Assembly: GCA_963966185.1 (NCBI GenBank)
Contig: CAWZYM010000011.1
Span: 227,001 to 291,000, forward strand
Length of the DNA: 64,000 nucleotides
Reading direction: 5' to 3'
DNA from: Rhabditoides inermis
Lineage: Eukaryota > Nematoda > Chromadorea > Rhabditida > Rhabditidae
The notes under the pieces are model-generated. The model saw nothing but the letters and a program-made list of their open reading frames with translations, did not search any database and was not told the origin of the DNA. The stretch's first letter is position 1, and the number at the start of each line of letters is the position of its first letter. A program made the position numbers and the translations under genes. Shown here in pieces: positions 1 to 64,000 of the stretch.

Positions 1-373
1 ATTGATGACAAGTAATGCAATAAATCACATTTGTTGTAAGACAACTGCAACTGGGCGTTCTAAGAGTAGTTACATAACAATCAGTAGCATAACAGTATAT
101 TTGATCAGAGTGATCAACCTGTGGACAGATAAGACATTTAGTGTTCGGGCAATTAGTACTCACATTGCTGTGTGAAGAATGACCATTGACTAGCAAAACT
201 TTGCCCTTCTGGCGTTTCACTAGATAGGAGTCACTGGTAGTGGAGAAAGATGGTTTACGTGTTGGTTTGGTTTTTGGATTAGGAGCAGGAATTTGAAAGG
301 CAGAAACCCTTTTACGGCAGGGACACCTAAATAGGCACCGAAATACGACGAAAGAGTCTAGAGGGTAGACGGG
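1..373 (-). mobile_element. Partial retroelement ORF, cysteine-rich region leading into a GIY-YIG endonuclease
   Basis: The minus strand is open from just after a TAA at 374-376 to the window edge, with no ATG in this part. Seen: a basic, proline-rich stretch, then a cysteine motif of the form C-x4-C-x2-C, then a second cysteine cluster ending PSCSCLTTNVIYCITCHQ. Known: Penelope-like and related GIY-YIG retroelements carry a C-rich linker followed by a C-x-S-x-NVIYxIxC-xx-C segment that opens the GIY-YIG nuclease. The catalytic part would lie left of position 1. No reverse transcriptase is visible in the 1 kb upstream (higher coordinates) of this ORF, so the copy is either 5'-rearranged or spliced. 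The upstream frame stops at 374-376, so it may be dead. Confidence 0.6.
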
Positions 374-654
374 TTATACTCTTGCCTGGTTTTCCCCGTA
401 CTACCCAAACGTCAATCGAAGGTGGTTTATGCAACCGAAGAATAACAGGAAGTATAGACTGTAAGGGGCCCGGACCACATGAGCCCTCTCGGAAGAATAA
501 CATAAAGACGGTATATTGAATGAAGAATAACGGATAGAAAATGACTCCAATTACCAAACACTAAACAAAAGAAGTATTAAATAACAGGTTGAAAATATCA
601 TAGAAACAAAGTAACATAAAGGATAAAGGTGAGATTTTTTCTCATATAAATGAT

Positions 655-874
655 ATGCCTTCCTCTCCCAAGTTATCACTTATGGGAGAGGTTGGCTCCT
701 CCAAGAATAAAAAAAAAGATAGCAATAAGAAAGAATTCTTAGAGGTGTTCCTGTTCTCTTCGAGGTATCACTTACGAAGATACTAGGGAACGTCCTTCCA
801 GGTATCACTTAGGAAGGGGGTGCGCTCTCAAGGTATCACTTATGAGAGCGCGGGTCTCGCCGTGAACGGTGAGA
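655..874. other. Row of five hairpins, four sharing a 12-nt loop
   Basis: Four hairpins have arms 662-670/683-691 (9 bp), 757-762/775-780 (6 bp), 794-799/812-817 (6 bp) and 822-830/843-851 (9 bp). All arms are perfectly paired and all differ in sequence. Each closes the loop AGGTATCACTTA (671-682, 763-774, 800-811, 831-842; the first copy reads AGTTATCACTTA). Hairpin 1 extends outward with GCC/GGC (657-659/694-696), and hairpin 2 with GTTCC/GGAAC (747-751/787-791). A fifth hairpin (855-862/867-874, including one G-T pair) has a TGAA tetraloop and lacks the shared loop. Varied but paired stems around a fixed loop suggest structure-and-loop recognition as RNA or single-stranded DNA. Function and coding strand are unknown. 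The row lies upstream, in transcription sense, of the minus-strand retroelement ORF. Confidence 0.85.
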
Positions 875-1420
875 AAAGAAAGAAAGACAAGTAAAACAAC
901 ATATAGTACACAATAAAACATGTACAATACAATACAAATGTCAAATATTGCCTTTTATAGGCTGGGCAGGAAAGAAATACAAATAGAATTACATACATAA
1001 GAAACAGTAGCAGAAATACGAGTAAAATATAAATACAACGTGAAGTAACACGAGTAGAAATTAAATGAATGCTGAAAGTACATCGGCCTTTCTCTACTTA
1101 ATGACTCCATTCGTATCAAACACACTGAGAAGGCAAACACACTGAAAAGCCTAGTATGTTAATCGAATATGAAACTAATCAAAAACAAGATACCGACACG
1201 CGACACCGTAAAAAGGAAAGAAAGAAACAATTTCACATACATACGAGACCGATGCAGACTCTCAAAACGCGGGTGTGTTGAATATGTGACTACGCGAACA
1301 CACTGATGCCAGATCGAACGTCTGAGGTCTCTTCTCACCCAATCCTCCTTGACAAGCGTCGCGTTTATAGCCATATGCTGGAAGTTTGAAATTCGCAGAA
1401 AAAAAATTCGCAAAATTTAC

Positions 1421-1512
1421 TTTTGGTGTGATTACAATAGTTGATTACCTGGACTTTCACAAAGTACAGTAATCGGTTACTATGCAGTAACCTACTGTAA
1501 TGCACCAAAAAG
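1421..1512. repeat. Nested foldback (MITE-like)
   Basis: Outer arms TTTTGGTG (from about 1422) and CACCAAAA (to about 1509) are followed inward by ATTAC/GTAAT. The centre is a strong hairpin: TACAGTA (1465-1471) pairs with TACTGTA (1493-1499), and GGTTACT (1475-1481) pairs with AGTAACC (1486-1492), with a 3-nt bulge and a 4-nt loop. No target duplication was recognised. It may be a tiny non-autonomous DNA element or a structured regulatory site. Confidence 0.45.
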
Positions 1513-1619
1513 CGCAAGTACAGTGTTCAACTGTCTTGCAGTAATCAAAGAAAACAAAGTTTCACTTGATTTCCATCGTCTCGAAGGCGATGCACGATCT
1601 GCTCTTATGTGGTCACAGC

Positions 1620-1775
1620 GTCAAACTCGCGCCGGGTTTACCGCCCATTCGGGGAGCGTTCGGGGAGCGTCGGGGGACGCGCAGTGGGCGGGGCCTAGTC
1701 CCCCAGCGTTCCCCGACTGGGGGTCGATGCGGGAACCGTTCGGGCCCGCTGCGCATTGGGGGTCGACTCGCGGCA
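1620..1775. other. GC-rich island with short internal repeats
   Basis: A sharply GC-rich block in AT-rich surroundings. It contains near-repeats such as TCGGGGAGCGT, and TGGGGGTCGA twice (around 1720 and 1758). Short frames are open on both strands, as expected for high GC, and none looks like a protein. It could be a CpG-type promoter island for the gene at 2084 or a fragment of a mobile element. Confidence 0.3.
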
Positions 1776-2083
1776 GTTTGTCTGTGATGATATGTAATGT
1801 TGTGCAACACTTTGTTGACATTTGACACTTCATTTTCCAAAACTTTTTTCTCTCAAATGTATTGATTGTTGACGTGTGCTGCGTGCGTGCGATTTTTTTA
1901 AAATTAATGTTTCGTGATCATTTTTTGCATAACTTTTTTGCACTTCGCTCACTCATTTATTTCCGTTGCAGCCTTACTGTACGGTGATGTGTGAAGAAGA
2001 GGAGTGAAGAAGTGATACTCCACTTTGCCAGGTTTGAAGGTATTTTTGTCTTATTTTGTTTTGTATGTACGTTTGCTTTTTAG

Positions 2084-6640
<4,557 letters not shown>

Positions 6641-6933
6641 CAAGCGACATGAATGCTGGTGAGGGAGAGAACTTTCTTTGAAAGAACTTCTAGATATACA
6701 AACAGGGTAAATTCACTAACTTTTATCCGTGTAATAATTAGAGTCACTGATGTGTTGTTTTGTTACATTAATTGTATTTGTATGTGTTATTGAATTGTTG
6801 AGGAGCGTTGTTTGTTGTAAATAAATATGGTACAAGAACAAACGTTTTTTTGTTTGTGCTTCCTCAGTAAGAGGCGGAATAGAAACAAAATAAAGTGGCG
6901 TTATAGTATGGTCTACACATTATAGTGCTATGC
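6641..6933. other. 3' flank of the 2084 gene with degenerate satellite units
   Basis: AATAAA at 6820-6825 is the likely polyadenylation signal. From about 6860 the sequence is recognisably a decayed 72-bp unit: CCTCAGTAAGAGGCGGAAT matches the satellite's CCTCAGTGAGGCAGAAT, and AGTGGCGTTATAGTATGGTC matches AGTGGCGCTACGGTATTGTC. A second diverged, partial unit follows at about 6927-6975. Confidence 0.7.
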
Positions 6934-7689
6934 ACGAATCTCAGTATAGTGGCGCTACTATTGTCTTCACTTTCTAGTTACTTTCAATACCTCAGTGAGG
7001 CAGAATGGGTGCGAAAGAGTGGCGCTACGGTATTGTCTTCACTTTCTAGTTACTTTCAATACCTCAGTGAGGCAGAATGGGTGCGAAAGAGTGGCGCTAC
7101 GGTATTGTCTTCACTTTCTAGTTACTTTCAATACCTCAGTGAGGCAGAATGGGTGCGAAAGAGTGGCGCTACGGTATTGTCTTCACTTTCTAGTTACTTT
7201 CAATACCTCAGTGAGGCAGAATGGGTGCGAAAGAGTGGCGCTACGGTATTGTCATCACTTTCTAGTTACTTTCAATACCTCAGTGAGGCAGAATGGGTGC
7301 GAAAGAGTAGCGCTACGGTATTGTCATCAATTTCTAATTACTTTCAATTCCTCAGTGAGGCAGAATGGGTGCGAAAGAGTGGCGCTACGGTATTGTCTTC
7401 ACTTTCTAGTTACTTTCAATACCTCAGTGAGGCAGAATGGGTGCGAAAGAGTGGCGCTACGGTATTGTCTTCACTTTCTAGTTACTTTCAATACCTCAGT
7501 GAGGCAGAATGGGTGCGAAAGAGTGGCGCTACGGTATTGTCATCACTTTCTAGTTACTTTCAATACCTCAGTGAGGCAGAATGGGTGCGAAAGAGTAGCG
7601 CTACGGTATTGTCATCAATTTCTAATTACTTTCAATTCCTCAGTGAGGCAGAATGGGTGCGAAAGAGTGGCGCTACGGTATTGTCTTCA

Positions 7690-10600
7690 CTTTCTAATTA
7701 CTTTCAATACCTCAGTGAGGCAAAATGGGTGCGAAAGAGTGGCGCTGAGGTATTGTCATCACTTTCTAATTACTTTCAATACCTCAGTGAGGCAGAATGG
7801 GTGCGAAAGAGTGGCGCTACGGTATTGTCTTCACTTTCTAATCACTTTCAATACCTCAGTGAGGCAGAATGGATGCGAAAGAGTGGCGCTACGGTATTGT
7901 CATCACTTTCTAATTACTTTCAATACCTCAGTAAGGCAAAATGGGTGCGAAAGAGTGGCGCTATGGTATTGTCATCACTTTCTAATTACTTTCAATACCT
8001 CAGTGAGGCAGAATGGGTGCGAAAGAGTGGCGCTACGGTATTGTCATCACTTTATAATTACTTTCAATACCTCAGTGAGGCAGAATGGGTGCGAAAGAGT
8101 GGCGCTACGGTATTGTCATCACTTTCTGATTACTTTCAATACCTCAGTGAAGCAGAATGGGTGCGAAAGAGTGGCGCTACGGTATTGTCATCACTTTCTA
8201 ATTACTTTTAATACCTCAGTGAGGCAGAATGGGTGCGAAAGAGTGGCGCTACGGTATTGCCATCACTTTCTAATTACTTTCAATTCCTCAGTGAGGCAGA
8301 ATGGGTGCCAAAGAGTGGCGCTACGGTATTGTCTTCACTTTCTAATTACTTTCAATACCTCAGTGAGGCAAAATGGGTGCGAAAGAGTGGCGCTGAGGTA
8401 TTGTCATCACTTTCTGATTACTTTCAATACCTCAGTGAGGCAGAATGGGTGCGAAAGAGTGGCGCTACGGTATTGTCTTCACTTTCTAATCACTTTCAAT
8501 ACCTCAGTGAGGCAGAATGGATGCGAAAGAGTGGCGCTACGGTATTGTCATCACTTTCTAATTACTTTCAATACCTCAGTAAGGCAAAATGGGTGCGAAA
8601 GAGTGGCGCTATGGTATTATCATCACTTTCTAATTACTTTCAATACCTCAGTGAGGCAGAATGGGTGCGAAAGAGTGGCGCTACGGTATTGTCATCACTT
8701 TATAATTACTTTCAATACCTCAGTGAGGCAGAATGGGTGCGAAAGAGTGGCGCTACGGTATTGTCATCACTTTCTGATTACTTTCAATACCTCAGTGAAG
8801 CAGAATGGGTGCGAAAGAGTGGCGCTACGGTATTGTCATCACTTTTACTTTCAATACCTCAGTGAGGCAGAATGAGTGCGAAAGAGTGGCGCTACGGTAT
8901 TGTCATCACTTTCTAATTACTTTCAATACCTCAGTAAGGCAAAATGGGTGCGAAAGAGTGGCGCTATGGTATTGTCATCACTTTCTAATTACTTTCAATA
9001 CCTCAGTGAGGCAGAATGGGTGCGAAAGAGTGGCGCTACGGTATTGTCATCACTTTATAATTACTTTCAATACCTCAGTGAGGCAGAATGGGTGCGAAAG
9101 AGTGGCGCTACGGTATTGTCATCACTTTCTGATTACTTTCAATACCTCAGTGAAGCAGAATGGGTGCGAAAGAGTGGCGCTACGGTATTGTCATCACTTT
9201 TACTTTCAATACCTCAGTGAGGCAAAATGGATGCGAAAGAGTGGCGCTGAGGTATTGTCATCACTTTCTAATTACTTTCAATACCTCAGTGAGGCAGAAT
9301 GGGTGCGAAAGAGTGGCGCTACGGTATTGTCATCACTTTCTGATTACTTTCAATACCTCAGTGAGGCAGAATGGGTGCGAAAGAGTGGCCCTACGGTATT
9401 GTCATCACTTTCTAATTACTTTCAATACCTCAGTGAGTCAGAATGGGTGCGAAAGAATGGCTCTACGGTATTGTCTTCACTTTCTAAACACTTTCAATAT
9501 CTCAGTGAGGCAGAATGGGTGCGAAAGAGTGGCGCTACGGTAATGTCTTCACTTTCTAATCACTTTCAATACCTCAGTGAGGCAGAATGGGTGCGAAAGA
9601 GAGGCGCTACGGTATTGTCTTCACTTTCTAATCACTTTCAATACCTCAGTGAGGCAGAATGGGTGCGAAAGAGTGGCGCTACGGTATTGTCTTTACTTTC
9701 TAATCACTTTCAATACCTCAGTGACGCAGAATGGGTGCGAAAGAGTGGCGCTATTGTATTGTCATCACTTTCTAATTACTTTTAATGCCTCAGTGAGGCA
9801 GAATGGGTGCGAAAGAGTGGCGCTACGGTATTGCCATCACTTTCTAATTACTTTCAAATCCTCAGTGAGGCAGAATGGGTGCGAAAGAGTGGCGCTACGG
9901 TATTGTCATCACTTTCTAATCACTTCCAATACCTCAGTGAGGCAGAATGGGTGCGAAAGAGTGGCGCTACGGTATTGTCTTCACTTTCTAATCACTTTCA
10001 ATACCTCAGTGAGGCAGAATGGGTGCGAAAGAGTGGCGCTACGGTATTGTCATCACTTTCTAACCACTTTCAATACCTCAGTGAGGCAGAATGGGTGCGA
10101 AAGAGTGGCGCTACGGTATTGTCATCACTTTCTAACCACTTTCAATACCTCAGTGAGGCAGAATGGGTGCGAAAGAGTGGCGCTACGGTATTGTCTTTAC
10201 TTTCTAATCACTTTCAATACCTCAGTGAGGCAGAATGGGTGCGAAAGAGTGGCGCTACGGTATTGTCTTCACTTTCTAATTACTTTCAATACCTCAGTGA
10301 GGCAGATTTGGTGCGAAAGAGTGGCGCTATTGTATTGTCATCACTTTCTAATTACTTTTAATACCTCAGTGAGGCAGAATGGGTGCGAAAGAGTGGCGCT
10401 ACGGTATTGCCATCACTTTCTAATTACTTTCAAATCCTCAGTGAGGCAGAATGGGTGCGAAAGAGTGGCGCTACGGTATTGTCATCAACTTCTGATTACT
10501 TTCAATACCTCAGCGAGGCAAAATGTGTGCGAAAGAGTGGCGCTACGGTATTGTCATCACTTTCTGATTACTTTCAATACCTCAGTGAGGCAGAATGGGT

Positions 10601-13600
10601 GCGAAAGAGTGGCGCTACGGTATTGTCATCACTTTCTAATCACTTTCAATACCTCAGTGAGGCAGAATGAGTGCGAAAGAGTGGCGCTACGGTATTGTCA
10701 TCACTTTCTAATCACTTTCAATACCTCACTGAGGCAGAATAGGTGCGAAAGAGTGGCGCTACGGTATTGTCATCACTTTCTAATCACTTTCAATACCTCA
10801 GTGAGGCAGAATGGGTGCGAAAGAGTGGCGCTACGGTATTGTCATCACTTTTACTTTCAATACCTCAGTGAGGCAGAATGAGTGCGAAAGAGTGGCGCTA
10901 CGGTATTGTCATCACTTTCTAATTATTTTCAATACCTCAGTGAAGCAGAATGGGTGCGAAAAAGTGGCGCTACGGTATTGTCATCAACTTCTGATTACTT
11001 TCAATACCTCAGCGAGGCAAAATGGGTGCGAAAGAGTGGCGCTACGGTATTGTCATCACTTTCTAATTTCTTTCAATACCTCAGTGAGGCAGAATGGGTG
11101 CGAAAGAGTGGCGCTACGGTATTGTCTTCACTTTCTAATTACTTTCAATACCTCAGTGAGGCAGAATGGGTGCGAAAGAGTGGCGCTATTGTATTGTCAT
11201 CACTTTCTAATTACTTTAAATACCTCAGTGAGGCAGAATGGGTGCGAAAGAGTGGCGCTACGGTATTGCCATCACTTTCTAATTACTTTCAAATCCTCAG
11301 TGAGGCAGAATGGGTGCGAAAGAGTGGCGCTACGGTATTGTCATCACTTTCTAACCACTTTCAATACCTCAGTGAGGCAGAATGGGTGCGAAAGAGTGGC
11401 GCTACGGTATTGTCATCACTTTCTAACCACTTTCAATACCTCAGTGAGGCAGAATGGGTGCGAAAGAGTGGCGCTACGGTATTGCCATCACTTTCTAATT
11501 ACTTTCAAATCCTCAGTGAGGCAGAATGATTGCGAAAGAGTGGCGCTACGGTATTGTCATCACTTTCTAATCACTTCCAATACCTCAGTGAGGCAGAATG
11601 GGTGCGAAAGAGTGGCGCTACGGTATTGTCTTCACTTTCTAATCACTTTCAATACCTCAGTGAGGCAGAATGGGTGCGAAAGAGTGGCGCTACGGTATTG
11701 TCATCACTTTCTAACCACTTTCAATACCTCAGTGAGGCAGAATGGGTGCGAAAGAGTGGCGCTACGGTATTGTCTTTACTTTCTAATCACTTTCAATACC
11801 TCAGTGAGGCAGAATGGGTGCGAAAGAGTGGCGCTACGGTATTTTCATCACTTTCTAATCACTTTCAATACCTCAGTGAGGCAGAATGGGTGCGAAAGAG
11901 TGGCGCTACGGTATTGTCATCACTTTCTAACCACTTTCAATACCTCAGTGAGGCAGAATGGGTGCGAAAGAGTGGCGCTACGGTATTGTCTTTACTTTCT
12001 AATCACTTTCAATACCTCAGTGAGGCAGAATGGGTGCGAAAGAGTGGCGCTACGGTATTGTCATCACTTTCTAATCACTTTCAATACCTCAGTGAGGCAG
12101 AATGGGTGCGAAAAAGTGGCGCTATTGTCTTGTCATCACTTTCTAATTACTTTTAAAACCTCAGTGAGGCAGAATGGGTGCGAAAGAGTGGCGCTACGGT
12201 ATTGCCATCACTTTCTAATTACTTTCAAATCCTCAGTGAGGCAGAATGGGTGCGAAAGAGTGGCGCTACGGTATTGTCATCACTTTCTAATCACTTCCAA
12301 TACCTCAGTGAGGCAGAATGGGTGCGAAAGAGTGGCGCTACGGTATTGTCTTCACTTTCTAATCACTTTCAATACCTCAGTGATGCAGAATGGGTGCGAA
12401 AGAGTGGCACTACGGTATTGTCATTACTTACTTTCTAACCACTTTCAATACCTCAGTGATGCAGAATGGGTGCGAAAGAGTGGCACTACGGTATTGTCAT
12501 CACTTTCTAATCACTTCCAATACCTCAGTGAGGCAGAATGGGTGCGAAAGAGTGGCGCTACGGTATTGTCTTCACTTTCTAATCACTTTCAATACCTCAG
12601 TGATGCAGAATGGGTGCGAAAGAGTGGCACTACGGTATTGTCATCACTTTCTAACCACTTTCAATACCTCAGTGATGCAGAATGGGTGCGAAAGAGTGGC
12701 ACTACGGTATTGTCATCACTTTCTAACCACTTTCAATACCTCAGTGAGGCAGAATGGGTGCGAAAGAGTGGCGCTACGGTATTGTCTTTACTTTCTAATC
12801 ACTTTCAATACCTCAGTGAGGCAGAATGGGTGCGAAAGAGTGGCACTACGGTATTGTCATCACTTTCTAACCACTTTCAATACCTCAGTGAGGCAGAATG
12901 GGTGCGAAAGAGTGGCGCTACGGTATTGTCTTTACTTTCTAATCACTTTCAATACCTCAGTGAGGCAGAATGGGTGCGAAAGAGTGGCGCTACGGTATTG
13001 CCATCACTTTCTAATTACTTTCAAATCCTCAGTGAGGCAGAATGGGTGCGAAAGAGTGGCGCTACGGTATTGTCATCACTTTCTAATCACTTCCAATACC
13101 TCAGTGAGGCAGAATGGGTGCGAAAGAGTGGCGCTACGGTATTGTCTTCACTTTCTAATCACTTTCAATACCTCAGTGATGCAGAATGGGTGCGAAAGAG
13201 TGGCACTACGGTATTGTCATCACTTTCTAACCACTTTCAATACCTCAGTGAGGCAGAATGGGTGCGAAAGAGTGGCGCTACGGTATTGTCATCACTTTCT
13301 AACCACTTTCAATACCTCAGTGAGGCAGAATGGGTGCGAAAGAGTGGCGCTACGGTATTGTCTTTACTTTCTAATCACTTTCAATACCTCAGTGACGCAG
13401 AATGGGTGCGAAAGAGAGTGGCGCTACGGTATTGTCATCACTTTCTAATTACTTTCAATACCTCAGTGAGGCAGAATGGGCGCGAAAGAGTGGCTCTACG
13501 GTATTGTCTTCACTTTCTAATTACTTTTAATACCTCAGTGAGGCAGAATGGGTGCGAAAGAGTGGCGCTACGGTATTGCCATCACTTTCTAATTACTTTC

Positions 13601-16600
13601 AAATCCTCAGTGAGGCAGAATGGGTGCGAAAGAGTGGCGCTACGGTATTGTCATCACTTTCTAACCACTTTCAATACCTCAGTGAGGCAGAATGGGTGCG
13701 AAAGAGTGGCGCTACGGTATTGTCATCACTTTCTAATCACTTTCAATACCTCAGTGACGCAGAATGGGTGCGAAAAAGTGGCACTACGGTATTGTCATCA
13801 CTTTCTAACCACTTTCAATACCTCAGTGAGGCAGAATGGGTGCGAAAGAATGGCTCTACGGTATTGTCTTCACTTTCTAATCACTTTTTTTAATACCTCA
13901 GTGAGGCAGAATGGGTGCGAAAGAGTGGCGCTACGGTATTGTCATCACTTTCTAATCACTTTCAATACCTCAGTGAGGCAGAATGGGTGCGAAAGAGTGG
14001 CGCTACGGTATTGTCATCACTTTCTAACCACTTTCAATACCTCAGTGAGGCAGAATGGGTGCGAAAGAGTGGCGCTACGGTATTGTCTTTACTTTCTAAT
14101 CACTTTCAATACCTCAGTGAGGCAGAATGGGTGCGAAAGAGTGGCGCTACGGTATTGTCATCACTTTCTAACCACTTTCAATACCTCAGTGATGCAGAAT
14201 GGGTGCGAAAGAGTGGCACTACGGTATTGTCATCACTTTCTAACCACTTTCAATACCTCAGTGAGGCAGAATGGGTGCGAAAGAGTGGCGCTACGGTATT
14301 GTCTTTACTTTCTAATCACTTTCAATACCTCAGTGATGCAGAATGGGTGCGAAAGAGTGGCGCTACGGTATTGTCTTTACTTTCTAATCACTTTCAATAC
14401 CTCAGTGATGCAGAATGGGTGCGAAAGAATGGCACTACGGTATTGTCATCACTTTCTAACCACTTTCAATACCTCAGTGAGGCAGAATGGGTGCGAAAAA
14501 GTGGCGCTATTGTCTTGTCATCACTTTCTAATTACTTTTAATACCTCAGTGAGGCAGAATGGGTGCGAAAGAGTGGCGCTACGGTATTGCCATCACTTTC
14601 TAATTACTTTCAAATCCTCAGTGAGGCAGAATGGGTGCGAAAGAGTGGCGCTACGGTATTGTCATCACTTTCTAATCACTTCCAATACCTCAGTGAGGCA
14701 GAATGGGTGCGAAAGAGTGGCGCTACGGTATTGTCTTCACTTTCTAATCACTTTCAATACCTCAGTGATGCAGAATGGGTGCGAAAGAGTGGCACTACGG
14801 TATTGTCATCACTTTCTAACCACTTTCAATACCTCAGTGAGGCAGAATGGGTGCGAAAGAGTGGCGCTACGGTATTGTCATCACTTTCTAACCACTTTCA
14901 ATACCTCAGTGAGGCAGAATGGGTGCGAAAGAGTGGCGCTACGGTATTGTCTTTACTTTCTAATCACTTTCAATACCTCAGTGACGCAGAATGGGTGCGA
15001 AAGAGTGGCGCTACGGTATTGTCATCACTTTCTAATTACTTTCAATACCTCAGTGAGGCAGAATGGGCGCGAAAGAGTGGCTCTACGGTATTGTCTTCAC
15101 TTTCTAATTACTTTTAATACCTCAGTGAGGCAGAATGGGTGCGAAAGAGTGGCGCTACGGTATTGCCATCACTTTCTAATTACTTTCAAATCCTCAGTGA
15201 GGCAGAATGGGTGCGAAAGAGTGGCGCTACGGTATTGTCATCACTTTCTAACCACTTTCAATACCTCAGTGAGGCAGAATGGGTGCGAAAGAGTGGCGCT
15301 ACGGTATTGTCATCACTTTCTAATCACTTTCAATACCTCAGTGACGCAGAATGGGTGCGAAAAAGTGGCACTACGGTATTGTCATCACTTTCTAACCACT
15401 TTCAATACCTCAGTGAGGCAGAATGGGTGCGAAAGAATGGCTCTACGGTATTGTCTTCACTTTCTAATCACTTTTTTTAATACCTCAGTGAGGCAGAATG
15501 GGTGCGAAAGAGTGGCGCTACGGTATTGTCATCACTTTCTAATCACTTTCAATACCTCAGTGAGGCAGAATGGGTGCGAAAGAGTGGCGCTACGGTATTG
15601 TCATCACTTTCTAACCACTTTCAATACCTCAGTGAGGCAGAATGGGTGCGAAAGAGTGGCGCTACGGTATTGTCTTTACTTTCTAATCACTTTCAATACC
15701 TCAGTGAGGCAGAATGGGTGCGAAAGAGTGGCGCTACGGTATTGTCATCACTTTCTAATCACTTTCAATACCTCAGTGAGGCAGAATGGGTGCGAAAAAG
15801 TGGCGCTATTGTATTGTCATCACTTTCTAATTACTTTTAATACCTCAGTGAGGCAGAATGGGTGCGAAAGAGTGGCGCTACGGTATTGCCATCACTTTCT
15901 AATTACTTTCAAATCCTCAGTGAGGCAGAATGGGTGCGAAAGAGTGGCGCTACGGTATTGTCATCACTTTCTAACCACTTTCAATACCTCAGTGAGGCAG
16001 AATGGGTGCGAAAGAGTGGCGCTACGGTATTGTCATCACTTTCTAATTACTTTTAATACCTCAGTGAGGCAGAATGGGTGCGAAAGAGTGGCGCTACGGT
16101 ATTGCCATCACTTTCTAATTACTTTCAAATCCTCAGTGAGGCAGAATGGGTGCGAAAGAGTGGCGCTACGGTATTGTCATCACTTTCTAATCACTTCCAA
16201 TACCTCAGTGAGGCAGAATGGGTGCGAAAGAGTGGCGCTACGGTATTGTCTTCACTTTCTAATCACTTTCAATACCTCAGTGAGGCAGAATGGGTGCGAA
16301 AGAGTGGCGCTACGGTATTGTCATCACTTTCTAACCACTTTCAATACCTCAGTGAGGCAGAATGGGTGCGAAAGAGTGGCGCTACGGTATTGTCATCACT
16401 TTCTAACCACTTTCAATACCTCAGTGAGGCAGAATGGGTGCGAAAGAGTGGCGCTACGGTATTGTCTTTACTTTCTAATCACTTTCAATACCTCAGTGAG
16501 GCAGAATGGGTGCGAAAGAGTGGCGCTACGGTATTGTCATCACTTTCTAATCACTTTCAATACCTCAGTGAGGCAGAATGGGTGCGAAAAAGTGGCGCTA

Positions 16601-17473
16601 TTGTCTTGTCATCACTTTCTAATTACTTTTAATACCTCAGTGAGGCAGAATGGGTGCGAAAGAGTGGCGCTACGGTATTGCCATCACTTTCTAATTACTT
16701 TCAAATCCTCAGTGAGGCAGAATGGGTGCGAAAGAGTGGCGCTACGGTATTGTCATCACTTTCTAATCACTTCTAATACCTCAGTGAGGCAGAATGGGTG
16801 CGAAAGAGTGGCGCTACGGTATTGTCTTCACTTTCTAATCACTTTCAATACCTCAGTGATGCAGAATGGGTGCGAAAGAGTGGCACTACGGTATTGTCAT
16901 CACTTTCTAACCACTTTCAATACCTCAGTGAGGCAGAATGGGTGCGAAAGAGTGGCGCTACGGTATTGTCTTTACTTTCTAATCACTTTCAATACCTCAG
17001 TGAGGCAGAATGGGTGCGAAAGAGTGGCGCTACGGTATTGTCATCACTTTCTAATCACTTTCAATACCTCAGTGAGGCAGAATGGGTGCGGAAAAGTGGC
17101 GCTATTGTCTTGTCATCACTTTCTAATTACTTTTAATACCTCAGTGAGGCAGAATGGGTGCGAAAGAGTGGCGCTACGGTATTGCCATCATTTTCTAATT
17201 ACTTTCAAATCCTCAGTGAGGCAGAATGGGTGCGAAAGAGTGGCGCTACGGTATTGTCATCACTTTCTAATCACTTCCAATACCTCAGTGAGGCAGAATG
17301 GGTGCGAAAGAGTGGCGCTACGGTATTGTCTTCACTTTCTAATCACTTTCAATACCTCAGTGATGCAGAATGGGTGCGAAAGAGTGGCACTACGGTATTG
17401 TCATCACTTTCTAACCACTTTCAATACCTCAGTGAGGCAGAATGGGTGCGAAAGAGTGGCGCTACGGTATTGT
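7690..17473. repeat. Higher-order repeat block 1 (9784 bp)
   Basis: Landmarks recur exactly 9784 bp downstream: frames at 8233-8865, 8805-9785, 9577-10881 and 12390-13448 reappear at 18017, 18589, 19361 and 22174 with the same translations. One difference is GGGTGCG near 7728 versus GGATGCG near 17512. Boundaries are approximate. Confidence 0.85.
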
Positions 17474-20400
17474 CATCACTTTTACTTTCAATACCTCAGT
17501 GAGGCAAAATGGATGCGAAAGAGTGGCGCTGAGGTATTGTCATCACTTTCTAATTACTTTCAATACCTCAGTGAGGCAGAATGGGTGCGAAAGAGTGGCG
17601 CTACGGTATTGTCTTCACTTTCTAATCACTTTCAATACCTCAGTGAGGCAGAATGGATGCGAAAGAGTGGCGCTACGGTATTGTCATCACTTTCTAATTA
17701 CTTTCAATACCTCAGTAAGGCAAAATGGGTGCGAAAGAGTGGCGCTATGGTATTGTCATCACTTTCTAATTACTTTCAATACCTCAGTGAGGCAGAATGG
17801 GTGCGAAAGAGTGGCGCTACGGTATTGTCATCACTTTATAATTACTTTCAATACCTCAGTGAGGCAGAATGGGTGCGAAAGAGTGGCGCTACGGTATTGT
17901 CATCACTTTCTGATTACTTTCAATACCTCAGTGAAGCAGAATGGGTGCGAAAGAGTGGCGCTACGGTATTGTCATCACTTTCTAATTACTTTTAATACCT
18001 CAGTGAGGCAGAATGGGTGCGAAAGAGTGGCGCTACGGTATTGCCATCACTTTCTAATTACTTTCAATTCCTCAGTGAGGCAGAATGGGTGCCAAAGAGT
18101 GGCGCTACGGTATTGTCTTCACTTTCTAATTACTTTCAATACCTCAGTGAGGCAAAATGGGTGCGAAAGAGTGGCGCTGAGGTATTGTCATCACTTTCTG
18201 ATTACTTTCAATACCTCAGTGAGGCAGAATGGGTGCGAAAGAGTGGCGCTACGGTATTGTCTTCACTTTCTAATCACTTTCAATACCTCAGTGAGGCAGA
18301 ATGGATGCGAAAGAGTGGCGCTACGGTATTGTCATCACTTTCTAATTACTTTCAATACCTCAGTAAGGCAAAATGGGTGCGAAAGAGTGGCGCTATGGTA
18401 TTATCATCACTTTCTAATTACTTTCAATACCTCAGTGAGGCAGAATGGGTGCGAAAGAGTGGCGCTACGGTATTGTCATCACTTTATAATTACTTTCAAT
18501 ACCTCAGTGAGGCAGAATGGGTGCGAAAGAGTGGCGCTACGGTATTGTCATCACTTTCTGATTACTTTCAATACCTCAGTGAAGCAGAATGGGTGCGAAA
18601 GAGTGGCGCTACGGTATTGTCATCACTTTTACTTTCAATACCTCAGTGAGGCAGAATGAGTGCGAAAGAGTGGCGCTACGGTATTGTCATCACTTTCTAA
18701 TTACTTTCAATACCTCAGTAAGGCAAAATGGGTGCGAAAGAGTGGCGCTATGGTATTGTCATCACTTTCTAATTACTTTCAATACCTCAGTGAGGCAGAA
18801 TGGGTGCGAAAGAGTGGCGCTACGGTATTGTCATCACTTTATAATTACTTTCAATACCTCAGTGAGGCAGAATGGGTGCGAAAGAGTGGCGCTACGGTAT
18901 TGTCATCACTTTCTGATTACTTTCAATACCTCAGTGAAGCAGAATGGGTGCGAAAGAGTGGCGCTACGGTATTGTCATCACTTTTACTTTCAATACCTCA
19001 GTGAGGCAAAATGGATGCGAAAGAGTGGCGCTGAGGTATTGTCATCACTTTCTAATTACTTTCAATACCTCAGTGAGGCAGAATGGGTGCGAAAGAGTGG
19101 CGCTACGGTATTGTCATCACTTTCTGATTACTTTCAATACCTCAGTGAGGCAGAATGGGTGCGAAAGAGTGGCCCTACGGTATTGTCATCACTTTCTAAT
19201 TACTTTCAATACCTCAGTGAGTCAGAATGGGTGCGAAAGAATGGCTCTACGGTATTGTCTTCACTTTCTAAACACTTTCAATATCTCAGTGAGGCAGAAT
19301 GGGTGCGAAAGAGTGGCGCTACGGTAATGTCTTCACTTTCTAATCACTTTCAATACCTCAGTGAGGCAGAATGGGTGCGAAAGAGAGGCGCTACGGTATT
19401 GTCTTCACTTTCTAATCACTTTCAATACCTCAGTGAGGCAGAATGGGTGCGAAAGAGTGGCGCTACGGTATTGTCTTTACTTTCTAATCACTTTCAATAC
19501 CTCAGTGACGCAGAATGGGTGCGAAAGAGTGGCGCTATTGTATTGTCATCACTTTCTAATTACTTTTAATGCCTCAGTGAGGCAGAATGGGTGCGAAAGA
19601 GTGGCGCTACGGTATTGCCATCACTTTCTAATTACTTTCAAATCCTCAGTGAGGCAGAATGGGTGCGAAAGAGTGGCGCTACGGTATTGTCATCACTTTC
19701 TAATCACTTCCAATACCTCAGTGAGGCAGAATGGGTGCGAAAGAGTGGCGCTACGGTATTGTCTTCACTTTCTAATCACTTTCAATACCTCAGTGAGGCA
19801 GAATGGGTGCGAAAGAGTGGCGCTACGGTATTGTCATCACTTTCTAACCACTTTCAATACCTCAGTGAGGCAGAATGGGTGCGAAAGAGTGGCGCTACGG
19901 TATTGTCATCACTTTCTAACCACTTTCAATACCTCAGTGAGGCAGAATGGGTGCGAAAGAGTGGCGCTACGGTATTGTCTTTACTTTCTAATCACTTTCA
20001 ATACCTCAGTGAGGCAGAATGGGTGCGAAAGAGTGGCGCTACGGTATTGTCTTCACTTTCTAATTACTTTCAATACCTCAGTGAGGCAGATTTGGTGCGA
20101 AAGAGTGGCGCTATTGTATTGTCATCACTTTCTAATTACTTTTAATACCTCAGTGAGGCAGAATGGGTGCGAAAGAGTGGCGCTACGGTATTGCCATCAC
20201 TTTCTAATTACTTTCAAATCCTCAGTGAGGCAGAATGGGTGCGAAAGAGTGGCGCTACGGTATTGTCATCAACTTCTGATTACTTTCAATACCTCAGCGA
20301 GGCAAAATGTGTGCGAAAGAGTGGCGCTACGGTATTGTCATCACTTTCTGATTACTTTCAATACCTCAGTGAGGCAGAATGGGTGCGAAAGAGTGGCGCT

Positions 20401-23400
20401 ACGGTATTGTCATCACTTTCTAATCACTTTCAATACCTCAGTGAGGCAGAATGAGTGCGAAAGAGTGGCGCTACGGTATTGTCATCACTTTCTAATCACT
20501 TTCAATACCTCACTGAGGCAGAATAGGTGCGAAAGAGTGGCGCTACGGTATTGTCATCACTTTCTAATCACTTTCAATACCTCAGTGAGGCAGAATGGGT
20601 GCGAAAGAGTGGCGCTACGGTATTGTCATCACTTTTACTTTCAATACCTCAGTGAGGCAGAATGAGTGCGAAAGAGTGGCGCTACGGTATTGTCATCACT
20701 TTCTAATTATTTTCAATACCTCAGTGAAGCAGAATGGGTGCGAAAAAGTGGCGCTACGGTATTGTCATCAACTTCTGATTACTTTCAATACCTCAGCGAG
20801 GCAAAATGGGTGCGAAAGAGTGGCGCTACGGTATTGTCATCACTTTCTAATTTCTTTCAATACCTCAGTGAGGCAGAATGGGTGCGAAAGAGTGGCGCTA
20901 CGGTATTGTCTTCACTTTCTAATTACTTTCAATACCTCAGTGAGGCAGAATGGGTGCGAAAGAGTGGCGCTATTGTATTGTCATCACTTTCTAATTACTT
21001 TAAATACCTCAGTGAGGCAGAATGGGTGCGAAAGAGTGGCGCTACGGTATTGCCATCACTTTCTAATTACTTTCAAATCCTCAGTGAGGCAGAATGGGTG
21101 CGAAAGAGTGGCGCTACGGTATTGTCATCACTTTCTAACCACTTTCAATACCTCAGTGAGGCAGAATGGGTGCGAAAGAGTGGCGCTACGGTATTGTCAT
21201 CACTTTCTAACCACTTTCAATACCTCAGTGAGGCAGAATGGGTGCGAAAGAGTGGCGCTACGGTATTGCCATCACTTTCTAATTACTTTCAAATCCTCAG
21301 TGAGGCAGAATGATTGCGAAAGAGTGGCGCTACGGTATTGTCATCACTTTCTAATCACTTCCAATACCTCAGTGAGGCAGAATGGGTGCGAAAGAGTGGC
21401 GCTACGGTATTGTCTTCACTTTCTAATCACTTTCAATACCTCAGTGAGGCAGAATGGGTGCGAAAGAGTGGCGCTACGGTATTGTCATCACTTTCTAACC
21501 ACTTTCAATACCTCAGTGAGGCAGAATGGGTGCGAAAGAGTGGCGCTACGGTATTGTCTTTACTTTCTAATCACTTTCAATACCTCAGTGAGGCAGAATG
21601 GGTGCGAAAGAGTGGCGCTACGGTATTTTCATCACTTTCTAATCACTTTCAATACCTCAGTGAGGCAGAATGGGTGCGAAAGAGTGGCGCTACGGTATTG
21701 TCATCACTTTCTAACCACTTTCAATACCTCAGTGAGGCAGAATGGGTGCGAAAGAGTGGCGCTACGGTATTGTCTTTACTTTCTAATCACTTTCAATACC
21801 TCAGTGAGGCAGAATGGGTGCGAAAGAGTGGCGCTACGGTATTGTCATCACTTTCTAATCACTTTCAATACCTCAGTGAGGCAGAATGGGTGCGAAAAAG
21901 TGGCGCTATTGTCTTGTCATCACTTTCTAATTACTTTTAAAACCTCAGTGAGGCAGAATGGGTGCGAAAGAGTGGCGCTACGGTATTGCCATCACTTTCT
22001 AATTACTTTCAAATCCTCAGTGAGGCAGAATGGGTGCGAAAGAGTGGCGCTACGGTATTGTCATCACTTTCTAATCACTTCCAATACCTCAGTGAGGCAG
22101 AATGGGTGCGAAAGAGTGGCGCTACGGTATTGTCTTCACTTTCTAATCACTTTCAATACCTCAGTGATGCAGAATGGGTGCGAAAGAGTGGCACTACGGT
22201 ATTGTCATTACTTACTTTCTAACCACTTTCAATACCTCAGTGATGCAGAATGGGTGCGAAAGAGTGGCACTACGGTATTGTCATCACTTTCTAATCACTT
22301 CCAATACCTCAGTGAGGCAGAATGGGTGCGAAAGAGTGGCGCTACGGTATTGTCTTCACTTTCTAATCACTTTCAATACCTCAGTGATGCAGAATGGGTG
22401 CGAAAGAGTGGCACTACGGTATTGTCATCACTTTCTAACCACTTTCAATACCTCAGTGATGCAGAATGGGTGCGAAAGAGTGGCACTACGGTATTGTCAT
22501 CACTTTCTAACCACTTTCAATACCTCAGTGAGGCAGAATGGGTGCGAAAGAGTGGCGCTACGGTATTGTCTTTACTTTCTAATCACTTTCAATACCTCAG
22601 TGAGGCAGAATGGGTGCGAAAGAGTGGCACTACGGTATTGTCATCACTTTCTAACCACTTTCAATACCTCAGTGAGGCAGAATGGGTGCGAAAGAGTGGC
22701 GCTACGGTATTGTCTTTACTTTCTAATCACTTTCAATACCTCAGTGAGGCAGAATGGGTGCGAAAGAGTGGCGCTACGGTATTGCCATCACTTTCTAATT
22801 ACTTTCAAATCCTCAGTGAGGCAGAATGGGTGCGAAAGAGTGGCGCTACGGTATTGTCATCACTTTCTAATCACTTCCAATACCTCAGTGAGGCAGAATG
22901 GGTGCGAAAGAGTGGCGCTACGGTATTGTCTTCACTTTCTAATCACTTTCAATACCTCAGTGATGCAGAATGGGTGCGAAAGAGTGGCACTACGGTATTG
23001 TCATCACTTTCTAACCACTTTCAATACCTCAGTGAGGCAGAATGGGTGCGAAAGAGTGGCGCTACGGTATTGTCATCACTTTCTAACCACTTTCAATACC
23101 TCAGTGAGGCAGAATGGGTGCGAAAGAGTGGCGCTACGGTATTGTCTTTACTTTCTAATCACTTTCAATACCTCAGTGACGCAGAATGGGTGCGAAAGAG
23201 AGTGGCGCTACGGTATTGTCATCACTTTCTAATTACTTTCAATACCTCAGTGAGGCAGAATGGGCGCGAAAGAGTGGCTCTACGGTATTGTCTTCACTTT
23301 CTAATTACTTTTAATACCTCAGTGAGGCAGAATGGGTGCGAAAGAGTGGCGCTACGGTATTGCCATCACTTTCTAATTACTTTCAAATCCTCAGTGAGGC

Positions 23401-26400
23401 AGAATGGGTGCGAAAGAGTGGCGCTACGGTATTGTCATCACTTTCTAACCACTTTCAATACCTCAGTGAGGCAGAATGGGTGCGAAAGAGTGGCGCTACG
23501 GTATTGTCATCACTTTCTAATCACTTTCAATACCTCAGTGACGCAGAATGGGTGCGAAAAAGTGGCACTACGGTATTGTCATCACTTTCTAACCACTTTC
23601 AATACCTCAGTGAGGCAGAATGGGTGCGAAAGAATGGCTCTACGGTATTGTCTTCACTTTCTAATCACTTTTTTTAATACCTCAGTGAGGCAGAATGGGT
23701 GCGAAAGAGTGGCGCTACGGTATTGTCATCACTTTCTAATCACTTTCAATACCTCAGTGAGGCAGAATGGGTGCGAAAGAGTGGCGCTACGGTATTGTCA
23801 TCACTTTCTAACCACTTTCAATACCTCAGTGAGGCAGAATGGGTGCGAAAGAGTGGCGCTACGGTATTGTCTTTACTTTCTAATCACTTTCAATACCTCA
23901 GTGAGGCAGAATGGGTGCGAAAGAGTGGCGCTACGGTATTGTCATCACTTTCTAACCACTTTCAATACCTCAGTGATGCAGAATGGGTGCGAAAGAGTGG
24001 CACTACGGTATTGTCATCACTTTCTAACCACTTTCAATACCTCAGTGAGGCAGAATGGGTGCGAAAGAGTGGCGCTACGGTATTGTCTTTACTTTCTAAT
24101 CACTTTCAATACCTCAGTGATGCAGAATGGGTGCGAAAGAGTGGCGCTACGGTATTGTCTTTACTTTCTAATCACTTTCAATACCTCAGTGATGCAGAAT
24201 GGGTGCGAAAGAATGGCACTACGGTATTGTCATCACTTTCTAACCACTTTCAATACCTCAGTGAGGCAGAATGGGTGCGAAAAAGTGGCGCTATTGTCTT
24301 GTCATCACTTTCTAATTACTTTTAATACCTCAGTGAGGCAGAATGGGTGCGAAAGAGTGGCGCTACGGTATTGCCATCACTTTCTAATTACTTTCAAATC
24401 CTCAGTGAGGCAGAATGGGTGCGAAAGAGTGGCGCTACGGTATTGTCATCACTTTCTAATCACTTCCAATACCTCAGTGAGGCAGAATGGGTGCGAAAGA
24501 GTGGCGCTACGGTATTGTCTTCACTTTCTAATCACTTTCAATACCTCAGTGATGCAGAATGGGTGCGAAAGAGTGGCACTACGGTATTGTCATCACTTTC
24601 TAACCACTTTCAATACCTCAGTGAGGCAGAATGGGTGCGAAAGAGTGGCGCTACGGTATTGTCATCACTTTCTAACCACTTTCAATACCTCAGTGAGGCA
24701 GAATGGGTGCGAAAGAGTGGCGCTACGGTATTGTCTTTACTTTCTAATCACTTTCAATACCTCAGTGACGCAGAATGGGTGCGAAAGAGTGGCGCTACGG
24801 TATTGTCATCACTTTCTAATTACTTTCAATACCTCAGTGAGGCAGAATGGGCGCGAAAGAGTGGCTCTACGGTATTGTCTTCACTTTCTAATTACTTTTA
24901 ATACCTCAGTGAGGCAGAATGGGTGCGAAAGAGTGGCGCTACGGTATTGCCATCACTTTCTAATTACTTTCAAATCCTCAGTGAGGCAGAATGGGTGCGA
25001 AAGAGTGGCGCTACGGTATTGTCATCACTTTCTAACCACTTTCAATACCTCAGTGAGGCAGAATGGGTGCGAAAGAGTGGCGCTACGGTATTGTCATCAC
25101 TTTCTAATCACTTTCAATACCTCAGTGACGCAGAATGGGTGCGAAAAAGTGGCACTACGGTATTGTCATCACTTTCTAACCACTTTCAATACCTCAGTGA
25201 GGCAGAATGGGTGCGAAAGAATGGCTCTACGGTATTGTCTTCACTTTCTAATCACTTTTTTTAATACCTCAGTGAGGCAGAATGGGTGCGAAAGAGTGGC
25301 GCTACGGTATTGTCATCACTTTCTAATCACTTTCAATACCTCAGTGAGGCAGAATGGGTGCGAAAGAGTGGCGCTACGGTATTGTCATCACTTTCTAACC
25401 ACTTTCAATACCTCAGTGAGGCAGAATGGGTGCGAAAGAGTGGCGCTACGGTATTGTCTTTACTTTCTAATCACTTTCAATACCTCAGTGAGGCAGAATG
25501 GGTGCGAAAGAGTGGCGCTACGGTATTGTCATCACTTTCTAATCACTTTCAATACCTCAGTGAGGCAGAATGGGTGCGAAAAAGTGGCGCTATTGTATTG
25601 TCATCACTTTCTAATTACTTTTAATACCTCAGTGAGGCAGAATGGGTGCGAAAGAGTGGCGCTACGGTATTGCCATCACTTTCTAATTACTTTCAAATCC
25701 TCAGTGAGGCAGAATGGGTGCGAAAGAGTGGCGCTACGGTATTGTCATCACTTTCTAACCACTTTCAATACCTCAGTGAGGCAGAATGGGTGCGAAAGAG
25801 TGGCGCTACGGTATTGTCATCACTTTCTAATTACTTTTAATACCTCAGTGAGGCAGAATGGGTGCGAAAGAGTGGCGCTACGGTATTGCCATCACTTTCT
25901 AATTACTTTCAAATCCTCAGTGAGGCAGAATGGGTGCGAAAGAGTGGCGCTACGGTATTGTCATCACTTTCTAATCACTTCCAATACCTCAGTGAGGCAG
26001 AATGGGTGCGAAAGAGTGGCGCTACGGTATTGTCTTCACTTTCTAATCACTTTCAATACCTCAGTGAGGCAGAATGGGTGCGAAAGAGTGGCGCTACGGT
26101 ATTGTCATCACTTTCTAACCACTTTCAATACCTCAGTGAGGCAGAATGGGTGCGAAAGAGTGGCGCTACGGTATTGTCATCACTTTCTAACCACTTTCAA
26201 TACCTCAGTGAGGCAGAATGGGTGCGAAAGAGTGGCGCTACGGTATTGTCTTTACTTTCTAATCACTTTCAATACCTCAGTGAGGCAGAATGGGTGCGAA
26301 AGAGTGGCGCTACGGTATTGTCATCACTTTCTAATCACTTTCAATACCTCAGTGAGGCAGAATGGGTGCGAAAAAGTGGCGCTATTGTCTTGTCATCACT

Positions 26401-27257
26401 TTCTAATTACTTTTAATACCTCAGTGAGGCAGAATGGGTGCGAAAGAGTGGCGCTACGGTATTGCCATCACTTTCTAATTACTTTCAAATCCTCAGTGAG
26501 GCAGAATGGGTGCGAAAGAGTGGCGCTACGGTATTGTCATCACTTTCTAATCACTTCTAATACCTCAGTGAGGCAGAATGGGTGCGAAAGAGTGGCGCTA
26601 CGGTATTGTCTTCACTTTCTAATCACTTTCAATACCTCAGTGATGCAGAATGGGTGCGAAAGAGTGGCACTACGGTATTGTCATCACTTTCTAACCACTT
26701 TCAATACCTCAGTGAGGCAGAATGGGTGCGAAAGAGTGGCGCTACGGTATTGTCTTTACTTTCTAATCACTTTCAATACCTCAGTGAGGCAGAATGGGTG
26801 CGAAAGAGTGGCGCTACGGTATTGTCATCACTTTCTAATCACTTTCAATACCTCAGTGAGGCAGAATGGGTGCGGAAAAGTGGCGCTATTGTCTTGTCAT
26901 CACTTTCTAATTACTTTTAATACCTCAGTGAGGCAGAATGGGTGCGAAAGAGTGGCGCTACGGTATTGCCATCATTTTCTAATTACTTTCAAATCCTCAG
27001 TGAGGCAGAATGGGTGCGAAAGAGTGGCGCTACGGTATTGTCATCACTTTCTAATCACTTCCAATACCTCAGTGAGGCAGAATGGGTGCGAAAGAGTGGC
27101 GCTACGGTATTGTCTTCACTTTCTAATCACTTTCAATACCTCAGTGATGCAGAATGGGTGCGAAAGAGTGGCACTACGGTATTGTCATCACTTTCTAACC
27201 ACTTTCAATACCTCAGTGAGGCAGAATGGGTGCGAAAGAGTGGCGCTACGGTATTGT
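17474..27257. repeat. Higher-order repeat block 2 (9784 bp)
   Basis: Direct tandem copy of the preceding block. The two diverge at about 17474/27258: block 1 ends at a shortened unit (ATCACTTTTACTTTC) where block 2 continues with a full unit. Near identity over 9.8 kb means either a recent duplication or an assembly repeat, which cannot be told apart here. Confidence 0.8.
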
Positions 27258-30200
27258 CATCACTTTCTAACCACTTTCAATACCTCAGTGAGGCAGAATG
27301 GGTGCGAAAGAGTGGCGCTACGGTATTGTCTTTACTTTCTAATCACTTTCAATACCTCAGTGACGCAGAATGGGTGCGAAAGAGTGGCGCTACGGTATTG
27401 TCATCACTTTCTAATTACTTTCAATACCTCAGTGAGGCAGAATGGGCGCGAAAGAGTGGCTCTACGGTATTGTCTTCACTTTCTAATCACTTCCATTACC
27501 TCAGTGAGGCAGAATGAGTGCGAAAGAGTGGCGCTACGGTATTGTCTTCACTTTCTAATCACTTTCAATACCTCAGTGATGCAGAATGGGTGCGAAAAAG
27601 TGGCGCTACGGTATTGTCTTTACTTTCTATTCACTTTCAATACCTCAGTGACGCAGAATGGGTGCGAAAGAGTGGCGCTACGGTATTGTCAGCACTTTCT
27701 AATTACTTTCAATACCTCAGTGAGGCAGAATGGGCGCGAAAGAGTGGCTCTACGGTATTGTCTTCACTTTCTAATCACTTTCAATACCTCAGTGAGGCAG
27801 AATGAGTGCGAAAGAGTGGCGCTACGGTATTGTCTTCACTTTCTAATCACTTTCTATACCTCAGTGAGGCAGAATGGGTGCAAAAGAGTGGCGCTACGGT
27901 ATTGTCTTCACTTTCTAATCACTTTCAATACCTCAGTGAGGCAGAATGGGTGCGAAAGAATGGCTCTACGGTATTGTCTTCACTTTCTAAACACTTTCAA
28001 TATCTCAGTGAGGCAGAATGGGTGCGAAAGAGTGGCGCTACGGTAATGTCTTCACTTTCTAATCACTTTCAATACCTCAGTGAGGCAGAATGGGTGCGAA
28101 AGAGAGGCGCTACGGTATTGTCTTTACTTTCTAATCACTTTCAATACCTCAGTGACGCAGAATGGGTGCGAAAGAGTGGCGCTATTGTATTGTCATCACT
28201 TTCTAATTACTTTTAATGCCTCAGTGAGGCAGAATGGGTGCGAAAGAGTGGCGCTACGGTATTGCCATCACTTTCTAATTACTTTCAAATCCTCAGTGAG
28301 GCAGAATGGGTGCGAAAGAGTGGCGCTACGGTATTGTCATCACTTTCTAATCACTTCCAATACCTCAGTGAGGCAGAATGGGTGCGAAAGAGTGGCGCTA
28401 CGGTATTGTCTTCACTTTCTAATCACTTTCAATACCTCAGTGACGCAGAATGGGTGCGAAAAAGTGGCACTACGGTATTGTCATCACTTTCTAACCACTT
28501 TCAATACCTCAGTGAGGCAGAATGGGTGCGAAAGAATGGCTCTACGGTATTGTCTTCACTTTCTAATCACTTTTTTTAATACCTCAGTGAGGCAGAATGG
28601 GTGCGAAAGAGTGGCGCTACGGTATTGTCATCACTTTCTAATCACTTTCAATACCTCAGTGAGGCAGAATGGGTGCGAAAGAGTGGCGCTACGGTATTGT
28701 CATCACTTTCTAACCACTTTCAATACCTCAGTGAGGCAGAATGGGTGCGAAAGAGTGGCGCTACGGTATTGTCTTTACTTTCTAATCACTTTCAATACCT
28801 CAGTGAGGCAGAATGGGTGCGAAAGAGTGGCGCTACGGTATTGTCATCACTTTCTAATCACTTTCAATACCTCAGTGAGGCAGAATGGGTGCGAAAAAGT
28901 GGCGCTATTGTATTGTCATCACTTTCTAATTACTTTTAATACCTCAGTGAGGCAGAATGGGTGCGAAAGAGTGGCGCTACGGTATTGCCATCACTTTCTA
29001 ATTACTTTCAAATCCTCAGTGAGGCAGAATGGGTGCGAAAGAGTGGCGCTACGGTATTGTCATCACTTTCTAACCACTTTCAATACCTCAGTGAGGCAGA
29101 ATGGGTGCGAAAGAGTGGCGCTACGGTATTGTCATCACTTTCTAATTACTTTTAATACCTCAGTGAGGCAGAATGGGTGCGAAAGAGTGGCGCTACGGTA
29201 TTGCCATCACTTTCTAATTACTTTCAAATCCTCAGTGAGGCAGAATGGGTGCGAAAGAGTGGCGCTACGGTATTGTCATCACTTTCTAATCACTTCCAAT
29301 ACCTCAGTGAGGCAGAATGGGTGCGAAAGAGTGGCGCTACGGTATTGTCTTCACTTTCTAATCACTTTCAATACCTCAGTGAGGCAGAATGGGTGCGAAA
29401 GAGTGGCGCTACGGTATTGTCATCACTTTCTAACCACTTTCAATACCTCAGTGAGGCAGAATGGGTGCGAAAGAGTGGCGCTACGGTATTGTCATCACTT
29501 TCTAACCACTTTCAATACCTCAGTGAGGCAGAATGGGTGCGAAAGAGTGGCGCTACGGTATTGTCTTTACTTTCTAATCACTTTCAATACCTCAGTGAGG
29601 CAGAATGGGTGCGAAAGAGTGGCGCTACGGTATTGTCATCACTTTCTAATCACTTTCAATACCTCAGTGAGGCAGAATGGGTGCGAAAAAGTGGCGCTAT
29701 TGTCTTGTCATCACTTTCTAATTACTTTTAATACCTCAGTGAGGCAGAATGGGTGCGAAAGAGTGGCGCTACGGTATTGCCATCACTTTCTAATTACTTT
29801 CAAATCCTCAGTGAGGCAGAATGGGTGCGAAAGAGTGGCGCTACGGTATTGTCTTTACTTTCTAATCACTTTCAATACCTCAGTGAGGCAGAATGGGTGC
29901 GAAAGAGTGGCGCTACGGTATTGTCATCACTTTCTAATCACTTTCAATACCTCAGTGAGGCAGAATGGGTGCGGAAAAGTGGCGCTATTGTCTTGTCATC
30001 ACTTTCTAATTACTTTTAATACCTCAGTGAGGCAGAATGGGTGCGAAAGAGTGGCGCTACGGTATTGCCATCATTTTCTAATTACTTTCAAATCCTCAGT
30101 GAGGCAGAATGGGTGCGAAAGAGTGGCGCTACGGTATTGTCATCACTTTCTAATCACTTCCAATACCTCAGTGAGGCAGAATGGGTGCGAAAGAGTGGCG

Positions 30201-33200
30201 CTACGGTATTGTCTTCACTTTCTAATCACTTTCAATACCTCAGTGATGCAGAATGGGTGCGAAAGAGTGGCACTACGGTATTGTCATCACTTTCTAACCA
30301 CTTTCAATACCTCAGTGAGGCAGAATGGGTGCGAAAGAGTGGCGCTACGGTATTGTCATCACTTTCTAACCACTTTCAATACCTCAGTGAGGCAGAATGG
30401 GTGCGAAAGAGTGGCGCTACGGTATTGTCTTTACTTTCTAATCACTTTCAATACCTCAGTGACGCAGAATGGGTGCGAAAGAGTGGCGCTACGGTATTGT
30501 CATCACTTTCTAATTACTTTCAATACCTCAGTGAGGCAGAATGGGCGCGAAAGAGTGGCTCTACGGTATTGTCTTCACTTTCTAATCACTTCCATTACCT
30601 CAGTGAGGCAGAATGAGTGCGAAAGAGTGGCGCTACGGTATTGTCTTCACTTTCTAATCACTTTCAATACCTCAGTGATGCAGAATGGGTGCGAAAAAGT
30701 GGCGCTACGGTATTGTCTTTACTTTCTATTCACTTTCAATACCTCAGTGACGCAGAATGGGTGCGAAAGAGTGGCGCTACGGTATTGTCAGCACTTTCTA
30801 ATTACTTTCAATACCTCAGTGAGGCAGAATGGGCGCGAAAGAGTGGCTCTACGGTATTGTCTTCACTTTCTAATCACTTTCAATACCTCAGTGAGGCAGA
30901 ATGAGTGCGAAAGAGTGGCGCTACGGTATTGTCTTCACTTTCTAATCACTTTCTATACCTCAGTGAGGCAGAATGGGTGCAAAAGAGTGGCGCTACGGTA
31001 TTGTCTTCACTTTCTAATCACTTTCAATACCTCAGTGAGGCAGAATGGGTGCGAAAGAATGGCTCTACGGTATTGTCTTCACTTTCTAAACACTTTCAAT
31101 ATCTCAGTGAGGCAGAATGGGTGCGAAAGAGTGGCGCTACGGTAATGTCTTCACTTTCTAATCACTTTCAATACCTCAGTGAGGCAGAATGGGTGCGAAA
31201 GAGAGGCGCTACGGTATTGTCTTTACTTTCTAATCACTTTCAATACCTCAGTGACGCAGAATGGGTGCGAAAGAGTGGCGCTATTGTATTGTCATCACTT
31301 TCTAATTACTTTTAATGCCTCAGTGAGGCAGAATGGGTGCGAAAGAGTGGCGCTACGGTATTGCCATCACTTTCTAATTACTTTCAAATCCTCAGTGAGG
31401 CAGAATGGGTGCGAAAGAGTGGCGCTACGGTATTGTCATCACTTTCTAATCACTTCCAATACCTCAGTGAGGCAGAATGGGTGCGAAAGAGTGGCGCTAC
31501 GGTATTGTCTTCACTTTCTAATCACTTTCAATACCTCAGTGATGCAGAATGGGTGCGAAAGAGTGGCACTACGGTATTGTCATCACTTTCTAACCACTTT
31601 CAATACCTCAGTGAGGCAGAATGGGTGCGAAAGAGTGGCGCTACGGTATTGTCTTTACTTTCTAATCACTTTCAATACCTCAGTGAGGCAGAATGGGTGC
31701 GAAAGAGTGGCGCTACGGTATTGTCATCACTTTCTAATCACTTTCAATACCTCAGTGAGGCAGAATGGGTGCGGAAAAGTGGCGCTATTGTCTTGTCATC
31801 ACTTTCTAATTACTTTTAATACCTCAGTGAGGCAGAATGGGTGCGAAAGAGTGGCGCTACGGTATTGCCATCATTTTCTAATTACTTTCAAATCCTCAGT
31901 GAGGCAGAATGGGTGCGAAAGAGTGGCGCTACGGTATTGTCATCACTTTCTAATCACTTCCAATACCTCAGTGAGGCAGAATGGGTGCGAAAGAGTGGCG
32001 CTACGGTATTGTCTTCACTTTCTAATCACTTTCAATACCTCAGTGATGCAGAATGGGTGCGAAAGAGTGGCACTACGGTATTGTCATCACTTTCTAACCA
32101 CTTTCAATACCTCAGTGAGGCAGAATGGGTGCGAAAGAGTGGCGCTACGGTATTGTCATCACTTTCTAACCACTTTCAATACCTCAGTGAGGCAGAATGG
32201 GTGCGAAAGAGTGGCGCTACGGTATTGTCTTTACTTTCTAATCACTTTCAATACCTCAGTGACGCAGAATGGGTGCGAAAGAGTGGCGCTACGGTATTGT
32301 CATCACTTTCTAATTACTTTCAATACCTCAGTGAGGCAGAATGGGCGCGAAAGAGTGGCTCTACGGTATTGTCTTCACTTTCTAATCACTTCCATTACCT
32401 CAGTGAGGCAGAATGAGTGCGAAAGAGTGGCGCTACGGTATTGTCTTCACTTTCTAATCACTTTCAATACCTCAGTGATGCAGAATGGGTGCGAAAAAGT
32501 GGCGCTACGGTATTGTCTTTACTTTCTATTCACTTTCAATACCTCAGTGACGCAGAATGGGTGCGAAAGAGTGGCGCTACGGTATTGTCAGCACTTTCTA
32601 ATTACTTTCAATACCTCAGTGAGGCAGAATGGGCGCGAAAGAGTGGCTCTACGGTATTGTCTTCACTTTCTAATCACTTTCAATACCTCAGTGAGGCAGA
32701 ATGAGTGCGAAAGAGTGGCGCTACGGTATTGTCTTCACTTTCTAATCACTTTCTATACCTCAGTGAGGCAGAATGGGTGCAAAAGAGTGGCGCTACGGTA
32801 TTGTCTTCACTTTCTAATCACTTTCAATACCTCAGTGAGGCAGAATGGGTGCGAAAGAATGGCTCTACGGTATTGTCTTCACTTTCTAAACACTTTCAAT
32901 ATCTCAGTGAGGCAGAATGGGTGCGAAAGAGTGGCGCTACGGTAATGTCTTCACTTTCTAATCACTTTCAATACCTCAGTGAGGCAGAATGGGTGCGAAA
33001 GAGAGGCGCTACGGTATTGTCTTTACTTTCTAATCACTTTCAATACCTCAGTGACGCAGAATGGGTGCGAAAGAGTGGCGCTATTGTATTGTCATCACTT
33101 TCTAATTACTTTTAATGCCTCAGTGAGGCAGAATGGGTGCGAAAGAGTGGCGCTACGGTATTGCCATCACTTTCTAATTACTTTCAAATCCTCAGTGAGG

Positions 33201-33330
33201 CAGAATGGGTGCGAAAGAGTGGCGCTACGGTATTGTCATCACTTTCTAATCACTTCCAATACCTCAGTGAGGCAGAATGGGTGCGAAAGAGTGGCGCTAC
33301 GGTATTGTCTTCACTTTCTAATCACTTTCA
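26942..33330. repeat. Three copies of a segment of about 1.7 kb inside the satellite
   Basis: A distinctive run of units (with CCATCATTTTC, CACTTCCATTACC, TCAGCACTT and a GAGAGGCGC variant) begins at 26942, 30041 and 31841, that is at offsets of 3099 and 1800 bp (the latter exactly 25 units). The copies end near 28530, 31590 and 33330, where neighbouring units differ. Confidence 0.8.
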
Positions 33331-33856
33331 ATACCTCAGTGAGGCAGAATGGGTGCGAAAGAGTGGCGCTACGGTATTGTCATCACTTTCTAACCACTTT
33401 CAATACCTCAGTGAGGCAGAATGGGTGCGAAAGAGTGGCGCTACGGTATTGTCTTTACTTTCTAATCACTTTCAATACCTCAGTGAGGCAGAATGGGTGC
33501 GAAAGAGTGGCGCTACGGTATTGTCATCACTTTCTAATCACTTTCAATACCTCAGTGAGGCAGAATGGGTGCGAAAGAGTGGCGCTACGGTATTGTCATC
33601 ACTTTCTAACCACTTTCAATACCTCAGTGAGGCAGAATGGGTGCGAAAGAGTGGCGCTACGGTATTGTCTTTACTTTCTAATCACTTTCAATACCTCAGT
33701 GAGGCAGAATGGGTGCGAAAGAGTGGCGCTACGGTATTGTCATCACTTTCTAATCACTTTCAATACCTCAGTGAGGCAGAATGGGTGCGAAAAAGTGGCG
33801 CTATTGTCTTGTCATCACTTTCTAATTACTTTTAATACCTCAGTGAGGCAGAATGG

Positions 33857-36571
33857 GTGCGAAAGAGTGGCGCTACGGTATTGCCATCACTTTCTAATTA
33901 CTTTCAAATCCTCAGTGAGGCAGAATGGGTGCGAAAGAGTGGCGCTACGGTATTGTCATCACTTTCTAATCACTTCCAATATCTCAGTGAGGCAGAATGG
34001 GTGCGAAAGAGTGGCGCTACGGTATTGTCTTCACTTTCTAATCACTTTCAATACCTCAGTGATGCAGAATGGGTGCGAAAGAGTGGCACTACGGTATTGT
34101 CATCACTTTCTAACCACTTTCAATACCTCAGTGATGCAGAATGGGTGCGAAAGAGTGGCGCTACGGTACTGTCTTCACTTTCTAATCACTTTCAATACCT
34201 CAGTGATGCAGAATGGGTGCGAAAGAGTGGCACTACGGTATTGTCATCACTTTCTAACCACTTTCAATACCTCAGTGATGCAGAATGGGTGCGAAAGAGT
34301 GGCACTACGGTATTGTCATCACTTTCTAACCACTTTCAATACCTCAGTGAGGCAGAATGGGTGCGAAAGAGTGGCGCTACGGTATTGTCTTTACTTTCTA
34401 ATCACTTTCAATACCTCAGTGAGGCAGAATGGGTGCGAAAGAGTGGCACTACGGTATTGTCATCACTTTCTAACCACTTTCAATACCTCAGTGAGGCAGA
34501 ATGGGTGCGAAAGAGTGGCGCTACGGTATTGTCTTTACTTTCTAATCACTTTCAATACCTCAGTGAGGCAGAATGGGTGCGAAAGAGTGGCGCTACGGTA
34601 TTGTCATCACTTTCTAATCACTTTCAATACCTCAGTGAGGCAGAATGGGTGCGAAAGAGTGGCGCTACGGTATTGTCATCACTTTCTAATCACTTCCAAT
34701 ACCTCAGTGAGGCAGAATGGGTGCGAAAGAGTGGCGCTACGGTATTGTCATCACTTTCTAATCACTTTCAATACCTCAGTGAGGCAGAATGGGTGCGAAA
34801 GAGTGGCGCTACGGTATTGTCATCACTTTCTAACCACTTTCAATACCTCAGTGAGGCAGAATGGGTGCGAAAGAGTGGCGCTACGGTATTGTCTTTACTT
34901 TCTAATCACTTTCAATACCTCAGTGAGGCAGAATGGGTGCGAAAGAGTGGCGCTACGGTATTGTCATCACTTTCTAATCACTTTCAATACCTCAGTGAGG
35001 CAGAATGGGTGCGAAAAAGTGGCGCTATTGTATTGTCATCACTTTCTAATTACTTTTAATACCTCAGTGAGGCAGAATGGGTGCGAAAGAGTGGCGCTAC
35101 GGTATTGTCATCACTTTCTAACCACTTTCAATACCTCAGTGAGGCAGAATGGGTGCGAAAGAGTGGCGCTACGGTATTGTCTTTACTTTCTAATCACTTT
35201 CAATACCTCAGTGAGGCAGAATGGGTGCGAAAGAGTGGCGCTACGGTATTGTCATCACTTTCTAATCACTTTCAATACCTCAGTGAGGCAGAATGGGTGC
35301 GAAAAAGTGGCGCTATTGTCTTGTCATCACTTTCTAATTACTTTCAAATCCTCAGTGAGGCAGAATGGGTGCGAAAGAGTGGCGCTACGGTATTGCCATC
35401 ACTTTCTAATTACTTTCAAATCCTCAGTGAGGCAGAATGGGTGCGAAAGAGTGGCGCTACGGTATTGTCATCACTTTCTAATCACTTCCAATACCTCAGT
35501 GAGGCAGAATGGGTGCGAAAGAGTGGCGCTACGGTATTGTCTTCACTTTCTAATCACTTTCAATACCTCAGTGATGCAGAATGGGTGCGAAAGAGTGGCA
35601 CTACGGTATTGTCATCACTTTCTAACCACTTTCAATACCTCAGTGATGCAGAATGGGTGCGAAAGAGTGGCGCTACGGTATTGTCTTCACTTTCTAATCA
35701 CTTTCAATACCTCAGTGATGCAGAATGGGTGCGAAAGAGTGGCACTACGGTATTGTCATCACTTTCTAACCACTTTCAATACCTCAGTGATGCAGAATGG
35801 GTGCGAAAGAGTGGCACTACGGTATTGTCATCACTTTCTAACCACTTTCAATACCTCAGTGAGGCAGAATGGGTGCGAAAGAGTGGCGCTACGGTATTGT
35901 CTTTACTTTCTAATCACTTTCAATACCTCAGTGAGGCAGAATGGGTGCGAAAGAGTGGCACTACGGTATTGTCATCACTTTCTAACCACTTTCAATACCT
36001 CAGTGAGGCAGAATGGGTGCGAAAGAGTGGCGCTACGGTATTGTCTTTACTTTCTAATCACTTTCAATACCTCAGTGAGGCAGAATGGGTGCGAAAGAGT
36101 GGCGCTACGGTATTGTCATCACTTTCTAATCACTTTCAATACCTCAGTGAGGCAGAATGGGTGCGAAAGAGTGGCGCTACGGTATTGTCATCACTTTCTA
36201 ATCACTTCCAATACCTCAGTGAGGCAGAATGGGTGCGAAAGAGTGGCGCTACGGTATTGTCATCACTTTCTAATCACTTTCAATACCTCAGTGAGGCAGA
36301 ATGGGTGCGAAAGAGTGGCGCTACGGTATTGTCATCACTTTCTAACCACTTTCAATACCTCAGTGAGGCAGAATGGGTGCGAAAGAGTGGCGCTACGGTA
36401 TTGTCTTTACTTTCTAATCACTTTCAATACCTCAGTGAGGCAGAATGGGTGCGAAAGAGTGGCGCTACGGTATTGTCATCACTTTCTAATCACTTTCAAT
36501 ACCTCAGTGAGGCAGAATGGGTGCGAAAAAGTGGCGCTATTGTATTGTCATCACTTTCTAATTACTTTTAA
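33857..36571. repeat. Tandem pair of 1512-bp (21-unit) higher-order repeats
   Basis: Units from 33857 to 35059 recur from 35369 to 36571 in the same order, an exact 21-unit shift. One visible difference is GGTACTGTC near 34166 versus GGTATTGTC near 35678. Confidence 0.8.
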
Positions 36572-39500
36572 TACCTCAGTGAGGCAGAATGGGTGCGAAA
36601 GAGTGGCGCTACGGTATTGCCATCACTTTCTAATTACTTTCAAATCCTCAGTGAGGCAGAATGGGTGCGAAAGAGTGGCGCTACGGTATTGTCATCACTT
36701 TCTAACCACTTTCAATACCTCAGTGAGGCAGAATGGGTGCGAAAGAGTGGCGCTACGGTATTGTCATCACTTTCTAATTACTTTTAATACCTCAGTGAGG
36801 CAGAATGGGTGCGAAAGAGTGGCGCTACGGTATTGCCATCACTTTCTAATTACTTTCAAATCCTCAGTGAGGCAGAATGGGTGCGAAAGAGTGGCGCTAC
36901 GGTATTGTCATCACTTTCTAATCACTTCCAATACCTCAGTGAGGCAGAATGGGTGCGAAAGAGTGGCGCTACGGTATTGTCTTCACTTTCTAATCACTTT
37001 CAATACCTCAGTGAGGCAGAATGGGTGCGAAAGAGTGGCGCTACGGTATTGTCATCACTTTCTAACCACTTTCAATACCTCAGTGAGGCAGAATGGGTGC
37101 GAAAGAGTGGCGCTACGGTATTGTCATCACTTTCTAACCACTTTCAATACCTCAGTGAGGCAGAATGGGTGCGAAAGAGTGGCGCTACGGTATTGTCTTT
37201 ACTTTCTAATCACTTTCAATACCTCAGTGAGGCAGAATGGGTGCGAAAGAGTGGCGCTACGGTATTGTCATCACTTTCTAATCACTTTCAATACCTCAGT
37301 GAGGCAGAATGGGTGCGAAAAAGTGGCGCTATTGTCTTGTCATCACTTTCTAATTACTTTTAATACCTCAGTGAGGCAGAATGGGTGCGAAAGAGTGGCG
37401 TTACGGTATTGCCATCCTTTTCTAATTACTTTCAAATCCTCAGTGAGGCAGAATGGGTGCGAAAGAGTGGCGCTACGGTATTGTCATCACTTTCTAATCA
37501 CTTCCAATACCTCAGTGAGGCAGAATGGGTGCGAAAGAGTGGCGCTACGGTATTGTCTTCACTTTCTAATCACTTTCAATACCTCAGTGATGCAGAATGG
37601 GTGCGAAAGAGTGGCACTACGGTATTGTCATCACTTTCTAACCACTTTCAATACCTCAGTGAGGCAGAATGGGTGCGAAAGAGTGGCGCTACGGTATTGT
37701 CTTTATTTTCTAATCACTTTCAATACCTCAGTGAGGCAGAATGGGTGCGAAAGAGTGGCGCTACGGTATTGTCATCACTTTCTAATCACTTTCAATACCT
37801 CAGTGAGGCAGAATGGGTGCGGAAAAGTGGCGCTATTGTCTTGTCATCACTTTCTAATTACTTTTAATACCTCAGTGAGGCAGAATGGGCGCGAAAGAGT
37901 GGCTCTACGGTATTGTCTTCACTTTCTAATCACTTTCAATACCTCAGTGAGGCAGAATGAGTGCGAAAGAGTGGCGCTACGGTATTGTCTTCACTTTCTA
38001 ATCACTTTCAATACCTCAGTGAGGCAGAATGGGTGCAAAAGAGTGGCGCTACGGTATTGTCTTCACTTTCTAATCACTTTCAATACCTCAGTGAGGCAGA
38101 ATGGGCGCAAAAGAGTGGCTCTACGGTATTGTCTTCACTTTCTAATCACTTTCAATACCTCAGTGAGGCAGAATGAGTGCGAAAGAGTGGCGCTACGGTA
38201 TTGTCATCACTTTCTAATCACTTTCAATACCTCAGTGAGGCAGAATGGGTGCGAAAGAGTGGCGCTACGGTATTGTCATCACTTTCTAACCACTTTCAAT
38301 ACCTCAGTGAGGCAGAATGGGTGCGAAAGAGTGGCGCTACGGTATTGTCTTTACTTTCTAATCACTTTCAATACCTCAGTGACGCAGAATGGGTGCGAAA
38401 GAGTGGCGCTACGGTATTGTCATCACTTTCTAATCACTTTCAATACCTCAGTGAGGCAGAATGAGTGCGAAAGAGTGGCGCTACGGTATTGTCTTCACTT
38501 TCTAATCACTTTCAATACCTCAGTGAGGCAGAATGGGTGCAAAAGAGTGGCGCTACGGTATTGTCTTCACTTTCTAATCACTTTCAATACCTCAGTGAGG
38601 CAGAATGGGTGCGAAAGAGTGGCTCTACGGTATTGTCTTCACTTTCTAAACACTTTCAATATCTCAGTGAGGCAGAATGGGTGCGAAAGAGTGGCGCTAC
38701 GGTAATGTATTCACTTTCTAATCACTTTCAATACCTCCGGCGCTACGGTATTGTATCAGTGAGGCAGAATGGGTGCGAAAGAGTGGCGCTACGGTATTGT
38801 CTTCACTTTCTAATCAGTTCCAATACCTCAGTGAGGCAGAATGAGTGCGATAGAGTGGCGCTACGGTATTGTCTTCACTTTCTAATCACTTTCAATACCT
38901 CAGTGAGGCAGAATGGGTGCGAAAGAGTGGCGCTACGGTATTGTCTTCACTTTCTAATCACTTTCAATACCTCAGTGAGGCAGAATGTGTGCGAAAGAGT
39001 GGCGCTACGGTATTGTCTTCACTTTCTAAGCACTTTCAATACCTCAGTGATGCAGAATGGGTGCGAAAGAGTGGCGCTACGGTATTGTCATCACTTTCTA
39101 ATCACTTTCACTACCTCAGTGAGGCAGAATGGGTGCGAAAGAGTGGCGCTACGGTATTGTGGTGCGAAAGAGTGGCGCTACGGTATTGTCTTCACTTTCT
39201 AATCACTTTCAATACCTCAGTGAGGCAGAATGGGTGCGAAAGAGTGGCGCTACGGTATTGTCTTCACTTTCTAATCACTTTCAATACCTCAGTGAGGCAG
39301 AATGGGTGCGAAAGAGTGGCGCTACGGTATTGTCTTCACTTTCTAATCACTTTCAATACCTCAGTGAGGCAGAATGGGTGCGAAAGAGAGGCGCTACGGT
39401 ATTGTCTTCACTTTCTAATCACTTTCAATACCTCAGTGAGGCAGAATGGGTGCGAAAGAGTGGCGCTACGGTATTGTCATCACTTTCTAATCACTTTCAA

Positions 39501-42500
39501 TACCTCAGTGAGGCAGAATGGGTGCGAAAGAGTGGCGCTACGGTATTGTCATCACTTTCTAATTACTTTCAATACCTCAGTGAGGCAGAATGGGTGCGAA
39601 AGAGTGGCGCTACGGTATTGTCATCACTTTCTTATTACTTTCAATACCTCAGTGAGGCAGAATGGGTGCGAAAGAGTGGCGCTACGGTATTGTCATCACT
39701 TTCTGATTACTTTCAATACCTCAGTGAGGCAGAATGGGTGCGAAAGAGTGGCGCTACGGTATTGTCATCACTTTCTAATTACTTTCAATACCTCAGTGAG
39801 ACAGAATGGGCGCGAAAGAGTGGCTCTACGGTATTGCCTTCACTTTCTAATCACTTTCAATACCTCAGTGAGGCAGAATGAGTGCGAAAGAGTGGCGCTA
39901 CGGTATTGTCATCACTTTCTAATCACTTTCAATACCTCAGTGAGGCAGAATGGGTGCGAAAGAGTGGCGCTACGGTATTGCCTCACTTTCTAATCACGTT
40001 CAATACCTCAGTGAGGCAGAATGGGTGCGAAAGAGTGGCGCTACGGTATTGTCTTCACTTTCTAATCAGTTCCAATACCTCAGTGAGGTGCGAAAGAGTG
40101 GCGCTACGGTATTGTCTTCACTTTCTAATCACTTTCAATACCTCAGTGAGGCAGAATGGGTGCGAAAGAGAGGCGCTACGGTATTGTCTTCACTTTCTAA
40201 TCACTTTCAATACCTCAGTGAGGCAGAATGGGTGCGAAAGAGTGGCGTTACGGTATTGTCATCACTTTCTAATTACTTTCAATACCTCAGTGAGACAGAA
40301 TGGGCGCGAAAGAGTGGCTCTACGGTATTGCCTTCACTTTCTAATCACTTTCAATACCTCAGTGAGGCAGAATGAGTGCGAAAGAGTGGCGCTACGGTAT
40401 TGTCATCACTTTCTAATCACTTTCAATACCTCAGTGAGGCAGAATGGGTGCGAAAGAGTGGCGCTACGGTATTGCCTCACTTTCTAATCACGTTCAATAC
40501 CTCAGTGAGGCAGAATGGGTGCGAAAGAGTGGCGCTACGGTATTGTCTTCACTTTCTAATCAGTTCCAATACCTCAGTGAGGCAGAATGAGTGCGATAGA
40601 GTGGCGCTACGGTATTGTCTTCACTTTCTAATCACTTTCAATACCTCAGTGAGGCAGAATGGGTGCGAAAGAGTGGCGCTACGGTATTGTCTTCACTTTC
40701 TAATCACTTTCAATACCTCAGTGAGGCAGAATGTGTGCGAAAGAGTGGCGCTACGGTATTGTCTTCACTTTCTAATCACTTTCAATACCTCAGTGAGGCA
40801 GAATGGGCGCAAAAGAGTGGCTCTACGGTATTGTCTTCACTTTCTAATCACTTTCAATACCTCAGTGAGGCAGAATGAGTGCGAAAGAGTGGCGCTACGG
40901 TATTGTCATCACTTTCTAATCACTTTCAATACCTCAGTGAGGCAGAATGGGTGCGAAAGAGTGGCGCTACGGTATTGTCTTCACTTTCTAATCACTTTCA
41001 ATACCTCAGTGAGGCAGAATGGGTGCGAAAGAGTGGCGCTACGGTATTGTCTTCACTTTCTAATCACTTTCAATACCTCAGTGAGGCAGAATGGGTGCGA
41101 AAGAGTGGCGCTACGGTATTGTCTTCACTTTCTAATCACTTTCAATACCTCAGTGAGGCAGAATGGGTGCGAAAGAGAGGCGCTACGGTATTGTCTTCAC
41201 TTTCTAATCACTTTCAATACCTCAGTGAGGCAGAATGGGTGCGAAAGAGTGGCGCTACGGTATTGTCATCACTTTCTAATCACTTTCAATACCTCAGTGA
41301 GGCAGAATGGGTGCGAAAGAGTGGCGCTACGGTATTGTCATCACTTTCTAATTACTTTCAATACCTCAGTGAGGCAGAATGGGTGCGAAAGAGTGGCGCT
41401 ACGGTATTGTCATCACTTTCTGATTACTTTCAATACCTCAGTGAGGCAGAATGGGTGCGAAAGAGTGGCGCTACGGTATTGTCATCACTTTCTGATTACT
41501 TTCAATACCTCAGTGAGGCAGAATGGGTGCGAAAGAAAGGCGCTACGGTATTGTCATCACTTTCTAATTACTTTTAATACCTCAGTGAGGCAGAATGGGC
41601 GCGAAAGAGTGGCTCTACGGTATTGCCTTCACTTTCTAATCACTTTCAATACCTCAGTGAGGCAGAATGAGTGCGAAAGAGTGGCGCTACGGTATTGTCA
41701 TCACTTTCTAATCACTTTCAATACCTCAGTGAGGCAGAATGGGTGCGAAAGAGTGGCGCTACGGTATTGTCATCACTTTCTATTCACTTCCAATACCTCA
41801 GTGAGGCAGAATGGTTGCGAAAGAGTGGCGCTACGGTATTGTCTTCACTTTCTAATCACTTTCAATACCTCAGTGAGGCAGAATGGGTGCGAAAGAGTGG
41901 CGCTACGGTATTGTCTTCACTTTCTAATCACTTCCAAAACCTCAGTGAGGCAGAATGGGTGCGAAAGAGTGGCGCTACGGTATTGTCTTCACTTTCTAAT
42001 CACTTTCAATACCTCAGTGAGGCAGAATGGGTGCGAAAGAGTGGCGCTACGGTATTGTCATCACTTTCTGATTACTTTCAATACCTCAGTGAGGCAGAAT
42101 GGGTGCGAAAGAGTGGCGCTACGGTATTGTCATCACTTTCTGATTACTTTCAATACCTCAGTGAGGCAGAATGTGTGCGAAAGAGTGGCGCTACGGTATT
42201 GTCATCACTTTCTAATTACTTTCAATACCTCAGTGAGGCAGAATGGGCGCGAAAGAGTGGCTCTACGGTATTGCCTTCACTTTCTAATCACTTTCAATAC
42301 CTCAGTGAAGCAGAATGAGTGCGAAAGAGTGGCGCTACGGTATTGTCATCACTTTCTAATCACTTTCAATACCTCAGTGAGGCAGAATGGGTGCGAAAGA
42401 GTGGCGCTTTGGTATTGTCATCACTTTCTAATCACTTCCAATACCTCAGTGAGGCAGAATGGTTGCGAAAGAGTGGCGCTACGGTATTGTCTTCACTTTC

Positions 42501-45500
42501 TAATCACTTTCAATACCTCAGTGAGGCAGAATGGGTGCGAAAGAGTGGCGCTACGGTATTGTCTTCACTTTCTAATCACTTCCAAAACCTCAGTGAGGCA
42601 GAATGGGTGCGAAAGAGTGGCGCTACGGTATTGTCTTCACTTTCTAATCACTTTCAATACCTCAGTGAGGCAGAATGGGTGCGAAAGAGTGGCGCTACGG
42701 TATTGTCTTCACTTTCTAATCACTTTCAATACCTCAGTGAGGTAGAATGGGTGCGAAAGAGTGGCGCTATGGTATTGTCATCACTTTCTAATCGCTTTCA
42801 ATACCTCAGTGAGGCAGAATGAGTGCGAAAGAGTGGCGCTACGGTATCGTCATCACTTTCTAATCACTTTCAATACCTCACTGAGGCAGAATGGGTGCGA
42901 AAGAGTGGCGCTACGGTATTGTCATCACTTTCTAATCACTTCCAATACCTCAGTGAGGCAGAATGGGTGCGAAAGAGTTGCGCTACGGTATTGTGGTGCG
43001 AAAGAGTGGCGCTACGGTATTGTCTTCACTTTCTAATCACTTTCAACACCTCAGTGAGGCAGAATGGGTGCGAAAGAGTGGCGCTACGGTATTGTCTTCA
43101 CTTTCTAATCACTTTCAATACCTCAGTGAGGCAGAATGGGTGCGAAAGAGTGGCGCTACGGTATTGTGGTGCGAAAGAGTGGCGCTACGGTATTGTCTTC
43201 ACTTTCTAATCACTTTCAACACCTCAGTGAGGCAGAATGGGTGCGAAAGAGTGGCGCTACGGTATTGTCTTCACTTTCTAATCACTTTCAATACCTCAGT
43301 GAGGCAGAATGGGTGCGAAAGAGTGGCGCTACGGTATCGTCATCACTTTCTAATCACTTTCAATACCTCACTGAGGCAGAATGGGTGCGAAAGAGTGGCG
43401 CTACGGTATTGTCATCACTTTCTAATCACTTCCAATACCTCAGTGAGGCAGAATGGGTGCGAAAGAGTGGCGCTACGGTATTGTGGTGCGAAAGAGTGGC
43501 GCTACGGTAATGTCTTCGCTTTCTAATCACTTTCAATACCTCAGTGAGGCAGAATGGGTGCGAAAGAGTGGCGCTACGGTATTGTCTTCACTTTCTAATC
43601 ACTTCCAAAACCTCAGTGAGGCAGAATGGGTGCGAAAGAGTGGCGCTACGGTATTGTCTTCACTTTCTAATCACTTTCAATACCTCAGTGAGGCAGAATG
43701 GGTGCGAAAGAGTGGCGCTACGGTATTGTCATCACTTTCTGATTACTTTCAATACCTCAGTGAGGCAGAATGGGTGCGAAAGAGTGGCGCTACGGTATTG
43801 TCATCACTTTCTGATTACTTTCAATACCTCAGTGAGGCAGAATGTGTGCGAAAGAGTGGCGCTACGGTATTGTCATCACTTTCTAATTACTTTCAATACC
43901 TCAGTGAGGCAGAATGGGCGCGAAAGAGTGGCTCTACGGTATTGCCTTCACTTTCTAATCACTTTCAATACCTCAGTGAAGCAGAATGAGTGCGAAAGAG
44001 TGGCGCTACGGTATTGTCATCACTTTCTAATCACTTTCAATACCTCAGTGAGGCAGAATGGGTGCGAAAGAGTGGCGCTTTGGTATTGTCATCACTTTCT
44101 AATCACTTCCAATACCTCAGTGAGGCAGAATGGTTGCGAAAGAGTGGCGCTACGGTATTGTCTTCACTTTCTAATCACTTTCAATACCTCAGTGAGGCAG
44201 AATGGGTGCGAAAGAGTGGCGCTACGGTATTGTCTTCACTTTCTAATCACTTCCAAAACCTCAGTGAGGCAGAATGGGTGCGAAAGAGTGGCGCTACGGT
44301 ATTGTCTTCACTTTCTAATCACTTTCAATACCTCAGTGAGGCAGAATGGGTGCGAAAGAGTGGCGCTACGGTATTGTCAATCACTTTCAATACCTCACTG
44401 AGGCAGAATGGGTGCGAAAGAGTGGCGCTACGGTATTGTCATCACTTTCTAATCACTTCCAATACCTCAGTGAGGCAGAATGGGTGCGAAAGAGTGGCGC
44501 TACGGTATTGTGGTGCGAAAGAGTGGCGCTACGGTATTGTCTTCACTTTCTAATCACTTTCAACACCTCAGTGAGGCAGAATGGGTGCGAAAGAGTGGCG
44601 CTACGGTATTGTCTTCACTTTCTAATCACTTTCAATACCTCAGTGAGGCAGAATGGGTGCGAAAGAGTGGCGCTACGGTATTGTGGTGCGAAAGAGTGGC
44701 GCTACGGTATTGTCTTCACTTTCTAATCACTTTCAACACCTCAGTGAGGCAGAATGGGTGCGAAAGAGTGGCGCTACGGTATTGTCTTCACTTTCTAATC
44801 ACTTTCAATACCTCAGTGAGGCAGAATGGGTGCGAAAGAGTGGCGCTACGGTATCGTCATCACTTTCTAATCACTTTCAATACCTCACTGAGGCAGAATG
44901 GGTGCGAAAGAGTGGCGCTACGGTATTGTCATCACTTTCTAATCACTTCCAATACCTCAGTGAGGCAGAATGGGTGCGAAAGAGTGGCGCTACGGTATTG
45001 TGGTGCGAAAGAGTGGCGCTACGGTAATGTCTTCACTTTCTAATCACTTTCAATACCTCAGTGAGGCAGAATGGGTGCGAAAGAGTGGCGCTACGGTATT
45101 GTCTTCACTTTCTAATCACTTTCAATACCTCAGTGAGGCAGAATGGGTGCGAAAGAGTGGCGCTACGGTATTGTGGTGCGAAAGAGTGGCGCTACGGTAT
45201 TGTCTTCACTTTCTAATCACTTTCAACACCTCAGTGAGGCAGAATGGGTGCGAAAGAGTGGCGCTACGGTATTGTCTTCACTTTCTAATCACTTTCAATA
45301 CCTCAGTGAGGCAGAATGGGTGCGAAAGAGTGGCGCTACGGTATTGTCTTCACTTTCTAATCACTTTCAATACCTCAGTGAGGCAGAATGGGTGCGAAAG
45401 AGAGGCGCTACGGTATTGTCTTCACTTTCTATTCACTTTCAATACCTCAGTGAGGCAGAATGGGTGCGAAAGAGTGGCGCTACGGTATTGTCATCACTTT

Positions 45501-45656
45501 CTAATCACTTTCAATACCTCAGTGAGGCAGAATGGATGCGAAAGAGTGGCGCTACGGTATTGTCATCACTTTCTAATCACTTTCAATACCTCAGTGAGGC
45601 AGAATGGGTGCAAAAGAGTGGCGCTACGGTATTGTCTTCACTTTCTAATTACTTTC

Positions 45657-45679
45657 TTATTACCAAGCACCGCAAGTGA
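45657..45679 (+). pseudogene. Last codons of a duplicated plus-strand gene fused to the satellite
   Basis: From 45663 the sequence equals 57365 onward, which is the end of the last exon of the 49847-57381 gene (codons for KHRK, then TGA). The satellite frame beginning at 45143 runs without a stop into these codons and ends at the same TGA (45677-45679). Everything upstream in that gene copy has been lost or replaced by the array. Confidence 0.75.
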
Positions 45680-46282
45680 GACGCGCACCAAGGAATGCAG
45701 CTCTTTAATCTGCATCTTCTGATACTTTTTGATCTACCTCGTTTGATACTCTCTGATTTACATCTTCTTATACACTTTGATCTACCTCTTTTGTTACTCT
45801 TTGATCTACTTCTTTCGATACTCTTTCTCTCTACATCTTTTGAGGCTTAAATATAATCGTCTAAGAGTCTGACTCATTAATATTGAGCTACATACGTGTT
45901 CATTGTTATTTTTGACGATTGATATATTCTTCATTTGTTGACGTGGAATTCTTGTTATGTGCGGTTGTTGATTGTTGACGTTTATTTGTTTTCTTTGAAA
46001 TAAAAAAAATGAGTGCAGGAAGCAAACAATTCGGATGTCTCGAATAAAAAACATCATGGAAACAACAATTTATTCAACAACTTCGATGTCTATAGCACAC
46101 CTGGTAAGTGAGAACTTACGGTCAATATTAATTTAAAATATTGAATCAGTAGAAAATCTCCTATATCAATATTTGAACACCGCGAGAGTTGAACCCGAAA
46201 ACAATAAAACTGTGAACGAAAGCATGAGTTGATAGATGATATGGAAAACAACAATCCGGAGGTTATCGAACTCTCAAGAGTC
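45680..46282. other. 3' flank between convergent gene ends (copy 1)
   Basis: It contains degenerate repeats built on TTTGATCTACCTC and TACTCTTTGATCTAC, an AATAAA for the plus side at 45999-46004, and one for the minus side (TTTATT on plus, 46069-46074). A possible small spliced ORF (about 46020-46230, donor GTAAGTGAG near 46105) is open in this copy but interrupted by TGA at about 58016-58018 in copy 2. I do not call it a gene. Confidence 0.5.
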
Positions 46283-48050
46283 TCACTGGCCGAGGGCTTG
46301 CCGGATTTTCTCACGGTCACAGTCACACGATGACGTAGAATACAGACCGCCCGACGCCGGAAGCGCCTTTACAAACAATCTGAAAATAAGTCTCTGTATG
46401 TATATAATAGGCTCGCAGTTGGAAAACTTTATTGTGGATTTGGAACAATACAGTATACGGAACGAAAAGCAGAGAGTTCGTAGCTCTGCAGATCCACTAC
46501 TTCGTTCTCGCTCTCTCTCTCTCTCTTTCATTCCCCCCTCTCTCTCCCCCTCTCTCTCACCTGTCATCCTTGATGTTCATGAAGAATCGCGAGTCAAGCG
46601 GACAGCCGAGAGCCACTCGTAGCAACACCGCGTACTGAAACATGCCACTCCTCTTCCAATCGATACTCGTTCCTCCACTGTTTGTTCTTCCTTTCCCATT
46701 TTACTATCCTACCGTAGGCTCTGTTATGTTTCTGCCCATGCAACTCGGTAATAAACTAGTATTACTATCATTCATCATTCATAGAGAGTGCATTCTTGTA
46801 GACCACAAACATTTTGAATTGATTAGAATAATCCACCCACCGCTCCCTTCTCCTCCATCCTCTTGTGCAGCACCACAGTCGGCGTCGCCTCATCGATCAC
46901 AGCCACGACGCGGCCGGACGAGAACCACTCCACCGCTCAAACACACACATGTGTAGACAGTATGAGTATACTTGTGTCATCACAAGGTTCACACAATCGA
47001 ACAACAACACATTACAATGTATGAAGTGTGGAGAGTGGTCAGTTTCTTCGAAACAACTTCTTCGAAACGCCTTCGGAACACGCTGGTGGTGTTTCGAAGT
47101 CAGCTTCGAATGAGTCAGAGTCACACAAGGTTCGATTTCGAACGACAGAATTTCGAACAACTGCGAAGGCGTTTCAAATACACTGACCGCACTATGCTGC
47201 ATGAATACAATCAAACAGTGCTCACCTCGCACCGCCGCGGCATGGTGTCGAATCGTGGCGACGGTCTTGCTCTGGTCGATGGACACAATGTGGACGGCGC
47301 CTGTCCGCTCGCCTATCGCCACCCACGGGCGGCCGCGCCACACCGGCAGAGACTCGAGGCAGCTCGCGGCAGCGTGCGACTCTGCGCCCGGTATACGCAT
47401 CCACTCACTCCTGGAATAGTCTCTCTCTTCCCCCCCCCCTCCCTCTCCACTCACCTATCGCCCATGTAGATCCACGTGTTGCCGTCCCTGTCCAACGCGA
47501 CGACCGTCTCCGGCTCGCTCCCCTCCCAGTCCGGCTTCACATCCCGAACGGCCACTGCACCCCGCGGCGGCAGAGACAGACACTGCCACACGCCGCCGTC
47601 ATTCGCCGTCCTGTGTGAGACACGGTGAACGAGCAATCCACATGAGCGGAGCATATGTATACTCTGCGCCAGAGCGATAGTTTTCGATCTACCTCGCTTG
47701 CAGTTCGAAATACGGTGCCATAACCGTCTGCCTCTCTTGTTTTGCGCGCTATTGCCGAGAGCTGACTCTCCGTCTTCCTCTGATCTACCCCACCGGGCGC
47801 AACTTATTGCGAGCATAGAAACTAAATATGGGATAAAAACACGGTGGTATACGGTAGTATACGGTGGTATAACACGGTTATGTGGTACACGAAATAGCAA
47901 ATCCATTTTGCGGAGGGAAAGAGAGAGAGAGAGAGAGAGCGAAAGAGCGAGAGAGTGCTCAGAACCCACCATATCATGTTGTGTGTGAGGACGACGACGA
48001 GGGTGGGCTGGCAGCGGCTCGTCTCGATCGAGCGGATCTCGGCGCGCACG
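46283..48050 (-). pseudogene. 5'-truncated copy of the minus-strand propeller-like gene (last six exons)
   Basis: Minus-strand exons: (48050)-47970, 47610-47455, 47410-47226, 46935-46841, 46634-46561, 46379-46283, with stop TGA at 46285-46283. They match exons of the 58257-64000 gene one for one and stay in frame. Readable pieces are RAEIRSIETSRCQPTLVVV, VWQCLSLPPRGAVAVRDV, WVAIGERTGAVHIVSIDQ, AVEWFSSGRVVAVIDE, YAVLLRVALGCP and SCDCDREKIRQALGQ. Differences from copy 2 are few (for example an E-to-A change before the 46841 donor, I versus M in the TWIYMGDR/TWMYMGDR stretch, and V for I). The upstream exons are missing because the duplication ends at 48050, so this copy has no start or promoter of its own. 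It could be transcribed only by fusion. Confidence 0.8.
47035..47190. mobile_element. MITE-like element, family with GCGGTCAGT ends (copy 1)
   Basis: It begins GTGGTCAGTTTCTTCGAAAC and ends GTTTCAAATACACTGACCGC, so the ends are imperfect inverted repeats. The interior is full of TTCGAA/TTTCGAA motifs. The element sits in an intron, and the orthologous position of copy 2 carries it too (59252-59400), so it was inserted before the segmental duplication. Confidence 0.6.
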
Positions 48051-48823
48051 GCTGGGGGGCGCGTACCTGGACGGCGCTTCTCTGTCTTCTGATGGCAGCA
48101 TCGAGGAGATTGAGCGGAGAGTGACCACCGACGTCACCACCAGGGAGATCCGCACCACCACCGTCCACGACGAGGAGGGCAACGTCCTGTCACAGTCGCA
48201 GACGGTGAGAGAGAGCGAGAGAGAGAGAGAGAGAGAGATGACGTCATTCGCTTCAGATCATCAACGGCGCGAGCGACGGCGGTCTGGAGACGGAGGTTGA
48301 CCGGTTCGCGATGACGTCATCCGACCACTTTGCCTCCAACGTGATCGGCAGCAGCTCGGCGGCGGCTGGCGGCGGCGCGCACATGATGCACCGATCGGCC
48401 TCGGTTAGTACTAACCATATCTCCACATCGAAATACGAACAGTATCAGTTTTTTTCTGCTCCCAAACCACTTCGACCTACTCTACTTTGCAAATGATTTC
48501 CGCAGATACACCGTATCCTAACACGCTTGCGCCATCGTCTTGGCGGATTAGTATGAAAATATGACCTTACACACAGTTTTTCATGCTGATTCCGAATATA
48601 GGCATAACTTTTCCAGAATAGTGGTTTGAAGTAAGATGACGTGCCTGTTCAGAACGCCGGGTACGACAGCGACGGCGACTCGGACGCGGGCAACGCGACG
48701 TACGATCGAGTGTCGCGATTTAACACCCGCCACGACTTTGAGCCGTCCGAGCACGGGGCGGTGGAGAGGAGAGTGAACGAGGCAGTCACCACTACCACCT
48801 CCAATGAGGTCAACTACTTCTGA
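48051..48823 (+). CDS. 3' part of a truncated plus-strand gene, product unrecognised
   Basis: Exons (48051)-48204, 48257-48403 and 48653-48823 join in phase 0 and end at TGA 48821-48823. The readable protein is polar and acidic, rich in S, T, D and E, with pieces such as EEIERRVTTDVTTREIRT, TTTVHDEEGNVLSQSQT, NAGYDSDGDSDAGNATYD and VNEAVTTTTSNEVNYF. It looks like a disordered C-terminal tail. There is no start: the frame is open leftward to the junction at 48050/48051, where unrelated duplicated sequence begins. AATAAA at 49132-49137 would give a 3' UTR of about 310 nt. The (GA)n run at about 48210-48239 lies in its first intron. I do not recognise the family. Confidence 0.6.
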
Positions 48824-49846
48824 CCACACCACACTCCCTCCGTCTTTGTACATACACACAGCCCCCCCCCCCTTTCGTTTTTCTGCCTTCGTCGCCGTAA
48901 TAATACGAAGTATAGCCAGAATTTCGCTAGATCGTTTCCCCCCATACTCAGCGTGCCTTTTCTTACTCACTTGGTGCGTCCCTCGTATTTATCACTCACA
49001 TCACTCACAGTTGCAAACTTGCCAAAACTCAAGCTCGCCCACCCGAACAGTTCACTTGCCTACACTGCTCATTGCTCACGTATTATTCACGTATTATTTT
49101 GTGTCGATAATTATGCGAATTGTGAATATCGAATAAATATCTCAACTTTTTTCGTCTTTGCAGTACTGCAGTTTCTCAGTTTCACTTTCTAACTTCATTA
49201 TTTTGCTTCCAGTGGGAGTGTGTGTGTGTGACTCTGAATAAGGCGGCTAGCGACGAATTCATTCGGGGTAATGATCCAGGAAGCAACTGCAGTGACGTAT
49301 TTTCTCTCTCTCTCTCTCTCTTCCTCTCTCTCCCTCTCTCCCTCCCCTTCTCCCTCCCCTTCTCCCGAGCGAGCCGAGGTGGACATGCTCATGCACACAC
49401 TTGTCCGTCAGAAGAGAAACATGCGCGAGAGTGAGAGAAGCTAAATTTGAAAATCAGCGCCCGCAGTGAAGTGGAATGTACCATCTGATAACCATAAGGA
49501 TCAAAGCAACAACAAAACACAAACAACCCAAGGCGACTCAGCGGAAAAAAATGAGCGGAAAAAAATGATGTTTGAAGTTTGATCATTCGATGTACTATAC
49601 AACTGCTGTATATATTCGATTACTAGCAATTTAATTTCGTATAGTAAGTTCTGAAAGTTAATCATAAATCATATAACTAACCATATTGGTGAGTTGAATT
49701 ACTGACTACGGTACTATGAACAGACTGCATCCGCAAAGAGAAGCATACGTTTTTTTAGGATTGGCGTTCGTTGGCGTTGGCGTTTTTTTGGCGTTTTTTT
49801 TAGATTGCTTGATTTTCAATATTATTATTATTATCTTAGTTATGTG
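48824..49846. other. Intergenic region before the 28-exon gene
   Basis: It contains the 3' UTR and AATAAA (49132-49137) of the preceding partial gene, a CT-rich microsatellite at about 49301-49368, and an AT-rich stretch with ATT trinucleotide repeats (49820-49835) just upstream of the next start codon. The promoter probably lies here, but no defined element was recognised. Confidence 0.5.
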
Positions 49847-52800
49847 ATGACGGCGACGGAGTTCATTTTGAACCAGCCGCGGCTTTTCATCGAGTCACAT
49901 CCGCACACTGAGTACGTTATTGTTGGTGAGTGTTTGTGGCTTGTTAGTGCCTTCATACTATTATATTTATGTTAAGGGTGCGGAGCGAGTGTGGAATACG
50001 TGAAGGAAGTGGATTTCGCTGCGAAGCGAGAAGAGGTTCGTCTATTGAATGTGTTCGCCCATGTGGGATACGAACTACCCACCATCGACTACTATGCGAG
50101 AGGAGTCCGCTTCTTCCCCGACCCACAGAACAACGGTATGTTAGAACCTTGTCGCATTGCTTATTCCCTCGCAGACGCCGTCGTCGTGTTCTCTCGCTCG
50201 TGCGTGGCTGTTGTGTCGCGGGGGGAGTTGCTGCGCGGCGGCACCATCTGCTCGGAGCGGGTCGTCGAGTTCGGCAAGGACATACGTGACGTGGCCATTG
50301 TCGGCCAGCACTCGGTCAGTCCCTATTGAATATTATATTTTATATTTTTACAACTACAACATGGTGATAAGTTCGAAATAACGAATTGAATGTCTCGGCT
50401 TCTACTCTAAATTGTATTCTCGTCAGTGGAACCTTTGGACAAATACGTAACATGCAAACGCATTTCGTATATGCTTCTTATAGTTGGCTGTGCTGTGCGA
50501 GAAGGGCGTGTCCGTTCATTCTATGCGAGTTGAAAAGGGCAGGCTCACCGTGAAGCTCCTCTCATTCACCCCGCACACCGAACAGCGTAGGTGCGTTTTT
50601 TTCCTTATTAGATTGGAGGTAAAGTTCTGATGATAATTTTTTTTAATTGACTTGCGCGAATCAATGTGCCGACAATGAGTACAAAGAAGTTGCACATTTG
50701 CAGCTGAACCCTAAATGTGTGTGTTTAGCTGCGAGCGTGGCTGTCTGGTCGTCCAGCCAACCGCTCGCTGCACCTTCTCTTGCCTCGCAGTCTTCGCCTC
50801 GCATCCCCAAACCATCTTCACCCGCTTCGTCGACGCAAAGCCGCAGTTCGCCAAGAAGTTGTGCGACGAGGATGAAAAGACTGTGAGTGTCTCCCTCTCT
50901 CATACACTCGAAAGTGATCGGCGGGTGTTCTGATCCTGTTTCCGGCAGACTCGGGTGGAGTGGCTGCGCGCTTGCCTGGTCGGCGACTCGATCTCCGTCC
51001 ACTGCGGCCAGCTCGTGCCCATGCCCGCGTCCCTCACCCACCTGTCCGCGTCCCTCACCCACAACGTCGAGTTTTTGCTCACCATCGACGTAAGTTTTTC
51101 AATGGTCGGTTTCAACGATGCACGAGTGATGTTGAGGGGGTCACCTACTTCTCCATGACTGCCAAGTATCGCATTCCGATCGATGACGATCCGGGCGTCG
51201 ACGTCTACTACCCCTCGTTCAAATATCTGATTGACGTAAGGCTTCCGACGGTTTCAACCGATTAAGCACTGCTGATTGTAGACGCGCAAAGGAGACTTTG
51301 ACGGCAACGGTCGTCTCTCGCGTGTCCTGGACGTGGTGCCGACTGCGATCGATGAACACGGCAATCACTTCTACGCGATCGCAGGTCGGCGGCGGGCACA
51401 GCTTGACCGAAAAACATAAGCTGATGGGCACGGATTGCAGGCCGGGTGTCGTGTGAGGTGGCTTGCGCGCGAGACGAGGGCTTGGACAGTGGCAGGGGCG
51501 GGGGCGAGCAGCTCGCGGCGCTCCTCGACTCTGCGCACACCGTCACCGCCCTCCACTGCGTCCGCGACGGACGCCAGCTGGTGAGCTAGATTCATCTACA
51601 AAGTCGCAATGTTTAAATAATATATAATACAAAGTCGCATTGTGTCGATGATAATATCATAATAAACGTATTGTATAATGAAGAGCATGTTGAGCTGATC
51701 GGGTGCGCGAGCGGAGCGGTGCTGGCGGTCGATTCGGGTGCGTTCATGGACGACGCGCGGTCCTCTGGAGACAACATGTTCGACGGCAGCCCGCGCCACG
51801 TCAACGTTTTCTTACAGGTCTGTAGTAGCCGCTTTGAAACGACATTGGCGCGAGTATGATCGCGTTTGTATGATCGTTTTGGGTCGCTGTCCTTTTTTTT
51901 AAATTTTATTGTTGGTTCTGCGTTTATCTCACTACTCATAGAAAGTAACAAGGCCGTACCAATTGTACCACGCGCACCAATTGTTCTCAGCCGAAAACAA
52001 GACAGAGCCTTGGATTATAACGACTGTGAACTCAATTCATGTCTGGATTGAGTTGTGATATGCGATTGGTTTCTAGCAGCCGTGTCTCGACTGGATTCGG
52101 TTCGACTCGCCCGACCGGGTGGTGGTGGCGTCGCTCGAGAAGAGGTGGGCAAGTGGGAGGATTGGGCGGTCGAAGAATCGCGGACATCTACTCTATGATG
52201 GTCGCCGCGGCTCCTTCGCTGCTGCAGAAATTTGTAGACATTTCAACGGCGCATGGTAGATTAACAAAAACAACAATTAAACTACATAACAATAGACAAG
52301 ACACTATTCAGATTCATCCACGTCTTGAATCTCACCGACATCAGCGAGTCTGAGGAGTTCGACATGAGCAGCCACGATCAGTTCTCGGTGATTTTTTTTC
52401 TCTGAAATCGATAGTTTGATTTATTGACTTTCGTGAACCGAGCCGAAACAGGGTATAAAAACCTCTTTATGCCGGTTATCATATGTTTATTTTGTAGTTG
52501 TTGTGTTTATTATCGTTTCTCATTGATTGATCGGATCCAGGATATCTCGCACTCTCCGAGGCATGGCTATGTTGTTACTATGAACGGATCCGACAGCTTC
52601 CTCACATTCTCGCGTGAGTGTGTTGTCGTTGTGTCACTGATATTGTGTTCAGTCACGACAGAGTGAAAACAATCCAGATGACCGGGAGTCGCGGCAGCTG
52701 CACACGCAGTCGCGCCGTCTGCGTGTGCCCGACGCAGCCAAGGTGGTGGGCGTGTTTCCGATAGGCGACGACTGGCTCATGCAGGCTGCGAGCGGCGAAA

Positions 52801-54083
52801 TGGTGAGTAAGTGTGAGTAATAGTTTATACATAATCACGCGTGAAAAAAGATTATACGACAAAACGATGTCAAATGCGGGCGCCACCGTTTGAAAGCGGC
52901 AGGGGAGCGGCAGACGGGGTCGTTGATGTAAGACATCTACTATGATACAGCGAAACAATATTTACAAACTCGCACGTTCCAAACGCGCTCGAGTGTGCGC
53001 GTGTTCAAGCGTTCATTTCAGTATCTCCACTTGCTGCACGAGGGCAAGGTGAGGGTGAAGGATGTCACTCCGAAGGAGTGGGACCGCCGCCTCGTCACGG
53101 TTCGTCAACGAGGAATCACGGAACGTGGAAATGTTGTGATCACAGGCGGCGCTGCGTGTCGCCGAGCCGACTGCGACCGGGATGCGGCATCTGATCCTTC
53201 TCGTCGACCACTGCATCACACACATGTTCTACGACCCCAAGGTACGAGGAGTGCGAGTCCCTTCCACCCTCTGATCTGCACAGCTTTAGGGTCTCCTCAC
53301 GACTATAGAAGGTAGATCGAATGCGACTAGAGGGCAGATCGGTTTTCTACCGTAATCTGGCGAACTATCTCCTAGAATAATATTACATATTCGCTGCGTT
53401 ACAGGGTTGCGCCGATGCGCGCGTCTTCTGCGACTTTGCCCGCGACACTGCCGCCGTGTGCGTGTCGGGAACGGTACAATACAATACGTTTATTATGATA
53501 TTTTCCTCGACACAATGAGTTTTATGCAATGTGCAAGTGCGCCTCTGGGCAGGTGTCTGCATTGAAGAGGTTCGTGCAATGATGGTGTTCTTTTTGCTCT
53601 TGTTCCTTGATCACGTCTTCCTCTAGGAGAGGAATATTATCAATGCGATTTACGCTGCGCATTGACAGATGATGTGTGGTGCGTGCTCGGTTCCACACAG
53701 TTCGTGTGCATGCTCAACCCGGCGTGTGTTGAGGTGCTGACGGGCGTGTCCGGTTCGGGCGTGGTGGTGCGCGAGCGGCTGCGCGAGTGGATCGCGCCTC
53801 GCGTCGACAGCGAGCAGTTCCCTCTGTGGAGTGGCGGCTGCCAGTGGCGCACTGTGCTCGCACTACACTGCGTGGTGAGGCGAGGCGAGGAGAGGACGCT
53901 TCTCGTCGTTCACGGCAACCCCGCTGTGAGTTGTAGCCAGCTATGTCATACTCTCGTCGTGTGAATTGCCCCGCACTCAGTGACATGTGTCCTTGAGATT
54001 TTTCAACAAAAATACGAAGCAACGAGTTCATTTTGACATCGTGTCATGTTTGCACATGTTTCTTTTACTTGAACGATTTGTTA

Positions 54084-54169
<86 letters not shown>

Positions 54170-55834
54170 AGTGCTTGCAGTTGTTGTACGACCTCGAGTT
54201 GTGGGACGTGGCGGCTCGCTGTCGCATCGGGGCCATCCGCCTGCCCATCGGAATGGCGCGCGCCGACCTCTTCTCCCACCACCTCATCGCCGATGACGAC
54301 GACCACTTCATACGCCTCGCGCTCGCGTCCAAGAATCCCTCGCCCTTTGACGTGAGTTTCACGGGATTCATTAGAACCGCTGTAGTACTTGAAAAGCTGC
54401 CGTTAGTGAGACGAGACGATGTTTCAGAATGGGCGGTGTGTTGTGACGGTGCGCCGCCTGCCGTGGGTGGAGGTGTCCATCGAGCCGTCGCTGCTCTTCC
54501 CGCACGCCGGCGTGCAGGATCTGGGCGACTACTCGTCGCCCTACCGCGCCTCCATCTCCCCGCACATTGTCCGCGTCTCCAAGCCGGATGAACCGCTGCG
54601 CACACGTAACGTTCACGTTGTTCAAATAGCGCTCAAACTACTGATGGCCTTTGATTTAACCTTGAAGTGACTGACTAGACGTTCAGATCTCGTGCTGCCA
54701 GTTGTGTGCACGGTGGGAGATGAGGAGGAGGAGGGGGGAGAGGGCGTGGAGGCGGCGTGTGTGTGCGTGGCTGCGGGCGGGCGGGCGGGCGACGGCGTGC
54801 GCGCCCTGTTCTACTCGTCGCCGCGCCGGCCGCGCCACCTCGTCTGCGTCCAGTTCCGCGAGCTCGGCGCCACAGGTGAGCCGCGTGAAGAGGCGGAGTT
54901 GCAAAGGACGTTTCACCCAGACCTCGCTGTGTTATGGTTGCAGGCATGCAGCTGGTGAGTGCGACGGTGAAGACGCTGTCGTCGGAGGTGCGCCTCATCG
55001 AGCGCAACCGCCGCCACGACGGCAGCTGTCTCGTCGTCACCGCCGCAGGCGTGTTGTGAGTGAACAGTCTGCGTGGTCTGTGCAGTGATGATTAGTCCCT
55101 TCTTGTGTTCATTAGTCCGGCAGAGTGAATGTCTCTTTTATGTGAGAGTGCCAGAAAAAAAAGTGACCCACAACACTCATCCGAGTTGATGGACTACCAT
55201 ATATCTTATAAAAGAAGAGGATTTTTTTGTGTACTCGGGCAATCGTTACTGAAGTGTTGCTGAATGAGGGAAACTTACCGAACAAGTTCAGTCTGCTGCT
55301 CTCGTCGAGTGTCCCGGGCTGGTCGGAGCTGCCGCTCTGCCCGCATCCCATGGTGCGCGCGTGTCCGGCGATGACGCGCGGGCGCACCCACAACACGCAT
55401 CCGTTCGCCGTCTGCCTCGACGAGCGCGGACGCACCTGGCTGTTCAGCATGCCCGACAAGCGACCGTGCGCTCTCTCTCTCTCTCTCTCTCTCCCACTCT
55501 CTCTCTCTCTCACTCTCTCTCACACACTCTCTCGCCTTCAGCAAGTGGCAGCGTCTGCCGGGTCTGGCGTCGCACGGGCGCGCCAGCTGTGTGGAGACGC
55601 GGGACGAGCTGCGCGCGGACGAGGCCGACCAGCTGCCGCTCGTCTACGTGGGCGAGGAGAGCGGACGGGTGCACGTGGTGTCGCTGCAGCCGGCGCGCCT
55701 CGTCGCCTCCATTCCCTACCACCACGCGCCTATCAAGGGTCAGTGCGCACAGATCGGCGTGCGATTGCGGCTAACGAGCGGGGTCCACTTGGCAGCTATG
55801 TACTGGTTTTGGGTTTTTTCCCATTTCGTTTTAC

Positions 55835-55881
<47 letters not shown>

Positions 55882-57018
55882 ACATGGATGATATTCTGAT
55901 TTTTTATAAGTATGACAAACAACTAAAGGTGTTTCTCTCTGGGTATGACTCTAGTACTCTAATATTGGAACAGACTAACCGCTCTCCGAACAAAGTTGAT
56001 TTCCTTGATCTAACGGTGACTAATAACAATGGAGAGTGGGAATGTATGTTGTATAATAAGACGGATGCGTATAATTTCAAGGTGCATAGGTTTATTAATA
56101 GTGAAAGTACCACTCGTAGAAAAACTGTGCATGGTTCTCTAAAGTCTGAGATTGTACGTATCGTCCGTTGGAGCTCAAAGAAGAGTACTGTGTTTGTAAA
56201 ATTGAATGAATTATATGTTTTATACTGTCGCTTGGGCTACGAATCATCTGAGGTGAAGAGCGTTATGCTCAAGTATATGCACAGTTGTGTTCACATTAAA
56301 AAAGCTCTCAACCTATTCAACAGAGATAATTCTCGTGAAATGAATGTGTTCATTTATAAACTCTAATCTGCCTCTTTCTTTTCTCCTTCTCCTTTTTTTC
56401 CTCAAACTTTTTTTTTGCGTACGCGCATTGATTGATGGATGGATGGATTGATTGATTGATTGATTGATTACTTCTGTCTATAATTGTGAATGTCTCTTGT
56501 TAGAATGTTAACTAGAATTGCTTTTACTTTGCCTGATAATCTAACAATTTTTCAGCTTAGTCAGTTACTGTGTTTATTACTGTGTCGCACCGTGGAACCT
56601 GTACTGATGAGCATCAGCCTAGGGCCCACCACGGTGCTTAACTAAGATGGTAGCTCAGCTACTGTAATGATTTGTCACTTGTGTATAGAATCCTGTCTGC
56701 AGGGTAACGGGCCGAAACAGGGTAAACCCCTCTTTCTACCATTAACTGTGTCTCTCACTATGTAGTTATGTCTTGGTTAGGTATTGTGTACTTTTCCTTT
56801 CCTTTTATACTATTCCTCATTGATTGATTGATTGTGATTGCAGCGATGTGCGGTCTGGGCGAGGAGTTGGTGTGCGTAGTGGACGTGTCTGCGCCGGTGG
56901 TCGTCATTCACGGGCGTCGAAAGCACAGGGATCAGGTGGCTGCACCGTTTTCACTTCCTCTCTCTCTCTCTCTCCCTCTCTCTATCTCTCTCTCCCCCCT
57001 CTCCCCCTCTCCCCCTCT

Positions 57019-57054
<36 letters not shown>

Positions 57055-57205
57055 CTCTCTCTCTCCCTCTCTCTCCCTCATCTCTCGGTGTTCAGTACGG
57101 GGTGATGGTGCGGATCGCGCTCGGATGTCCCACCGTCGACGCCCGCTTCGCGTTCTTCTTCGACGGAGATGGGTGAGCGGAGGGATGGGAGCGAGGGACG
57201 GAGAT

Positions 57206-57246
<41 letters not shown>

Positions 57247-57381
57247 TGTTGCAGGACTCGCATTTTGGCGGGCACTCGGGACGGCGGGACGTGCTTGGCT
57301 CGCATGTGCGAATGTGACTACGACAAGATAGCGGAAGGGATTGTGCGGATCGCGCGAGCCAACGCCAAGCACCGCAAGTGA
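49847..57381 (+). CDS. 28-exon gene, 1177-residue propeller-like protein, family unrecognised
   Basis: Exons: 49847-49925, 49977-50135, 50175-50314, 50484-50590, 50729-50882, 50949-51089, 51137-51235, 51282-51384, 51441-51580, 51695-51817, 52080-52144, 52176-52255, 52296-52387, 52541-52613, 52678-52802, 53022-53099, 53146-53241, 53405-53473, 53632-53925, 54181-54351, 54428-54605, 54687-54875, 54944-55055, 55292-55465, 55542-55738, 56844-56935, 57096-57172, 57255-57381. The total is 3534 nt and all phases are consistent. The start MTATEFILNQPRLF follows an upstream ATG-TGA. Recurrent beta-strand patterns (LLVVHGN, LYDLELWDVAARCRIGAIRL, YVGEESGRVHVVSLQP, ELVCVVDVSAPVVVIH) suggest WD/propeller-like repeats (inference). 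No signal peptide or membrane segment is evident. From about residue 464 on it is collinear with the minus-strand gene at 58257-64000. The 52145-52175 intron is only 31 nt, so a local error is possible. Confidence 0.85.
52440..52540. mobile_element. Short retroelement tail with CCGAAACAGGGT core and CATTGATTGA end
   Basis: The intron 52388-52540 carries GAGCCGAAACAGGGTAT, then ACCTCTTT, and ends CATTGATTGA just before the acceptor. The same order occurs at about 56703-56835, and the CCGAAAC core again near 60976. This looks like the 3' end of a non-autonomous or heavily truncated retroelement. Confidence 0.5.
54087..54166. repeat. (TA)n microsatellite in an intron
   Basis: About 40 TA units directly precede the acceptor of the exon starting at 54181. 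Confidence 0.95.
55467..55535. repeat. CT-rich microsatellite in an intron
   Basis: A CT run with CA interruptions makes up nearly all of the intron 55466-55541 and serves as its polypyrimidine tract. Confidence 0.9.
55835..56475 (+). mobile_element. 5'-truncated reverse-transcriptase fragment flanked by (TGAT)n
   Basis: Within the intron 55739-56843, an open frame at 55872-56365 starts at (TGAT)n and reads DYMDDILIFYKYDKQLK, that is the YxDD catalytic motif of a reverse transcriptase. FLDLTVTNNNGEWEC and a basic segment follow about 40 and 75 residues on. That order (YMDD, FLDL, then a conserved R/S-rich helix and a GY motif) is typical of Penelope-like and related elements. The fingers and palm part upstream of YMDD is missing. 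The frame ends at TAA 56364-56366 and a pyrimidine-rich trailer and (ATTG)n tail follow at about 56428-56470. A dead insertion in the gene's intron, on the same strand. Confidence 0.75.
56476..56843 (+). mobile_element. Second retroelement tail, structured, ending in (ATTG)n
   Basis: It follows directly on the (ATTG)n of the RT fragment. It contains a 9-bp stem GCACCGTGG/CCACGGTGC (56585-56593/56627-56635) enclosing CTGAT/ATCAG (56602-56606/56611-56615), then GGGCCGAAACAGGGTAAACCC at about 56707-56727, and ends CATTGATTGATTGATTG at about 56818-56834. The core and end match 52440-52540. Confidence 0.5.
56950..57088. repeat. CT-rich microsatellite in an intron
   Basis: A long CT/CCCTCT pyrimidine run fills the intron 56936-57095. 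A complementary-type GA run at 57203-57241 fills the following intron. Confidence 0.9.
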
Positions 57382-58256
57382 GACGCGCGCCAATGCAGCA
57401 CGCTCTTTTATCTACTATGTTGATACTCATTCTTTGATCCACGTGTTTGATACTCTCTGATCTACCTCGTTTGATGCTCTCTGATCTACTTCTTCCGTTA
57501 CTCGTTGATCTACCTTTTCGATACTCTTTTTCTCTACATCCTTTAAGGTTATAATACAATCGTCTAAGAGTCTGACTCATTAATATTTAGCTACATACGT
57601 GTTCATTGTTATTTTTGACGATTGATCTATTCTCATTTGTCGACATGGATATTCTTGTTATGTGCGGTTGTTGATTGTTGACGTTCATTTGTATTCTTTG
57701 AAATAAAAATACTCTCTGATTTACATTTTCTGATATTTTTGGATCTACTTCTTTTGTTACTCGTTTGTTACTCTTTCATCTACTTCTTTCTATACTCTTT
57801 CTCTCTCTACATCTTTTGAGGCTTAAATATAATCGTCTAAGAAGAGTCTGACTCATTCATGTTGTGAGCTGAGCAAATGTGTTTGTTGCTATTGTTGACA
57901 ATTGATTCATTTTGTTGACGTGAATATTCTTGTAATGTGCGGTTATTGATTGTTGTTTGTACACCTTGAAATAAAAATGAATGCAGGAAGCAAACAATTC
58001 GGATGTCTCGAATAAATGACATTATCTTGGAAACATCAATTTATTCAACAACTTCGATGTCTACTATAGCACACCTGGTAAGTGAGAACTTACGGTCAAT
58101 ATTAATTAAAAATATTGAATTAGTAGAAAATCTCCTATATCAATATCTGAACACCGCGAGAGTTGAACCCGAAAATGATAAAACTGGGAACGAAAGCATG
58201 AGTTGATAGATGATATGGAAAACAACAATCCGGAGTGGATCGAACTCTCCAGAGTC
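57382..58256. other. Region between convergent gene ends with tandem-duplicated flank
   Basis: AATAAA at 57702-57707 serves the plus gene. TTTATT at 58040-58045 is the matching AATAAA for the minus gene. Two successive versions of the same flank (about 57413-57707 and 57708-57977) share degenerate GATCTAC/TACTCTTT repeats and TGTGCGGTTGTTGATTGTT, where copy 1 (45680-46004) has only one. No reliable gene is seen. Confidence 0.6.
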
Positions 58257-58473
58257 TCACTGGCCGAGGGCTTGCCGGATCTTCTCACGGTCACAGTCAC
58301 ACGATGACGTAGAATACAGACCGCCCGACGCCGGAAGCGCCTTCACAAACAATCTGAAAACAAGTCTCTGTATGTATATAATAGGCTCGCAGTTGGAAAA
58401 CTTTATTGTGGATTTGGAACAATACAGTATACGGAACGAAAAGCAGAGAGTTCGTAGCTCTGCAGATCCACTA

Positions 58474-58519
<46 letters not shown>

Positions 58520-60140
58520 ATTCCCCCCTCTCTCTCCCCCTCTCTCTCACCTGTCATCCTTGATGTTCATGAAGAATCGCGAGTCAAGCGGACAGCCGAG
58601 AGCCACTCGTAGCAACACCGCGTACTGAAACATGCCACTTCTCTTCCAATCGATACTCGTTCCTCCACTGTTTCTATGTTTTTTCTTCTTTTCCCATTTT
58701 ACTATCCTACCGTAGGCTCTGTTATGTTTCTGCCCATGCAACTCTACACGGTAATAAACTAGTATTACTATTATTCACCATTCATAGAGAGTACATTCTT
58801 CTTGTAGACCACAAACATTTTGATTTGATTTGAATAATCCACCCACCTCTCCCTTCTCCTCCATCCTCTTGTGCATCACCACAGTCGGCGTCGACTCATC
58901 GATCACAGCCACGACGCGGCCAGACGAGAACCACTCCACCGCTCAAACACACACTTGTTTAGACAGTATGAGTATACTTGTGTTAGCACAAGGTTCACAC
59001 AATCGAACAACAGCACATTACAATGTATGAAGTGTGGAGTGGGGGTCAATCCACATTGAGTGAATGGACATTCTGAGTGTTTTCTGTGATCACTCAGAAT
59101 GTCTGACCAAGACAATTTGAGTGTTTTCTATTTTGAGTGTTTCCCGACAATTACGAGACATTATGAGTGATTTTCGATTCACTCAGATTGTCCCTAAATA
59201 TGAAATTGTACAATGAATTATGGAATGATATTAAACAAAAATGGACAAAGGGTGGTCAGTTTCTTCGAAACGCCTTCGGAACACGCTGATTGGTGGTGTT
59301 TCGAAGTCAGTCGAATGAGTCAGAGTCACACAAGGTTCGAATTCGAACGACAGAATTTCGAACAACTGCGTTTCGAAGGCGTTTCAAATATACTGACCGC
59401 ACTATGCTACATGAATACGATCAACAGTGCTCACCTCGCACCGCCGCGGCATGGTGTCGAATCGTGGCAATGGTTTTGCTCTGATCGATGGACACAATGT
59501 GGACGGCGCCTGTCCGCTCGCCTATCGCCACCCACGGGCGGCCGCGCGACACTGGCAGAGACTCGAGGCAGCTCGCGGCAGCGTGCGACTCTGCGCCCGC
59601 TATACGCATCCACTCACTCCTGGAATGGTCTCTCTCTCTTCCTCCCCCCCTCTCTCTCCCCCTCCCTCTCCACTCACCTATCTCCCATGTACATCCACGT
59701 GTTGCCGTCCCTGTCCAACGCGACGACCGTCTCCGGCTCGCTCCCCTCCCTATCCGGCTTCACATCGCGCACCGCTACTGCACCTCGCGGCGGCAGAGAC
59801 AGACACTGCCACACGCCCCCGTCATTCGCCGTCCTGTGAGACACGGTAAAGGTGCGGTCAGTCTCTTCGGAATCGATTCCGAAGTGTTTCGAAGGGATCG
59901 CAAGACATTCTGAAGTGTTCGGGAGTATTCCGAATACAATTCGGGAGTGTTCTGAGCGCGATTCGCAAGGCAATACCGAAGTGTTTCGCAGGCATTCGGG
60001 AGTGTTTCGAAGAGACTGACCGCAACTTCAAAGAGCAATCCACATGAGCGGAGTAGATGTATATGGGATAAAAACACGGTGGTATACGGTGGTATAACAC
60101 GGTGATGTGGTACACGAAATAGCAAACCATTTTGCGGAAG

Positions 60141-60174
<34 letters not shown>

Positions 60175-63100
60175 CAGAACCCACCATATCATGTTGTGGG
60201 TGAGGACGACGACGAGCGTGGGCTGGCAGCGGCTCGTCTCGATCGAGCGGATCTCGGCGCGCACGTTGTATGGCACCACCTCGCTCACCACCAGACCTGC
60301 AAAGACAAGTATCTGGCCTGCACCAAAGCTACAGTTTTCGATCTACCTCGAAACTTAATGCGTGCATAGAACTCTAATCAGATATCGATCTCAGGTACTC
60401 GGATCCCTCCATTCCCTCCATCAGCGCACCCGCTTCCTACTGTCCCACTCTCAACTCTATCTCTTTCACTCGCTCACCGCCACACCTTGAGATACATGCA
60501 TACAAACATGGACATGCATACACCGCCACGTATGTCACTGTCAGCCCGGTCTCCACCTTCACTCTACACTCTGCCATTCTGTGGCACTGCCACTCTCCAG
60601 AAGTGTCCCTGTCGAACCCCCCCCCCCTCAGAACAGCTCACAGCTCATTGTCCATCTCGCTTCTCTGTCGAGGGTCACACTTCTCTCTTCCCACCAGACT
60701 CACCAACCACATACCAACCAACCATCGCCCACCCTCGTCCATCCGCCTAAAGTTCAGCATGTTGAGGTAGCCCTTGTGTCCGGGGTAGGAGTAGAAGAGC
60801 GAGTGGGGGCCGGCGGGCGGGCCGCCATCGTCGACGGCACCGAGCGGTGAGACGAGCGCGACGCACGGCCGCTCCTCGCCCGCGCCCCTTCCGTCAGCCA
60901 GCAGCGACAGCAGCAGGTCTGCAAGTGCGCATTGATGGTCCCGGCCGGTAGGATCACACGTTCGGTCTGGTGAAAAGGACCGAAACCGGGTGTGTGCCTC
61001 GCTAATCACATGTACTCTTTACTGTATATTTTGGTCTAATTCTCACACTAAGACACGAGCTGTGGTGTAGACCAGAACAAGGCGGAGTGTCAGCTAGTGT
61101 CAATTGCGTGAAAAAGCGCGCAATATACGCTCCTACTGGCGGTGATAGATTCAAATTGAAGAACGGGAAGACAGGGAGAGAGGAGCAGACAGACGGTAGA
61201 CGAACAATCGGGCATACGGACAGACAGAAAGCATAACAGACGGCTGACACTCTGAACTCTGACACGTCTCCACAATCCACTACGACTTACGCGATCTGGT
61301 CGGCTCTGCGGGCATCGACACGCGCAGTTTGTATCGGCAGATGCTGGCTCGGAAGGGCCAAGCGTCGCCGCCGCCTCCAACGTCCTGCACGTCGTAGTGG
61401 GGAGAGGAGAGCGAGTAGTGAGACGAGACCGTGACGCGGGGGAACGAGCGACGCAGAACGCGCACCTACAACACATACACATGCCAAATTATTCTCCTAC
61501 CGTAATTCTAAGAAACTCAAAGAGTCAAATTATTCTCCTACCGTAATTCTAAGAAACTCAAAGAGTCAAATTTTTGATCTACCGTAATCCAGAAGTCAAG
61601 TAATTCTCTCACCGCGCCGAACGCGGACGCCTTCTTAGCAGCCAGGACGACGTGGATGCGGGAGGCGTCTGCCTCGACAGCCAGCGAGTACGAGTCGGGG
61701 GCGGTGAGGTCGGGCGGAAGTCGCACCGCCGCCACCCGGCAACGCGCCTCCGCCCGCACGTCCCACAGCTCCAGCTCGTGCTGCGAGGGCTGCAACGCGA
61801 ATGCCCCCCCTCTCCTCTCCTTCTCTCTCCCCTCTCTCTCTCTCGCTTTCCCCTCCCTCCCACCTCAATCTCCGAGTGCACTGCCAGCAGGGTGGTCTCG
61901 ATGTCTCCGTGGCGCACCTTGTACAGTGCGAGTGGGTGGCGCTTTTCCGCGGCGCCGGGACTCCACAGATCCAGAATGCGACCCTCCACCCGACTGTTCA
62001 GGCCATTCTGCAACAAACATCAATGGTTCGCTATGGAGCTAGTTCCGAGCTGGTCGTTTCATATATTGATTGATTATCGATCGACTCACCAGGCCCACGT
62101 GACTGCCCTGCAGGTGGTCGTACTTGACCAGACCCACACTGCACACCGAGACCAGTGTCTGGAAGAAGGAAATGAGAGAGAGGGGAGGGGGGAGAAAGAG
62201 GGAGAGAGGAGAGAGGGAGATGAGTCATACCTGATCCGCTCCGACGGATATGTCAACTATACGCTGCGCCTCGTCGAGCACCTCTTGCGTCTCCATCGTG
62301 CCCTTCTGAAAAGAACGTCCTTCTCCCTCTCCCTCTCTTTCTCTCTCTCCTCTCTCTCTCTCGCATAACTCACTCCACACCCTACCCCTTCGTGTGAGCC
62401 ACTTATCTCTTTCTCTCTCTTTCTCTCTCTCTCCCTCCCTCCCTCCCCACCTGTATGTCGAACTTATACAGAATGTGGAACACCCTTCCTCCGTCGAGCA
62501 GTACCACAATGTGGCTGAATCCGAAGCTCGCGCTGCGACTCACGCGGAACGCGTTCTGAAAACGTTCATATTATCAGTAGATGTCACCGAATCTATCTTC
62601 ACAATATGATTCATCAACCAGAAAGGTACCCTCCCGCTATCACCTTGAAAGCTAAACACTTTATCATATTTATGATGCGAGTCCGGATAACTTATTTGAT
62701 TTGATTTGAAAGGTATCTGGATTCTGGATCCATAGTGTGAATGATCTAGACTCTCAAAAATTATATGGACAGTTTGTGTGACGCGCCAAAATGATATAAA
62801 CGTCTTTGTATAGACAATGACAAAAGGTTGGTCATACCGGGGCCGTTATTCACAATTTCCGAAACGCAAAATCCCATTAGCATACATGCGACGTACCTTG
62901 ACCCTCTGCTTGAGCCACTTCTCTGGTGTGATGTCGACAATCTTCGCGCCTTCCGCCAAGCCCATGTGCAGACGCTGGAGAGGGAGAGCGAAAGTGAGAG
63001 GGTGAGAGAGAGATGGAGAGAGACAGAGAAACAGAGAGACAGAGAGATAGAGAGAGACAGAGAGAGAGGGGTTGAAAGAAAGAGAGGGGTTGAAAGAAAG

Positions 63101-63516
63101 AGAGAGGCTGAGAGAGAGAGAGAGAGATTGAGAGAGAGAGATGCTACCAGGTTATAGTGCGCGTCCTGCACCAGCCAGTCCGCGCCGATCACGTTCAGGG
63201 AGATCACCTGAAATCAACATCGAGTTTGAAAGTGTGTACAACACTTTGCTAAACTGTGTTTCTCTCAGCGCTTAGCACTTGTGGTGTACCGAACGCACTT
63301 TATGTATAATATCCAGCAATTCTGGATAAATTTATCCAGCAATTCTGAAAACAATGATTGATTGATTGATCGATCAATTGATAACAACACCAGTTGCGGG
63401 AGCTAATCCACACTCGCGTACCTTGTGGTTGCCGCCCTGCGCGAATTCCAGCGAGCACTCGTCAAACTTGCCGCGCGCCATGTCAGCGTAGGCTGGAAAG
63501 GAGTACTATGGAGAGG

Positions 63517-63562
<46 letters not shown>

Positions 63563-63598
63563 AGAGGGAGACAGAGGCTGGGAGACAGAGAAGGAAAA

Positions 63599-63651
<53 letters not shown>

Positions 63652-63744
63652 ACCCACTCTTCGCCACGTGAAAGTCAATGGACGCGGGCTCCTCGCGACG
63701 CACCGTGTAGCCGAGACGGGGCGAGTAGGAGATCTGAACGAGAA

Positions 63745-63800
<56 letters not shown>

Positions 63801-64000
63801 TACTCTCTCTAGATCTCTCCTCTCTATCTTCTCTCTATCCTCTTTCTTTTCCCTTTCTCTCTCTCTCTCTCCTGCCCCCCCCCCCCTCTCTCCCTTCCTC
63901 ACCTCGACCTTGTCCACCTTGGACGGGTAGTCGTAGAACATGATCGAGTGCATGCACGTGTTATCTGGCTCGTCCAGATCCACGCAGTACACTGCTCTGC
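58257..64000 (-). CDS. Minus-strand paralogue of the 49847 gene, 5' end outside the window
   Basis: Exons in transcription order: (64000)-63903, 63733-63658, 63492-63422, 63207-63148, 62974-62897, 62555-62451, 62305-62231, 62158-62090, 62007-61864, 61789-61613, 61465-61291, 60919-60733, about 60299-60185, 59833-59678, 59619-59435, 58941-58847, 58624-58551, 58353-58257 (TGA 58259-58257). Each pairs with an exon of the plus gene from its exon 13 on, with matching phases. Aligned examples are SQHELELWDVRAEARCRVAA with LYDLELWDVAARCRIGA, LFYSYPGHKGYLNML with LFYSSPRRPRHLVCV, and VALGCPLDSRFF with IALGCPTVDARF. One plus exon (53632-53925) is split in two here. The protein is propeller-like by pattern and not recognised by name. 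Introns hold GA/CT microsatellites and several small elements. The gene is open and probably functional. Confidence 0.85.
58481..58518. repeat. (CT)n microsatellite in an intron
   Basis: A pure CT run in the intron 58354-58550 of the minus gene. The matching run in copy 1 (about 46508-46527) is shorter. Confidence 0.9.
59043..59250. mobile_element. Foldback insertion present only in copy 2
   Basis: Compared with copy 1, about 210 bp is inserted between GAAGTGTGGAG and GGTCAGTTTC. It contains a perfect 12-bp inverted repeat ACATTCTGAGTG (59068-59079) / CACTCAGAATGT (59091-59102) and further GAGTGTTTTC and CACTCAGATTGTC variants. It probably represents a small foldback DNA element. Confidence 0.55.
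59252..59400. mobile_element. MITE-like element, GCGGTCAGT family (copy 2)
   Basis: Same element as 47035-47190, shortened internally. The ends GTGGTCAGTTTCTTCG and ATACTGACCGC are retained. Confidence 0.6.
59854..60023. mobile_element. MITE of 170 bp with 16-bp perfect terminal inverted repeats
   Basis: It starts GCGGTCAGTCTCTTCG and ends CGAAGAGACTGACCGC, a perfect 16-bp inverted pair. The interior repeats TTCGGGAGTGTT and CCGAAGTGTTTCG motifs. The orthologous site in copy 1 (near 47625) lacks it, so the insertion is younger than, or was excised after, the segmental duplication. Confidence 0.8.
60300..60732. other. Long intron of the minus gene
   Basis: An intron of about 430 nt. The sequence is CT/CA-rich with a run of nine C at about 60619-60627 and ACCAACCA repeats near 60703-60725. 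No gene or element was recognised. Confidence 0.5.
60920..61290. other. Intron of the minus gene with a CCGAAACCGGGT motif
   Basis: GGACCGAAACCGGGTGTGT at about 60974-60992 resembles the retroelement-tail core at 52443 and 56707. The rest is unremarkable. Confidence 0.4.
61485..61572. repeat. 41-bp tandem duplication in an intron
   Basis: Two full units and a partial third start at 61485, 61526 and 61567, each beginning CAAATTATTCTCCTACCGTA (the third CAAATTTTT). The motif CTACCGTAATC also recurs near 53347 and 61580. Confidence 0.8.
63511..63650. repeat. GA-rich microsatellite in an intron
   Basis: GA runs dominate the intron between the exons ending at 63658 and 63492. Similar GA runs fill 62999-63140 and 62160-62222, and CT runs fill 63747-63794, all in introns of the minus gene. 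Confidence 0.9.

Follow-up and report, generated by a model that had tools for sequence, protein, structure and literature searches.

A hairpin row with one shared loop in the putative 5' leader of a Penelope-like retroelement from Rhabditoides inermis

What holds one 12-nt loop constant across a row of hairpins whose stems differ? The question is raised by positions 662–851 of the window, the 64,000-nt stretch of Rhabditoides inermis DNA that was analyzed here. Four hairpins in this interval display the loop AGGTATCACTTA, in one copy AGTTATCACTTA, on perfect stems of 6–9 bp. The loops occupy positions 671–682, 763–774, 800–811 and 831–842 and the perfect arms measure 9, 6, 6 and 9 bp, respectively, which confirms the initial annotation in its description of the row. 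It had further been proposed that the stems share no sequence, that compensatory variation argues for selection on structure plus loop, and that the row may be a signal of the adjacent retroelement.

The hairpin row and its host element

Within positions 640–890, four hairpins combine a 12-nt loop with perfect arms no shorter than 6 bp, as compared to a mean of 0.062 and a maximum of 2 in 1000 dinucleotide shuffles. Two hairpins with loops no more than one mismatch apart were found in 0 of 1000 dinucleotide shuffles of the same region, and a chance repeat as the source of the row is ruled out by this count. The folding of the array region gave z-scores of -6.95 for the plus strand and -6.23 for the minus strand, neither of which was equaled in 200 shuffles of the respective strand.

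The four hairpins, numbered HP1 to HP4 in window order, are not as unrelated as had been supposed. The stems of HP1 and HP4 are alike (CTCCCA/CTCTCA adjoining the loop), as are those of HP2 and HP3 (TCTTCG/CCTTCC), so that the absence of shared sequence was overstated and duplication is likely. Within each of the two pairs, the stems differ by compensated base pairs when compared by eye. The hairpin row is a section of a longer leader, the features of which are collected in Table 1.

Table 1. Coordinates of the leader features and the adjoining coding region in the window
Feature	Position	Strand	Description
5' part of the window's copy of the element	1..1078	minus	From flank alignment of copies
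Start of the open frame (GIY-YIG part)	1..373	minus	Frames continue beyond the window to about C11:224460, interrupted
GGGCTCATGTGGTCCGGGCCC	466..486	minus	Identical in the lineage-2 leaders C242 and C407; possible 6-bp hairpin (one G.U) containing ATG
HP1	662..691	minus	CCTCTCCCA-TAAGTGATAACT-TGGGAGAGG, 9 bp; outer GCC/GGC at 657-659/694-696
Hairpin without the common loop	699..745	minus	Between HP2 and HP1
HP2	757..780	minus	TCTTCG-TAAGTGATACCT-CGAAGA, 6 bp
Possible outer helix of HP2	747-751/787-791	minus	Would add GUUCC/GGAAC
HP3	794..817	minus	CCTTCC-TAAGTGATACCT-GGAAGG, 6 bp
HP4	822..851	minus	GCGCTCTCA-TAAGTGATACCT-TGAGAGCGC, 9 bp; first loop hairpin in sense order
Stem-loop TCTCACCGTTCACGGCGAGA	855..874	minus	5' edge of the array; lineage 2 differs by one base (TTCA/TTTA)
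TATA-like box GCCTATAAAAGGC (sense)	950..962	minus	Upstream of the array; putative promoter

Judged by domain make-up, the host of the array is a Penelope-like retroelement (PLE) of approximately 3.9 kb in which a GIY-YIG domain precedes the reverse transcriptase (RT); the element itself is of an already known kind. Alignment of the flanks identified a single interspersed element of this length, with its ends near -2870 and 1078 on the numbering of the window. Since the minus strand codes for the GIY-YIG domain followed by the RT, the array sits in what would be the 5' leader, and the loop in the element RNA would read UAAGUGAUACCU. In the C375 copy, PF01541 was identified at 116–200 (E = 2.3e-5); PF00078 lies in the following frame, which overlaps the first (E = 3.1e-10). 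The coding part of the window's copy is broken into several frames; other copies present single open frames of approximately 970 aa across the matched part. The array is located downstream of the TATA-like box, and approximately 290 nt separate it from the open frame that follows; the probable sense strand was assigned from these two features.

Head-to-tail copies, consistent with a pLTR organization, were observed at the L056 and L060 junctions, at the L038/L041 junctions, and in C52, where four copies lie 5110 bp apart. The 5' ends were compared for nine of the 11 copies of the window's lineage (lineage 1), with L037 and L039 omitted for want of the marker string. Six of the nine extend further in the 5' direction with a common sequence that is absent from the window's copy.

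No match in the window reached the Rfam gathering score, and by this and the searches that follow, the identity of the array as a known RNA family or a hammerhead was rejected. The hammerhead ribozyme was absent from the window at the gathering score and from positions 380–1100 at E ≤ 5, and the hammerhead models gave no match in L061, L068, L069 and L071–L075 at E ≤ 1. One sub-threshold Rfam match was present in 380–1100, mir-23c at 789–822 of the plus strand (16.8 bits versus 83, E = 2.8). Five sub-threshold miRNA matches were obtained in the search of these further loci, all of them within L061 in its flanking DNA.

Two further features of the window lie apart from the array. From 6948 to 42994, the window consists of a satellite whose 72-bp unit is repeated about 500 times with 92% matches, and the frames of up to 2483 codons inside it are probably accidental. 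Positions 48872–49526 are paralogous to L054 5901–6741 with 90–95% identity. The L054 segment is followed by the 3' end of the element and the window segment runs on without it; the latter resembles an empty copy of the insertion site.

Copies of the array and a second lineage

The host assembly (172.6 Mb in 599 contigs), which by its size and short introns appears eukaryotic, was searched with positions 600–900 of the window, resulting in 23 matches. Eleven of these, the window included, were full-length at 95–100% identity; the remainder comprised four diverged partial units in C360, one in C536, one in C333, and six short satellite pieces in C131. Nine of the 11 arrays continue into the coding part of the element, and the two in C131 adjoin satellite. 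The sense loop on pyrimidine/purine (Y/R) arms was matched 31 times, each time inside the 11 arrays, and the reversed control was not matched at all; this pattern does not require full complementarity and other types of arms are invisible to it. The exact sequence AGKTATCACTTA occurs 88 times in the genome, with 42 occurrences in the 11 arrays, four in the C360 units and 42 elsewhere. A host-wide motif was rejected, as those elsewhere amount to background (43 occurrences of the reversed pattern). The loop array is, as far as searched, restricted to this element family.

Among the 11 close copies, all six inner Watson-Crick pairs are intact in 37 of 43 listed hairpins, the others being broken or wobbled; the 44th hairpin, HP2 of L041, was left out due to a base inserted in its loop. 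The loops of the close copies contain one substitution (C123) and one insertion (C514). Taken together, the close copies do not clearly point to constraint since copying.

Some of the partial matches have a history of their own. Between about 11598 and 16046 of C131, six leader pieces (window 425–673, one of them 522–673) are arranged on one strand with a spacing of 875 bp, apparently as a satellite grown from the PLE leader. The diverged units L042 (C360) and L053 (C333) contain HP1 and its neighbors without HP2–HP4, with (TCCG)n runs nearby, and may be remnants of another subfamily.

The genome was also searched at the protein level, where 59 of 432 candidates were scored and 60 matches listed. 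Among the matches listed were a lineage at 66–68% amino acid identity (lineage 2), three copies at 44–46%, and five at 31%. The lineage-2 array was located by DNA search at 32 places in the genome, and the leaders of three copies (C242, C407 and C52) were examined. Three of the four loop hairpins are kept in the same order behind a nearly identical 5' stem-loop, with a hairpin lacking the loop at the place of HP2. The stem at the HP4 place pairs CGTTCTCCC with GGGAGAACG, C52 having TGTTCTCCC and with it a U.G pair; the stems at the HP3 and HP1 places pair CCTTCC with GGAAGG and GTCTCA with TGAGAC, respectively. The lineage-2 loops are, in order, UAAGUGCACCU, UAAGUGCACCU and UAAAUGCACCU. Read in the sense direction, the lineage-1 loop UAAGUG-AU-ACCU corresponds to UAAGUG-C-ACCU in lineage 2, the same AU/C difference being present in three hairpins, and the loop of HP1 has two further differences between the lineages.

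The six Watson-Crick pairs next to the loop are kept in all nine lineage-2 loop hairpins of the three copies. For comparison of the stems, six of the 11 lineage-1 arrays and three of the 32 lineage-2 arrays were aligned with MAFFT; since the alignment shifts the HP4 3' arm by one base, pairs were counted by eye from the hairpin listing. The inner stem of HP3 is identical in both lineages with 0 differences, and the HP1 stem has two-sided changes at two of six pairs. For HP4, eight of nine pairs differ two-sidedly if the stems are anchored at the loop, or, with a single indel admitted, one two-sided change remains together with replacement of the pair that closes the loop. Loop-sharing pairs of hairpins at least 25 nt apart were found in none of 500 shuffles each of the window, C242 and C52 leaders. 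An earlier control that counted overlapping hairpins was too loose: five leaders gave positives in 77 to 144 of 200 shuffles and C52 in 26 of 200. All 53 genome matches to the lineage-2 loop on Y/R arms fall inside 30 of the 32 array places (control: 0), and the exact pattern is absent from the array places C65 and C276.

The second lineage bears directly on what had been proposed for the row. The order of the array is maintained across approximately 32% protein divergence, two-sided stem differences are still paired, and the loop change is common to the hairpins, such that selection on structure plus loop is well supported. The proposal of a signal belonging to the adjacent retroelement gains support as well, from the position of the row in the PLE leader and from an order and pairing that are kept in a related lineage. 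The strongest evidence comes from the comparison of the lineages and not from within the window, where the argument from compensatory variation had been made, and the 11 close copies are without clear constraint.

Two observations on the tandem copies and the putative promoter region of lineage 2 may be added. At 70.7–88.8 kb of C52, each of four lineage-2 frames spaced by 5110 bp has an array that is 100% identical to the query. In the C242 leader (L068 133–145), the TATA-bearing hairpin GCCTATAAAAGGC is present as its exact reverse complement, as if flipped.

More distant lineages yielded less. Leader hairpins around another common loop are weakly supported for the third lineage (44–46%). 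The C19 leader (44%) contains CCTC-UGGUAUGUCC-GAGG, CTCT-UGGUAUGUCC-AGAG and CTCT-CGGUUGUCC-AGAG, with outer stems that differ between the second and the third; the loop is unrelated to those of lineages 1 and 2. Since its loop-sharing statistic was matched by one of 500 shuffles and the array is in part explained by duplication, it was counted as a hint only. The 18-nt inner hairpin of C19 was found at 15 sites with up to two mismatches (reversed control: 1). It is exact at C18, C19 and C498, and of the 12 sites with two mismatches, 11 are one variant in which the outer pair is unformed. The C89 leader (31%) presented two hairpins only, with the loops AUAUUUU and UAUUUU, which was too little for use, and most of the C301 leader was masked. 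No tandem repeats were identified in L064 by a scan that is blind to periods over 500. Searches for relatives in bacterial and archaeal contigs, in viral contigs, and among solved structures returned nothing useful. The protein search produced one distant relative (28%) and, through that relative, 53 further proteins. Four database relatives of P0001, namely P0019, P0023, P0026 and P0028, also bear PF00443 (ubiquitin hydrolase) in their precomputed domains.

Candidate roles for the array

A loop held constant on free stems, present several times and changed alike between sibling elements, resembles a multivalent docking site, which suggests a docking array for a loop-recognizing protein or RNA. 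Specifically, the array may serve the N-terminal GIY-YIG PLE as an RNA signal that acts in cis from the 5' leader, most likely docking the element's own protein; confidence in this explanation is evenly balanced. Each hairpin would offer the same single-stranded loop, the exact letters of the stem would matter little, and one partner could bind several times. Since the loop differs between sibling elements of one host, the partner would change with the element, which points to the element's own protein as the most likely partner. That protein would use the array, near the start of the transcript, to single out the element's RNA for use as template. Four points here are presumptive: that the minus strand is transcribed, that the array is bound, which partner binds it, and that it serves in template choice.

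Wobble pairs provide mixed evidence on the sense strand. Sense-type G.U pairs are found in the C360/C333/C536 units (pair 7), in HP4 of C52 (pair 9) and in HP3 of C123 (pair 2). At pair 9, the same units have wobbles of the antisense type; two more belong to a single C131 copy, and every lineage-1 copy has them immediately beyond HP3 and HP4. The docking explanation is further weakened by the missing loop at the HP2 place of lineage 2, by the close copies with their unclear constraint, and by the unrelated, weakly supported loop of the third lineage.

The leading rival, considered rather unlikely, is that the array binds a host factor, either an RNA-binding protein that serves export, translation or stability, or a factor in an IRES-like use. 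The leader is long, strongly folded and contains upstream ATGs, and the window's copy has no ATG early in its GIY-YIG frame, such that translation may need help. However, both loops on Y/R arms were found in these elements only, and they differ between two elements of one host, a difference that a fixed host factor would not favor.

Loop-loop (kissing) contacts, in which the loops would pair among themselves or find a partner site in the element and so promote dimerization or folding, are less probable again. A shared pairing partner would fit the common loop change, and the lineage-2 loop contains the palindrome GUGCAC, but the lineage-1 loop is without such a palindrome. The longest complement to the lineage-1 loop in the window's copy is 7 nt, and 145 of 200 shuffled loops reach at least 7 nt. 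As a match of this length is not beyond chance, the idea that the lineage-1 loop pairs elsewhere in this copy was rejected.

An origin by mutation without selection is considered slightly more doubtful still. Template switching, as in quasi-palindrome correction, would perfect the arms, and duplication or gene conversion would homogenize the loops. The related stems of HP1/HP4 and HP2/HP3, where duplication is likely, agree with such an origin, and the inverted TATA-bearing hairpin is a possible product of template switching. Conversion of 12-nt loops and not of the adjoining stems, three times over, nevertheless seems unlikely, and the order of the array has been kept over the protein divergence noted above. 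Finally, a DNA-level signal, with repeated sites for a transcription factor or the endonuclease, perhaps as extruded cruciforms, is highly improbable: although the array is near a TATA-like box and DNA is the substrate cut by GIY-YIG nucleases, a duplex site has no need of complementary arms, and both lineages have perfect inner arms.

Relation to known systems

RNAs that dock protein through multiple hairpins are familiar from viruses with capsids in the form of RNA-phage coat-protein operators and packaging signals. These would work alike, with a fixed loop, a free stem and several copies, and no kinship is claimed. Nearer to the host element are the PLEs with an N-terminal GIY-YIG domain, which Craig et al. 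reportedly described in 2021 as the Naiad/Chlamys type. They likewise place the GIY-YIG domain ahead of the RT and form head-to-tail copies. To our knowledge, no leader hairpin array with a shared loop has been described for the Naiad/Chlamys type.

In PAc, the Poseidon PLE of Anolis carolinensis, the protein requires the first 172 nt of the ORF in its RNA template, reverse transcription most often begins in an AC-rich stem loop there, and the full upstream pLTR is not required (PMC11167929). PAc is a precedent for the docking explanation and is alike in needing RNA near the start of the ORF, in initiating at a stem-loop, and in its tandem copies. It is unlike the element considered here in having a C-terminal endonuclease, a hammerhead ribozyme, the needed RNA inside the ORF and no repeated-loop hairpins within the main-text section of PMC11167929 used here. 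The pLTR of the Penelope elements of Adineta vaga contains a TATA box that is readable both ways, and a palindrome marks some of these pLTRs at their 5' end (PMC3846280). Those palindromes differ in that they are single and longer (18 and 38 bp), and in the main text of PMC3846280 the words "hairpin", "stem" and "loop" have 0 occurrences. No description of the leader array was found in the open-access literature searched; subscription papers are mostly outside that scope, and absence from print is not claimed.

The choice of template RNA by Penelope-like elements is poorly known. Here, a compact hairpin is repeated and its loop is not the same in sibling lineages within a single host, which provides a direct test of RNA recognition in a PLE with an N-terminal endonuclease. 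We would tentatively, and with the doubt outweighing the expectation, extend the docking explanation to a lineage-specific loop code, in which the shared loop would be rewritten in all hairpins when the RNA-binding protein of the element changes. If this is true, each PLE lineage would recognize its own RNA only.
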